Below, piece by piece: positions 1 to 36,612 of a DNA stretch of 36,612 bases. The notes beneath the pieces were generated by a model. It made no database searches. It was given only the letters and a program-made list of their open reading frames with translations, and was not told the origin of the DNA. The stretch's first letter is position 1; each line of letters starts with the position of its first letter. The stretch spans positions 1 through 36,612 of the forward strand of contig JAPKZL010000233.1 in NCBI GenBank assembly GCA_026393795.1. Direction: 5' to 3'. A program made the position numbers and the translations under genes. The DNA comes from Candidatus Aminicenantes bacterium (GTDB taxonomy: Bacteria > Acidobacteriota > Aminicenantia > UBA2199).

Positions 1-1
1 G

Positions 2-715
2 CGTTTCCGCGAGGACCCGGTCCGCATCTGGCGGGTGATCCGCTACGCCAGCCGGGCCGGATTTGCCATCACCGCCGATACGGAGCTGGAAATCGCCGGC
101 CAGCGCCACCTGCTGGCAGATTGTTCCGGGGCGCGCCTGTTCGAAGAGCTCGGCAAGGATCTTGGCCACGCCGAAACCCGACTGGTCATGGCCGGGCTGA
201 GGGAGCAGGGCATCCTCAGGCATGTCATCGGCCGGGCCGGCGCCGATTACGAGAGCGACCCGGCTTTATTCGCCAGGCTCCTGCACCTCCTGGCCCAGGC
301 CGATGGCGAGAAAGCCCGGGGCGGCAGCATCTTTCTCGACGAAATGGCCGCGATTCTCTTTTGGCCCTGGTTGGAACCGCTTTTTGCCGCGGAGCCGGGG
401 GACATGCACCCGCTGCTGAAAAAAGCCTTCGACGATGCCGGTATGAAAGTGAGCCTGCCCAAGAGCCTTCGCGCCCAGGCCATCGAGATCCTGGTCTTGG
501 CCGGCAAGATGATCCGCGCCCTGGGCAACGGGCGCATGCGCTGGGTGCTGCGCGAGCGGCCGCCGTACGCGCCGGCCGCGCGGCTGTGTTTCCTGATCGC
601 GAAAGGCCGAATGCCCGGGAAAGAAGAATCCTTCGAGAGCCTTTTCCGGGAGGCTTTCCCCCAGATCCCGACCTCGGACCGGCGGCAGCGGCGCCGGCGG
701 CGCCGCCGGGGATAA
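2..715 (+). CDS. pcnB: Poly(A) polymerase I (PcnB-type), 3' part of gene
   Basis: The reading frame is open from the window edge, so the 5' part is missing. The first residues (EDPVRIWRVIRYA) are the conserved motif that follows the nucleotidyltransferase head in class II poly(A) polymerases and CCA-adding enzymes. The remainder fits the PcnB C-terminal half: an LPKSL segment, then GNGRMRWVLRERPPYAPAARL, comparable to the E. coli PcnB stretch [20 protein letters not shown], and an Arg-rich tail after residue 215. The basic tail is typical of PcnB and argues against a CCA enzyme. The protein adds 3' poly(A) tails to RNA and so promotes decay; the catalytic DxD lies outside the window. It converges with tldE, 40 bases away. 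The first in-frame ATG (base 35) is internal and not the true start. Confidence 0.85.
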   Translation, partial: RFREDPVRIWRVIRYASRAGFAITADTELEIAGQRHLLADCSGARLFEELGKDLGHAETRLVMAGLREQGILRHVIGRAGADYESDPALFARLLHLLAQADGEKARGGSIFLDEMAAILFWPWLEPLFAAEPGDMHPLLKKAFDDAGMKVSLPKSLRAQAIEILVLAGKMIRALGNGRMRWVLRERPPYAPAARLCFLIAKGRMPGKEESFESLFREAFPQIPTSDRRQRRRRRRRG

Positions 716-755
716 AGCGCACGCCGCAGTCGATTCCAGTCCTCGGCAGGGCTTG

Positions 756-2078
756 TTATAATCCCGAAACGACGATGTTCTCGAATACCAGGCTGGGGAA
801 GCGCCGGGACGAGTAAAGAAACGGATCGTTGGCCACTTCGATCAGCTTGTTCCAGAATTTCAGATGATTGTCGGCGATATTCATTTCAGCCACGGCTTGC
901 ACCGGCTCTCCCTTTGCAAACAGCTGGCCGCTGATCCCGATCGAGGTGTCGCCGGTGGTCGGGTTGGAGTTGCCGCCGATGAATCCAGTGATCAGGATGC
1001 CCCGGCCCAGGTCCTTCATGATCTCCTTGACCGAGCGCGGCCCGGGGGGGATGACCAGATTGGCCGCGCTGCCCGATGTCGGCTCCACGCCCAGTTTGCG
1101 GCTGTAATACCAGTCGATGAAGAATTCCTTCAGGATGCCGGCTTCGATCATGGTCCTTTTTTTGGCGCTGAAGCCGTCGCCGTCAAACAGGCGGCTGCCC
1201 AATCCGCCTTTGATGAACGGATCGTCGATCAAGGTGAGGTGCTTGCTGGCGACCGGCTGGCCCTTCTTGTCGGCCAGGAAAGACCGTTTCTGCTGGATGC
1301 TGCGGCCGAACATGGCGGCCATGAGCCCGCCGAAGATGCGGCCGACGTTCTGGTTTTCGACGATCACCGGCAGGGTTTCGGTCTTGATTTTTTTGGCGCC
1401 CAGCATGGCCAGCGTCCGCTGCGCCGCCTCAATCCCGATCGCCTCGGTGCCGGGCAGGTCCTTGCGCGCGACGGCCACGGCATAGCTGTAACCGTTCGGC
1501 CGGCGATCGCCCTCGTCCTTGGCCGTCATCTCGGCGAAGACAGAATAGGTGGTCCCCTGCGCATAGCCAAAGAAACCATTGCTGGTCATCTGCAGCGATT
1601 CCTGGGCCCCGTCTTGCTCTTGGGCGGTGACCGAAACGACTTTGTCTCCGCCTTGCCGCAGGCAGGCTTTCTCCAGCGACTTGACCATTTCGTGCCTGGC
1701 TTCGGGAGAAAAAGATTTGTAGGCGGGATCGACCAGCTCCAGGTCGACTTCGGCCCGGCCTTCGTAGTATGTGGGGTCGGGGAGGGTGCGCAGCGGGTCC
1801 TCGGCCAGAAGCTTGGTGGCCGCGACGGCGTTGGCGATGAAATCCTGGAGGGCCCCTTTTCTGAGGTCCGACGTGCTCTGCAGCGAGAAGCGGCCGTTGG
1901 CATAAATTTCGATGTTCAGCGCCTTGGTGGAAGCTTCCTTGATGTTCTCGGGCCGGCGGTCGCGGTAGCTGATTTCAACCGAGCGGTTGCTGTCGAGATT
2001 GACCTTGCAGTGATCGGCGCCGGCCGATTTCGTGGCCTTGATCACCCAGGCGACCAAATCTTGCATTTCCTTGTTCAT
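756..2078 (-). CDS. tldE: TldE/PmbA-type subunit of TldD-TldE protease
   Basis: A 440-residue PmbA/TldE-family protein. In E. coli TldD and TldE form a heterodimeric metalloprotease that degrades unfolded peptides and matures microcin B17; TldE lacks the zinc motif, and none is seen here. Family-like stretches include the N-terminal region with SVEISYRD and the C-terminal TGDTSIGISGQLF. The ATG at 2078 is chosen because GAGGAG lies 7 bases upstream; an in-frame ATG at 2084 is too close to that site, and starts further upstream would run into tldD. It follows tldD after 17 bases, so the two are co-transcribed. No signal peptide is visible on this subunit, unlike its partner. Confidence 0.9.
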   Translation of the reverse strand: MNKEMQDLVAWVIKATKSAGADHCKVNLDSNRSVEISYRDRRPENIKEASTKALNIEIYANGRFSLQSTSDLRKGALQDFIANAVAATKLLAEDPLRTLPDPTYYEGRAEVDLELVDPAYKSFSPEARHEMVKSLEKACLRQGGDKVVSVTAQEQDGAQESLQMTSNGFFGYAQGTTYSVFAEMTAKDEGDRRPNGYSYAVAVARKDLPGTEAIGIEAAQRTLAMLGAKKIKTETLPVIVENQNVGRIFGGLMAAMFGRSIQQKRSFLADKKGQPVASKHLTLIDDPFIKGGLGSRLFDGDGFSAKKRTMIEAGILKEFFIDWYYSRKLGVEPTSGSAANLVIPPGPRSVKEIMKDLGRGILITGFIGGNSNPTTGDTSIGISGQLFAKGEPVQAVAEMNIADNHLKFWNKLIEVANDPFLYSSRRFPSLVFENIVVSGL

Positions 2079-2095
2079 GCTCATTCTCCTCATTT

Positions 2096-3628
2096 TCACG
2101 ATTTGACGCCGCCCACGGTCAATGACTTGACCAGACATGACGGCTGCCCGAAGCCGACCGGGACGCTCTGGCCGCCCTTGCCGCAGGCGCCGGTTCCGCC
2201 CTGGTGCAATTCGAGGTCGTTGCCCACCATGGTGATGTCCTGAAGCATTTTCGGGCCGTTGCCCATGATATTGATATCTTTAATGGTGGCGGTCAGTTTG
2301 CCGTTTTCGATCATCCGCCCTTGCGACACATAGAAAGCGAAGTCGCCTTCGCCGATGTTGACCTGGCCGTTGCTGACATTCTGGACATAAATGCCTTTCT
2401 GGGCGCCGCGGATGATGTCCTCGGCCGAAGCCGCGCCGGCCAGCATGATCGTGTTGCGCATGCGCGGCTGCACATAGTGCTGGTAGCTCTCGCGGCGCCC
2501 GTTGCCGGTCGGCTTCAGCTTGTAGAAGCGGGCCGATATCTTGTCGTGCATGTAGCTCTTCAAGATGCCGTTTTCGACCAGCACCGTCCGCTGCCCGGGG
2601 GTTCCCTCATCGTCGAAATTGATGGAACCGAGCAGGTTGGGGATGGTTCCGTCGTCGATGATGGTAATGAACGGTTCGGCGACTTTTTTGCCGATCATCG
2701 TGCAATAGGTCGACGTCTTTTTACGGTTGAAATCGGCTTCCATACCGTGGCCGATCGCTTCATGCAGCAGGATCGCGGTCACGCCGGGAGCGAAAACCAC
2801 CGGCATTTCGCCGGCGGGCGGCTGGACGGCATCGAAAAGCAGCAGGGCGTCATGGACGGCCTTGGCGGCGATCTCGTCGATCGCGTTCTGGTTAAAGTAG
2901 GAAAAATCCCGGCGTCCGCCCAGATTCCATCCCGCCTGTTCGCGCCGGCCGTCCTTTTCCGCCACGACCAGCGCCGTCAGATAATCCCTGGGCTGGAGAT
3001 CTTCGGCCTTGCCGCCTTGTGAATCGACCACCAGAATCCGCTTCTGCTGGTCGTGAAAATTGGCGGTGACCTTGACCACCAGCGGCGAAAGGGCGAAACA
3101 TTTCTCGTTGAGCTTCTGCACCAGCGGCAGTTTCGCTTCCAGCGCCACCGCGGTCAGCAATTTCTCCAGGGGATAATAATTCTTGGTTTCCAGCCACGAG
3201 AACTTGCCGGCCGGCTTTGTGCGCACGCCGCTGGCGATGGTGGCGGCGATGGCGGCGGCATTGAGCATGGATTTTTCGCTCAACTCCTGGGTGAATCCAT
3301 AGCCGACCTGGTCGCCTTTCACGGTGCGGATGCCCACGCCGAGCGCCACGTCGCTGAAAGCGCGGTTGACTTGGCCGTCTTCCAGGATGATCCAATTGCC
3401 GATGGTGTGCTCGAAGTAAAGGTCGGCGAAATCGCCGCCCCGGGCCAGGGCCGCGGCCAGCACCTTCCGGCACAATGCATCGCTGATGCCGAACTCCCGC
3501 TCAAAATAGCCCGGTTTTTCGGCCGCCAGCAACTGCGGCCAGCCTCCGGAAAGGATGGGCACGGCCGCGCCCATGGCGGCCACTCCGGCGGTGGTTTTCA
3601 AAAAAGAACGTCTGGTCATTTCGGTCAT
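2096..3628 (-). CDS. tldD: TldD-type zinc metalloprotease with Tat signal
   Basis: A 510-residue TldD-family protein. The zinc motif HEAIGHGME is at about residue 288 (HExxxH form, as in E. coli TldD), followed by a typical C-terminal half (NFDDEGTPGQRTVLVENG; ends LTVGGVKS). The N-terminus reads TRRSFLKTTAG followed by a hydrophobic stretch to about residue 36, a classic twin-arginine signal, so the folded protein is probably exported. The E. coli enzyme is cytoplasmic, which makes this form unusual. The start at 3628 has GAGGAGG five bases upstream. It is the first gene of the tldD-tldE pair. Family assignment is firm; substrate and export are inferred. Confidence 0.92.
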   Translation of the reverse strand: MTEMTRRSFLKTTAGVAAMGAAVPILSGGWPQLLAAEKPGYFEREFGISDALCRKVLAAALARGGDFADLYFEHTIGNWIILEDGQVNRAFSDVALGVGIRTVKGDQVGYGFTQELSEKSMLNAAAIAATIASGVRTKPAGKFSWLETKNYYPLEKLLTAVALEAKLPLVQKLNEKCFALSPLVVKVTANFHDQQKRILVVDSQGGKAEDLQPRDYLTALVVAEKDGRREQAGWNLGGRRDFSYFNQNAIDEIAAKAVHDALLLFDAVQPPAGEMPVVFAPGVTAILLHEAIGHGMEADFNRKKTSTYCTMIGKKVAEPFITIIDDGTIPNLLGSINFDDEGTPGQRTVLVENGILKSYMHDKISARFYKLKPTGNGRRESYQHYVQPRMRNTIMLAGAASAEDIIRGAQKGIYVQNVSNGQVNIGEGDFAFYVSQGRMIENGKLTATIKDINIMGNGPKMLQDITMVGNDLELHQGGTGACGKGGQSVPVGFGQPSCLVKSLTVGGVKS

Positions 3629-3725
3629 GGCAACCTCCTCGATCCGTTGCTCGCAGCCGGCGAGCCTATGATATAGAATATTAATAAGACGTTTTATTTA
3701 AAAGAAAGTTTCGAACCCGGGAGAT

Positions 3726-4916
3726 TCATTTGATCCCCTGCAGGCCGGCCAGCGCTTTTTCAGCCATCCGGTTTTGAAAGGCGGCCAGTTCCGCTCCGCT
3801 CCGCGGCATTTTTAAAAATTCATCGGTCAGAGCGAATATTTCCCTTTCCGTTTCCAGCAGCCGCGGCAGGAATCCGGTCCCTTGACGGTTGTCCAGCCGG
3901 GTCACGTCCAGGTAAGCGCGGCGGTCGGTTTCCGGGTAAGGCCGGGCCTTTTTTTGCAGCCGTTTCGCCTCCAGGTAGATGGCCGCTTTTTCGCCCTGTT
4001 GCAGCGGGGCGGTCGACGCGCCGGCCTCCACCCACATCGGCACGGCGATGGAAAACAGCGGTTCGCCCAGCATGACCCAGAGGGTGGCCAGGGAGTTTTC
4101 CCGGCCCGGCATCCGGCCGCAGACGATGATGGCCGCCGACGTGGAATCGCGGTCGATGGTGTCGCGGGTGGCGATCCAGAACGGCTGCTTGGCGGAAATT
4201 GCCTTGAACTGCGGCCAGGCGGGCTGGCGGACCAGGGCATGCCCGGTATCGCGGCTGAACTGGCTGAGGATTTGCTGATGGGAGAGCGGCAGGGGAAGGA
4301 CTTGGCGGAACAGCTGGCTGGCCCTTTCGAAGCGCAGGTAGCCGGCCCCGGCTTCCGCTTCGCCGCTACGGGCAAAATTGGTGTTGATGATGTATTTTTC
4401 CGGGAAATCGGCCGTCCGGAATTTCTTGTAGGCATGGTTGGAAACCTCGAACAGAGCCGTTTCGCCGGCGGCATCCAGCACCCCGAAGTTGGCCAGGCTG
4501 CCCAGGCTGGGCCCCAGGTTTTCCTGGATGTAGCTTTCGAAGTCGGCCACGCTGGCGCAGCGGCGCAGGGCGTCGGCCATGATCGTCCCTTCCATATCCT
4601 TGACCTCGCCGCCCTTTTCGGGAAGGTTATAGGCCACCGAGTTGAAAATGGCGAATCCGGCCGAGTTCAAGCCCGCGTAGACCCAGCGCCCGGAGCGGTC
4701 TTCGGCGTTGACCAGCGCCAGGTAGGAAAAGGGATTTTCCTTGACGAAGATGATCTTGTTGCTCAGGAAATCGGTATCGCGGTTTTTCCAAAGCAGCGGC
4801 CGGCCGGTAGCGGAAGCGCTGGAGCCGATGACGGCGGTCGTGCAGGCCAGATCAGGCAGCGGCAGCCCGATTGCCGCGATCATGGCCACGGACAGGAAGA
4901 AGAGCCATTTTTTCAT
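3726..4916 (-). CDS. Secreted Ntn-hydrolase, C45/linear amide hydrolase-like
   Basis: A 396-residue protein with a hydrophobic signal peptide (about residues 1-24) that ends directly before Cys25 in LACTTAVIG. The following stretch (CTTAVIGSSASATGRPLLWKNRDTD) matches the N-terminal-nucleophile hydrolases of clan PB: peptidase C45 acyl-CoA:6-APA acyltransferases, bile-salt hydrolases and C69 dipeptidases. In these enzymes processing exposes the Cys as nucleophile and the downstream Arg/Asp pair supports it. Cleavage here would expose Cys25. Likely activity is hydrolysis of linear amide bonds outside the cytoplasm; the substrate is unknown. It lies upstream of tldDE but has its own promoter (4938-4966) and a GAGG site before the ATG. 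A lipoprotein reading of the Cys is less likely because the residues before it do not form a good lipobox. Confidence 0.75.
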   Translation of the reverse strand: MKKWLFFLSVAMIAAIGLPLPDLACTTAVIGSSASATGRPLLWKNRDTDFLSNKIIFVKENPFSYLALVNAEDRSGRWVYAGLNSAGFAIFNSVAYNLPEKGGEVKDMEGTIMADALRRCASVADFESYIQENLGPSLGSLANFGVLDAAGETALFEVSNHAYKKFRTADFPEKYIINTNFARSGEAEAGAGYLRFERASQLFRQVLPLPLSHQQILSQFSRDTGHALVRQPAWPQFKAISAKQPFWIATRDTIDRDSTSAAIIVCGRMPGRENSLATLWVMLGEPLFSIAVPMWVEAGASTAPLQQGEKAAIYLEAKRLQKKARPYPETDRRAYLDVTRLDNRQGTGFLPRLLETEREIFALTDEFLKMPRSGAELAAFQNRMAEKALAGLQGIK

Positions 4917-4937
4917 GGATACCTCGCTTTTTTCTGC

Positions 4938-4966
4938 ATGATAGGAAAATCCCGACCGAAAGTCAA
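4938..4966 (-). promoter_or_regulatory. Sigma-70 promoter of the Ntn-hydrolase gene
   Basis: On the minus strand, TTGACT (4966-4961) and TATCAT (4943-4938) are separated by 17 bases. The predicted transcription start leaves a leader of about 15 bases containing the GAGG ribosome-binding site of the gene starting at 4916. Confidence 0.65.
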
Positions 4967-5000
4967 TCGGGCGTCGGAGCGTGAAGCGCCGTCGGTTTTA

Positions 5001-5009
5001 TGCTACAAT
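5001..5009 (+). promoter_or_regulatory. Extended -10 promoter candidate for the dgkA-PAP2/murB operon
   Basis: TGCTACAAT forms an extended -10 element (TGn plus TACAAT). No good -35 box is visible 16-18 bases upstream. Transcription would begin near 5016, before the proposed start codon at 5041, and would argue against the upstream GTG at 4981. Confidence 0.4.
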
Positions 5010-5040
5010 GGCCGTACCCGGGCAGGAGCGGGCGTTCAAA

Positions 5041-5772
5041 ATGAGTTCTCCATCCCAGTGGCCGGTTATGCGCATCTTCACTCGCTGGTTCGGCGCCGCC
5101 AACAATGCCGCCGAGGGGATCCTGCAGGCCGCCAAGACCCAGCGTCATCTGCAGTTCCACCTGCTGACCGCGTGCGCCGTCCTGCTCGGCTGCTTTGTCA
5201 TCGGACTGGACAAGCTTGAGTTCGCGGCCATCGCCCTGATTACCATCGTGGTCATCGTCGCCGAGTTGTTCAATTCAGCGCTGGAGGCGGCGGTGGACCT
5301 GGCCAGCCCGGATTTCAAACCGCTGGCCCGCATCGCCAAGGACATTGCGGCCGGAGCGGTGCTGATCAGCGCCGTCGGCGCCCTGGTCATCGGCACCATG
5401 ATCATCGGGCCGCACCTGGTCAAGATCTGGCGGGGGTTTTATCGCATCCCGCGCCACACGGCCGGTAATATCGCCGTTCTGGCCCTGATCCTGATTATGG
5501 AGATCGTGATCTTCATCAAGGCCTATGGCGGGGTCGGCCATCCGCTGCGCGGCGGTTTTCCCAGCGGCCATACCGCTTCGGCGTTCTCGCTCTGGATTTC
5601 CTTAATCCACATGACCGCCAATCCCTGGCTGATCGGCCTGGGACTGCTGGCGGCCGTTCTGGTCGCGGCCAGCCGCTTGCGCATGCAGGTCCATACCTTC
5701 CGCGATGTCTTTTTCGGCGCCCTGCTGGGTTCATCCATCACCCTGGTCCTTTTCAGGGTATTTTGGCACTGA
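5041..5772 (+). CDS. DgkA-type lipid kinase fused to PAP2 phosphatase
   Basis: One polypeptide with two membrane enzymes. The first half (to about residue 110) is a prokaryotic diacylglycerol/undecaprenol kinase: ELFNSALEAAVD and the following AKDIAAGAVLISA match the DgkA active-site helices. The second half is a PAP2-family phosphatase with the GGFPSGHTASAF motif (C2) and SR-x5-H-x3-D in SRLRMQVHTFRD (C3); the canonical C1 motif K-x6-RP is not obvious. About six membrane helices are visible. The start at 5041 is a choice: GGAG lies 12 bases upstream and the -10 element precedes it; 5068 is an alternative. It heads an operon ending in murB, so a role in making and recycling undecaprenyl phosphate for cell-wall synthesis is the favoured inference; diacylglycerol or lipid A metabolism is possible. 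Confidence 0.85.
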   Translation: MSSPSQWPVMRIFTRWFGAANNAAEGILQAAKTQRHLQFHLLTACAVLLGCFVIGLDKLEFAAIALITIVVIVAELFNSALEAAVDLASPDFKPLARIAKDIAAGAVLISAVGALVIGTMIIGPHLVKIWRGFYRIPRHTAGNIAVLALILIMEIVIFIKAYGGVGHPLRGGFPSGHTASAFSLWISLIHMTANPWLIGLGLLAAVLVAASRLRMQVHTFRDVFFGALLGSSITLVLFRVFWH

Positions 5773-5773
5773 C

Positions 5774-6934
5774 ATGTCCATAAGCAAAACCAGGCTGTTG
5801 GCTTTTGGCGCGCTGCTGGCCGCGTTGCTTGCCTGCGCCGCTCCGCGCCTGGCCCCGGTGGCGGAGATCAGCCCGCCGCTGATCCAGGAAGAGGTGTTCG
5901 CCTGGAGCGGGCAGGTTGCCGGCCAGGCGTTGTTTTCCTGCCGGGAGGGGATCGGCTGGGTCGACGCGGCCGGGCAAATCGTCACCTGGAGTCCCGAAAA
6001 AAGAGCCGCCGGCACTACCTGGCCCCTGCCGTTCGCGGTCAGCGATCCTCCCTTCCGCCAGGGCGATTTCCTGGCGCTGAAAAGCCAGGCGGAAGATCAA
6101 TGGCTGGTTTTTGACCTGGCCAGGATGGAAACCCGGTTTGCCCTGCGCGACCTGCGGGCCAAACAGATCCTGGGCGTCGATGGCGATCATCTGGTGTATG
6201 TGGATGGGGAAAACCTGGTGGTGCACAGCCGGCAGGAGCCGGCCGGACTCTTTCGCTGGCCGGCCGTTGAAAAGAAATTTTTCAAACTGGGCCAGAACCT
6301 GGAACGGCAGCCGTTCATTTCCGGTGGCGCCATCATTATCGCCCCGGCCGACAACAATGTCTTGCGCGTGAGCAACAGCGGCAGCGTGCGCTGGTGGCTG
6401 GCACTCCATTCCATCCCGCAATTCGATCTCCTGCCCATGGCCGACCATCTGGCCGCCTTCTTAATGAACCAGGAAATCAAATTCATCAACCTCCGCCGCC
6501 AGCAGGAAACGGTCTTTAAAATTAATGGCCGCCCAACCGGCATGCCTCTGGCCTATCAGCACGACCTGTATTTTTTTCTGGCAGCCGAAAAAATGCAGAA
6601 ACTGCAGCGCGTCGGCAACCAGGTTGGCATTGAATTGACTCTGACTCCCGACAAAGCACTGTTGCTGGGCAACCCCATCACGTTTTCTATCCTGACCAAC
6701 AATCTGCTCAAACCCCGTCTCCTGGCCACAATCCGCGATGAGGCCGGGCAAACGGTTTTAACTAAAAAAATCGAGCTGGCCAAGAGCGCTCTGCTGGTGT
6801 GGATACCCGTGCAGGCGGGAATTTATCGAATGCATGTGAGCGCTGCGGCGCTGAACCGTATTGAAGAGAAAGAGATTTCTTTTCAGGTTTTCGATCCGCG
6901 TGAAATTTTCCTGAATTTGTACCTGTTTTTTTAA
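5774..6934 (+). CDS. Putative lipoprotein, propeller-like with C-terminal Ig-like part
   Basis: A 386-residue protein starting one base after the stop of the kinase/phosphatase gene, so probably translationally coupled. The N-terminal helix ends in a lipobox (ALLAC, Cys21), giving a lipid-anchored envelope protein. The middle has repeated short strand-rich units with Trp and Asp-Gly turns (for example ILGVDGDHLVYVDGENLVV), suggestive of a beta-propeller such as the PQQ or WD type. The last 90 or so residues (ITFSILTNNLLKPRLLATIRD onward) look like an Ig-like sandwich. No catalytic motif is seen and no family was recognised with certainty. Its operon partners point to an envelope function. The start was moved from upstream in-frame ATGs because those lie inside the preceding gene. 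Confidence 0.75.
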   Translation: MSISKTRLLAFGALLAALLACAAPRLAPVAEISPPLIQEEVFAWSGQVAGQALFSCREGIGWVDAAGQIVTWSPEKRAAGTTWPLPFAVSDPPFRQGDFLALKSQAEDQWLVFDLARMETRFALRDLRAKQILGVDGDHLVYVDGENLVVHSRQEPAGLFRWPAVEKKFFKLGQNLERQPFISGGAIIIAPADNNVLRVSNSGSVRWWLALHSIPQFDLLPMADHLAAFLMNQEIKFINLRRQQETVFKINGRPTGMPLAYQHDLYFFLAAEKMQKLQRVGNQVGIELTLTPDKALLLGNPITFSILTNNLLKPRLLATIRDEAGQTVLTKKIELAKSALLVWIPVQAGIYRMHVSAAALNRIEEKEISFQVFDPREIFLNLYLFF

Positions 6935-6951
6935 CGGAACCCGGAGGAACG

Positions 6952-7446
6952 ATGAAAAAGCTACGCCTGCTTCTGCTGGCCGTCGCGGTCTTGGGGTTTG
7001 CCGCCCCGGCCCAGGAAAGAAACGTGTGCATCCTGGAAACCGCCAAGGGCACGCTGGCTTTTGAAATGTTTCCCGAAGTGGCGCCGCGCACGGTGGCCCG
7101 GATCAGCGAACTGATCGCCGCCGGTTTTTTCGACGGCCTTGTATTCCATCGCGTGGTGGCCGATTTCGTAGTCCAGGCCGGCGATCCGACCGGCACGGGC
7201 GAAGGCGGCTCGGGCCAGACCATCCCCGCCGAATTTTCGCATCTCCATTATATCCGCGGCAGCGTGGGCATGGCCCGCAACGATGATATCCATTCCAACG
7301 ACAGCCAGTTTTTCATTTGCATCAGCGATCAACCGCATCTGGACGGCAAATACACCCTGTTCGGGCAGGTGATCCGCGGCGCGGAGGTTTTGGATCGCAT
7401 CCGCCAGGGCGACAAGATCCTGTCCATGCGCCTGGAAAAAAAGTAA
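6952..7446 (+). CDS. Secreted cyclophilin-type peptidyl-prolyl isomerase
   Basis: A 164-residue protein with a signal peptide (about 1-20, ending APAQ) followed by a compact bacterial cyclophilin domain. Family hallmarks are FHRV (catalytic Arg), FVVQAGDPTGTGEGGSG, GMARND, SQFFI and LDGKYTLFGQV. The cyclosporin-contacting Trp of human CypA is replaced by His (PHLDGK), as in many bacterial enzymes. It catalyses cis-trans isomerisation of prolyl bonds, here in the periplasm or at the cell surface. A GGAGG ribosome-binding site precedes the ATG, and the stop codon directly abuts the ATG of murB. Confidence 0.93.
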   Translation: MKKLRLLLLAVAVLGFAAPAQERNVCILETAKGTLAFEMFPEVAPRTVARISELIAAGFFDGLVFHRVVADFVVQAGDPTGTGEGGSGQTIPAEFSHLHYIRGSVGMARNDDIHSNDSQFFICISDQPHLDGKYTLFGQVIRGAEVLDRIRQGDKILSMRLEKK

Positions 7447-8391
7447 ATGTTCGCCCCCCTGGCTTCCTGGCTCCGCGGCCAAGGCATCGTTTGCCGGGAA
7501 AACGCCGCCATCGGCCCTTTCCTCTATTTCAAGATCGGCGGCAAGGTCGGATTGCTCGTCGTTTGCACGTCGCCGGCCCAGATGGCTGCCAGCCTGCAGA
7601 AGATCATCGCCGCGGGGATTCCCCACCTGGTCATCGGCGGCGGCTCCAACATCGCTTTCGCGGACGACCTGACCGAGGCCGTGGCGCTGGTTTACCAGAG
7701 TGCGCTGAAGCCGTCGGCGGCCGCGCGCCTTGTGGACGGCCAGGCGCTGCAGGTCGACGGCGGCGTTAAAAACCAGGTTTTCCTCTCCTGGTGCGCCGCA
7801 GGCGGCGCCGGCGGCTTTGAGTTTTTGTCCGGCATCCCCGGCACCATGGGCGGGGCGGCGGCGGTCAACGCCGGCGCTTTCGCGAGTTCCATGGCCGATG
7901 TCGTGCTGGGCGCCGATATCCTGGACAGTCGCGGCACCGTGGCGGCGATTGACGCCGACCGTTTTGCCTTCGGTTACCGCGAATCGCGCTTCAAGTTTGG
8001 CACGGAAACGATCCTGTCCCTGCGCCTGAAATACAGCCCGGCCGAGCCGGCGGCCATCGCCGCCGGAATCAAGAAAAACCTGGATTACCGGCTGAGCCAC
8101 CATCCTTCCTACCGCACCCCTTCGGCCGGCTGTTTTTTCAAGAACCCCTCCCTGGGTTCAGGCAGGCGTTCGGCCGGAAAACTCATCGAGGCGTGCGGTT
8201 TGAAGGGCGTAACCTGCGGCGGCCTTGCCGTGGCTGTTGAGCACGGCAATTTTTTGCTCAACCGCGGCCATGCTTCCTTCGCCGACCTGCAATGCTTGGA
8301 AAACGAAATCAAAAAGACCGTGGCAACGCGCACCGGGGTCGATCTGGAGCGGGAAGTGATTTACGTGGCGGCGGACGGAAAAAAATACTGA
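7447..8391 (+). CDS. murB: UDP-N-acetylenolpyruvoylglucosamine reductase (MurB)
   Basis: A 314-residue FAD enzyme that reduces UDP-GlcNAc-enolpyruvate to UDP-MurNAc in peptidoglycan synthesis, in the cytoplasm. Visible hallmarks are the FAD-binding GGGSN (residues 64-68), SGIPGTMGGAAAVNAGAF (about 128-145), the catalytic Arg in GYRES (R178), the proton-donor Ser in SAGCFFKNP (S226), and a C-terminal Glu in LEREV. The short form with GYRES and SAGCFFKNP corresponds to type II MurB. The ATG follows the stop codon of the cyclophilin gene with no gap, so translation is coupled. It is the last gene of the plus-strand envelope operon. Confidence 0.96.
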   Translation: MFAPLASWLRGQGIVCRENAAIGPFLYFKIGGKVGLLVVCTSPAQMAASLQKIIAAGIPHLVIGGGSNIAFADDLTEAVALVYQSALKPSAAARLVDGQALQVDGGVKNQVFLSWCAAGGAGGFEFLSGIPGTMGGAAAVNAGAFASSMADVVLGADILDSRGTVAAIDADRFAFGYRESRFKFGTETILSLRLKYSPAEPAAIAAGIKKNLDYRLSHHPSYRTPSAGCFFKNPSLGSGRRSAGKLIEACGLKGVTCGGLAVAVEHGNFLLNRGHASFADLQCLENEIKKTVATRTGVDLEREVIYVAADGKKY

Positions 8392-8420
8392 CGAAAGCGC
8401 CGTTTCCAGGATAAAAAAAA

Positions 8421-8442
8421 GAGCCCTCCGGGCGGAGGGCTC
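8421..8442 (-). terminator. Rho-independent terminator of the first small-protein gene
   Basis: A perfect 10-base stem, GAGCCCTCCG pairing across a very short loop, is followed on the minus strand by a run of eight T (8420-8413). It lies 27 bases past the stop codon of the gene at 8469-9098. The convergent murB transcript may also end here, but its T-run would be poor. Confidence 0.85.
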
Positions 8443-8468
8443 ATTCGCTTAAAACTCGCTTAAATGAT

Positions 8469-9098
8469 TTATTGAAGCTTTCTGGCAGAGCGCGTGGCCA
8501 TGGGCAGTTTGCCGCTGCCGGCGCTGCCGCTCGTGCGGGTCGCCGTCCAGGTGCCGGTGTCGACGACGGCGTTGTTATTAAGGTACTGCACCGTTCCGCT
8601 CATTTTGTCTTTTTCGTCAAACGCGCCGTCGAATACCCATTTGTATGTATAACCGGCGATAGAGAATTCGAAGTGGACGTTCTTGCCGTCGACGGTGTAG
8701 GTGCCCGTATCGTCGAATTCTGCCAGTGTCAAGGTGCCCGATGCCTTGTCGCCGCTGAAGATGATGGTCGTGGCTCCCTCCGTCCAGATGGTATCGGTTT
8801 CGCTCCAGGTGCCGACGATGTCGTAACTGGTCTTCAAGACCACCAGGAACAGGACGGCGGCCACGGCGACGACACCCACCCCGATCAGCACGATGGGCAG
8901 GATGCTCTTTTTCTTGCCCACAACCCCGCTGTTGCCCTCTTCCTCGATGAAGCGCGGCCCTTGTTCCGTGTTGGCCGCACTGATTTGCTCGGTCGTGTTG
9001 GCGGCGGCCGCTTCGCAGGGCATGGTGGAGACCTGCAACAGTCCCATGAATGTCAACGTGACCAGCAGCGCGACCCATTTTTGTTGCTTTTTGATCAT
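8469..9098 (-). CDS. Small exported membrane protein, tandem family copy 1
   Basis: A 209-residue protein of a family repeated in this cluster. Order of parts: signal peptide (about 1-32, IKKQQKW then a hydrophobic stretch ending EAAAA); a Glu/Gly-rich linker containing EQGPRFIEEEGNSG; a Lys cluster (KKKSILP) leading into one membrane helix (about 70-93); then a strand-rich domain beginning YDIVGTWS with repeated G-T-W / SGT / GTYTVDGKNV / MSGT / GTWTATR turns, resembling small lipocalin- or avidin-like barrels. The function is not recognised. The ATG at 9098 is preferred over TTG at 9104 because GGAGG lies 9 bases before it. It has its own promoter (9132-9160) and terminator. Confidence 0.75.
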   Translation of the reverse strand: MIKKQQKWVALLVTLTFMGLLQVSTMPCEAAAANTTEQISAANTEQGPRFIEEEGNSGVVGKKKSILPIVLIGVGVVAVAAVLFLVVLKTSYDIVGTWSETDTIWTEGATTIIFSGDKASGTLTLAEFDDTGTYTVDGKNVHFEFSIAGYTYKWVFDGAFDEKDKMSGTVQYLNNNAVVDTGTWTATRTSGSAGSGKLPMATRSARKLQ

Positions 9099-9131
9099 GA
9101 TCAATTGCCTCCTTTAAGCATTCGTACTACG

Positions 9132-9160
9132 TATATACAGAGTTCTTTCCCATATGTCAA
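9132..9160 (-). promoter_or_regulatory. Sigma-70 promoter of tandem family copy 1
   Basis: Minus strand TTGACA (9160-9155), 17-base spacer, TATATA (9137-9132). The leader of about 27 bases carries a GGAGG site. Confidence 0.8.
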
Positions 9161-9203
9161 TGCTTTCGCTCTGGCGCTGGCTATTATGCCCAATGGGTCA
9201 AAA

Positions 9204-9234
9204 AAAAGAGCCTTCCCTTGGGAAAGCTCTTTTC
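9204..9234 (-). terminator. Terminator between family copies 1 and 2
   Basis: AAAGAGCCTTCCC pairs with GGGAAAGCTCTTT with a single mismatch around a TT loop. On the minus strand the hairpin is followed by seven or more T residues. It lies 51 bases after the stop codon of copy 2 (9285). The plus side also has a T-rich flank, so it may work both ways. Confidence 0.75.
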
Positions 9235-9284
9235 TTTGTCTGGCAGCGAATTAAATTTACTAAACCTGTGTTACCTACACCCGT

Positions 9285-9956
9285 TCAGCGCGGTTGTCTC
9301 CGGATTGAATCCCTTTGCGGAACTTGCGAGGCGATCTGCGACACGGCGGCGGTGGTCGTGCTGCGCGTGGCCGTCCACGAACCGGTATCGGTGATCCCGG
9401 ACGGTTTGTTCATGTGCCAGGTACCGCTGAGCGTATTCTTGTCGGTGAAGCTGCCCTCGTAATGGTATTCGTAATTGTTCGGATTTGCAGCCCAATACTG
9501 AATAAAATCGACCGCTTTGTCGTTTACCGTATAGCTGCCCGTATCGGGATCGTCGCCGCCCCACGTGTCGAAGTCGACGCGAACCGTTCCGCTGGTCTTG
9601 CTGCCGGTGAATGTCAAGTAGCGGGTCACGGGAGAATATCCGCTTTCTGTTCGCTGCTGAGTCCATTCGCCCGTGATGTCGTAACTGGATTTCAAAACCA
9701 CCAGGAACAGGACGGCGGCCACGGCGACGACGCCCACGCCGATCAGGACGATGGGCAGGATGCTTTTTTTCTTGCCCACGAACCCGCTGTCCCCCTCTTC
9801 CTCGATGTAGCGCGGCCCTTGCTCGGAGTTGGCCGCACTGATCTGCTCGGCCCTGTCGGCGGCGGCCGCTTCGCAGGGCATGGACGAAACCTGCAACAGC
9901 CCCATGAATGTCAAGGTGACCAGCAAAGCGATCCATTTTTGATGTTTTTTGATCAT
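9285..9956 (-). CDS. Small exported membrane protein, tandem family copy 2
   Basis: A 223-residue paralog of copy 1 with the same plan: signal peptide (IKKHQKWIALLVTLTFMGLL, ending EAAAA), linker with EQGPRYIEEEGDSG, KKKSILP and one membrane helix (ILPIVLIGVGVVAVAAVLFL), then a strand-rich domain (YDITGEWT, SGTVRVDF, GSYTVNDKAVDF, LSGTWHM, GSWTATR). The first 100 residues are nearly identical to copy 1, while the C-terminal domain has diverged strongly. This suggests a conserved delivery and anchor module with a variable displayed domain. The ATG at 9956 has GGAGG 10 bases upstream. It is transcribed from its own promoter (9989-10017). Function unknown. Confidence 0.75.
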   Translation of the reverse strand: MIKKHQKWIALLVTLTFMGLLQVSSMPCEAAAADRAEQISAANSEQGPRYIEEEGDSGFVGKKKSILPIVLIGVGVVAVAAVLFLVVLKSSYDITGEWTQQRTESGYSPVTRYLTFTGSKTSGTVRVDFDTWGGDDPDTGSYTVNDKAVDFIQYWAANPNNYEYHYEGSFTDKNTLSGTWHMNKPSGITDTGSWTATRSTTTAAVSQIASQVPQRDSIRRQPR

Positions 9957-9988
9957 GTCTACTATTCCTCCTTTAATTGGTTGCACAA

Positions 9989-10017
9989 TATATATAGACT
10001 TCTTTCCCGTTTGTCAA
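9989..10017 (-). promoter_or_regulatory. Sigma-70 promoter of tandem family copy 2
   Basis: Minus strand TTGACA (10017-10012), 17-base spacer, TATATA (9994-9989). The sequence from the -35 box into the spacer is almost the same as at copy 1, showing the promoter was duplicated with the gene. Confidence 0.8.
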
Positions 10018-10066
10018 TGCTTTTCGTCGCCGGCCAAAAATTCAGCCTTCGCGAAAGACGGCTGGA

Positions 10067-10579
10067 TCAGTCGATGTCCTGTTTTCCGTTCAGGGATTGG
10101 GTTAGCGGATGAACCGCAGCGGTCGTCGCGCGCGCGGCCGTCCAGGTGCCGGTGGTCGTGCCGTCGAATTTCAGATAGCTTCCGGACATGGCATCCTTGT
10201 CGGTAAAGGTGCCGGTGTACTTGGAGCCGCTCTCAAAGGTCCATTCCACGTTCTTGCCGTCGACCGTGTAGGTTCCATTGAGCAGATTTCCAGATTGTTC
10301 AGCCTCGAAAGTGCCGCTGGCTTTTTCGCCGCTAAAATTCACAGTGAACTCGTAAGTCGAACCTGCAGCGGTGCGGCTCACGTTCCAATCGCCGCGGATG
10401 GCATAGCTGGTTTTCAAAACCACCAGGACGGCGGCCACGGCGACGACGCCAACGCCGATGAGCACATAGGGCAGGATGCTCTTTTTCGGAGCCGGCATGG
10501 GCTTGGGACTCACAGCTTCAAAAACGTCACCTTCTCCCTGCGCTGGCCGAACAACAATACCAGCACTTTTACCGGGCAA
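10067..10579 (-). pseudogene. Rearranged tandem family copy 3, signal peptide lost
   Basis: From base 10498 down, this frame encodes the family's membrane helix (KKSILPYVLIGVG) and strand-rich domain (YAIRGDWN, SGTFEAEQ, GTYTVDGKNVEWTF, MSGSY, GTWTAAR). The normal signal peptide and linker are absent. Instead the frame runs upstream into a 79-base segment (10518-10596) that is an inverted copy of part of copy 4, so the apparent N-terminus is a nonsense reading of the wrong strand. No ribosome-binding site or promoter is visible before the possible ATGs at 10579 or 10498. The domain itself has no stops or frameshifts, so the damage looks recent, or it could be an assembly join. A short 140-residue protein starting at 10498 cannot be excluded. 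Confidence 0.6.
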
Positions 10580-10596
10580 TTCGATACAAAGGATAC
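10518..10596. repeat. 79-bp perfect inverted repeat, left arm
   Basis: This segment is the exact reverse complement of 10877-10955. In copy 4 (minus strand) the sequence encodes the stretch around VTFSLRWPNNNTSTFTGQF; here the same codons appear on the plus strand, upstream of an unrelated tail. The two arms enclose 280 bases. Confidence 0.95.
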
Positions 10597-10752
10597 GCTG
10601 GCTTTTCGCTTTGAATATCCGGGAGCAGCGCTACGGGACTGTGTGGATCAGGCTGCGGGTATTGCGCCTAATTTCTCCCTTGATAAATATTTTTTATACT
10701 GAGTAAGCAATATTCGTTTACGATGCTTGCCTGATTCTCTGCAGAGCCCTTT

Positions 10753-11367
10753 TTAACTATTGGGGCCCCTTTTTTTAGCCAAATTTTTCACTGTGGGCAA
10801 ACTGGCGCCGGAAGCGACGCGTACAGCTGTCCAATCCCCGTCCCAGTCTAAGCTTTCATGGAATCTGCCGCTCATGGTATCCTTTGTATCGAATTGCCCG
10901 GTAAAAGTGCTGGTATTGTTGTTCGGCCAGCGCAGGGAGAAGGTGACGTTTTTGACGTCGACGGTGTAGGTACCGGTCCCGCTCCAATTGTCGGTTGTGG
11001 TGCCGCTTTTTTTGTCGCCGGTAAATACAGGTGTAGTGTTCCACTCATAATCGTCATCGTCGTAGGTAATATGAACCGTCCAGGTGCCGCGGATGTCATA
11101 GCTGGTTTTTAAAACCACCAGGAACAGGACGGCGGCCACGGCGACGACGCCCACGCCGATCAACACGATGGGCAGAATGCTTTTTTTCTTGACCTGATTG
11201 CCGCTGTTGCCCTCTTCCTCGATGTAGCGCGGCCCCTGCTCGGAATTGGCCGCACCGATCTGCTCGGTCGTGCCGGCGGCAGCAACGGGCATGGTCGATA
11301 CCTGGAGCAGCCAGGCGAATGTCAATGTGACCAATAATGCGATCCATCTTTGTTGTTTTTTAGTCAT
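10753..11367 (-). CDS. Small exported membrane protein, tandem family copy 4
   Basis: A 204-residue family member: signal peptide (TKKQQRWIALLVTLTF... ending VAAAG), linker with EQGPRYIEEEGNSG, KKKSILP and one membrane helix, then the strand-rich domain (YDIRGTWT, SGTTTDNWSGTGTYTVDVKNV, TFTGQFDTKDTMSG, GDWTAVR). The ATG at 11367 has GGAGG 8 bases upstream and is preferred over the in-frame start at 11382. Its own promoter is at 11396-11424. Bases 10877-10955 of this gene form the right arm of the perfect inverted repeat. The arm ends just before the codons for MSGRFHESLDW, so an inversion between the arms would replace its last 40 or so residues. Confidence 0.75.
   Translation of the reverse strand: MTKKQQRWIALLVTLTFAWLLQVSTMPVAAAGTTEQIGAANSEQGPRYIEEEGNSGNQVKKKSILPIVLIGVGVVAVAAVLFLVVLKTSYDIRGTWTVHITYDDDDYEWNTTPVFTGDKKSGTTTDNWSGTGTYTVDVKNVTFSLRWPNNNTSTFTGQFDTKDTMSGRFHESLDWDGDWTAVRVASGASLPTVKNLAKKRGPNS
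10877..10955. repeat. 79-bp perfect inverted repeat, right arm
   Basis: Exact reverse complement of 10518-10596. It lies inside the coding region of tandem family copy 4 and covers the second half of its strand-rich domain. All 79 bases were compared by eye and match. Confidence 0.95.
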
Positions 11368-11395
11368 ATATAATTCCTCCATTTTCTAGATCTAG

Positions 11396-11424
11396 ATGGT
11401 AGAAAAATTCCCAACGAATGTCAA
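11396..11424 (-). promoter_or_regulatory. Sigma-70 promoter of tandem family copy 4
   Basis: Minus strand TTGACA (11424-11419), 17-base spacer, TACCAT (11401-11396). It differs from the promoters of copies 1 and 2 in spacer and -10 box, so this copy is probably older or was separately acquired. Confidence 0.65.
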
Positions 11425-11545
11425 TCCAAGACTGAAAAAAAGAGGGGAAATAAGCCTGCATACTTTCCTACTTGGATGGTGTTTTGCTTCTCTTACAAGT
11501 GTTTCGGAAGCTGCTGGCCGGACGAGTATTGTTTTTGCGGTGTGG

Positions 11546-11611
11546 CTAACGGGTCATTGTGAAGGTGCAGACGACCAGCAGCGCGATCCATTTCTGGTTT
11601 TTCTTGATCAT
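11546..11611 (-). pseudogene. Remnant of a fifth tandem family copy
   Basis: A 21-codon frame (IKKNQKWIALLVVCTFTMTR after the Met) starts at an ATG preceded by AAGGAGGG and matches the signal-peptide start of the other copies (IKKHQKWIALLVTLTF). It then hits a stop codon, and the rest of the gene is absent. The surrounding 325 bases between copy 4 and comF hold nothing else recognisable. Confidence 0.7.
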
Positions 11612-11707
11612 CGTTGTCAACCCTCCTTATGATTATTGGTTCAAATGTAAAACAAACAAACTGCAAAGTCAGCGGCTTTTACTGTGATTTCTTTGCGTCC
11701 GCCTTCC

Positions 11708-12454
11708 TCAGAAGCGCGATTGGGCCAAGGTCAAAGCCGTCACCCGGGCGCCTTTTTTTTTCAGCAGCGCGGCGCATTTGCCGATGGTGGTGCCGGTGGT
11801 GATCACGTCATCGATGAGCAGGATTTCCTTCCCGGCCAGGCTGCGCGCTGTTGCCAGGGCGAAAGCGCCGTCGAGGTTGGTTTTTCTCTGCGCTTGCGTC
11901 AGACCGACCTGTGGCGGAGTGCTCTTTGTCTTGCGCAGGAGGCCGGGTAAGAATTCAAGTTCGAGCTCGCGGGCCAGGAGCCGGCCCATGGCACGGACAG
12001 GCATGAAGCCATGCCTCCTTTGGCGATCGACCGGGACCGGGACCACGGCCTGAAATCCGCCCGGCAGTCTGGTGCGCACCATGTCCAGGTAAAGGGAGGC
12101 CAGGAACGTTCTCAGGGGTTCCAGCTCGCCGTACTTGTAAAGGATGATGATCTCGCGTAAGGGCCCTTCGTAGGCGGCGTAGGAAATATGGCGCAGGAAG
12201 GGCGACGGCTGCAGCAGGCAGGAGCCGCAGGTCTCGATACCGGCGGGAATGAATTTGCCGCAGCGGCGGCATTGGTTTTCCGTTGCCGGGCGCACTTTTT
12301 GCCGGCAGTCGCGGCAGATTATTTTTTCTCCGGCCAGGACCAGGTCCGACCCGCAAAGACGGCAGTGCGGTTGGAATAAACTAACGCCGGCCATGCGCGC
12401 GATGGCGGCGCAGCCGCCGGCAATTTTTTCTTTGCTTGTCACGCGGCGGTCCAT
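11708..12454 (-). CDS. comF: ComF-family phosphoribosyltransferase
   Basis: A 248-residue protein with an N-terminal zinc-ribbon region made of Cys pairs (CRLCG, CRDC, CRRCG, CGSC) and a C-terminal type I phosphoribosyltransferase fold. The PRPP-binding loop is ILLIDDVITTGTT at about residue 210, and VVPVPVDRQRRHGF is the typical ComF strand-loop. The family is needed for DNA uptake during transformation in Bacillus and Haemophilus; many bacteria keep it with unclear roles in DNA or nucleotide metabolism. No strong ribosome-binding site precedes the ATG at 12454; a later ATG at 12391 would still keep the zinc region. It is divergent from purM and a single-gene unit. Confidence 0.9.
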   Translation of the reverse strand: MDRRVTSKEKIAGGCAAIARMAGVSLFQPHCRLCGSDLVLAGEKIICRDCRQKVRPATENQCRRCGKFIPAGIETCGSCLLQPSPFLRHISYAAYEGPLREIIILYKYGELEPLRTFLASLYLDMVRTRLPGGFQAVVPVPVDRQRRHGFMPVRAMGRLLARELELEFLPGLLRKTKSTPPQVGLTQAQRKTNLDGAFALATARSLAGKEILLIDDVITTGTTIGKCAALLKKKGARVTALTLAQSRF

Positions 12455-12590
12455 ATAAATAAAACAGTCGAGCGAAATTCCATCATGTCTCCGTGAAGGA
12501 AAGAGTACTTTCTGGCGGCCATTGTAGAATTATGACGTTAATTATGCAATAAGCAGTCAAAGAGTCTGGATTTAGTGGGATATCTTCTTC

Positions 12591-12630
12591 ACCCCCTCTC
12601 TTAAAAAAAGAGAGGGGGAATGGGGGTGAG
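12591..12630. repeat. Palindromic intergenic repeat between comF and purM
   Basis: CCCCCTCTCTT (12592-12602) pairs perfectly with AAGAGAGGGGG (12608-12618) around five A residues. A second right arm (GGGGGTGAG) also complements the outer left flank, allowing an alternative fold. The location between divergent genes argues against a terminator; it looks like a dispersed palindromic repeat unit. The remainder of the 12455-12703 spacer shows only a possible promoter. Confidence 0.6.
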
Positions 12631-12667
12631 TTGGTTACTGCTGCCGCTGGAGGCCGCGCCTGGTTTG

Positions 12668-12676
12668 TGGTAAAAT
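12668..12676 (+). promoter_or_regulatory. Extended -10 promoter candidate for the purM-tup operon
   Basis: TGGTAAAAT is an extended -10 element (TGn plus TAAAAT), 33 bases before the purM start codon. No convincing -35 box is visible. Confidence 0.4.
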
Positions 12677-12709
12677 CGGTCTTGCCCGCCAATCAGCAAG
12701 GAGATGAGC

Positions 12710-13729
12710 ATGAAAAAGAGCGCCTACGAAGAGGCCGGGGTCAGCATCGACCGCGGCAACCAGGCGGTCGAACGCATCAAGTCCATGGTCGAGCGCATGG
12801 GCATTAAGGAAATAGGCAAGTTCGGCGGGTTTTTCCCCCTCAAGGGCAACCTGAAAAATCCCGTCCTGGTCTCGTCGGCCGACGGCGTGGGCACCAAGCT
12901 GAAGATCGCCTTTCTGACCGGCGTGCACGACACCGTGGGCCGCGACCTGGTCAATCACTGCGTCAACGATATCCTGGTCTACGGCGCCCGGCCGCTGTTT
13001 TTTCTCGATTACCTGGCCAGCGGCAAGGTCATTCCCGAAACCGTCGGCCAGGTGGTGTCCGGGGTGCTGGACGGCTGCCTGGACAACGACATGATCTTGC
13101 TGGGCGGCGAAACCGCGGAGATGCCCGGGTTTTACCAGGAAGGGGAATACGACATCGCCGGCTTCATCGTCGGCATCGTGGCCAAGGAGAAGGTGGTGGA
13201 TGGGAAGAGCATCGCCAAGGGCGACCTGCTCATCGGCCTGCCGTCGAACGGGCTGCATACCAACGGCTATTCGCTGGCCCGGCACATCATTTTTGAAAAG
13301 CTCAAGCTGAAGGTGGACAGCCGGGTAAACGGGTTGGATGCCCCGATCGGCGAGGAACTGCTGCGCGTGCACCGTTCCTACCTCAAGCCGGTGAACGCCC
13401 TGCTGGCCCCCCACCTGCTTAAGGGCATGGCCCATATCACCGGCGGCGGATTGCTGGAAAACATCCCCCGCATCCTGCCCGAACCGACCGCGGTCGTGCT
13501 CGAAAAAACCTGGCCGCTGCCGCCGCTCTTTTCCTTCCTGATCCAGGCCGGCCATGTTTCCGAGCAGGAGCGCTACCGGGTTTTCAACATGGGCATCGGC
13601 ATGGTGCTGGTCATCGAACCCAGGCACCTTTCCCGGGTGGAAGCCATCCTCAATGGCATGGGCGAGGCATTCTACCTGATCGGCCAGGTGACCGACGGCA
13701 AGGGCAAGGAGCGGGTGCGCATCAAATGA
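12710..13729 (+). CDS. purM: Phosphoribosylformylglycinamidine cyclo-ligase (AIR synthase)
   Basis: A 339-residue PurM. It closes the imidazole ring of FGAM using ATP to give AIR, the fifth step of purine synthesis. Hallmarks are SSADGVGTKLKIA, the NHCVNDILVYGARPLFFLDY stretch, GGETAEMPGFY, SNGLHTNGYSLAR and ITGGGLLENIPRILP. The length matches the family. The ATG at 12710 has AAGGAG six bases upstream; the in-frame ATG at 12704 directly abuts that site and is unlikely. The stop codon overlaps the start of tupA by four bases (ATGA), so purine synthesis and the downstream transporter are co-translated. Confidence 0.97.
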   Translation: MKKSAYEEAGVSIDRGNQAVERIKSMVERMGIKEIGKFGGFFPLKGNLKNPVLVSSADGVGTKLKIAFLTGVHDTVGRDLVNHCVNDILVYGARPLFFLDYLASGKVIPETVGQVVSGVLDGCLDNDMILLGGETAEMPGFYQEGEYDIAGFIVGIVAKEKVVDGKSIAKGDLLIGLPSNGLHTNGYSLARHIIFEKLKLKVDSRVNGLDAPIGEELLRVHRSYLKPVNALLAPHLLKGMAHITGGGLLENIPRILPEPTAVVLEKTWPLPPLFSFLIQAGHVSEQERYRVFNMGIGMVLVIEPRHLSRVEAILNGMGEAFYLIGQVTDGKGKERVRIK

Positions 13730-14541
13730 AAAAACGATTCCCTGCATGCCTCCTTATTATTTTCTCGCTTATCGCGCCGGGACGTCTCCTGGCCAAGGAA
13801 AATTTGACTCTGGCCTCGACCACGTCGACGCTCGATTCGGGGCTGTTCGACGTCCTGATGCCGGTTTTTGAAAAGAAATTCGACGTCACGGTCAAGGTCA
13901 TCGCCGTAGGCAGCGGTCAGGCGCTGCGCCTGGCCCGCGACGGCAATGCCGACGTGCTGCTGGTTCACGACCGCGCCGCCGAGGAGAAATTCGTGGCCGA
14001 CGGTTTCGGGGTCGAACGCCTCGACGTGATGCACAACGACTTCGTGCTGGTGGGGCCGAAAATTGATCCGGCCCGGATCCGCGGCCTGCAGGGGTCGGAA
14101 GCGTTAAAAAAAATCGCGGCCGCCGGCGCTTATTTCGTTTCCCGCGGCGACGATTCGGGCACCCATAAAAAAGAGCTGCAATTGTGGAAGGCCGCGGACG
14201 TGCCCCCGGCCGGGACGTGGTACCTGGAGAGCGGCACGGGCATGGAGGCGACCTTGCGCATCGCCAGCGAGAAGCTCGCCTATTGCCTGGTCGACCGCGC
14301 CACCTGGCTGGCGCATGCGCGGGAAATCGACGCCCTGGCGGTCCTGGTCGAGGGTGACGCGCCGCTATTCAATCCCTATTCGGTCATCGTCGTCAACCCG
14401 GCAAAATTCCCCTGGCTAAATTTCAAGCTGGCCAACCGTTTCGCCGAGTTCATCCGTTCGGCCGCAGGGCAGGCGATCATCCGCGACTTCGGCCGGGACA
14501 AGTTCGGCTGCCCTCTCTTTTATCCCGATGTCATCCGCTGA
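13726..14541 (+). CDS. tupA: Tungstate-type ABC transporter substrate-binding protein
   Basis: A 271-residue periplasmic binding protein with a signal peptide (about 1-23, ending LLA-KE). The start of the mature protein, LASTTSTLDSGLFDVLMPVFE, followed by VIAVGSGQAL and DVLLVHDRAAEEKFV, matches TupA; the TTS and GSGQA loops bind the oxyanion in that family. FVSRGDDSGTHKKEL and WYLESGTGM continue the pattern. TupA binds tungstate with high selectivity over molybdate, but specificity cannot be read with certainty here. No lipobox is present. The ATG overlaps the purM stop codon; tupB follows after 68 bases. Confidence 0.9.
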   Translation: MKKRFPACLLIIFSLIAPGRLLAKENLTLASTTSTLDSGLFDVLMPVFEKKFDVTVKVIAVGSGQALRLARDGNADVLLVHDRAAEEKFVADGFGVERLDVMHNDFVLVGPKIDPARIRGLQGSEALKKIAAAGAYFVSRGDDSGTHKKELQLWKAADVPPAGTWYLESGTGMEATLRIASEKLAYCLVDRATWLAHAREIDALAVLVEGDAPLFNPYSVIVVNPAKFPWLNFKLANRFAEFIRSAAGQAIIRDFGRDKFGCPLFYPDVIR

Positions 14542-14609
14542 TGCCGTTTCCAGAACCTTCCCGGGATACCTGATGCTGAATGCCGCGCAACGGCGCCAGG
14601 AAAAATGAA

Positions 14610-15296
14610 ATGGCCTACATCCTCGACGGGTTGAAGCACGGCCTGGCGATCCTGCTGCCGCCCAGCCGGGAGATCCTGCAGATCGTTTTCCTCTCCCTGA
14701 TAGTGTCCGGAAGCGCCACCCTGCTGGCCGCCGCGGCCGCGATCCCGGCCGCCCTGCTCCTGGCCCTCAGGGAGTTCCGCGGCAAGCGGTTCCTGGTCGG
14801 AGCGATCAACACCGCCCTGGCCGTTCCGGCCGTGCTCATCGGCCTGCTGGTCTACGGCCTCGTCAGCCGCCGCGGTCCGTTGGGAACCTTGGCGCTTCTT
14901 TTTACTCCCGGGGCGATGATCATGGCCCAGGCGCTGCTGGCCTTTCCGCTCATTACCGCCCTGGCATTGGCCGCGCTGAAGGGCATCGCCCGCGATGCGC
15001 GCGACCTGGCCCTGTCGCTGGGCGCCAACCGGCTGCAATTGGCCCTGGCCGTCATCCGCCAGGGGCGCTTCGCCTTCCTGACGGCGCTGATCGCCGGCTT
15101 TTCCCGGGTCATCGGCGAGACCGGCATGACCCTGATGGTCGGGGGCAATATCAAGGGGCAGACCCGGGTGCTGACCACGGCGATTTCGCTGGAGACGATG
15201 AAGGGCAACTTCGAGATCGGCATCGCCCTCGGGATCGTCCTGCTGCTGGTGGCCCTGGTCATCAACATCGCCCTGCAATGGGCGCAGGGTAAATGA
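14610..15296 (+). CDS. tupB: Tungstate-type ABC transporter permease
   Basis: A 228-residue inner-membrane permease with about five hydrophobic helices. The cytoplasmic EAA loop is LALSLGANRLQLALAVIRQG, and the surrounding AGFSRVIGETGMTLMVGGNI is typical of TupB/ModB-like permeases. The ATG at 14610 is preceded by AGGA with 8-base spacing; an earlier in-frame start at 14580 has no ribosome-binding site. The stop overlaps the start of tupC, the ATPase. The 68-base gap after tupA shows no hairpin. Confidence 0.92.
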   Translation: MAYILDGLKHGLAILLPPSREILQIVFLSLIVSGSATLLAAAAAIPAALLLALREFRGKRFLVGAINTALAVPAVLIGLLVYGLVSRRGPLGTLALLFTPGAMIMAQALLAFPLITALALAALKGIARDARDLALSLGANRLQLALAVIRQGRFAFLTALIAGFSRVIGETGMTLMVGGNIKGQTRVLTTAISLETMKGNFEIGIALGIVLLLVALVINIALQWAQGK

Positions 15297-16363
15297 TGGA
15301 CATCCGCGCCGAAAAACTGAAGCAAGTGGCCGGGGGCAAGGCGATCCTGGATGGAGTCAGCCTCGATTTCGCCGCCGGGGCGGTCAACGTCATACTCGGG
15401 CCCAACGGGGCCGGCAAAACGACCCTGCTGCGCCTGCTCTGCCTTTTGGACCCCCCCGCCCAGGGCGACATTTTCTACGACGGTTCGGCGCTGGGTGCGC
15501 TGCGCGGCAAGGAACGCACCGCCCTGCGCCGGCGCATCGGTTTTGTTTTTCAAGCGCCGTTGTTGCTGAGCGGGACCGTCGTCGACAATCTGCTCTACGG
15601 GCCGCGCTTGCGCGGCATCGACGTTCCCGGGCCGGCCATGCGCCGGGTGCTGCTGGAAACCGGCCTGGAAGGCAGGGAAACCCAGGAGGCGAAGCAGCTC
15701 TCGGGAGGCGAGAAGCAGCGGCTGCAGCTGGCCCGGGTGCTGCTCCTCGATCCGGAGCTTTATTTGCTGGACGAGCCCACGGCCAACCTCGATCCGCTGA
15801 GCGTGAAGAACATCGAACTCGCCATCACCCGCCTGGCCCAATCAGGCAAAACGGTGATCCTGGCCACCCACAATCTGATCCAGGCCAGACTGCTGGCCGG
15901 GAAGGTCATTTTCCTCAAGGCGGGCAAGCTGGTGCAGTCCGGATCGGCTTCGGCCGTGCTCGGCCGGCCGTTTTCCCTGGATATCGCCGAGTTCTCGGCC
16001 GCAGAGAATATCGTTTCCGGCACCCTGGCCCGCCGCGACGGCCACACCATGCTCGATTGCGGCAAGCTGGCCGTCGAGGTGGTCAGCGAGCGGGAGCAAG
16101 GTCCGGCGGCAGCCGTGATCCGTCCCGAGGATATCCTGGTTTCCCGGGGACCCGTTTCATCCTCGGCGCGCAATTCGTTTCCCGGGTCGATCGTGGCCGC
16201 GGTCGACTTGGGCCTGGTCGTGTCGCTCGGCGTAGACTGCGGCGGCTTCGTGTTCACGGTGTTCGTCACCCGCCATTCCTGCGCGCAGATGGACCTGCGC
16301 CCGGGAGCGGAGGTGGTGCTCACCTTCAAGGCCACATCGGTGCATCTGCTGCCGTCGGGGTGA
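15293..16363 (+). CDS. tupC: Tungstate-type ABC transporter ATPase with C-terminal TOBE-like domain
   Basis: A 356-residue ATP-binding subunit. Walker A is GPNGAGKTT (about residue 37), the signature is LSGGEKQRLQLARVLL, Walker B is LYLLDEPTANLD, and the switch His is in LATHN. After about residue 230 a strand-rich tail (MLDCGKLAVEVV, AAVIRPEDILVS, GSIVAAVDLGLVVSLGVDCGG) looks like a TOBE/MOP-type oxyanion-sensing domain, which in related molybdate ATPases allows inhibition by the bound anion. Two adjacent in-frame ATGs (15293 and 15296) are possible. It overlaps tupB by four bases and is followed by the phosphoribosyltransferase gene after 27 bases. Confidence 0.93.
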   Translation: MMDIRAEKLKQVAGGKAILDGVSLDFAAGAVNVILGPNGAGKTTLLRLLCLLDPPAQGDIFYDGSALGALRGKERTALRRRIGFVFQAPLLLSGTVVDNLLYGPRLRGIDVPGPAMRRVLLETGLEGRETQEAKQLSGGEKQRLQLARVLLLDPELYLLDEPTANLDPLSVKNIELAITRLAQSGKTVILATHNLIQARLLAGKVIFLKAGKLVQSGSASAVLGRPFSLDIAEFSAAENIVSGTLARRDGHTMLDCGKLAVEVVSEREQGPAAAVIRPEDILVSRGPVSSSARNSFPGSIVAAVDLGLVVSLGVDCGGFVFTVFVTRHSCAQMDLRPGAEVVLTFKATSVHLLPSG

Positions 16364-16390
16364 ATGCCCGTTGGGCAAGGAGGAATCGCC

Positions 16391-17452
16391 ATGGACAAGA
16401 TCGTGTTGCAGGCCGCCGACCTGGACGGCTATCTGACCCGGGCCGACCAGGACGCCATTGCCGGGGTGGGGGATTTGTACGGCCGGGCGCAAGCCGATTT
16501 CGTCGCCCTGGAAAAAGACGATGCCGCGGCGCGCGGGAAAGCCAGAGAGAATTTGCTGGCGTTGTTCAACGAACTGGGCGACCGCTTGCAGGCCGTGGTC
16601 AACGCCGAACCGCGCATCCATGTCTACTCGCTGGAAACCCCGCAATTCATCCACGGCGAGGCGTCGCGGCTGGTGGCCAAGCTGCGCGACGAGCGCACCG
16701 GCAATCCGGAATTCATCTATTATATCCAGCGCGCCTATGAAATGCTCTTCAACCTGGCCTTTGCCGGACCGCATTGCGGCGAGCGCCACCCGATTTTCGT
16801 GCGCACGCCGGTGACCGTGCCCCATGTCAACTACGCCGTGCACAAGATCCCCGACATCGACGCCATGACCGAAAACAGCGTCATGTGCGTCATGCTGCGG
16901 GCGGCGTTGCTGCCCTCGATGATCGTGGCCAAGGAGATCCAGGAGTATTCGTCGCGGCACAGCGTGCCGCCTTTCGCTCTCTTCAAGATCAGCCGCGACG
17001 AGCGCCGCAGCGAGCGCGACATGGCCTATATCCTGGATTTAAAAAAATCCTATTTTTCCATGGATACGCTGCAGGGGCGCGACCTGTTTTTTGCCGACCC
17101 GATGAACGCTACCGGCGGCAGCCTGGTGACGGTGATCCAGTACCTGCGCAGCCAGGGGGTCGTACCGCGCTCCATCCGTTTTTTCAACGTGGTGTCCACG
17201 CTCAAGGGCGCCCTGCGCATCGTTCGCGCCGTGCCCGAGGCCGACGTGTACACCCTGTGGATGGACCCGGCCCTGAACGAGAAGGCCTACATCCTGCCGG
17301 GCCTCGGCGACGCCGGCGACCGCATCAACGGCTGCGACCGCAAAGAAAGCCCCCGCGACATCATCCAGCTGATCGCCGATTACGGCACGCACGTGACATC
17401 TTTGTACCGCGATCCGATCCGCCAAATCGAAAAAACCGTCCTCAACCGTTAA
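16391..17452 (+). CDS. Uracil phosphoribosyltransferase-like protein, extended N-terminus
   Basis: A 353-residue protein whose last 260 or so residues follow uracil phosphoribosyltransferase: LRDERTG near residue 100, LRAALLP, ISRDERRSE, the PRPP-binding loop ADPMNATGGS, and the uracil-binding ILPGLGDAGDRINGCD. The standard enzyme is about 208 residues, so about 90 extra N-terminal residues (acidic, helical) and some insertions are present. The usual reaction is uracil plus PRPP to UMP. AAGGAGG precedes the ATG at 16391, preferred over 16364. It is the last gene of the purM-tupABC operon, which puts a pyrimidine-salvage-type enzyme with a tungstate transporter; the link is unexplained. A different base as substrate is possible. 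Confidence 0.85.
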   Translation: MDKIVLQAADLDGYLTRADQDAIAGVGDLYGRAQADFVALEKDDAAARGKARENLLALFNELGDRLQAVVNAEPRIHVYSLETPQFIHGEASRLVAKLRDERTGNPEFIYYIQRAYEMLFNLAFAGPHCGERHPIFVRTPVTVPHVNYAVHKIPDIDAMTENSVMCVMLRAALLPSMIVAKEIQEYSSRHSVPPFALFKISRDERRSERDMAYILDLKKSYFSMDTLQGRDLFFADPMNATGGSLVTVIQYLRSQGVVPRSIRFFNVVSTLKGALRIVRAVPEADVYTLWMDPALNEKAYILPGLGDAGDRINGCDRKESPRDIIQLIADYGTHVTSLYRDPIRQIEKTVLNR

Positions 17453-17551
17453 TCAATGATACCTAAACTGTTTTTATGGCCGTTTCATCGTTTATGTGAA
17501 AAATAAAGATAATGAACGGATTAAACACCGATTACATTTAAGGAGGGTAAC

Positions 17552-18847
17552 ATGGGGCTCTTTGCTTTTTTAAAACCTGATGTGGCGAAAATGGAAGAAA
17601 AAAAGGATGTAGCTGGATTGATCAAGGCATTGAGGAACAGTGATTGGCTTAGACGAAGAAATGCAGTTCAAGCATTAGGAAAAATTCTTGATGCCCGTGC
17701 AGTAGAGCCGCTCGTTGACAAACTCAAGGACTGGGATAAAGATGTGCGTAATTGTGCCGCCGAGGCTTTGGAAAAATTCGGATTACCGTCTGAGCCGGAA
17801 GTCCAGGCATGGTATTGGGTAGCTAAAGAGGACTTTAATAAAGTGGCATCATTAGGCTATATTGCCGTGCAGACATTTATCATGGCTCTGAATGATTTAA
17901 AGAGTTCTGCCTGCCATCTCGCTGTCGATACTTTAGGGACAATCGGCGATGCCCGGGCAGTGGAGCCGCTCATTGCAGTGCTCAAGAAGTCAATCGATCC
18001 GAAATCTAGCCTGCATATGCATGTCATAGAAAGTTTAGGGAAAATAGGCGATAGCAAGGCGGTCGAACCTCTCATCCAAATCCTTCAGCGAAAGGATAAG
18101 TGGTATGGTGCGGCTATCAAGGCTTTAGGAGATATTGGAGATGCTATGGCAGTATGGCCGCTTGTTCAAGCCCTCAATGATCCTAATTCTTCAGTGCGCT
18201 TTGTTGCCGCCGAAGCATTAAGTGAAATCGGTGATGCCCGGGCAGTGGAACCTCTCATTAAAGCTCTGAAGGATTCAAATTCTACTGTGCGCGGTTCAGC
18301 AGCAATGGCATTGGGAGAAATCGGCGATGAAAGAGCGGTTGAACCGCTTAAGATGGCACTCAACGATGCGAATGAATTTGTACACAGTGAAGCGGCCAAT
18401 GCTTTGGTGCGTATTGGCAATGTTAGGAATGTTGACCCATACATTATAGACCTAAAAAGTGGGGATTGGGATGTACGCAGGTTTGCTGCTAGAAAATTGG
18501 GGAAAATCGGCGATGTCCGGGCAATAGAGCCACTCATGGCAGTCCTCAAAGATTCAAAATGGCGAGTATCAAAATCCGCTGAGAAAGCTTTGAAAAAGCT
18601 CGGTTGGCAATCCAATGATCAAGATCAAAAAATGCTTGAAATTTTAGTTCAGCTATGCGATGCATATGTTTCTAGTAATGCGGCAGAAATATCCAAGCTT
18701 GAACCTTTAGCGACCCAGATCGGGAAAACACTTCATGAGCGGGGCGGATTAAGCGAAATGCGAAGACTCTATGAGCAGCTCGGCGAAAGAAAAGGTTCGA
18801 GAACATTAGAAATGCACTGGAATGGTATTGGGGACTGGCGTGGTTAG
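17552..18847 (+). CDS. HEAT-repeat (PBS-lyase type) protein
   Basis: A 431-residue soluble protein built of about eight to nine 31-residue helical repeats whose consensus is VRxxAAxALGxIGDxRAVEPL followed by a short loop. The IGDARAVEPL-type core occurs at least eight times between residues 45 and 340. This is the PBS-lyase HEAT family, used as a protein-binding scaffold; no catalytic domain is present. The last 85 residues are non-repeat and helical. AAGGAGGG precedes the ATG. The gene is visibly AT-richer than its neighbours, and some repeat cores are nearly identical at DNA level (near 17943, 18229 and 18509), signs of recent acquisition and of repeat expansion or contraction. It follows the tup operon by 99 bases and may be independent. 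Confidence 0.88.
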   Translation: MGLFAFLKPDVAKMEEKKDVAGLIKALRNSDWLRRRNAVQALGKILDARAVEPLVDKLKDWDKDVRNCAAEALEKFGLPSEPEVQAWYWVAKEDFNKVASLGYIAVQTFIMALNDLKSSACHLAVDTLGTIGDARAVEPLIAVLKKSIDPKSSLHMHVIESLGKIGDSKAVEPLIQILQRKDKWYGAAIKALGDIGDAMAVWPLVQALNDPNSSVRFVAAEALSEIGDARAVEPLIKALKDSNSTVRGSAAMALGEIGDERAVEPLKMALNDANEFVHSEAANALVRIGNVRNVDPYIIDLKSGDWDVRRFAARKLGKIGDVRAIEPLMAVLKDSKWRVSKSAEKALKKLGWQSNDQDQKMLEILVQLCDAYVSSNAAEISKLEPLATQIGKTLHERGGLSEMRRLYEQLGERKGSRTLEMHWNGIGDWRG

Positions 18848-18866
18848 AAAACTTGTCTGAGTTTTC

Positions 18867-19793
18867 CTAGAATATCTTGCGGTAGACGTGGCAATAGGGC
18901 TGATGACCGTTTTTCTGGTAATAATTCTGGTGATAATCTTCAGCTTTCCAGAAGGCGCCGGCTGCAGTGACGCGGGTGGCCACCTTGAAACCCTTGGCGG
19001 TGAGCATGGCGATCAGTTTATCCGCTGACGTCTTCTGGGCTTCGTCCCGGTAAAAGATTTCCGAGCGGTACTGTTCGCCGATGTCGGGTCCCTGACGGTT
19101 GGTTTGAGTGAAATCGTGGGTCTCGAAGAAGAGCTGGGCCAGCTCCTCGTAGGAGATGACCGACGGGTCATAGATCACCCGGACCGCTTCGGCGTGGCCG
19201 GTCGTACCGCTGCAGACTTCCTCATAACTGGGATTGGCCGTCTGGCCGCCGGTAAATCCTACGGTGGTGGACAGCACCCCCTTGGCTTGCTGCAGGTAAT
19301 ACTGTGTCCCCCAAAAACAGCCGGAGGCGAAAATGGCGGTCGCGGTCTTGGCCGCATCATCGGGAATGAAGTTCATGGAGATGGAATTGGCGCAATGGCG
19401 GGTGTTGCGGGCGGTGAACCCCTCGCCGAAAAAGACATGGCCCAGGTGGGCGCCGCAGCTGGCGCACACGATCTCGGTGCGCATGCCGTCGGCGTCGGTC
19501 CGGCTTTTGACCGCTCCGGCGATCTCGGTATCGAAACTCGGCCAGCCGCAGCCCGAATCGAACTTGGCCTCGGAACGGTAAAGGGCCGCCCCGCAGCGTT
19601 TGCAGACGTAAGTCCCTTTTTCGTTGAAATGATGGTATTTCCCGGAGAATGGCAGCTCGGTTCCTTTCTGGACGATCACCCGCTCTTCTTCGGGGGTCAG
19701 TTTTTGTTGTGGCATTTTATCCTCGTTCCTAGTCGCGCAGGCGCAAAGTGAGGTCAGGAATATAAATGGGACTAATATGGTTATGTTTTTCAT
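18867..19793 (-). CDS. msrBA: Exported methionine sulfoxide reductase MsrB-MsrA fusion
   Basis: A 308-residue fusion. Residues about 33-150 are MsrB: zinc pairs CKRCG and CASCG, SGCGWPSF, and the catalytic Cys in RHCANSISMNF. Residues about 155-308 are MsrA: catalytic ASGCFWGTQYY, GHAEAVRVIYDP, GPDIGEQYRSEIF. Together they reduce both R and S forms of methionine sulfoxide in proteins. The N-terminus is hydrophobic and ends SLCACATR, a signal peptide or imperfect lipobox, so the enzyme acts outside the cytoplasm. The start at 19793 has no ribosome-binding site, but a near-consensus promoter ends 7 bases before it; a weaker alternative is ATG 19715, which has AGGA upstream and would give a cytoplasmic enzyme. 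The MsrB-first order differs from the better-known PilB order. Confidence 0.93.
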   Translation of the reverse strand: MKNITILVPFIFLTSLCACATRNEDKMPQQKLTPEEERVIVQKGTELPFSGKYHHFNEKGTYVCKRCGAALYRSEAKFDSGCGWPSFDTEIAGAVKSRTDADGMRTEIVCASCGAHLGHVFFGEGFTARNTRHCANSISMNFIPDDAAKTATAIFASGCFWGTQYYLQQAKGVLSTTVGFTGGQTANPSYEEVCSGTTGHAEAVRVIYDPSVISYEELAQLFFETHDFTQTNRQGPDIGEQYRSEIFYRDEAQKTSADKLIAMLTAKGFKVATRVTAAGAFWKAEDYHQNYYQKNGHQPYCHVYRKIF

Positions 19794-19800
19794 TGCCGTA

Positions 19801-19829
19801 AATATAGCGTGGATTCTCTATTTTGTCAA
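19801..19829 (-). promoter_or_regulatory. Sigma-70 promoter of msrBA, leaderless arrangement
   Basis: Minus strand TTGACA (19829-19824), 17-base spacer, TATATT (19806-19801). Only seven bases separate the -10 box from the ATG at 19793, so transcription should begin at or within a base of the start codon. Confidence 0.8.
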
Positions 19830-19903
19830 CAATTGGAACAGATTACCGGTGTATTTTTAGCCGCTTTCACTGGCGGCCTTGGGCTTTTCCGACCTGGAGA
19901 CTT

Positions 19904-20095
19904 TTATTCCGCTTTTTTTTCACCCTTGGCGCTGAGCAGATAGAGGACGAAGAGGATCAAGACACCGACGTAAAGGACCGGAATGGCCCAGGGCCACAGC
20001 GGGTGTCCTTTGGCCAATATTTTCAGGAGATAAAAAATCACGCCGGACAAGGCCGTAATCACCAGCCAGATCAACGAGATCTTCTTGAAAGTCAT
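19904..20095 (-). CDS. Small two-helix membrane protein
   Basis: A 63-residue protein with two hydrophobic helices (about residues 8-26 and 33-55, the latter WPWAIPVLYVGVLILFVLYLL) and a basic C-terminal tail. It resembles the short phospholipase-D-nuclease N-terminal type membrane proteins only loosely, so no function is proposed. A perfect AGGAGG lies 6 bases before the ATG and a good promoter lies just upstream, which supports a real gene despite its size. Confidence 0.7.
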   Translation of the reverse strand: MTFKKISLIWLVITALSGVIFYLLKILAKGHPLWPWAIPVLYVGVLILFVLYLLSAKGEKKAE

Positions 20096-20116
20096 TGTTT
20101 CCTCCTGTGCAGCTTC

Positions 20117-20146
20117 ATTTTAGTTTCATCGATCAGCCAATGTCAA
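20117..20146 (-). promoter_or_regulatory. Sigma-70 promoter of the small membrane protein
   Basis: Minus strand TTGACA (20146-20141), 18-base spacer, TAAAAT (20122-20117), 22 bases before the ATG at 20095. Confidence 0.7.
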
Positions 20147-20188
20147 GGGGCGGCGCCTCGCGCCCGATTTTCCGCGCCTTGAGGCAGG

Positions 20189-20617
20189 TCAATCGTCGCC
20201 GGGGAGCGTTTTTTTTCGCGCCTGCTTGGCGGCGCCACGCTTTTTCTTTTCCTCTAGGCGGCGGGCCCTGGCTGCCGCGCCCGGGCGGGTAGGGCGGCGC
20301 GGTTTGCTGACAACGGCCGCCTGGCCGATCAATTTGACCAGGCGTTCCGTTGCGTCGCGGCGGTTGGCGTCCTGGGTGCGGAAGCGCCTGGCGTCGATGA
20401 TCAAAAAGCCCTCGCTGTTGACCCGCTTGCCGGCCAGGGAGTGCAGGCGTGCTTTTACCGCCGTTGCCAGGGAGGGCGAGCGGTCGATATGGAAATAGAG
20501 CTTGACCGCCGTGGCCACCTTGTTGACGTTCTGTCCGCCCGGGCCCGAGGCGCGGACGAACTCAAAGGCGATCTCGTTCTCGCGCAGCTCGATGCCATGA
20601 CCCGCCCGGATGCCCAT
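20189..20617 (-). CDS. arfB: Peptidyl-tRNA hydrolase ArfB (ribosome rescue)
   Basis: A 142-residue release-factor-like protein. The GGQ motif is in RASGPGGQNVNKV (about residues 22-34), the loop that hydrolyses peptidyl-tRNA, followed by the conserved TAVKLYFHI and LIIDARRFRTQDANR. The C-terminal 35 residues are Lys/Arg-rich, which in ArfB (YaeJ) reads the empty mRNA channel of stalled ribosomes. It therefore frees ribosomes stuck on mRNA without a stop codon. GAGG lies five bases before the ATG. It begins 12 bases after the stop codon of the next upstream gene, which suggests co-transcription with the two exported proteins. Confidence 0.95.
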   Translation of the reverse strand: MGIRAGHGIELRENEIAFEFVRASGPGGQNVNKVATAVKLYFHIDRSPSLATAVKARLHSLAGKRVNSEGFLIIDARRFRTQDANRRDATERLVKLIGQAAVVSKPRRPTRPGAAARARRLEEKKKRGAAKQARKKTLPGDD

Positions 20618-20629
20618 GTCTGCCTCGTC

Positions 20630-21103
20630 TTAGTCGGCGATGGTCAGCGTTTCCCAGAACGCCTGGAATTCGCCCTCGCTCCGGGCCAGCTCCAGCCGGG
20701 CCTGTTCGGCCTTTTGCAGCGGAACCTTTTTCGCTTCGGCCTCCAGAACTGCCAGTTGCCAAAGCGCTTTTTTCAGCAGGTAGTCCTGGTAGCGCAAGGC
20801 CCCCTCGACCGAGGCAGGCAGGTTGCGGAAGCCGAGCGTCTGGGTCTCCCAATCGGTATGGCCGATGTTCTTCCAGGCTCCGGCCGCCAGTTTCCCCTTG
20901 GCCGCCTCGGTCAGGCGGCGGAAGCTTTCCAGGCAGCCCTTGATGGTATCCATGCAGGTGATGGCGTTCGCCGGGGAAAATCGCTGCGTCAGGGTGTATT
21001 CCACCGCTTCATCACGATGGGCCGGCTTGAGCACCAGGTCGGCCTTGAGGATGGAGGCGGCCATGAGCAGCACTCCACTCAGCAGCCAAAATTTATTCCT
21101 CAT
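20630..21103 (-). CDS. Exported protein of unknown function
   Basis: A 157-residue protein with a signal peptide (about 1-21, ending SILKA). The mature part is mostly helical and charged, with two Cys residues (in ITCMDTIKGCLE) that could form a disulfide outside the cytoplasm. I recognise no family. Its ATG overlaps the stop codon of the upstream gene by four bases, so it is translated with that exported protein, and the two probably work together. Confidence 0.7.
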   Translation of the reverse strand: MRNKFWLLSGVLLMAASILKADLVLKPAHRDEAVEYTLTQRFSPANAITCMDTIKGCLESFRRLTEAAKGKLAAGAWKNIGHTDWETQTLGFRNLPASVEGALRYQDYLLKKALWQLAVLEAEAKKVPLQKAEQARLELARSEGEFQAFWETLTIAD

Positions 21104-21879
21104 TTTTCATCCCCTTTTTGCGGCTGGCGCCGGTACTCGCTGAAATTGGTGGTGCTGCGAAAGCCTTTCTTGATGAACAGGAAGCCGCCATGCCCCTGCA
21201 CCTTGATCTCTTTCAGATACCAATCCCCGGAAACGGTTGTTTCGTACATATAAATCGTCCACAGGCTGTAGACGTGTTTGGGCAGCGGTTCGAATGAAAA
21301 TTCAAGCTTGACCGGGATGCCGCTGTTCTCGTCCAGCCATGCCTTCCCGACCCAGGTCAGATTTTCTTTCTTGCTTTTCTGCACGATCTCCGTCTGGAAG
21401 GAAAAATCGAACCTGCGGCAGGTCTTTTCGAAAAGGAGCTGCTTTTCGCCCGTGGCTTGGACCGTTACCTGATGCTGCTTGTCGGGGTTGAACGGACTAT
21501 CGGCCAGGGAGATGGTAAAGGTGTCTTTTTTTTTCGCGTTTTTTCCGTCCGGCTCTTCGCTGGTCTCCATTTTTTTCTTCATCTCGGCGCTGACGTCCTT
21601 GTTGTCCTTGAAGGCCTGCAGCAACTCGGTGCGCGCCTTGCCCCGGCCGTCAAGGACAATGTTGAAAACCATTTGGGTGATGGAATCGGGACGGCCCTTG
21701 CGGTCGAGCATTTCCGACAGAATCGACATCTTGCCTGGGACCCAGTCGCTGTTTTTTTGAAAAACAACGAGGGCTTTCTGCCAGAGTCCGAGCGAATCGG
21801 CTCCCGCCCCGTCTTCCGCCGCCGCGGCGCTGCAAGCGATCGCCAGGACCATAATGAATAAACTAGCCTTTTTCTTCAT
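21100..21879 (-). CDS. Exported protein, possibly LolA-like
   Basis: A 259-residue protein with a signal peptide (about 1-21, ending SAAAAED). The mature part alternates strands with Lys-rich loops. The C-terminal half (LLFEKTCRRFDFSF, TWVGKAWLDENSGIPVKLEFSFEPLP, WYLKEIKVQGHGGFLFIKKGF) has the pattern of the LolA/outer-membrane-lipoprotein-sorting fold, in which a half-barrel binds lipid chains; this is only a resemblance. An internal low-complexity stretch MKKKMETSEEPDGKNAKKKD is probably disordered. A GGTGG-type ribosome-binding site precedes the ATG. It overlaps the following gene by four bases. Confidence 0.7.
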   Translation of the reverse strand: MKKKASLFIMVLAIACSAAAAEDGAGADSLGLWQKALVVFQKNSDWVPGKMSILSEMLDRKGRPDSITQMVFNIVLDGRGKARTELLQAFKDNKDVSAEMKKKMETSEEPDGKNAKKKDTFTISLADSPFNPDKQHQVTVQATGEKQLLFEKTCRRFDFSFQTEIVQKSKKENLTWVGKAWLDENSGIPVKLEFSFEPLPKHVYSLWTIYMYETTVSGDWYLKEIKVQGHGGFLFIKKGFRSTTNFSEYRRQPQKGDEK

Positions 21880-21907
21880 TTCAGTGCCACCGTGAGTTCG
21901 TTTCGTT

Positions 21908-22312
21908 TCAATCGAGCAGGCGTTTTTCGCCTTCCAAACGGCGATGGTCTTCGATATCCTGGGTCACTTCCAGGCAGCCGAGGTATTGGCCGTCTTCGCC
22001 GCGCAAGGCGAAATATTCGAGTAAAACCATGTGCCGCCCGTCACCGACCTTGGCCTGGATCCAGAAGCGGGCTTCCTGGCGCTTGCCGGCCTTCATCTCG
22101 CCAACGATCTGCTCGACCTTGGCCAGGCTGTGCTCGGGGTGGCACTTGCGGAAATTCAGGCCCATGCTGGTCATCGGCCGGTGGAACAGGCGGTTCTCGT
22201 GCCGGTTCCAGGCCACCACCTCGTCGTTGGCGTCGATGACGGTGATCTCGGCCGGAATGGTCTCGATCACCGCTCGGACCAGTTTTTCATCCATGCGGTC
22301 GAACATAAACAT
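21908..22312 (-). CDS. Stand-alone PAS sensor protein (DUF438-type PAS)
   Basis: A 134-residue protein made of a single PAS domain. The sequence VIETIPAEITVIDANDEVVAWNRHENRLF, then FRKCHPEHSLAKVEQIV, ARFWI and YFALRGEDGQYLGCLEVTQDI follows the C-terminal PAS part of DUF438 proteins, which otherwise carry an additional hemerythrin-like part that is missing here. It probably binds a small ligand or cofactor and signals by contact with another protein; no output domain is attached. AGGAGG lies five bases before the ATG at 22312, and a promoter with a perfect -10 box precedes it. Confidence 0.85.
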   Translation of the reverse strand: MFMFDRMDEKLVRAVIETIPAEITVIDANDEVVAWNRHENRLFHRPMTSMGLNFRKCHPEHSLAKVEQIVGEMKAGKRQEARFWIQAKVGDGRHMVLLEYFALRGEDGQYLGCLEVTQDIEDHRRLEGEKRLLD

Positions 22313-22338
22313 CGTGGCCTCCTGTGGTTTGGAAAAGT

Positions 22339-22367
22339 ATTATATGAATTTTCACCGGGCAAGTAAA
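22339..22367 (-). promoter_or_regulatory. Sigma-70 promoter of the PAS protein gene
   Basis: Minus strand TTTACT (22367-22362), 17-base spacer, perfect TATAAT (22344-22339), 26 bases before the ATG. Confidence 0.7.
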
Positions 22368-22411
22368 GACAAGATAGCGCGATGAATGTTTCGCCTTATC
22401 GCAAGGGTGGA

Positions 22412-23422
22412 TCAAAGGGATTCTTTCTGGTAGGCGATGATATCGTAAAGAATTTTTTCGCGCTCGTCGTCATTGCGACCGCGCTGCTCTTTGCGGGAAT
22501 TGGAGTGCAGTCGCAAGATCACCAGTGCTTTGAGGTAGGCCAGCATATGGATTTGCACGAATTCAGGCTGGGTGCGTTGGGCGCTGCGGAAGCTGGTTTC
22601 CAGATAGTTTTTATTCGATTCCTTGAGCAGAAAATCCTTTTGCGTTTTCATGGCCTTGATGAAAGATGAACTGATGTAAAACCCGGCCCCCCCCTCCTTC
22701 TGCAACAATTCGTATTCCTGGTCGATGAAATCGCCGTATGTTTTTTCAAAAATTTTCTTTTTTTCGGGATCGGCGCCCAGGCTGCGCACATAATTCAGAA
22801 AATCGATCAGGATGTTTTTTTTCTGCTCGGGATCCTGTTGGCTCTGGGACATGGTGCCGTCTTCATTCAGGGCGATGACCCGGGTCAGAAAGCTCAGGAT
22901 GTTCAAGCCCCGTTCATCAATGGTGGTATGGGTGAAAAAATCGCGGATCAAATGGGCCTTAAGCCCGGGGAGTCCGCCGCGTTCGCGCGCCAGGTAGCGC
23001 TGCAGCGGCCGGCCGCTGTCCTTGATCATCTGGGTGAATTTAATGCAGATGATGCGAAACTCGCTGCGCATGTGGTCCAAAAAAAAGTCGAGGAAGTTGC
23101 GGACGGTCTGCTCAGCCTGAACATACGCCTCGCTTCCCGGTTGGCAGGTCAACTCCACGACTTCTTCCTTGCCGTTCTTGCCGTAATGGCCGTTGCTCAG
23201 CAACGATTTCAAGACTGTGTCTGTCAGCTCCGCGGTGGCAGGATCATGTCCGCTTTCAAGGTTTTTGAGAAAAACCACTCCTTCCTTGTTGACCAGCAGC
23301 TTTTCATTGCCGATCTTGACCGTATAAAAAACATCAATGATTTCGGAGGTGTTGATCGGAACGGTATCCCCGATCTTTATGGTATTGGTTTCAGGTTTGC
23401 GAGGTGGTTCGGGGATTCCCAT
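22412..23422 (-). CDS. Cytoplasmic protein of unknown function
   Basis: A 336-residue protein without signal peptide or membrane helix. Residues 1-90 are strand-rich (IKIGDTVPINTSEIIDVFYTVKIG, VVFLKNLESG); the rest is helical and charged, with FLDFFLDHMRSEFRIICIKFTQ and a Lys/Arg-rich end. No family was recognised. No ribosome-binding site precedes the ATG, but a consensus promoter ends six bases before it, so a leaderless mRNA is likely. The Pro-rich first 12 residues would then be the true N-terminus. It is divergent from the REC-HD-GYP gene and could belong to the same signalling block, but nothing in the sequence shows this. Confidence 0.75.
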   Translation of the reverse strand: MGIPEPPRKPETNTIKIGDTVPINTSEIIDVFYTVKIGNEKLLVNKEGVVFLKNLESGHDPATAELTDTVLKSLLSNGHYGKNGKEEVVELTCQPGSEAYVQAEQTVRNFLDFFLDHMRSEFRIICIKFTQMIKDSGRPLQRYLARERGGLPGLKAHLIRDFFTHTTIDERGLNILSFLTRVIALNEDGTMSQSQQDPEQKKNILIDFLNYVRSLGADPEKKKIFEKTYGDFIDQEYELLQKEGGAGFYISSSFIKAMKTQKDFLLKESNKNYLETSFRSAQRTQPEFVQIHMLAYLKALVILRLHSNSRKEQRGRNDDEREKILYDIIAYQKESL

Positions 23423-23428
23423 ACGTTT

Positions 23429-23457
23429 AATATAGTATTGGCTTTGCTATTTGTCAA
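23429..23457 (-). promoter_or_regulatory. Consensus sigma-70 promoter, leaderless arrangement
   Basis: Minus strand TTGACA (23457-23452), 17-base spacer, TATATT (23434-23429), then six bases to the ATG at 23422. The predicted first transcribed base is the A of the start codon. Confidence 0.85.
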
Positions 23458-23505
23458 TTTTTAACACTTTCTGGCTCTCTCGGCCATGGTTTTCCTGCAT
23501 TGGGC

Positions 23506-23534
23506 TTGAATATTTGTTTCCATTGTGTTAATTA
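23506..23534 (+). promoter_or_regulatory. Promoter candidate for the cyclic-di-GMP block
   Basis: TTGAAT (23506-23511), 17-base spacer, TAATTA (23529-23534). The leader to the ATG at 23645 would be about 105 bases, long for this window, and holds no clear riboswitch fold. Confidence 0.4.
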
Positions 23535-23644
23535 TGTAATTAAAAGCAAAACCCTGTAAATGGCAAAATTGGATTCTTGCTCCCGGCCATAAAAGCGAGG
23601 GTCATTCTTCAGACTGATTTTACGGGGCGTTCAGGGGAGGAAAA

Positions 23645-25174
23645 ATGGCAGTCAACAAGGCGAGAATCCTTTGTGTGGATGATGAGGCGGTCAACCTGAA
23701 GCTTTTTGATGCATTTTTGCTTCCCCAGGGCTATGAGGTGCTGCATGCCCAAAGCGGCCGGCAGGCGCTGGAGATAATCAAGGAGCAGAAAGTTGACCTG
23801 GTGCTTCTGGATATCATGATGCCCGAGATGAACGGCTATGACGTATGCCGCAAGATCAAAGAGGACCGGAATTTAGCCAATATCCCGGTGGTCATGGTCA
23901 CCAGCCTGCTGGACAAGAAGGAAAGGATCAAGGGCATCGAGGCCGGGGCCGAAGATTTCATATCCAAGCCCATCGACAAGGGGGAGGTGCTGGCGCGCAT
24001 CAAGATGCTGCTGCAAATGAAGGAGTTGCATGACCGGCTGGAACAGGCCTATGCCAGCGTGACCAGCCTGGCGGCATTCGGCAAGGAAACCATCAAAATT
24101 TTTGATCCCATGAATTTTGCCTTGATGCCCAATATCGACCGCCTGGTCAGTCAGATCATACGCCAAACCATCGAGACGGTTGACCGGCCGCAGATCTTTA
24201 TCGTCAGTGTCTGGACCGACGTAGGCTGGAAATGGTATTATTACGAAGCGCCTTTCAAGGAATTGACCCGGCGCGAGTTCGATTTGGACCCCCAGAATTC
24301 ACTGTTGTTGCCCGGAAAAGGAGATTCGGCCATTTTGTACGCCACGCGCTCCGAATTTGCCGCCAAGGGCTTGCTGGCTTTTGTCTCATGCCTGGAATCC
24401 CATCCGCTGCTGAACGTGACGGTTGAAAATTTGTTTTGTTTTTTAAGCGCCGAATTGTGCGTGTTTGCCGCCAATTACGGCCGTGATGTCGGCGCCTACG
24501 ACTCGGCGATCCTGAACACCCTGGCCACGCAGAGCCTGCTTTTCAAATTGCTGTCCGATCAGGCCTGGCAAAACCAAGAGGATGTCGTCCACACCGTCAA
24601 TGCCCTGGCGCGGGCTGTTGTGTCCCATGATGTCAATTGGGGCAACCATGTCCTGCGCGTGGGAGAATTCTGCGCCCTGCTGGGCCGTCAGCTTGGTTTG
24701 AAAGAAAATTTCATCCGCGCCATTCAGCTGCAGTCGCAATTGCACGACGTGGGCAATATTTTCATACCGCTTGAGATCTTGAAAAAAAAGGGCGTGCCGA
24801 ACTTTCAGGAATGGGAGATCATCCGCACCCATACCCGGTTCGGGGCGCAGATCATCGGCGACCATCCGCATCTGGCCATGGCCCACGCCATTGCCCTTAG
24901 CCATCATGAAAACTGGGATGGCAGCGGCTATCCCAATTGGTCCAAAGGCGAACAGATCCCCTTGGCGGGAAGGATCGCCGCCCTGGCCGATCGCTACGAC
25001 GTCTTGCGTATCGCCCGGCCTTACAAGCCGGCCATGGACCATCGAACCGTCTGCGAAAAAATCAGCTGCGGTGATGAACGCATCAAGCCGGAATTTTTTG
25101 ACCCCGCCGTGCTCAAGGCATTCCTTGAATTGGCGCCGCAGTTTGAAGCAATCTATGAGAAACTGAAGGGCTAA
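23645..25174 (+). CDS. Response regulator with HD-GYP output domain (variant active site)
   Basis: A 509-residue regulator. Residues 1-125 are a receiver domain with acidic pocket DDE (12-14), phosphoacceptor Asp56 in LLDIMMP and Lys in SKPID. Residues about 130-300 are a linker domain of unknown type. The HD-GYP domain starts near 315: HDVGNIFIP (the usual Lys of HDxGK is Asn), [21 protein letters not shown], and ADRYDVL. HD-GYP proteins hydrolyse cyclic di-GMP; the GYP loop and the metal-binding His/Asp residues remain, but the Lys-to-Asn change makes activity uncertain. AGGGGAGG precedes the ATG. The histidine kinase that may phosphorylate it starts 19 bases after the stop codon. Confidence 0.92.
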
Positions 25175-25193
25175 ACAATCTGGAGGTGGCAGG

Positions 25194-26159
25194 ATGGAGA
25201 AAAAGAAAGCGCAACCTTCCCTGCTGGAGTTTGAAAACGAAGTCAGAAAACTCAAGGCGATCATCACCTTGATCATTTATGGGCTGCTGTTTTTACTGCT
25301 CAAGACTCTGTATGACCGCATGATCGATTTTCCCAGGACCTCGGCCGCTTTTATCATCACGTTGCTGGCCTTCCTGCTGGTGCTGATCGTTTTCTTACTC
25401 AACCGTTTTTCAAAAAAAGTCATCAAAAAAATCACGTCTTACACGGCGGCTACCCAGGCGGCCAACCAGGCCAAGTCGGATTTCCTGGCCAACATGTCGC
25501 ATGAGCTGCGCTCTCCCTTGAACGCCATCATCGGTTTTTCCGAGGTTTTAAAGGAGGGCCTGGCCGGGGATTTAAACTCCAGGCAGAAAGACTATTGCGT
25601 TGAAATTTTCAACAGCGGACAGCATTTGCTGTCGCTGATCAACGACATTTTGGACCTGTCGAAAATCGAAGCCGGCAAGATGACCCTGGAGCCGGAAAAA
25701 GTCAACTTGCCCATGCTCCTGGAAAGTTCCCTGTCGATTGTCAGGGAAAAAGCGCTGGCCCACGATATTGTCTTGAATGCCAGCATCAGCGGCGATGTGG
25801 GCGATGGGATGGTCGATGTGCGCAAATTCAAGCAAATGGTCTACAACCTGCTGGCCAATGCCGTCAAGTTTACCCCGGATGGAGGCCGCATCCTTCTGCA
25901 GGCGCGGCTGGCTCCTGCCGGACAGCTCGAATTTTCGGTCACGGACAGCGGGATCGGTATTGCCGAAAAAGACCTGCCGCGGCTTTTCACCCCCTTCGAA
26001 CAGTTGGACCGTTCTCTGGCGCGAAAATATGAAGGAACGGGTTTGGGTTTGTCCATGGTCAAGCGCCTGGCCGAACTGCATGGGGGTTTGGTAAGCGTGA
26101 GCAGCGAACTGGGGAAGGGCAGCTGTTTTGTCGTCCGCATCCCCCTGCCGATGGTTTGA
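25194..26159 (+). CDS. Membrane histidine kinase, no periplasmic sensor domain
   Basis: A 321-residue kinase. Two membrane helices (about 23-40 and 50-70) are joined by only ten or so residues, so there is no real external sensor. The HisKA dimerisation helix carries the phosphorylated His in FLANMSHELRSPLNAIIGFSEV; the ATPase part has the N-box NLLANAVKFTP, G1 DSGIGI, F-box LFTPFEQ and G2 GTGLGLSM. It probably phosphorylates the receiver protein encoded directly upstream (19-base gap). GGAGG lies before the ATG. Sensing through the membrane or by a partner is inferred, since no other input domain is visible. Confidence 0.95.
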   Translation: MEKKKAQPSLLEFENEVRKLKAIITLIIYGLLFLLLKTLYDRMIDFPRTSAAFIITLLAFLLVLIVFLLNRFSKKVIKKITSYTAATQAANQAKSDFLANMSHELRSPLNAIIGFSEVLKEGLAGDLNSRQKDYCVEIFNSGQHLLSLINDILDLSKIEAGKMTLEPEKVNLPMLLESSLSIVREKALAHDIVLNASISGDVGDGMVDVRKFKQMVYNLLANAVKFTPDGGRILLQARLAPAGQLEFSVTDSGIGIAEKDLPRLFTPFEQLDRSLARKYEGTGLGLSMVKRLAELHGGLVSVSSELGKGSCFVVRIPLPMV

Positions 26160-26204
26160 AGGGGCAGCGCAAGTCGTGTTAGAATGAAGCAAGAGGAAGG
26201 GAGC

Positions 26205-26609
26205 ATGGAAGCAGAAAGAAAGTTCGCGCGCTTTGATCCGGCTATTCCGATCGTTGGCTACTTTGAGTTGACCAACGTGGTGACCGGGGAGTTCCGCAAC
26301 CGGGAAGAATTTCTGATCAAAAATATTTCTATGGGCGGTTTCAACCTCACATCCAACTATCCGCCGGCCATCGGCAACCCGTACCAGGTTTTCATCCACT
26401 ACGCCAAGGGAAAGCACGAATTCAAAATCAAGATCGTCCATTCGCGCATCCTGCGCTTTCAGGACAAGCCCGAGGGCGTCTTCCGCCAGGGGGTGGTGTA
26501 TTCCTCCGGCTGCGTGATTGCCGACGAAAATGAATCCCAGAAAGCCCTGGTGTTGGAGATCATCAAGAATGACTGCGGCTCGACGCCGCCGGCCGAGCCG
26601 AAGCAATGA
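26205..26609 (+). CDS. PilZ-domain protein (cyclic di-GMP receptor)
   Basis: A 134-residue protein made of one PilZ domain. The RxxxR arm is in ERKFARFD at the N-terminus and the second binding motif is KNISMGGFNL, close to the (D/N)xSxxG consensus, so cyclic di-GMP binding is likely. It would act as a small adaptor for a target outside this window. The ATG at 26205 is preferred because AGGAAGGGAG precedes it; an in-frame ATG at 26184 has no such site. It lies 45 bases after the kinase gene and 60 before the diguanylate cyclase, in the same orientation. Confidence 0.88.
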   Translation: MEAERKFARFDPAIPIVGYFELTNVVTGEFRNREEFLIKNISMGGFNLTSNYPPAIGNPYQVFIHYAKGKHEFKIKIVHSRILRFQDKPEGVFRQGVVYSSGCVIADENESQKALVLEIIKNDCGSTPPAEPKQ

Positions 26610-26669
26610 TCTTGTATCCGCGATCAAGGATCATGAAAAATACCACCGGCTGACCCGGCGCGAAAAACC

Positions 26670-28196
26670 ATGAAAGATAGTAAACTATTGTTTTTTTTCC
26701 ATCCGGGCAGGAAAAATGAATTGCTTTACGAGATCGGCGTGCAGATGAGCGCCGAACTCGATCGCTGCCGCCTGTTGCGCCTGATCGTCGACCGTATCAA
26801 GGCCGTCCTGGGGCTGTCTTATTGCGCCATCCTGCTGAAAGAGGGCAATGACCTGGTCATCCGCGCCGTGACCGAGTACCCGGACGACATCATTGGCAAA
26901 AAAATTCCGCTGGGCCAGGGCATCAGCGGCCGCTGCGCCCTGAACAAAAAAGAATACCTGGTCCCCGACCTCAGCCGCTGCGATTTTTACATCCACCTGG
27001 GCGACCGTGTTTTCCGTTCGGAACTCGATGTCCCGATCATTTTCCACAATAGTGTCCTGGGGGTGCTCAACGTTCAGAGCATGCGAAAAAACGCCTTTAC
27101 CCGCAACGATGTGCAATTCATTAAAATCCTGAGCAACCAGATCGGCGTGGCCCTGCACAATTCCCAAGTACTCACGCAGATGGAGCTGCTCCAGGATATC
27201 GGCATGAAGCTGGTCTCCACCATCAAGCCCGAGGAACTTTTCGCCTTGATCGTGACCGAAACCCAACAACGCCTGCATTATGCCACCTGCGCCATTTTGG
27301 AAATCAGCGGCGATCACCTGGTGTTCAAGGCCTCCAGCGAAGAGTTTCCCAGGGAACTGATCGGTCTGCAGATACCTATCGGCAAAGGCATTACCGGCCG
27401 TTGCGCATTGGAAAAAAAAGTGGTCAACGTCGGCGATATTCGCCTCGACCCTACGTACATCCGTTCTGGCATCCTGGACATCCGCTCCGAGATCGCCTGC
27501 CCGGTGATCTTCACAGGCGAACTGCTTGGGGTGTTGACCGTCGAGAGCAAGAATGAAAATGCGTTCAACGAGGACGATATCCGCCTGCTTTCCATTCTCT
27601 CGCTGCAGGTGGCGGTGGGCATGCACAACGCCAGGATGTACGCCGAAATAGAGAAAATGGCCATCACCGACCCGCTGACCGGCCTTTACAATTACCGCTA
27701 TTTCTACCAGCGCCTGGGAGCCGAACTGGCCCGTTCGCAGCGCTACCACCATCCCTTGACGGTCATCATGATCGATTTGGACGATTTTAAAAAGATCAAC
27801 GACCATTGCGGCCATTTGTGCGGAGATCGTGTTCTCAAGGAAGCCGCCCTGGCCATTCGTAAGAACATCCGCCGTTACGACGAACCCATGGTCCTCAAAG
27901 GCGGGGAACTCGACATCATATCCCGCTACGGCGGCGAGGAGTTCATCATCATCCAGCCCGATACCCCTTTGGCCGGGGGGTTGGTTTGTGCCGAGAGACT
28001 GAGGAAAATGCTGGAAACAGAAATCGGCGTCCGCTCCGGCCTGCCCTGCAATGAGAATTCGCCTGAGCGGGTGACCGGCAGCTTCGGGGTCGCCGCCTAT
28101 CGTGATGGGGATACCATGGATAGCATCATCAAGCGGACCGACACGGCCATGTACCAGGCCAAGGACCCGGGTAAAAACCGGGTGCTGGCCCTCTGA
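26670..28196 (+). CDS. GAF-GAF-GGDEF diguanylate cyclase
   Basis: A 508-residue soluble protein. Two GAF sensor domains occupy about 20-165 and 175-325; both contain the IPLGQGISGRCAL / IPIGKGITGRCAL motif, so the pair arose by duplication. The GGDEF domain (about 335-505) has the active-site GGEEF, the substrate-binding DLDDFKKIND and a typical end (DTAMYQAK). It makes cyclic di-GMP from two GTP. The inhibitory RxxD site before GGEEF is absent (GELD in its place), and an insertion of about ten residues lies before it, so product inhibition is probably lost. It has no clear ribosome-binding site at the ATG. It likely supplies the signal read by the neighbouring PilZ proteins. Confidence 0.95.
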   Translation: MKDSKLLFFFHPGRKNELLYEIGVQMSAELDRCRLLRLIVDRIKAVLGLSYCAILLKEGNDLVIRAVTEYPDDIIGKKIPLGQGISGRCALNKKEYLVPDLSRCDFYIHLGDRVFRSELDVPIIFHNSVLGVLNVQSMRKNAFTRNDVQFIKILSNQIGVALHNSQVLTQMELLQDIGMKLVSTIKPEELFALIVTETQQRLHYATCAILEISGDHLVFKASSEEFPRELIGLQIPIGKGITGRCALEKKVVNVGDIRLDPTYIRSGILDIRSEIACPVIFTGELLGVLTVESKNENAFNEDDIRLLSILSLQVAVGMHNARMYAEIEKMAITDPLTGLYNYRYFYQRLGAELARSQRYHHPLTVIMIDLDDFKKINDHCGHLCGDRVLKEAALAIRKNIRRYDEPMVLKGGELDIISRYGGEEFIIIQPDTPLAGGLVCAERLRKMLETEIGVRSGLPCNENSPERVTGSFGVAAYRDGDTMDSIIKRTDTAMYQAKDPGKNRVLAL

Positions 28197-28208
28197 GTTG
28201 CAAGAAAT

Positions 28209-28688
28209 TTACTTTTTCGCTGCCTCGGCCAGAAGCCGGTCGATGAATTGATAATATTCCTGCGGCGCCGCGGAAATTTCCACGCCGATCTCGACGATAT
28301 TGGAAAAAGAACGCTTGCCGCCCACCCAACGGACGACCCCTTTGATATTCATGATATTTTCCCCGTTGTCCAGCGTGATGGTGATGTTGGGAGTATGGTG
28401 GGCGACGGCGGTGGCCAGTTTCATCCCGCCTTTGGAAATATTGCATATCCTAGCCGTTTCCTGGTCTATTTTGGCCATCATTTTGATGTTGATTCTTTTT
28501 TGAGTCCGCCGCTCATCCTGGACGTTGGGAACGTCCGCTTTCTCGATGATATCCTGATAGGCATTCTCGGTCCTATTGCTCGGCAATTTGATTTCAATTT
28601 TTTTCTGCAATCCGAAGCCGCAATGCGGGCACATGATGGCCTGGTCGGAAACCTTGCCGTTGCATTCGCTGCAGTGTGTTAACGCCAT
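28209..28688 (-). CDS. Zinc-ribbon/PilZ protein, paralog 1
   Basis: A 159-residue protein. Residues 1-26 form a zinc ribbon with two Cys pairs (CSECNGK, CPHCGFG). After a charged linker comes a PilZ domain: RTQKR (RxxxR) at about residue 61, CNISKGGMKLA for the second cyclic-di-GMP contact, and ITLDNGENIMNIKGVVRWVGGKR. The zinc ribbon may bind a protein or nucleic acid partner when the PilZ part is occupied. GGAGAAGG precedes the ATG, and a near-perfect promoter lies at 28716-28744. It converges with the diguanylate cyclase (12-base gap). About half its residues match the next gene. Confidence 0.88.
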   Translation of the reverse strand: MALTHCSECNGKVSDQAIMCPHCGFGLQKKIEIKLPSNRTENAYQDIIEKADVPNVQDERRTQKRINIKMMAKIDQETARICNISKGGMKLATAVAHHTPNITITLDNGENIMNIKGVVRWVGGKRSFSNIVEIGVEISAAPQEYYQFIDRLLAEAAKK

Positions 28689-28715
28689 GGACCTTCTCCT
28701 TCATCAATTGCCATA

Positions 28716-28744
28716 ATTATACATCCGCTGAAATGAACTTTCAA
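28716..28744 (-). promoter_or_regulatory. Sigma-70 promoter of zinc-ribbon/PilZ paralog 1
   Basis: Minus strand TTGAAA (28744-28739), 17-base spacer, perfect TATAAT (28721-28716). Confidence 0.8.
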
Positions 28745-28806
28745 CTATTTTTTCCTTAATTTCGGACTTGTTCCGGCGCTCGGGGTCGGCCGGTTCAGGC
28801 TGCCTG

Positions 28807-29277
28807 TCAATAATTGGCCAGCAGATAGTCAATGAATTCGTAATACGCCGGCGGGGCGGCGGTAATTTGCACGCCAAAATCAACCAGGTTGGAAAACGAA
28901 CGTTTGCCGCTCACCCAGAGGATGTTCCCTTTCAAGTCAAAAATGCTTTCTCCGTTATCCAGGGTGATGTCGACATGGGGATCCTTGGGGAAAAAAGGCG
29001 ATGACAGTTTCATGCCGCTCTTGGAGAGATTGAAAAGCATGGCCGTTTCCTGGTTCACCTTGACCATCATTTTGATGTCGATCCTCTTGTGGGCGCGTTT
29101 TTCCTCCCACGCCCGTTCTTCGTTTTCGTTGTTGAAAACCTCCCGCTTGGCAGCCTTGTCTCTCTGCTGGCGCAGCAAATTCTCCAAATCAACGGAGATG
29201 CCCAAACCGCAATGCGGGCAGATCAACGCCTTGTCGGACACTTTGCCCTTGCATTCGCTGCAACGTATCAGTGCCAT
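28807..29277 (-). CDS. Zinc-ribbon/PilZ protein, paralog 2
   Basis: A 156-residue paralog of the preceding gene with the same order: zinc ribbon (CSECKGK, CPHCGLG), charged linker, then PilZ with RAHKR (RxxxR) and FNLSKSGMKLS. The second motif has Ser where paralog 1 has Gly (NLSKSG versus NISKGG), leaving the last Gly in place. The C-terminal end (YYEFIDYLLANY) matches the YYQFIDRLLAE of paralog 1. Both binding motifs are kept, so both copies probably bind cyclic di-GMP with different partners. It has a separate promoter at 29304-29332, so the two copies are independently controlled. Confidence 0.88.
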   Translation of the reverse strand: MALIRCSECKGKVSDKALICPHCGLGISVDLENLLRQQRDKAAKREVFNNENEERAWEEKRAHKRIDIKMMVKVNQETAMLFNLSKSGMKLSSPFFPKDPHVDITLDNGESIFDLKGNILWVSGKRSFSNLVDFGVQITAAPPAYYEFIDYLLANY

Positions 29278-29303
29278 GGTGGTTCTCCCTAGTTTGTGAT
29301 TGT

Positions 29304-29332
29304 ATTTTACAATTTAAAATAATTTATTTCAA
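29304..29332 (-). promoter_or_regulatory. Sigma-70 promoter of zinc-ribbon/PilZ paralog 2
   Basis: Minus strand TTGAAA (29332-29327), 17-base AT-rich spacer, TAAAAT (29309-29304). Confidence 0.7.
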
Positions 29333-29352
29333 TCAAGGCTGCCGATTAATCA

Positions 29353-29512
29353 GTTCGGCGTTCGGAGTAAGGAGTTGGGAGTAAGGAGTGAAGATTAGGA
29401 ACGTTCGGAGTTGGGAGTAAGGAGTTCGGAGTAAAGAGAATGAAAGAAAAAGAATTACCTGACTTTTCTTACGCCGAACGCTCAACGCTGAACGCCCGAC
29501 GCTTAACCCTGA
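29353..29512. repeat. Heptamer-rich palindromic repeat element, copy A
   Basis: The left half consists of degenerate 7-9 base units (GTTCGGAGT, AAGGAGT, TGGGAGT), and the right half of the complementary type (CCGAACGCT, CAACGCTGAACGC). The core AAGAAAAAG-AATTACCTGA-CTTTTCTT is itself a small hairpin. The whole can fold into one long imperfect hairpin. The sequence GGAGTGAAGATTAGGAACG and the core recur in the same orientation in copy B (30757-30937). Confidence 0.8.
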
Positions 29513-29517
29513 AATTA

Positions 29518-29550
29518 TTCGGGCCGGAGGCATGAAGCTTCCGGCCCGAA
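29518..29550 (-). terminator. Strong hairpin downstream of the HExxH gene
   Basis: TTCGGGCCGGAGGC pairs with GCTTCCGGCCCGAA (14 pairs, one G-T) around an ATGAA loop. It begins 26 bases after the stop codon of the gene at 29577-30413. The minus-strand flank (TAATTTC) is only weakly T-rich, so it may end transcription or protect the RNA end. Confidence 0.6.
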
Positions 29551-29576
29551 CGGGTCATGGTAAGGGGGGAGAAAAC

Positions 29577-30413
29577 TTAATTGGTTACCGGAGAAGCAAA
29601 ATGATAGGCTTCGACTTCTTTCCAGTAGTTCGAGTAGGACTGGGCTTTGGCCAGGGTCAGATCGTTGACCAGGCCGAGCGCCTGGGCGCGGATCCCGGCG
29701 AAAACTATGAACTTGGCCTTGCCATTTTCGCGCCGGTAGTTCTTGAGGAAGGGTTCCGGAGACACGGACATGAGTTGCAGGCTCTGCACGACGTGCACCA
29801 TTTCGTGGCAGTAAACCGACTCGTCCGTTCCGCTGACCATGGTCGGGAACATGCTGTAGGCCCAGCCGCGAACATTCGCGGCCAGAGGCGTATCCGCCTC
29901 GAAGGCCAGCATGCCGTTGCGCAGCGAAACCCGGTCCGACTTGCTCAAACTGAGCGCCAGGCTGATGATATCGCGAGGCGACACCGTGACGCGCAGGAAA
30001 GAACGTTTTTGCCGCGCGAACGGCGTGGCAATCTCAATCCGCACCAGGGGTAGGGAAAAACCCAGATAAGAGAGCGGCCCTTCGCCTGACGCGACGTTGT
30101 CGACCACCGAGGCCGAGAGGTTGGCCAGCAGGACGCCTGTGAAAACATTGCCTTTGCCGACCATGGCCTTGGACTGGTAAAAGCCCAAGCCGGCCGCCGA
30201 GCCATAAATAAAGCATTTACTGACATCTTTAAAAGACTTGATATTGCCCATGATCAGGCTTCTGAGCAACGTGCTTACGCCGGTGCCGATAACGTTCCCC
30301 GCCAGAATCGCTCCGTTGGAGGCTGCTTTTAATTCGCCGGCCGGCACCATGACCAACACCGCAAACAACACCGCTACCAACCACCGACTCGTCCAGTTCT
30401 TAAAATGTTTCAT
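29577..30413 (-). CDS. Exported HExxH protein, putative metallopeptidase
   Basis: A 278-residue protein with a signal peptide (about 1-31, ending LKAAS). A Gly/Ala-rich, weakly hydrophobic part (35-115) is followed by a strand-rich part and then YCHEMVHVVQSLQ with His203-Glu204-His207, a zinc-metallopeptidase HExxH site. EVEAYHF at 266-272 could give the third ligand, an arrangement similar to DUF4157-like HExxHvvQ...ExEA proteins. No close family was recognised. GGAGG lies six bases before the ATG at 30413. The gene stands alone between two copies of a repeat element, with a hairpin after its stop codon; no clear promoter was found. Confidence 0.75.
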   Translation of the reverse strand: MKHFKNWTSRWLVAVLFAVLVMVPAGELKAASNGAILAGNVIGTGVSTLLRSLIMGNIKSFKDVSKCFIYGSAAGLGFYQSKAMVGKGNVFTGVLLANLSASVVDNVASGEGPLSYLGFSLPLVRIEIATPFARQKRSFLRVTVSPRDIISLALSLSKSDRVSLRNGMLAFEADTPLAANVRGWAYSMFPTMVSGTDESVYCHEMVHVVQSLQLMSVSPEPFLKNYRRENGKAKFIVFAGIRAQALGLVNDLTLAKAQSYSNYWKEVEAYHFASPVTN

Positions 30414-30428
30414 TTGGTTCCTCCTTCC

Positions 30429-30710
30429 ATGACAGCAAAGGGATTGCAGGATGGCTGCCAAGCAGAGGTGAAGTGGCAAAGAACGTTTACTGGAGAGTGT
30501 TTCGGGGATTATTGGCCGTCACTTATATCGATTCCAAGGCTGCGCCGGAATTTGCGCGTTAAGGAGGTTTTCTTCGGTCCACAGGCCGGAGTGGTGTTTT
30601 TTGCGGATATTCAGGGATTAGAAAAGACCGATATGCCTGGGTATTATAAAGAAGGAGTGTTCAGGGACAAAAACGATAGACAATCATTGCAGGTGCAACT
30701 TTTGGCATAG
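30429..30710 (+). CDS. Doubtful short ORF in the 30414-30937 spacer
   Basis: A 93-residue frame from ATG 30429 with a fairly protein-like end (EVFFGPQAGVVFFADIQGLEKTDMPGYYKEGVF). It has no ribosome-binding site, no promoter and no recognised family, and it is divergent from the HExxH gene. It may be the end of a decayed gene. Apart from this and repeat copy B, the 524-base spacer shows nothing. Confidence 0.2.
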   Translation: MTAKGLQDGCQAEVKWQRTFTGECFGDYWPSLISIPRLRRNLRVKEVFFGPQAGVVFFADIQGLEKTDMPGYYKEGVFRDKNDRQSLQVQLLA

Positions 30711-30756
30711 GGGCAGGGGCAACACAAACCATCCGCCTATCCTAGGGATGAAGAAA

Positions 30757-30937
30757 GTTCGGCGTTCGGAGTTGGGAGTTCGGAGTGAAGATTAGGAACG
30801 TTCGGAGTAAGGAGTTCGGAGTGAAGAGAATGAAAGAAAAAGAATTACCTGACTTTTCTTTTCTTACACCGAACTCCGAACGCTTAACTCCCAACTTTTC
30901 TTTCCCTTCACCGAACTCCGAACGCTTGACTCCGAAC
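30757..30937. repeat. Heptamer-rich palindromic repeat element, copy B
   Basis: Same structure and orientation as copy A: GTTCGGCGTTCGGAGT opens both; the core AGAATGAAAGAAAAAGAATT and what follows to CTTTTCTT is identical. The right half is longer, with CCGAACTCCGAACGCTT occurring twice. The element reaches the stop codon of the sigma-54 regulator gene (30938-30940), so it may have replaced that gene's original downstream region. Confidence 0.8.
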
Positions 30938-32362
30938 TCACTTCTTCTTGTTCCTGGACAATCTCTTGTTCAACGCCTGGCGGGTGATGCCCAGCAGGGA
31001 GGCGGCAATGCCCTGGTTGTCTTTGGCCATGGTCAGGGCCCGCTGCACCAGGAAATCATCCGCTTGTTTCAGGGTAGGCATCCGGCCGCCGAACAGATCC
31101 GACGCGTCCAGGGAAGAAGCATCGGGCAAGGACGAGGCGCTCATTTCGGGCCGCCGTTCGGCGATGGTTTTTTTAAAACTTTCCAGCCCCAGCACGCGCC
31201 CGGAATGACGGAACATGGCGTCATGGACCATGGTCTGCAACTCGCGCACATTGCCGGGGAATGGATAGCTGGCCAGCAATGGGAAGAGTTCCGGCGGCGG
31301 CGTTGGCGCTTTATTTTGCATGATCGCCGCGGTCTCGGCCAGGAAATGAAGGACCAGCAAAGGGATGTCTTCCGGTCGTTCCCGCAACGGGGGTACTTCG
31401 ATCTGGTGGACACTGAGCCGGAAAAAAAGGTCCTTGCGGAAATGGCCTTCCTGGACGAGCGCCTTGAGATCATGATTGCTGGCGCAAATGATGCTGGCGT
31501 CGGTTTTGCGCACCGTGTCGCTGCCCAGCGGATAGTATTCGTTTTCCTGGATCAGGCGCAGCAGCTTGACCTGCGAAGCCTGGCTCAGATCGCCGATTTC
31601 GTCCAGAAAGAGAATGCCGCCGGCCGCCTGGTTGATGAGTCCTTCGCGCGGACCGTCCGCGCCGGTGAAAGCCCCTTTTTTATGGCCGAACAGGGTGTCG
31701 CTGAACATGGTGTCGTCCAGGCCGGCCACGTTGACGGCGACAAAATTGTTCTGGCTGTTGCCGGCATAATAAATCGCCTTGGCCAGCAGTTCCTTGCCGC
31801 TGCCGGTTTCGCCGCTGATGAGTATGGGGTAGGGCGACGCGGCGATAACCTCGATATACTTGAAAATGGCCAGCAGTTTCGGGCTGGCGGTAATGATATG
31901 GGTGAACGTTTTTTCGTTTTTCAAATCTGCTGACAGCAGGCTTTGTTTCAAGCTGGCTACCTGATCTTGCAGGGCATGCATTTCCAGAGCTTTCCGGATT
32001 GAGGTGAGCATGCGCTCGCTGTCGAACGGCTTGAGCAAATAATCAAAGGCACCCAGGCGCATGCATTCGACCGCCGTTTCCAGATCATCGAACGCGGTAA
32101 TGAATAACACCGGAATTGGCGGGTATTCCTCCTTGATTTTGACCAAAAGGTCTTTGCCGTTTAGGAAAGGCATCGAATAATCGAGGACGATCAGCGCCGG
32201 TATCTGCTTGGTCAAAAAAGGCATGACCTGGCGGCTGTCATCCAGGGTGACGATCTGTTGGAAGCCTGACTTTTCGAGCGCTTTGCGGTAAAAAAGCAAG
32301 AGTTGGAATTCATCGTCCACTAATAAAACAAGCTGGTTATGGATGTCTTCCGTGCCGCTCAT
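30938..32362 (-). CDS. Sigma-54-dependent response regulator (NtrC type)
   Basis: A 474-residue regulator with three domains. The receiver (1-125) has DDE at 16-18 and phosphoacceptor Asp61 in LDYSMP. The AAA+ domain has Walker A GETGSGKE (about 172), the sigma-54 contact loop GAFTGA, Walker B GGILFLDEIGDLS, and FRKDLFFRLSVHQIEVPPLRERPEDIP. The C-terminal Fis-type helix-turn-helix is NQGIAASLLGITRQALNKRL. When phosphorylated it remodels sigma-54 RNA polymerase at enhancer-linked promoters; no such promoter was found in this window. The ATG at 32362 lies five bases after the last base of the upstream gene's stop codon. It is the last gene of the phosphorelay operon. Confidence 0.96.
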   Translation of the reverse strand: MSGTEDIHNQLVLLVDDEFQLLLFYRKALEKSGFQQIVTLDDSRQVMPFLTKQIPALIVLDYSMPFLNGKDLLVKIKEEYPPIPVLFITAFDDLETAVECMRLGAFDYLLKPFDSERMLTSIRKALEMHALQDQVASLKQSLLSADLKNEKTFTHIITASPKLLAIFKYIEVIAASPYPILISGETGSGKELLAKAIYYAGNSQNNFVAVNVAGLDDTMFSDTLFGHKKGAFTGADGPREGLINQAAGGILFLDEIGDLSQASQVKLLRLIQENEYYPLGSDTVRKTDASIICASNHDLKALVQEGHFRKDLFFRLSVHQIEVPPLRERPEDIPLLVLHFLAETAAIMQNKAPTPPPELFPLLASYPFPGNVRELQTMVHDAMFRHSGRVLGLESFKKTIAERRPEMSASSLPDASSLDASDLFGGRMPTLKQADDFLVQRALTMAKDNQGIAASLLGITRQALNKRLSRNKKK

Positions 32363-32366
32363 GGCT

Positions 32367-33269
32367 TCATTCTCTGATCTGATCCCGGATGGCATGAATT
32401 TGCGGGAGCTGGTCCAGGAAAATGTCAAGGATGCGCGGATCGAAGTGCGTGCTCCGGCCCTCTTTCATGATGGCCAGCGCCTTGTCTTCAGGCAGCGCCG
32501 GGCGGTAGACGCGGTCGTTGACGAGGGCGTCATATACATCGCAGACGGCCACGATGCGGGCGCAGAGCGGGATGGCCTCGTCGCGCAGTCCCTGCTGATA
32601 GCCGCTGCCGTTCCATTTTTCGTGATGATAGAGGGCGATATCCCGCGCCAGGTTCAGTAAAGCGATTGGCGATCCTTCCAGAATGCGGGCGCCGATGGTG
32701 GTGTGTTCCTTGATCTGTTTGAACTCCTCGTCGGTCAGTTTGCCCGGTTTCCTTAAAATGGCGTCAGCCACGCCGATCTTGCCGATATCGTGCATTGGCG
32801 CCGCCAGGCGTATTTCTTCCACTGCTTCCGCTTTCAAGCCTATGCCCTGCGCCAGAATCGCCGCGTATTCTCCCATGCGGCGGATGTGCGCTCCTGTTTC
32901 TTCGTCGCGGTACCCGGAGGTGATGATCAATTCGTTGGCTTCAAACGGTTTGATCACATAACCGAAGGCGCCCAGATCCAGTGCGCGGACGGCGGTCTCG
33001 TGGTCGTCGATCGCCGTCAGCATGATGAAGGCTATATCCGGGCGGCTCTTTTTGATTCTGGCCAGAAGGTCGATCCCGGTCATCCCGGGCATCATGATGT
33101 CGCTGATGACCAGCTCGTAAGCGCCGGATTCGATTTTTTTGATCGCTTCTGTGGCGCTCTCACAGGTGGCGCAGGCATAGCCTTGTTTTTCGAGCAGCCG
33201 CGAAACCAAATGACAGATGGATGGTTCGTCGTCAACCACCAGGATGTTCGTTTTCGTTTGTTCAGTCAT
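32367..33269 (-). CDS. REC-HD-GYP response regulator lacking the usual linker
   Basis: A 300-residue protein. The receiver (1-115) has DDE at 13-15, phosphoacceptor Asp57 in ISDIMMP and KPFE. The frame then passes within ten residues from FEANELI to SGYRDEETGAHIRRMGEYA, the start of an HD-GYP domain with HDIGKIGVADAIL, HTTIGARIL, YHHEKWNGSGY and DVYDAL. Normally the receiver's last helix and a long coiled-coil linker lie between, so an in-frame deletion of several dozen codons is likely. The DGxGYP loop reads NGSGYQ, losing the Asp and Pro. Cyclic-di-GMP hydrolysis is therefore possible but uncertain. It overlaps the hybrid kinase gene upstream by eight bases. Confidence 0.92.
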   Translation of the reverse strand: MTEQTKTNILVVDDEPSICHLVSRLLEKQGYACATCESATEAIKKIESGAYELVISDIMMPGMTGIDLLARIKKSRPDIAFIMLTAIDDHETAVRALDLGAFGYVIKPFEANELIITSGYRDEETGAHIRRMGEYAAILAQGIGLKAEAVEEIRLAAPMHDIGKIGVADAILRKPGKLTDEEFKQIKEHTTIGARILEGSPIALLNLARDIALYHHEKWNGSGYQQGLRDEAIPLCARIVAVCDVYDALVNDRVYRPALPEDKALAIMKEGRSTHFDPRILDIFLDQLPQIHAIRDQIRE

Positions 33270-35184
33270 GATGTTTTTCTCCCATTATTTTCAAGATCGT
33301 CAAGACCAGATCCTCCGCAGTGAAGGGTTTCTGGATGAAAGGCAGGCCGCGGGCCAGTATATCGTTTGTGACGATCGCATTGTCCATGTAGCCTGACATA
33401 TAGAGCACCCGCAACCGCGGATATTGCCTATGCCACGATGCAAACAGCTGATAGCCGTTTATTTCCGGCAGTACGACATCGATCAGAATCAGGTCGACTG
33501 CCTCAGCCTGAGCCGCCAGTATTTTTTCCGCTGCGCCCGGCGACGCCGCCGTCAAAACACGATAACCGCAAACTTCAATTGCCCGGCGCGCGATTTGCAG
33601 AACCGCGGCATCGTCCTCGACGATCAGGATCGTTTCTGGTGTCCGCGGCTCCTTGCGGGCGGCTCCTGGAGTTTTTTCAACGGCGGCAGCGGCCACCCTG
33701 GGCAGATAGATCTTGAAAATTGTCCCCTGGCCCGGTTTGCTGTCGACCCCAATGCTGCCCTTGAGCTGCTTGACAATGCCATACACCGTTGACAGCCCCA
33801 GGCCCGTACCCTTCCCCGGCGGCTTGGTGGTGAAGAACGGTTCAAAAATATGCGGACATATGTTGTCGTCCATACCGCAGCCCGTGTCTGAAATTGCCAA
33901 CATGATATAGTCGCCCGGAGTCACGCCAATGTGGGCGCGGGCATAGTCCTGGTCCAGAAAAACGTTCGCTGTTTCGACGGTCAGCTTGCCGCCGCCCGGC
34001 ATGGCGTCCCGGGCGTTCAGGGTCAGGTTGACAAGCATCTGCTCCAACTGGCCGGGATCCGCGTCCACGTTGCCCAGGTCGGGTGCCAAAACAAAGTCAA
34101 GTTCAATTTTCTTGCCGATCAGGCGGATGAGCATATTCATCATTTCCTTGACGGTCTGGTTGATCGTGAGCACCTCGTGCTCGAGTGTCTGCTTGTGGCT
34201 GAAAGCCAGCAATTGGCGCGTGAGAGCCTCCGCCCGCTTGGACAGTTTCAGTACCTCGGTCAGATCGGCACGGGTTGGCGAGTCCTGGGGAGTTTCGTTG
34301 AAGGCGAACTGGGCAAAGCCGCGAATTCCAGTCAAAAGGTTGTTGAAGTCGTGGGCCACGCCGCCCGCCAACTGGCCCAGGGCTTCCATCTTTTGGGCCT
34401 GGAAAAGCTGGGCTTCCAGGCTTTGGCGTTCCGCTTCCAACCGTTTTTGCCCGGAAATATCGCGGATGATGCCCTGGAAACCGTTCGTGTGGCCATCTTT
34501 GTCCAGCATGGCATTGGCGGTTTCCAGACAGTATAGGATATCGCCTTTTTTATTCCTTAATTTGAGCTCGCATTCCTTCAGATTTTTATGGTTTTTGAGC
34601 TGGGTTAAAAACGGTTTTCGGTCATTGGGATCGGAATAAAGCTGTTCCGGATGAGTGCGCAATATCTCATCGAGTTCATAGCCGAAAAGATACAATCCGG
34701 CCGGGTTCATCTCCAGAAGCTTACCGTTCTTATCGGAAAAATATATCACATCCTGTGAATTTTCGAACAGGGAACGGAACTTGGCTTCGCTTTCCTTCAA
34801 TTGCAGTTCGAAACCGTGCTTGTATAAAGCCATTTCGATGGTGGTCTTCAGTTCGATTTCCTGGAAAGGTTTGGGGATGTAGCCGTAGGGCTTGGTCTTC
34901 TTGGCCCGCTCCAGGGTGGGTTCATCGGCATAAGCGGTCAGGTAGATGACCGGGATATCCATTTGCTTCTGGATCAGCTCGACGGCGCCGATACCGTCCA
35001 GTTCTCCCTGCAGGCGGATGTCCATCAGGATCAGGTCGGGCTTTTTTCGCAGAGCCGCGACTGCGGCCGCTTCGCCCGTATTGAGGATGTCGATCACTTC
35101 GTATTCGAATTTTTTCAGGGCCGCGGCGATGACCGAGGCGATGATGGATTCGTCTTCGACGATCAGGATGTTGGCTTTGGTCAT
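33262..35184 (-). CDS. Hybrid histidine kinase REC-PAS-HisKA-HATPase-REC
   Basis: A 640-residue soluble hybrid kinase. REC1 (1-125) has phosphoacceptor Asp55 in ILMDIRLQG, a form common in ANTAR/kinase-linked receivers. A PAS domain follows (about 130-250, FRSLFENSQDVIYFSDKNGKL). The kinase core is of NtrB-like type with the His in LAGGVAHDFNNLLTGI (about 285), N-box NLTLNARDAMP, DTGCGM, FEPFFTTKPPGKGTGLGLSTV. REC2 (about 520-640) has LILIDVVLPEING. REC1 may take phosphate from the upstream kinase and REC2 may hand it on to the two downstream response regulators. It overlaps the genes on both sides by 4-8 bases. Confidence 0.95.
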   Translation of the reverse strand: MTKANILIVEDESIIASVIAAALKKFEYEVIDILNTGEAAAVAALRKKPDLILMDIRLQGELDGIGAVELIQKQMDIPVIYLTAYADEPTLERAKKTKPYGYIPKPFQEIELKTTIEMALYKHGFELQLKESEAKFRSLFENSQDVIYFSDKNGKLLEMNPAGLYLFGYELDEILRTHPEQLYSDPNDRKPFLTQLKNHKNLKECELKLRNKKGDILYCLETANAMLDKDGHTNGFQGIIRDISGQKRLEAERQSLEAQLFQAQKMEALGQLAGGVAHDFNNLLTGIRGFAQFAFNETPQDSPTRADLTEVLKLSKRAEALTRQLLAFSHKQTLEHEVLTINQTVKEMMNMLIRLIGKKIELDFVLAPDLGNVDADPGQLEQMLVNLTLNARDAMPGGGKLTVETANVFLDQDYARAHIGVTPGDYIMLAISDTGCGMDDNICPHIFEPFFTTKPPGKGTGLGLSTVYGIVKQLKGSIGVDSKPGQGTIFKIYLPRVAAAAVEKTPGAARKEPRTPETILIVEDDAAVLQIARRAIEVCGYRVLTAASPGAAEKILAAQAEAVDLILIDVVLPEINGYQLFASWHRQYPRLRVLYMSGYMDNAIVTNDILARGLPFIQKPFTAEDLVLTILKIMGEKHHD

Positions 35185-36530
35185 GCGTTTGCTCCTCCTG
35201 TTTCGGCCTGGTTTTTTGGGAAAACGATTCGGAATTCCGTCCAGGCCCGGCTGCTTGCTTTAAGGCTGCCGCCCAACTGGCCGGCCAGCATGGTGACCAA
35301 TTGCAGGCCGAAGCCGCTGCTTTTTGCGCTGTCGAAGCCGGCCGGCAGCGGCACGCCGTCGTTGGCGACGGTCAGGGCGTATGTAGGGGCACAGCGTGCT
35401 GTGCCCTCGTCAGGTGTTAAACCCGTATTTTCCAAAGGGGCACGGCACGCCGTGCCCCTACCACCGGCCTCCATTTCGCCAAATTCGATCCGGATGCGGC
35501 CTAAGCGGTTGCCCGGGAAGGCGTATTTCAGGGTATTGCTGACCAGCTCGTTGATGATCAGTCCGCAGGGGATGGTGCGGTCGATATCCAGCTCGATATC
35601 GCTGATCGCGGTTTCCAGTTCGATCGTTCCCGGCCGGACGTTGTAGGCCGCGAACAGGGACCGGGCCAATTCGCTGAAATAGTCTCCCAGTCCGAAATGG
35701 GTCAGATCCGTTGCCCGGTAGAGCTTTTCGTAGATGGTCAGCATGGCGCGGATGCGGTTCTGGCTATCCTGCAGAACAGCGCTGATTTTTGGGTCGCCTA
35801 TCCGCTGCGCCTGGATCTGCAGCAGCGCAGCGATGACCATCAGGTTGTTTTTCACGCGATGATGCACTTCTTTGAGCAGCAGTTCTTTTTCCGCCAGCAT
35901 TTTCCGGATTTTTACCTCGTCGCGCTTGCGCTCGCTGATATCGAGGAAAATGGCGAAAGCCCCGGAGATTTTTCCATTCGGGTCTATCGAAGGCATGGCC
36001 GTAACCAGCAGTATCCGCTCCGTGCCATCGGGCCTGCGGATGCGCAATTCGTACTTTCCTTTTTCTCCATGACCGCGGTTGCGGCTTTGTTGCTCAAGTC
36101 GGATCAATTCATCATTAGACAGGAATTCCTTGAGGTTGCGGCCGGCCAAGGTGCCGGGCGCCACACCGAATATTTCCTCGGCGGCCGGATTAATGAAAAT
36201 AAAATTTTCATCCTGGTCAGCGATGCCGATGCCTTCCCCTTGGTTCTCGACCAGCTGGCGGTAGCGTTTTTCGCTTTCCCGCAAAGTGGCATCGGTATTG
36301 CCCTGGCGGCGCCAGAAATAGGCAGTCGAAATGGTCACGAGCAAGGAAACCATCGCGACCAGGGCGAGCCGCACCCATTCCAGGTTGGGAAACAAATATT
36401 CCACAACCAAGATGGACGTAATCAGGATAAAATTTACTGCCAGAAGCGGCCAGGGCAGGCGCGGGCCGCGCTGCGAAACCTCTGTTGCCTTGTCCGTTTT
36501 TTTCCGGTCCATTTCTTTTTTAACTGCCAT
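35181..36530 (-). CDS. Membrane PAS-HisKA_2 histidine kinase with in-frame insertion
   Basis: A 449-residue kinase. Two membrane helices (about 28-48 and 53-70) with almost no external loop are followed by a PAS domain (about 85-205) and a HisKA_2/HWE-type core with the His in LLKEVHHRVKNNLMVIAALLQIQ. The ATPase domain has the N-box INELVSNTLKYAF, then VANDGVPLP and SSGFGLQLV. Between these, about 27 residues (GRGTACRAPLENTG... TARCAPTY) come from a palindromic DNA repeat (35383-35461) inserted in frame. The ATG at 36530 overlaps the end of the upstream kinase gene by 11 bases and follows GAGGA. A TTG further upstream is possible but unneeded. Confidence 0.93.
   Translation of the reverse strand: MAVKKEMDRKKTDKATEVSQRGPRLPWPLLAVNFILITSILVVEYLFPNLEWVRLALVAMVSLLVTISTAYFWRRQGNTDATLRESEKRYRQLVENQGEGIGIADQDENFIFINPAAEEIFGVAPGTLAGRNLKEFLSNDELIRLEQQSRNRGHGEKGKYELRIRRPDGTERILLVTAMPSIDPNGKISGAFAIFLDISERKRDEVKIRKMLAEKELLLKEVHHRVKNNLMVIAALLQIQAQRIGDPKISAVLQDSQNRIRAMLTIYEKLYRATDLTHFGLGDYFSELARSLFAAYNVRPGTIELETAISDIELDIDRTIPCGLIINELVSNTLKYAFPGNRLGRIRIEFGEMEAGGRGTACRAPLENTGLTPDEGTARCAPTYALTVANDGVPLPAGFDSAKSSGFGLQLVTMLAGQLGGSLKASSRAWTEFRIVFPKNQAETGGANA
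35383..35461. mobile_element. 79-bp palindromic element inserted within a kinase gene
   Basis: The ends GTAGGGGCAC and GTGCCCCTAC are perfect 10-base inverted repeats. Each end forms its own hairpin: GGGCACAGC/GCTGTGCCC on the left and GGGGCACGGC/GCCGTGCCCC on the right, with 2-base loops, separated by about 30 bases. It lies inside the ATPase domain and keeps the reading frame. No transposase is present, so it is a MITE- or REP-like element moved in trans. Confidence 0.8.
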
Positions 36531-36612
36531 GGTCCTCGTCCTTGCCAACTGCGTTGGCCGGCTGTCCCAAAAAAACGAAGCGAAATTCCGTACCCGGGCC
36601 GGTCTTGACCTT
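36520..36612 (-). CDS. C-terminal end of an upstream histidine kinase, partial
   Basis: Only the last 30 codons are in the window (KTGPGTEFRFVFLGQPAN... ending DHGS). They align with the end of the downstream HisKA_2 kinase (SRAWTEFRIVFPKNQAE), so this is the end of an ATPase domain of a second kinase of the same family. It overlaps the next gene by 11 bases, showing that the operon continues beyond the window. Confidence 0.65.
   Translation of the reverse strand, partial: KVKTGPGTEFRFVFLGQPANAVGKDEDHGS

What the first reader, a model, noticed from the sequence alone, without database searches (positions are those of the whole stretch)
5041..5772. Lipid kinase and lipid phosphatase in one polypeptide, leading to murB
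DgkA-type kinase motifs and PAP2 motifs are both intact in one frame. A kinase that makes a phospholipid carrier and a phosphatase that removes phosphate from a pyrophosphate form could together raise the undecaprenyl-phosphate pool from both precursors. The operon end at murB supports a cell-wall role.
Basis: partly seen in the sequence, partly recalled or inferred. Interest (0 to 1): 0.55.

Follow-up and report, generated by a model that had tools for sequence, protein, structure and literature searches.

The report
Lipid kinase fused to lipid phosphatase
This gene joins two membrane enzymes in one protein, and its helix count suggests that both working sites face the cell interior, where bacteria may need a still unidentified phosphatase for making their cell-wall carrier lipid.

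Summary
Window 5041-5772 (+) is one intact 243-residue protein joining a DgkA/undecaprenol-kinase domain to a PAP2 phosphatase domain. The architecture is not unique: ten genomes of its class and one clostridial species carry it. It is the only DgkA-family match in the genome, which also holds one UppP/BacA and seven other PAP2 matches. The murB link is weak: five genus-mates have the same locus without the fusion, and two other genera have the fusion without murB beside it. The unexpected point is topology. The PAP2 half lacks the N-terminal part of ordinary PAP2 enzymes and follows a three-helix DgkA; helix parity, and less firmly charge counts, place the phosphatase site on the cytosolic face beside the kinase. 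BacA and PAP2 sites are described as periplasmic, and a cytosolic C55-PP phosphatase as unidentified (PMC12401180, passages). Best explanation: a bifunctional enzyme making undecaprenyl phosphate at the inner leaflet from undecaprenol and new C55-PP. Orientation and substrates are inferred; the structure model was poor (pLDDT 52). The gene is patchy, so it would be an accessory route.

The parts
5041..5772 (+). DgkA/UdpK-PAP2 fusion gene, 243 aa, ATG start, TGA stop at 5770-5772
5024..5028 (+). probable ribosome-binding site AGGAG, also present before the gene in L011
   Evidence: read
5104..5406 (+). DAGK_prokar domain, TM1-TM3
5263..5298 (+). kinase motif E75-x-x-N78-S-A-x-E82-x-x-x-D86
5338..5343 (+). 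kinase residues K100-D101
5410..5460 (+). 17-residue linker 124-140 between TM3 and TM4; mean hydropathy -0.62 in the window
5461..5769 (+). PAP2 core (TM4-TM7; TM5 assigned by homology). Pfam match 5548-5766
5518..5520 (+). PAP2 motif C1 lysine K160
5560..5571 (+). PAP2 motif C2, PSGH (174-177)
5674..5706 (+). PAP2 motif C3, R212-x5-H218-x3-D222
5774..6934 (+). lipoprotein-like gene (signal judged by eye), no Pfam family at E 0.001, starts 1 base after the fusion's stop; relatives in 29 of 34 family genomes
6952..7446 (+). cyclophilin-type peptidyl-prolyl isomerase
7447..8391 (+). murB, last gene of the run
3726..4916 (-). divergent upstream gene, C45/acyl-transferase-like (matches below the curated cut-offs); left edge of the fusion's slot

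Best explanation
The protein is a bifunctional carrier-lipid enzyme of seven transmembrane helices. The N-terminal three-helix half is an undecaprenol kinase that uses cytosolic ATP to turn undecaprenol into undecaprenyl phosphate (C55-P). The C-terminal four-helix half is a PAP2 phosphatase placed upside down relative to ordinary PAP2 enzymes, because it follows three helices instead of its usual two. Its active site therefore faces the cytosol next to the kinase and removes one phosphate from newly made C55-PP. Both halves would deliver C55-P at the inner leaflet, where cell-wall precursor synthesis uses it. Shown: the fusion, the conserved catalytic residues, the missing N-terminal PAP2 part, the patchy distribution. 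Inferred: helix TM5, orientation, substrates, activity.
For: Both domains in one frame; catalytic residues invariant in 11 of 11 fusions. The full fusion profile aligns to LpxE (6ebu) only from LpxE residue 54 (55 with the PAP2 half alone). The linker between TM3 and TM4 is 17 residues long with mean hydropathy -0.81 to 0.76, against 1.99-2.57 for TM3 and 2.24-2.94 for TM4 in 11 of 11, too short and mostly too polar for another helix. With seven helices, Lys+Arg on the kinase face against the other face is 11-16 against 2-7 in 11 of 11. In the PAP2 half alone the active face has more in 9 of 11 and equal numbers in 2 of 11. Three clostridial-type DgkA proteins end just after a fourth helix aligned with TM4; Lys+Arg in the tail against the TM3-TM4 loop is 5 to 1 and 3 to 1 in two, 2 to 2 in the third (L127 counted by eye). 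Only DgkA-family match in the genome. A cytosolic C55-PP phosphatase is called unidentified or possible in PMC12401180, PMC4641660 and PMC5852022, passages.
Against: No activity data. AlphaFold model is low confidence (mean pLDDT 52.4; under 50 at 136-149 and 151-243; three-row alignment). Leaving out catalytic K160 and R212, the PAP2-half charge count favours the cytosolic side in only 6 of 11, ties in 2 and goes against it in 3, the window itself among these (3 against 5). TM5 is weakly hydrophobic (0.89-1.23) and was picked by the scan in 1 of 11; in L089 the best linker 15-mer (1.19) is as hydrophobic. The peak scan could not have found a 19-residue segment in a 17-residue linker, so its silence there proves nothing. 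The genome has BacA and other PAP2 genes, and close relatives lack the gene. A cytosolic C55-PP phosphatase would have to spare farnesyl-PP (PMC4641660). A published review favours flipping and outer-leaflet dephosphorylation (PMC12826051). The KX6RP Arg is not conserved and Glu28 is Gln.
Confidence: 0.38

Rival explanations
1. Same two activities, but the phosphatase faces the periplasm: the linker or the DgkA half breaks the simple helix count. The enzyme then recycles used C55-PP outside and salvages undecaprenol inside.
For: BacA and the PAP2 enzymes discussed in PMC12401180 and PMC4641660 have periplasmic sites. The window's linker carries four Lys/Arg, and without catalytic residues the PAP2-half balance of the window, L088 and L042 points this way.
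Against: The linker is 17 residues, with mean hydropathy under 0.8 in 11 of 11, and has 0-2 Lys/Arg in 6 of 11. Two of three four-helix DgkA proteins have clearly more Lys/Arg after TM4 than before it.
Confidence: 0.23
2. Phospholipid version: a diacylglycerol kinase joined to a phosphatidate or phosphatidylglycerophosphate phosphatase, setting the diacylglycerol/phosphatidate balance rather than the C55-P pool.
For: DgkA and PAP2 genes also accompany lipid-A-modifying mcr genes, whose product makes diacylglycerol (PMC7559476, passages). PgpB of E. coli acts in both pathways (PMC7413402, start of abstract in listings). Nearest solved PAP2 relative is LpxE.
Against: The kinase half matches Collinsella 42%, Phocaeicola 40%, Monoglobus 39%, Paenibacillus 35% and Listeria 33% better than Rahnella 27%, though Staphylococcus is only 29%. 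Glu34 is His, as in the Paenibacillus row and the two clostridial-type rows. The run of genes holds murB, no recognised phospholipid or lipid-A gene.
Confidence: 0.2
3. Antagonistic switch: the phosphatase strips C55-P to undecaprenol and the kinase restores it, so the protein stores or releases carrier lipid rather than producing it.
For: If both sites are on one face they could share one substrate pool. The gene is absent from close relatives.
Against: Would waste ATP without regulation, and Pfam shows no further domain.
Confidence: 0.1
4. Only one half is active and the other is a structural remnant.
For: KX6RP Arg present in 1 of 11; C3 Asp is Glu in 2 of 11; Glu28 is Gln in 11 of 11. Four-helix DgkA proteins look like fusions that stop at the C1 lysine.
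Against: Core catalytic residues of both halves are invariant in 11 of 11, down to 31% overall identity. Gln at position 28 also occurs in 6 of 15 unfused proteins tabulated.
Confidence: 0.09

Closest known systems
Acetoanaerobium noterae fusion protein (NZ_CP154629.1, L042 5007-5708)
   Same: Same order DgkA then PAP2, 233 aa, 31% identity over 97% of the query; both Pfam domains over cut-off
   Different: Its neighbours look like PhoH, YbeY, cytidine deaminase, Era and RecO (names recalled from the translations; unfused dgkA genes are annotated beside ybeY), not murB; Glu in C3; VSGH for PSGH; no listed gene in the record stretch
Undecaprenol kinase DgkA of Bacillus subtilis
   Same: Undecaprenol to C55-P is its reported role (PMC5723303, passages); same family PF01219 (the control rings in Bacillus subtilis)
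   Different: No PAP2 domain (recalled)
LpxE (6ebu), PgpB (5jwy, 4px7), YodM (5jki)
   Same: PAP2 motifs align with the fusion's second half; LpxE also dephosphorylates C55-PP (PMC6581854, start of abstract in listing)
   Different: LpxE has 53-54 residues before the aligned core; the PgpB site is periplasmic (PMC5852022, passage)
DedA-PAP2 and DUF368-PAP2 fusions
   Same: PAP2 joined to another carrier-lipid protein (PMC9876793, passages)
   Different: Partner is a C55-P translocase, not a kinase
PAP2-MCR fusions
   Same: PAP2 joined to another membrane lipid enzyme in one frame (PMC8296556, passages)
   Different: PAP2 is N-terminal and the partner is a phosphoethanolamine transferase; helix number reported as conserved relative to the separate PAP2
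dgkA followed by a separate PAP2-family gene in Parabacteroides distasonis (L129)
   Same: The two functions side by side, 4 bp apart
   Different: Separate proteins; its PAP2 has a signal-like N-terminus and PSMH instead of PSGH

Membership tests
Prokaryotic DgkA / undecaprenol kinase (PF01219) | profile match over the curated cut-off | tested here: met
   100.2 bits against 22.3
Prokaryotic DgkA / undecaprenol kinase (PF01219) | core residues E69, N72, E76, D80, K94, D95 | tested here: met
   invariant in 11 of 11 fusions
Prokaryotic DgkA / undecaprenol kinase (PF01219) | metal ligand Glu28 | tested here: not met
   Gln in 11 of 11 fusions, but also in 6 of 15 unfused members tabulated, so it does not define the family
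Prokaryotic DgkA / undecaprenol kinase (PF01219) | undecaprenol rather than diacylglycerol as substrate | not testable with these tools
   only similarity
PAP2 phosphatase (PF01569) | profile match over the curated cut-off | tested here: met
   42.3 bits against 27.2; profile positions 48-126 of 130 only
PAP2 phosphatase (PF01569) | motifs KX6RP, PSGH, SRX5HX3D (recalled consensus) | tested here: inconclusive
   K, SGH, R and H invariant in 11 of 11; RP Arg in 1 of 11, Asp in 9 of 11, S of SR not conserved
PAP2 phosphatase (PF01569) | six-helix fold with two helices before the core (recalled) | tested here: not met
   LpxE aligns only from residue 54-55; DgkA stands where the N-terminal helices would be
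C55-PP phosphatase with periplasmic site | active site outside the cytosol | tested here: inconclusive
   helix parity favours the cytosol, charge counts mostly so; no experiment and no confident model
C55-PP phosphatase with periplasmic site | hydrolysis of C55-PP | not testable with these tools
   none

The most novel reading that the evidence does not exclude
This family is the first PAP2 phosphatase whose active site faces the cytosol, inverted by replacing its two N-terminal helices with a three-helix kinase. It is a cytosolic C55-PP phosphatase that, in the bacteria that have it, makes C55-P directly from newly synthesised C55-PP without the flip out and back.
Probability: 0.36. Interest if true: 0.82.

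Novelty: new variant of a known kind. Interest (0 to 1): 0.5.

Why it matters
[quoted passage not shown] A natural fusion that ties a PAP2 site to a kinase that must face cytosolic ATP gives a direct, cheap test: map the topology and assay the enzyme. If the phosphatase faces inward, the rule that PAP2 sites face outward has an exception, and some bacteria have an inner-leaflet route to the carrier lipid. If it faces outward, the fusion shows how a three-helix DgkA can be joined without inverting its partner.

Tried and rejected
Rejected: murB linkage as functional evidence (see the full report).

Rejected: tandem dgkA-PAP2 in G096, G123 and G165. Their long matches ran through stops; in L015 (G096), the one read in full, no PAP2 gene follows dgkA. 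L016 and L017 were only screened by motif, which showed no PSGH frame.

Rejected: Gln at the Glu28 position as a sign of a dead kinase.

Led nowhere: five scans of viral contigs gave one DgkA on a viral contig and no further fusion. The AlphaFold job gave a low-confidence model, used only as weak support for helix positions; no fold search was made on it and the second job was not used. A Lys/Arg comparison between 9 fusions and 34 unfused PAP2 frames gave active-face means of 4.2 (24 residues) and 4.3 (27-70 residues), and opposite-face means of 2.6 and 5.0; it rests on crude loop boundaries and related sequences, so I do not lean on it. In one search my script mis-cut the helices of L127, so that row was counted by eye. 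The fusion tree did not resolve the genus (1 starred branch of 8), so gain versus loss is undecided.

Literature: nine searches. In the listings I saw (partial, 40 of 61, 15 of 18, 15 of 37) no title or abstract start described a DgkA-PAP2 fusion. I read passages only, of ten papers (PMC1079889, PMC5723303, PMC5852022, PMC4703834, PMC9876793, PMC12826051, PMC4641660, PMC7559476, PMC12401180, PMC8296556). The library lacks most subscription papers, and I recall that this domain combination appears in domain databases; that comes from no call.

Full report
What is there. The window is a whole 36,612-base contig of a draft genome (G000, 3.15 Mb, 323 contigs). Its one named relative found is a Candidatus Aminicenantes MAG, so I call its class Aminicenantia (inferred). 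Bases 5041-5772 encode one 243-residue protein with two Pfam domains over their cut-offs: DAGK_prokar (E 6.8e-29, profile 2-102 of 102) and PAP2 (E 7.8e-11, profile 48-126 of 130). Three genes follow closely on the same strand: a lipoprotein-like gene with no Pfam family (ATG at 5774, one base after the stop), a cyclophilin-type isomerase (6952-7446) and murB (7447-8391). The gene upstream is divergent (3726-4916). An operon is likely from the spacing; the promoter and terminator scan gave nothing I rely on.

Conservation. I aligned 11 fusions: eight from the genus (window; L011 standing for G203; G034, G083, G199, G201, G204, G205), G303 and G307 from other genera of the family, and Acetoanaerobium noterae. 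Identity to the window is 64-74% within the genus, 50% and 46% for G303 and G307, 31% for Acetoanaerobium. The DgkA core residues and PAP2 residues K160, SGH 175-177, R212 and H218 are invariant in 11 of 11. Residue roles in DgkA come from PMC4703834 (passages). Departures: Gln for Glu28 in 11 of 11 (also in 6 of 15 unfused DgkA proteins), the KX6RP Arg in only 1 of 11, Glu for the C3 Asp in 2 of 11. The motif filter missed four unfused proteins fetched for it (Collinsella, Phocaeicola, Parabacteroides, Monoglobus); three of these can be read and have Glu there, which would make it 6 of 18.

Distribution. In the class, 12 of 142 genomes have a DAGK_prokar match: ten fused, two in short frames (G308, G310). 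In the genus, 8 of 16 genomes have the full fusion and a ninth (G209) has its first 44 residues at a contig end; the other seven are 73-93% complete. In a phylum sample 51 of 199 genomes gave some match; three rows cover the whole query, all from this genus (G000, G034, G083), and the others cover parts. Of those others, the frames at the loci I screened held one domain each; rows without a locus, such as G033:C2 (106-237), were not read. The plasmid collection gave 10 records, one covering at least 80% of the query (Acetoanaerobium; its 2.63-Mb 'plasmid' record looks like a chromosome). The phage collection gave 8 records, none covering 80%.

Neighbourhood. Where the downstream side is readable in the genus (6 of 6 genomes) the fusion is followed by the lipoprotein-like gene; murB follows in 5 of 6, the sixth contig ending in the isomerase gene; G199 shows no isomerase match. 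In five fusion-lacking genomes the slot is plainly empty: in G208, G202, G138 and G207 the divergent acyltransferase-like gene is the neighbour of the lipoprotein-like gene with no fusion between, and in G200 the nucleotidyltransferase gene is (95% identical over 255 residues to that of G083, which has the fusion between the two). G210 has an unidentified 103-residue frame upstream and no DAGK match; G206 gave neither DAGK nor lipoprotein-like match. The lipoprotein-like gene is found in 29 of 34 family genomes. In G303 and G307 the fusion is followed by a bPH_2-domain gene and a BNR-repeat gene, and these short contigs (6.2 and 8.1 kb) show no match to the lipoprotein-like gene or murB. Both contigs begin just upstream of the fusion, so the upstream side is unknown. 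In the MurB tree, G083 and G199 (with fusion) sit in a clade (100/99) with six genomes without it. Several losses, or re-acquisition in the same slot, are both possible. The gene is therefore dispensable in this genus, and the murB link does not establish function.

Other enzymes in the genome. One DAGK_prokar match (this gene), one BacA/UppP (E 5.1e-63), and eight PAP2 matches including this one, six over the cut-off. Periplasmic recycling of C55-PP thus has ordinary candidates; for the kinase only this gene was found. Completeness is listed as 96%, so absence elsewhere is not certain.

Topology. E. coli DgkA sites lie about the membrane/cytosol interface (PMC4703834, start of abstract) and it has three helical segments (PMC7559476, passage); that its N-terminus is inside and its C-terminus outside is recalled. 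That ordinary PAP2 enzymes have two helices before the catalytic core is recalled; the PgpB site is periplasmic (PMC5852022, passage). The full fusion profile aligns to LpxE from LpxE residue 54 on (E 6.7e-8; 55 and E 7e-9 with the PAP2 half), so the usual N-terminal part is missing. The hydropathy scan finds TM1-TM3, TM4 and two later segments near TM6 and TM7 in 11 of 11, and TM5, which begins at the PSGH motif, only in L090. TM5 (mean 0.89-1.23) is assigned by homology and by helix 177-191 of the low-confidence model. The face of motifs C1-C2 depends only on TM1-TM4, so on whether the 17-residue linker holds another crossing. Its mean hydropathy is -0.81 to 0.76, and it is too short for a helix plus turns, though in L089 its best 15-mer (1.19) equals TM5. 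Lys+Arg counts for the whole protein are 11-16 on the kinase face against 2-7. For the PAP2 half alone the active face has more in 9 of 11 and equal numbers in 2 (window, L088). Without two catalytic residues per protein it leads in 6 of 11, ties in 2 (L084, L085) and trails in 3 (window, L088, L042). Three clostridial-type DgkA proteins end after a helix that aligns with TM4; their tails outweigh the preceding loop in Lys+Arg in two (5 to 1, 3 to 1) and tie in one (2 to 2). Parity is the strong argument, charge a modest one; I put the cytosolic orientation at about 0.65.

Mechanism. If both sites face the cytosol, the simplest joint role is to supply C55-P at the inner leaflet: kinase from undecaprenol, phosphatase from newly made C55-PP. 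That C55-PP is made at the cytosolic side and that a phosphatase there, if any, is unidentified is stated in PMC12401180, PMC4641660 and PMC5852022. PMC12826051 gives flipping to the outer leaflet as the model, and why dephosphorylation is restricted to that leaflet as an open question. PMC4641660 warns that a cytosolic enzyme must not attack farnesyl-PP, a test this protein would have to pass. Because the gene is rare in its class and dispensable it would be an accessory route, not the general solution.

Novelty. The fusion exists in a public clostridial genome outside this lineage, so the architecture is not new. I saw no paper describing it in nine searches of an open-access library (some listings partial). 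PAP2 fusions to DedA and DUF368 (PMC9876793) and to MCR-like enzymes (PMC8296556) are in print. The inverted PAP2 reading is, as far as those searches show, not in print; it remains a prediction.

Noticed in passing
window 8469-11382, - strand; L011 9634-12729: Tandem family of roughly 170-233-residue paralogous proteins with a shared hydrophobic segment next to the murB run: four frames in the window (read) and five, the last cut, in L011; no function assigned.
   Followed up: no
L043 1470-1934, L044 1538-2026, L127 238-705: DgkA proteins with a fourth helix ending in a Lys/Arg-containing tail; they look like fusions that stop at the PAP2 motif C1 lysine, so they may be precursors or remnants of the fusion.
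   Followed up: partly
L129 2423-3362 (Parabacteroides distasonis): dgkA followed 4 bp later by a separate PAP2-family gene with a signal-like start.
   Followed up: partly
L019, L020, L021, L022, L026: In five genomes of one genus of the phylum, dgkA and a PAP2 gene stand tail to tail, overlapping in three of the five.
   Followed up: no
L082 2890-3336: A 112-kb viral contig encodes a DgkA-family protein with Gln at the Glu28 position.
   Followed up: no
NZ_CP154629.1 (L042): A 2.63-Mb Acetoanaerobium record filed as a plasmid looks like a chromosome; only 4 features are listed for it.
   Followed up: no
window 756-3628, - strand: TldD/PmbA metalloprotease pair with a TAT-signal match on the TldD homologue, next to the locus.
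   Followed up: no

Follow-up and report, generated by a model that had tools for sequence, protein, structure and literature searches.

A perfect 79-bp inverted repeat in a tandem gene array of a Candidatus Aminicenantes bacterium and its probable origin by inverted duplication

Two 79-bp segments that are exact reverse complements lie close together in a tandem gene array of a Candidatus Aminicenantes bacterium, one of them inside an intact gene and the other at the broken end of a neighboring copy. The arrangement raises the question of whether the DNA between the segments is an invertible switch, the scar of a duplicative inversion, or a chimeric join, the three options that the original prediction had left side by side. 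The sequence was analyzed as the complete contig JAPKZL010000233.1 (C233; 36,612 nucleotides), here called the window, from a 3.15-Mb draft genome of 323 contigs that is 96% complete. The analysis favors the duplicative inversion, and the other two options are less favored.

The tandem array and its inverted repeat

The genus-mates of the window genome are Candidatus Aminicenantes MAGs, and throughout the genus the genes are ordered cyclophilin-murB-array-comF-thiL, where the array consists of 1 to at least 5 tandem copies of a single protein family. The family's named relatives all come from Candidatus Aminicenantes or Acidobacteriota MAGs. Genus-wide, this variable-copy family between murB and comF is represented by window positions 8469-11611 and by loci L119, L123-L127, and L132-L145. 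In the window the copies are on the minus strand; copies 1, 2, and 4 are intact and copy 3 is truncated, and of a fifth copy only a short remnant is left. Directly after thiL, at 13726-16363, the window carries tungstate/molybdate-type ABC transporter genes (binding protein, permease, and ATPase). The features of the array are as follows.

8469-9098, minus strand: family copy 1 (family HMM positions 1-190 of 201)
9285-9956, minus strand: family copy 2 (HMM 1-196 of 201)
10067-10517, minus strand: family copy 3, 5'-truncated (HMM coverage from position 39 of 201; first residues within the arm)
10518-10596, plus strand: left arm, identical at 79 of 79 positions to the reverse complement of 10877-10955, with abrupt ends
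10597-10876, no strand: spacer of 280 nt, comprising the C-terminal codons and stop of copy 4 (10753-10876) and then 10597-10752, probably intergenic
10753-11367, minus strand: family copy 4, intact, 204 aa (ATG at 11367, stop at 10753; HMM 1-197 of 201; promoter TTGACA-17-TACCAT upstream)
10877-10955, minus strand: right arm, inside copy 4 (codons 138-164), aligned with the family core VDGKNV..TG.F..KD
11546-11611, minus strand: fifth-copy remnant, MIKKNQKWIALLVVCTFTMTR followed by a stop (HMM 1-18 of 201; direct repeat D4)

Each intact copy codes for a protein with a signal-like helix, an acidic linker, and, after a second helix, a beta barrel. In its structure model, copy 4 has nine strands between residues 94 and 183, with pLDDT above 90 over most of the domain, and it is matched best in structure by small designed beta barrels. 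Comparison of the family with Pfam, NCBIfam, PHROGs, and PADLOC gave no confident match, and Pfam matches to EssA and Lipocalin_4 were set aside as below the curated cutoff or weak. Cap15, a cyclic-dinucleotide receptor beta barrel, was one of the weaker hits in the structural comparison (rank 20, E value of 0.011), but no PADLOC model matched the family. The product had earlier been labeled a surface-type protein, a label that the model, in which a signal-like helix and a further helix accompany a small beta barrel, does not establish.

The 79-bp perfect repeat with a 280-base spacer was confirmed, and similarity between 10518-10596 and 10877-10955 ends abruptly at both arm edges. No other inverted repeat in the window approached the pair in length, and in a 1.03-Mb sample of the same genome it was the longest exact inverted repeat within a contig, the runner-up measuring 35 bp and having its arms separated by 7.3 kb. 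A search of 176 kb surrounding the family genes of relatives yielded no exact inverted repeat of 22 bp or longer. The locus itself was found genus-wide, but the 79-bp repeat in none of the relatives searched. We conclude that the 79-bp inverted repeat is far beyond chance.

Other repeats were noted in passing. Imperfect inverted repeats, with GTTCGGAGTT-type units abundant, occur at window positions 30756-30925. Elsewhere, pairs of REP-like palindromes (GTAGGGG...CCCCTAC), each perfect over 28 bp and the two about 900 bp apart, were seen at L069 (3586-3613 and 4511-4538) and L113 (10834-10861 and 11780-11807).

Origin of the two arms

The right arm, correctly placed within copy 4 by the original prediction, is in register with the family alignment and contains model strands E140-146 and E152-161. 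Judged by that alignment, the right arm is the native location of the sequence. The left arm, by comparison, would be an inserted copy that replaced the 5' end of copy 3: on the opposite strand, it occupies the place expected for the signal peptide, linker, and promoter of that gene. The closest match to copy 3, from sister genome L011 (64% identity), is complete, with a signal peptide and linker and without the insert. Because L011 has GPDYFEAIGQKAAPAKKK where copy 3 has DVFEAVSPKPMPAPKK, homology restarts at the edge of the arm ("FEAV"). Copy 3 has no signal peptide in the assembled orientation, and the comparison with L011 bears out the earlier claim that the left arm cuts it off.

Inspection of upstream sequences indicated a TTGACA-type promoter just upstream of intact copies 1, 2, and 4, among which a consensus promoter scan scored only that of copy 4. 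The consensus scan of 10480-10780, upstream of copy 3, gave no promoter match. The 156 bases at 10597-10752 had no credible match in the sample of the genome itself, in relatives, or in phages, which is not remarkable since another intergenic segment of the array, 11383-11557, was likewise unmatched in relatives; the 156 bases are probably an old intergenic spacer. We infer that copy 3 has become a pseudogene.

Template switches give rise to perfect inverted repeats at short distances, as a four-point model describes (PMC7954356). In accordance with that model, a nearby segment appears here as a perfect reverse-complement copy: one arm is native, and the other has different flanks and sharp ends. 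The locus differs from the model in that the 5' end of the recipient gene was lost and in that the ancestral state comes from genus relatives rather than from a near-identical genome; the state before the event is therefore a reconstruction, for which the 64%-identical L011 protein is the closest guide. While the locus was being replicated or a break in it repaired, a nascent strand probably jumped to the opposite strand. There it would have made a reverse copy of 79 nt from copy 4, and it may then have rejoined within the copy 3 linker region. Whatever lay between its points of exit and re-entry, namely the promoter and signal peptide of copy 3 and the beginning of that gene's linker, would have been lost. 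Comparison with relatives indicates that TTTGA is shared at the copy 3 edge and may represent microhomology at that junction, a reconstruction from relatives, since copy 3 has lost its own bases there. The event was probably recent, since the arms are perfectly identical.

A template switch is thus the likely mechanism behind the repeat. With reasonable though incomplete confidence, the evidence points to a single templated inverted duplication with deletion, which left a pseudogenizing scar in a fast-turnover array: the repeat is exact and sharp-ended, the right arm is native, copy 3 is truncated at the arm edge, and synteny around the array is conserved. Also in its favor are the range of copy numbers that the genus shows between these flanking genes, from 1 to at least 5, and the remnant of a fifth copy in the window.

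Artefact, invertible segment, and hairpin as alternatives

A chimeric template formed during library preparation could leave the same pattern as a template switch. The strongest rival is a local artefact of assembly or library preparation, with a chimeric junction on either side of the 79-bp segment, in a draft genome whose array is repetitive. Chimeras formed by MDA are for the most part inverted sequences and typically have sharp ends and short complementarity at their junctions (PMC1855051), and inverted-repeat chimeric reads also arise in nanopore ligation libraries (PMC13141652); the locus resembles such products in its inverted sequence, in its probable intervening deletion, and perhaps in short junction complementarity. 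The fragmentation of the source genome into 323 contigs, exact repeats of up to 52 bp within the array itself, and the standing of the 79-bp pair as the only long inverted repeat in the 1.03-Mb sample are also consistent with an artefact. Against it, two independent false joins would be required around one 79-mer, and MDA would predict further repeats of this kind, of which the 1.03-Mb sample contained no second example. Moreover, exact within-contig repeats of 87 to 102 bp occur in the same assembly, so a 79-bp repeat is inside the range that the assembly spans. A chimera of the whole contig seems unlikely because both flanks of the array retain the genus-wide order. We consider a local artefact a real possibility, though one clearly less probable than a templated inverted duplication.

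The original prediction had also proposed that inversion of the spacer could swap the C terminus of copy 4. When the 280-bp spacer was inverted in silico, the reading frame of copy 4 stayed open through the arm and gave a protein of 198 aa instead of 204 aa with the C terminus LAFRFEYPGAALRDCVDQAAGIAPNFSLDKYFLY, so the claim stands as to the frame. The exchange is biologically weak, however: the product loses strands E164-171 and E175-183, the last two of the modeled barrel, together with the near-invariant alignment columns G167, W179, and A181, and acquires a 34-residue tail. The tail had no credible relatives in 142 genomes of the class and none in plasmids; candidate matches in sets of 31 and 142 genomes occurred only at the number expected by chance and were rejected. 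Copy 3 gained no signal peptide in the inverted orientation either, and a promoter scan of part of the spacer gave no match. As the flipped copy 4 would be short of conserved strands, the arrangement seen in the assembly is most likely ancestral.

Known invertons, including intragenic ones (PMC11892184; reviewed in PMC11868660), resemble the locus in their close inverted repeats, short spacer, single arm within coding sequence, and frame open both ways. Recombination of the RecA type could in principle act on arms of 79 bp, and perfect identity could stem from ongoing exchange. The locus departs from known invertons in that the alternative product resembles no family member and in that the window proteins scanned against recombinase models gave no match. 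Profile matches to the serine and tyrosine recombinases (PF00239 and PF00589) were all on other contigs (C158, C303, C109, C284, and C20), the sampled stretches of which lacked the arm sequence, and no relative carried the repeat. A link to the serine recombinases of C158 was rejected, as its sampled stretch shares no arm sequence. That contig (L153 in G000) has a pair of closely similar serine recombinase genes plus a third, fragmentary one at 493-957, 4147-4239, and 6979-7536, and, as judged by eye, an IS256-type transposase-like open reading frame and small toxin-antitoxin-like open reading frames.

A switch is therefore possible in geometry only, given the lost strands, the tail without relatives, the copy 3 that still has no signal peptide, and the lack of a recombinase match among the window proteins scanned. 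An active inverton that alternates the copy 4 C terminus is very improbable. A recombinase-independent intragenic inverton, born by template switching in a tandem array of an uncultured Aminicenantes bacterium and alternating a full beta-barrel protein with an unrelated-tail form, is likewise very improbable. We conclude that the locus is unlikely to be a working genetic switch.

Also very improbable is a functional hairpin or antisense element, in which read-through from copy 4 would yield a transcript whose 79-bp hairpin regulates copy 4 or the array. The predicted RNA fold is stable (-230.6 kcal/mol; z score of -14.5), and from the stop of copy 4 as far as the left arm the consensus scan indicated no terminator, but such stability is trivial because the repeat is perfect, and the hairpin is not conserved in relatives, has no Rfam match, and has no promoter match in the part of the spacer scanned.

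Implications for tandem arrays

We conclude that the 79-bp repeat is probably the product of a one-time inverted duplication that broke copy 3, and the kind of event behind it is ordinary. The locus also gives reason for caution, in that a perfect inverted repeat in a draft genome is not to be equated with a phase-variation switch unless reads support it. If real, the duplication would cleanly illustrate the way in which short inverted duplications come about and disrupt genes within the fast-changing tandem arrays of uncultured bacteria.
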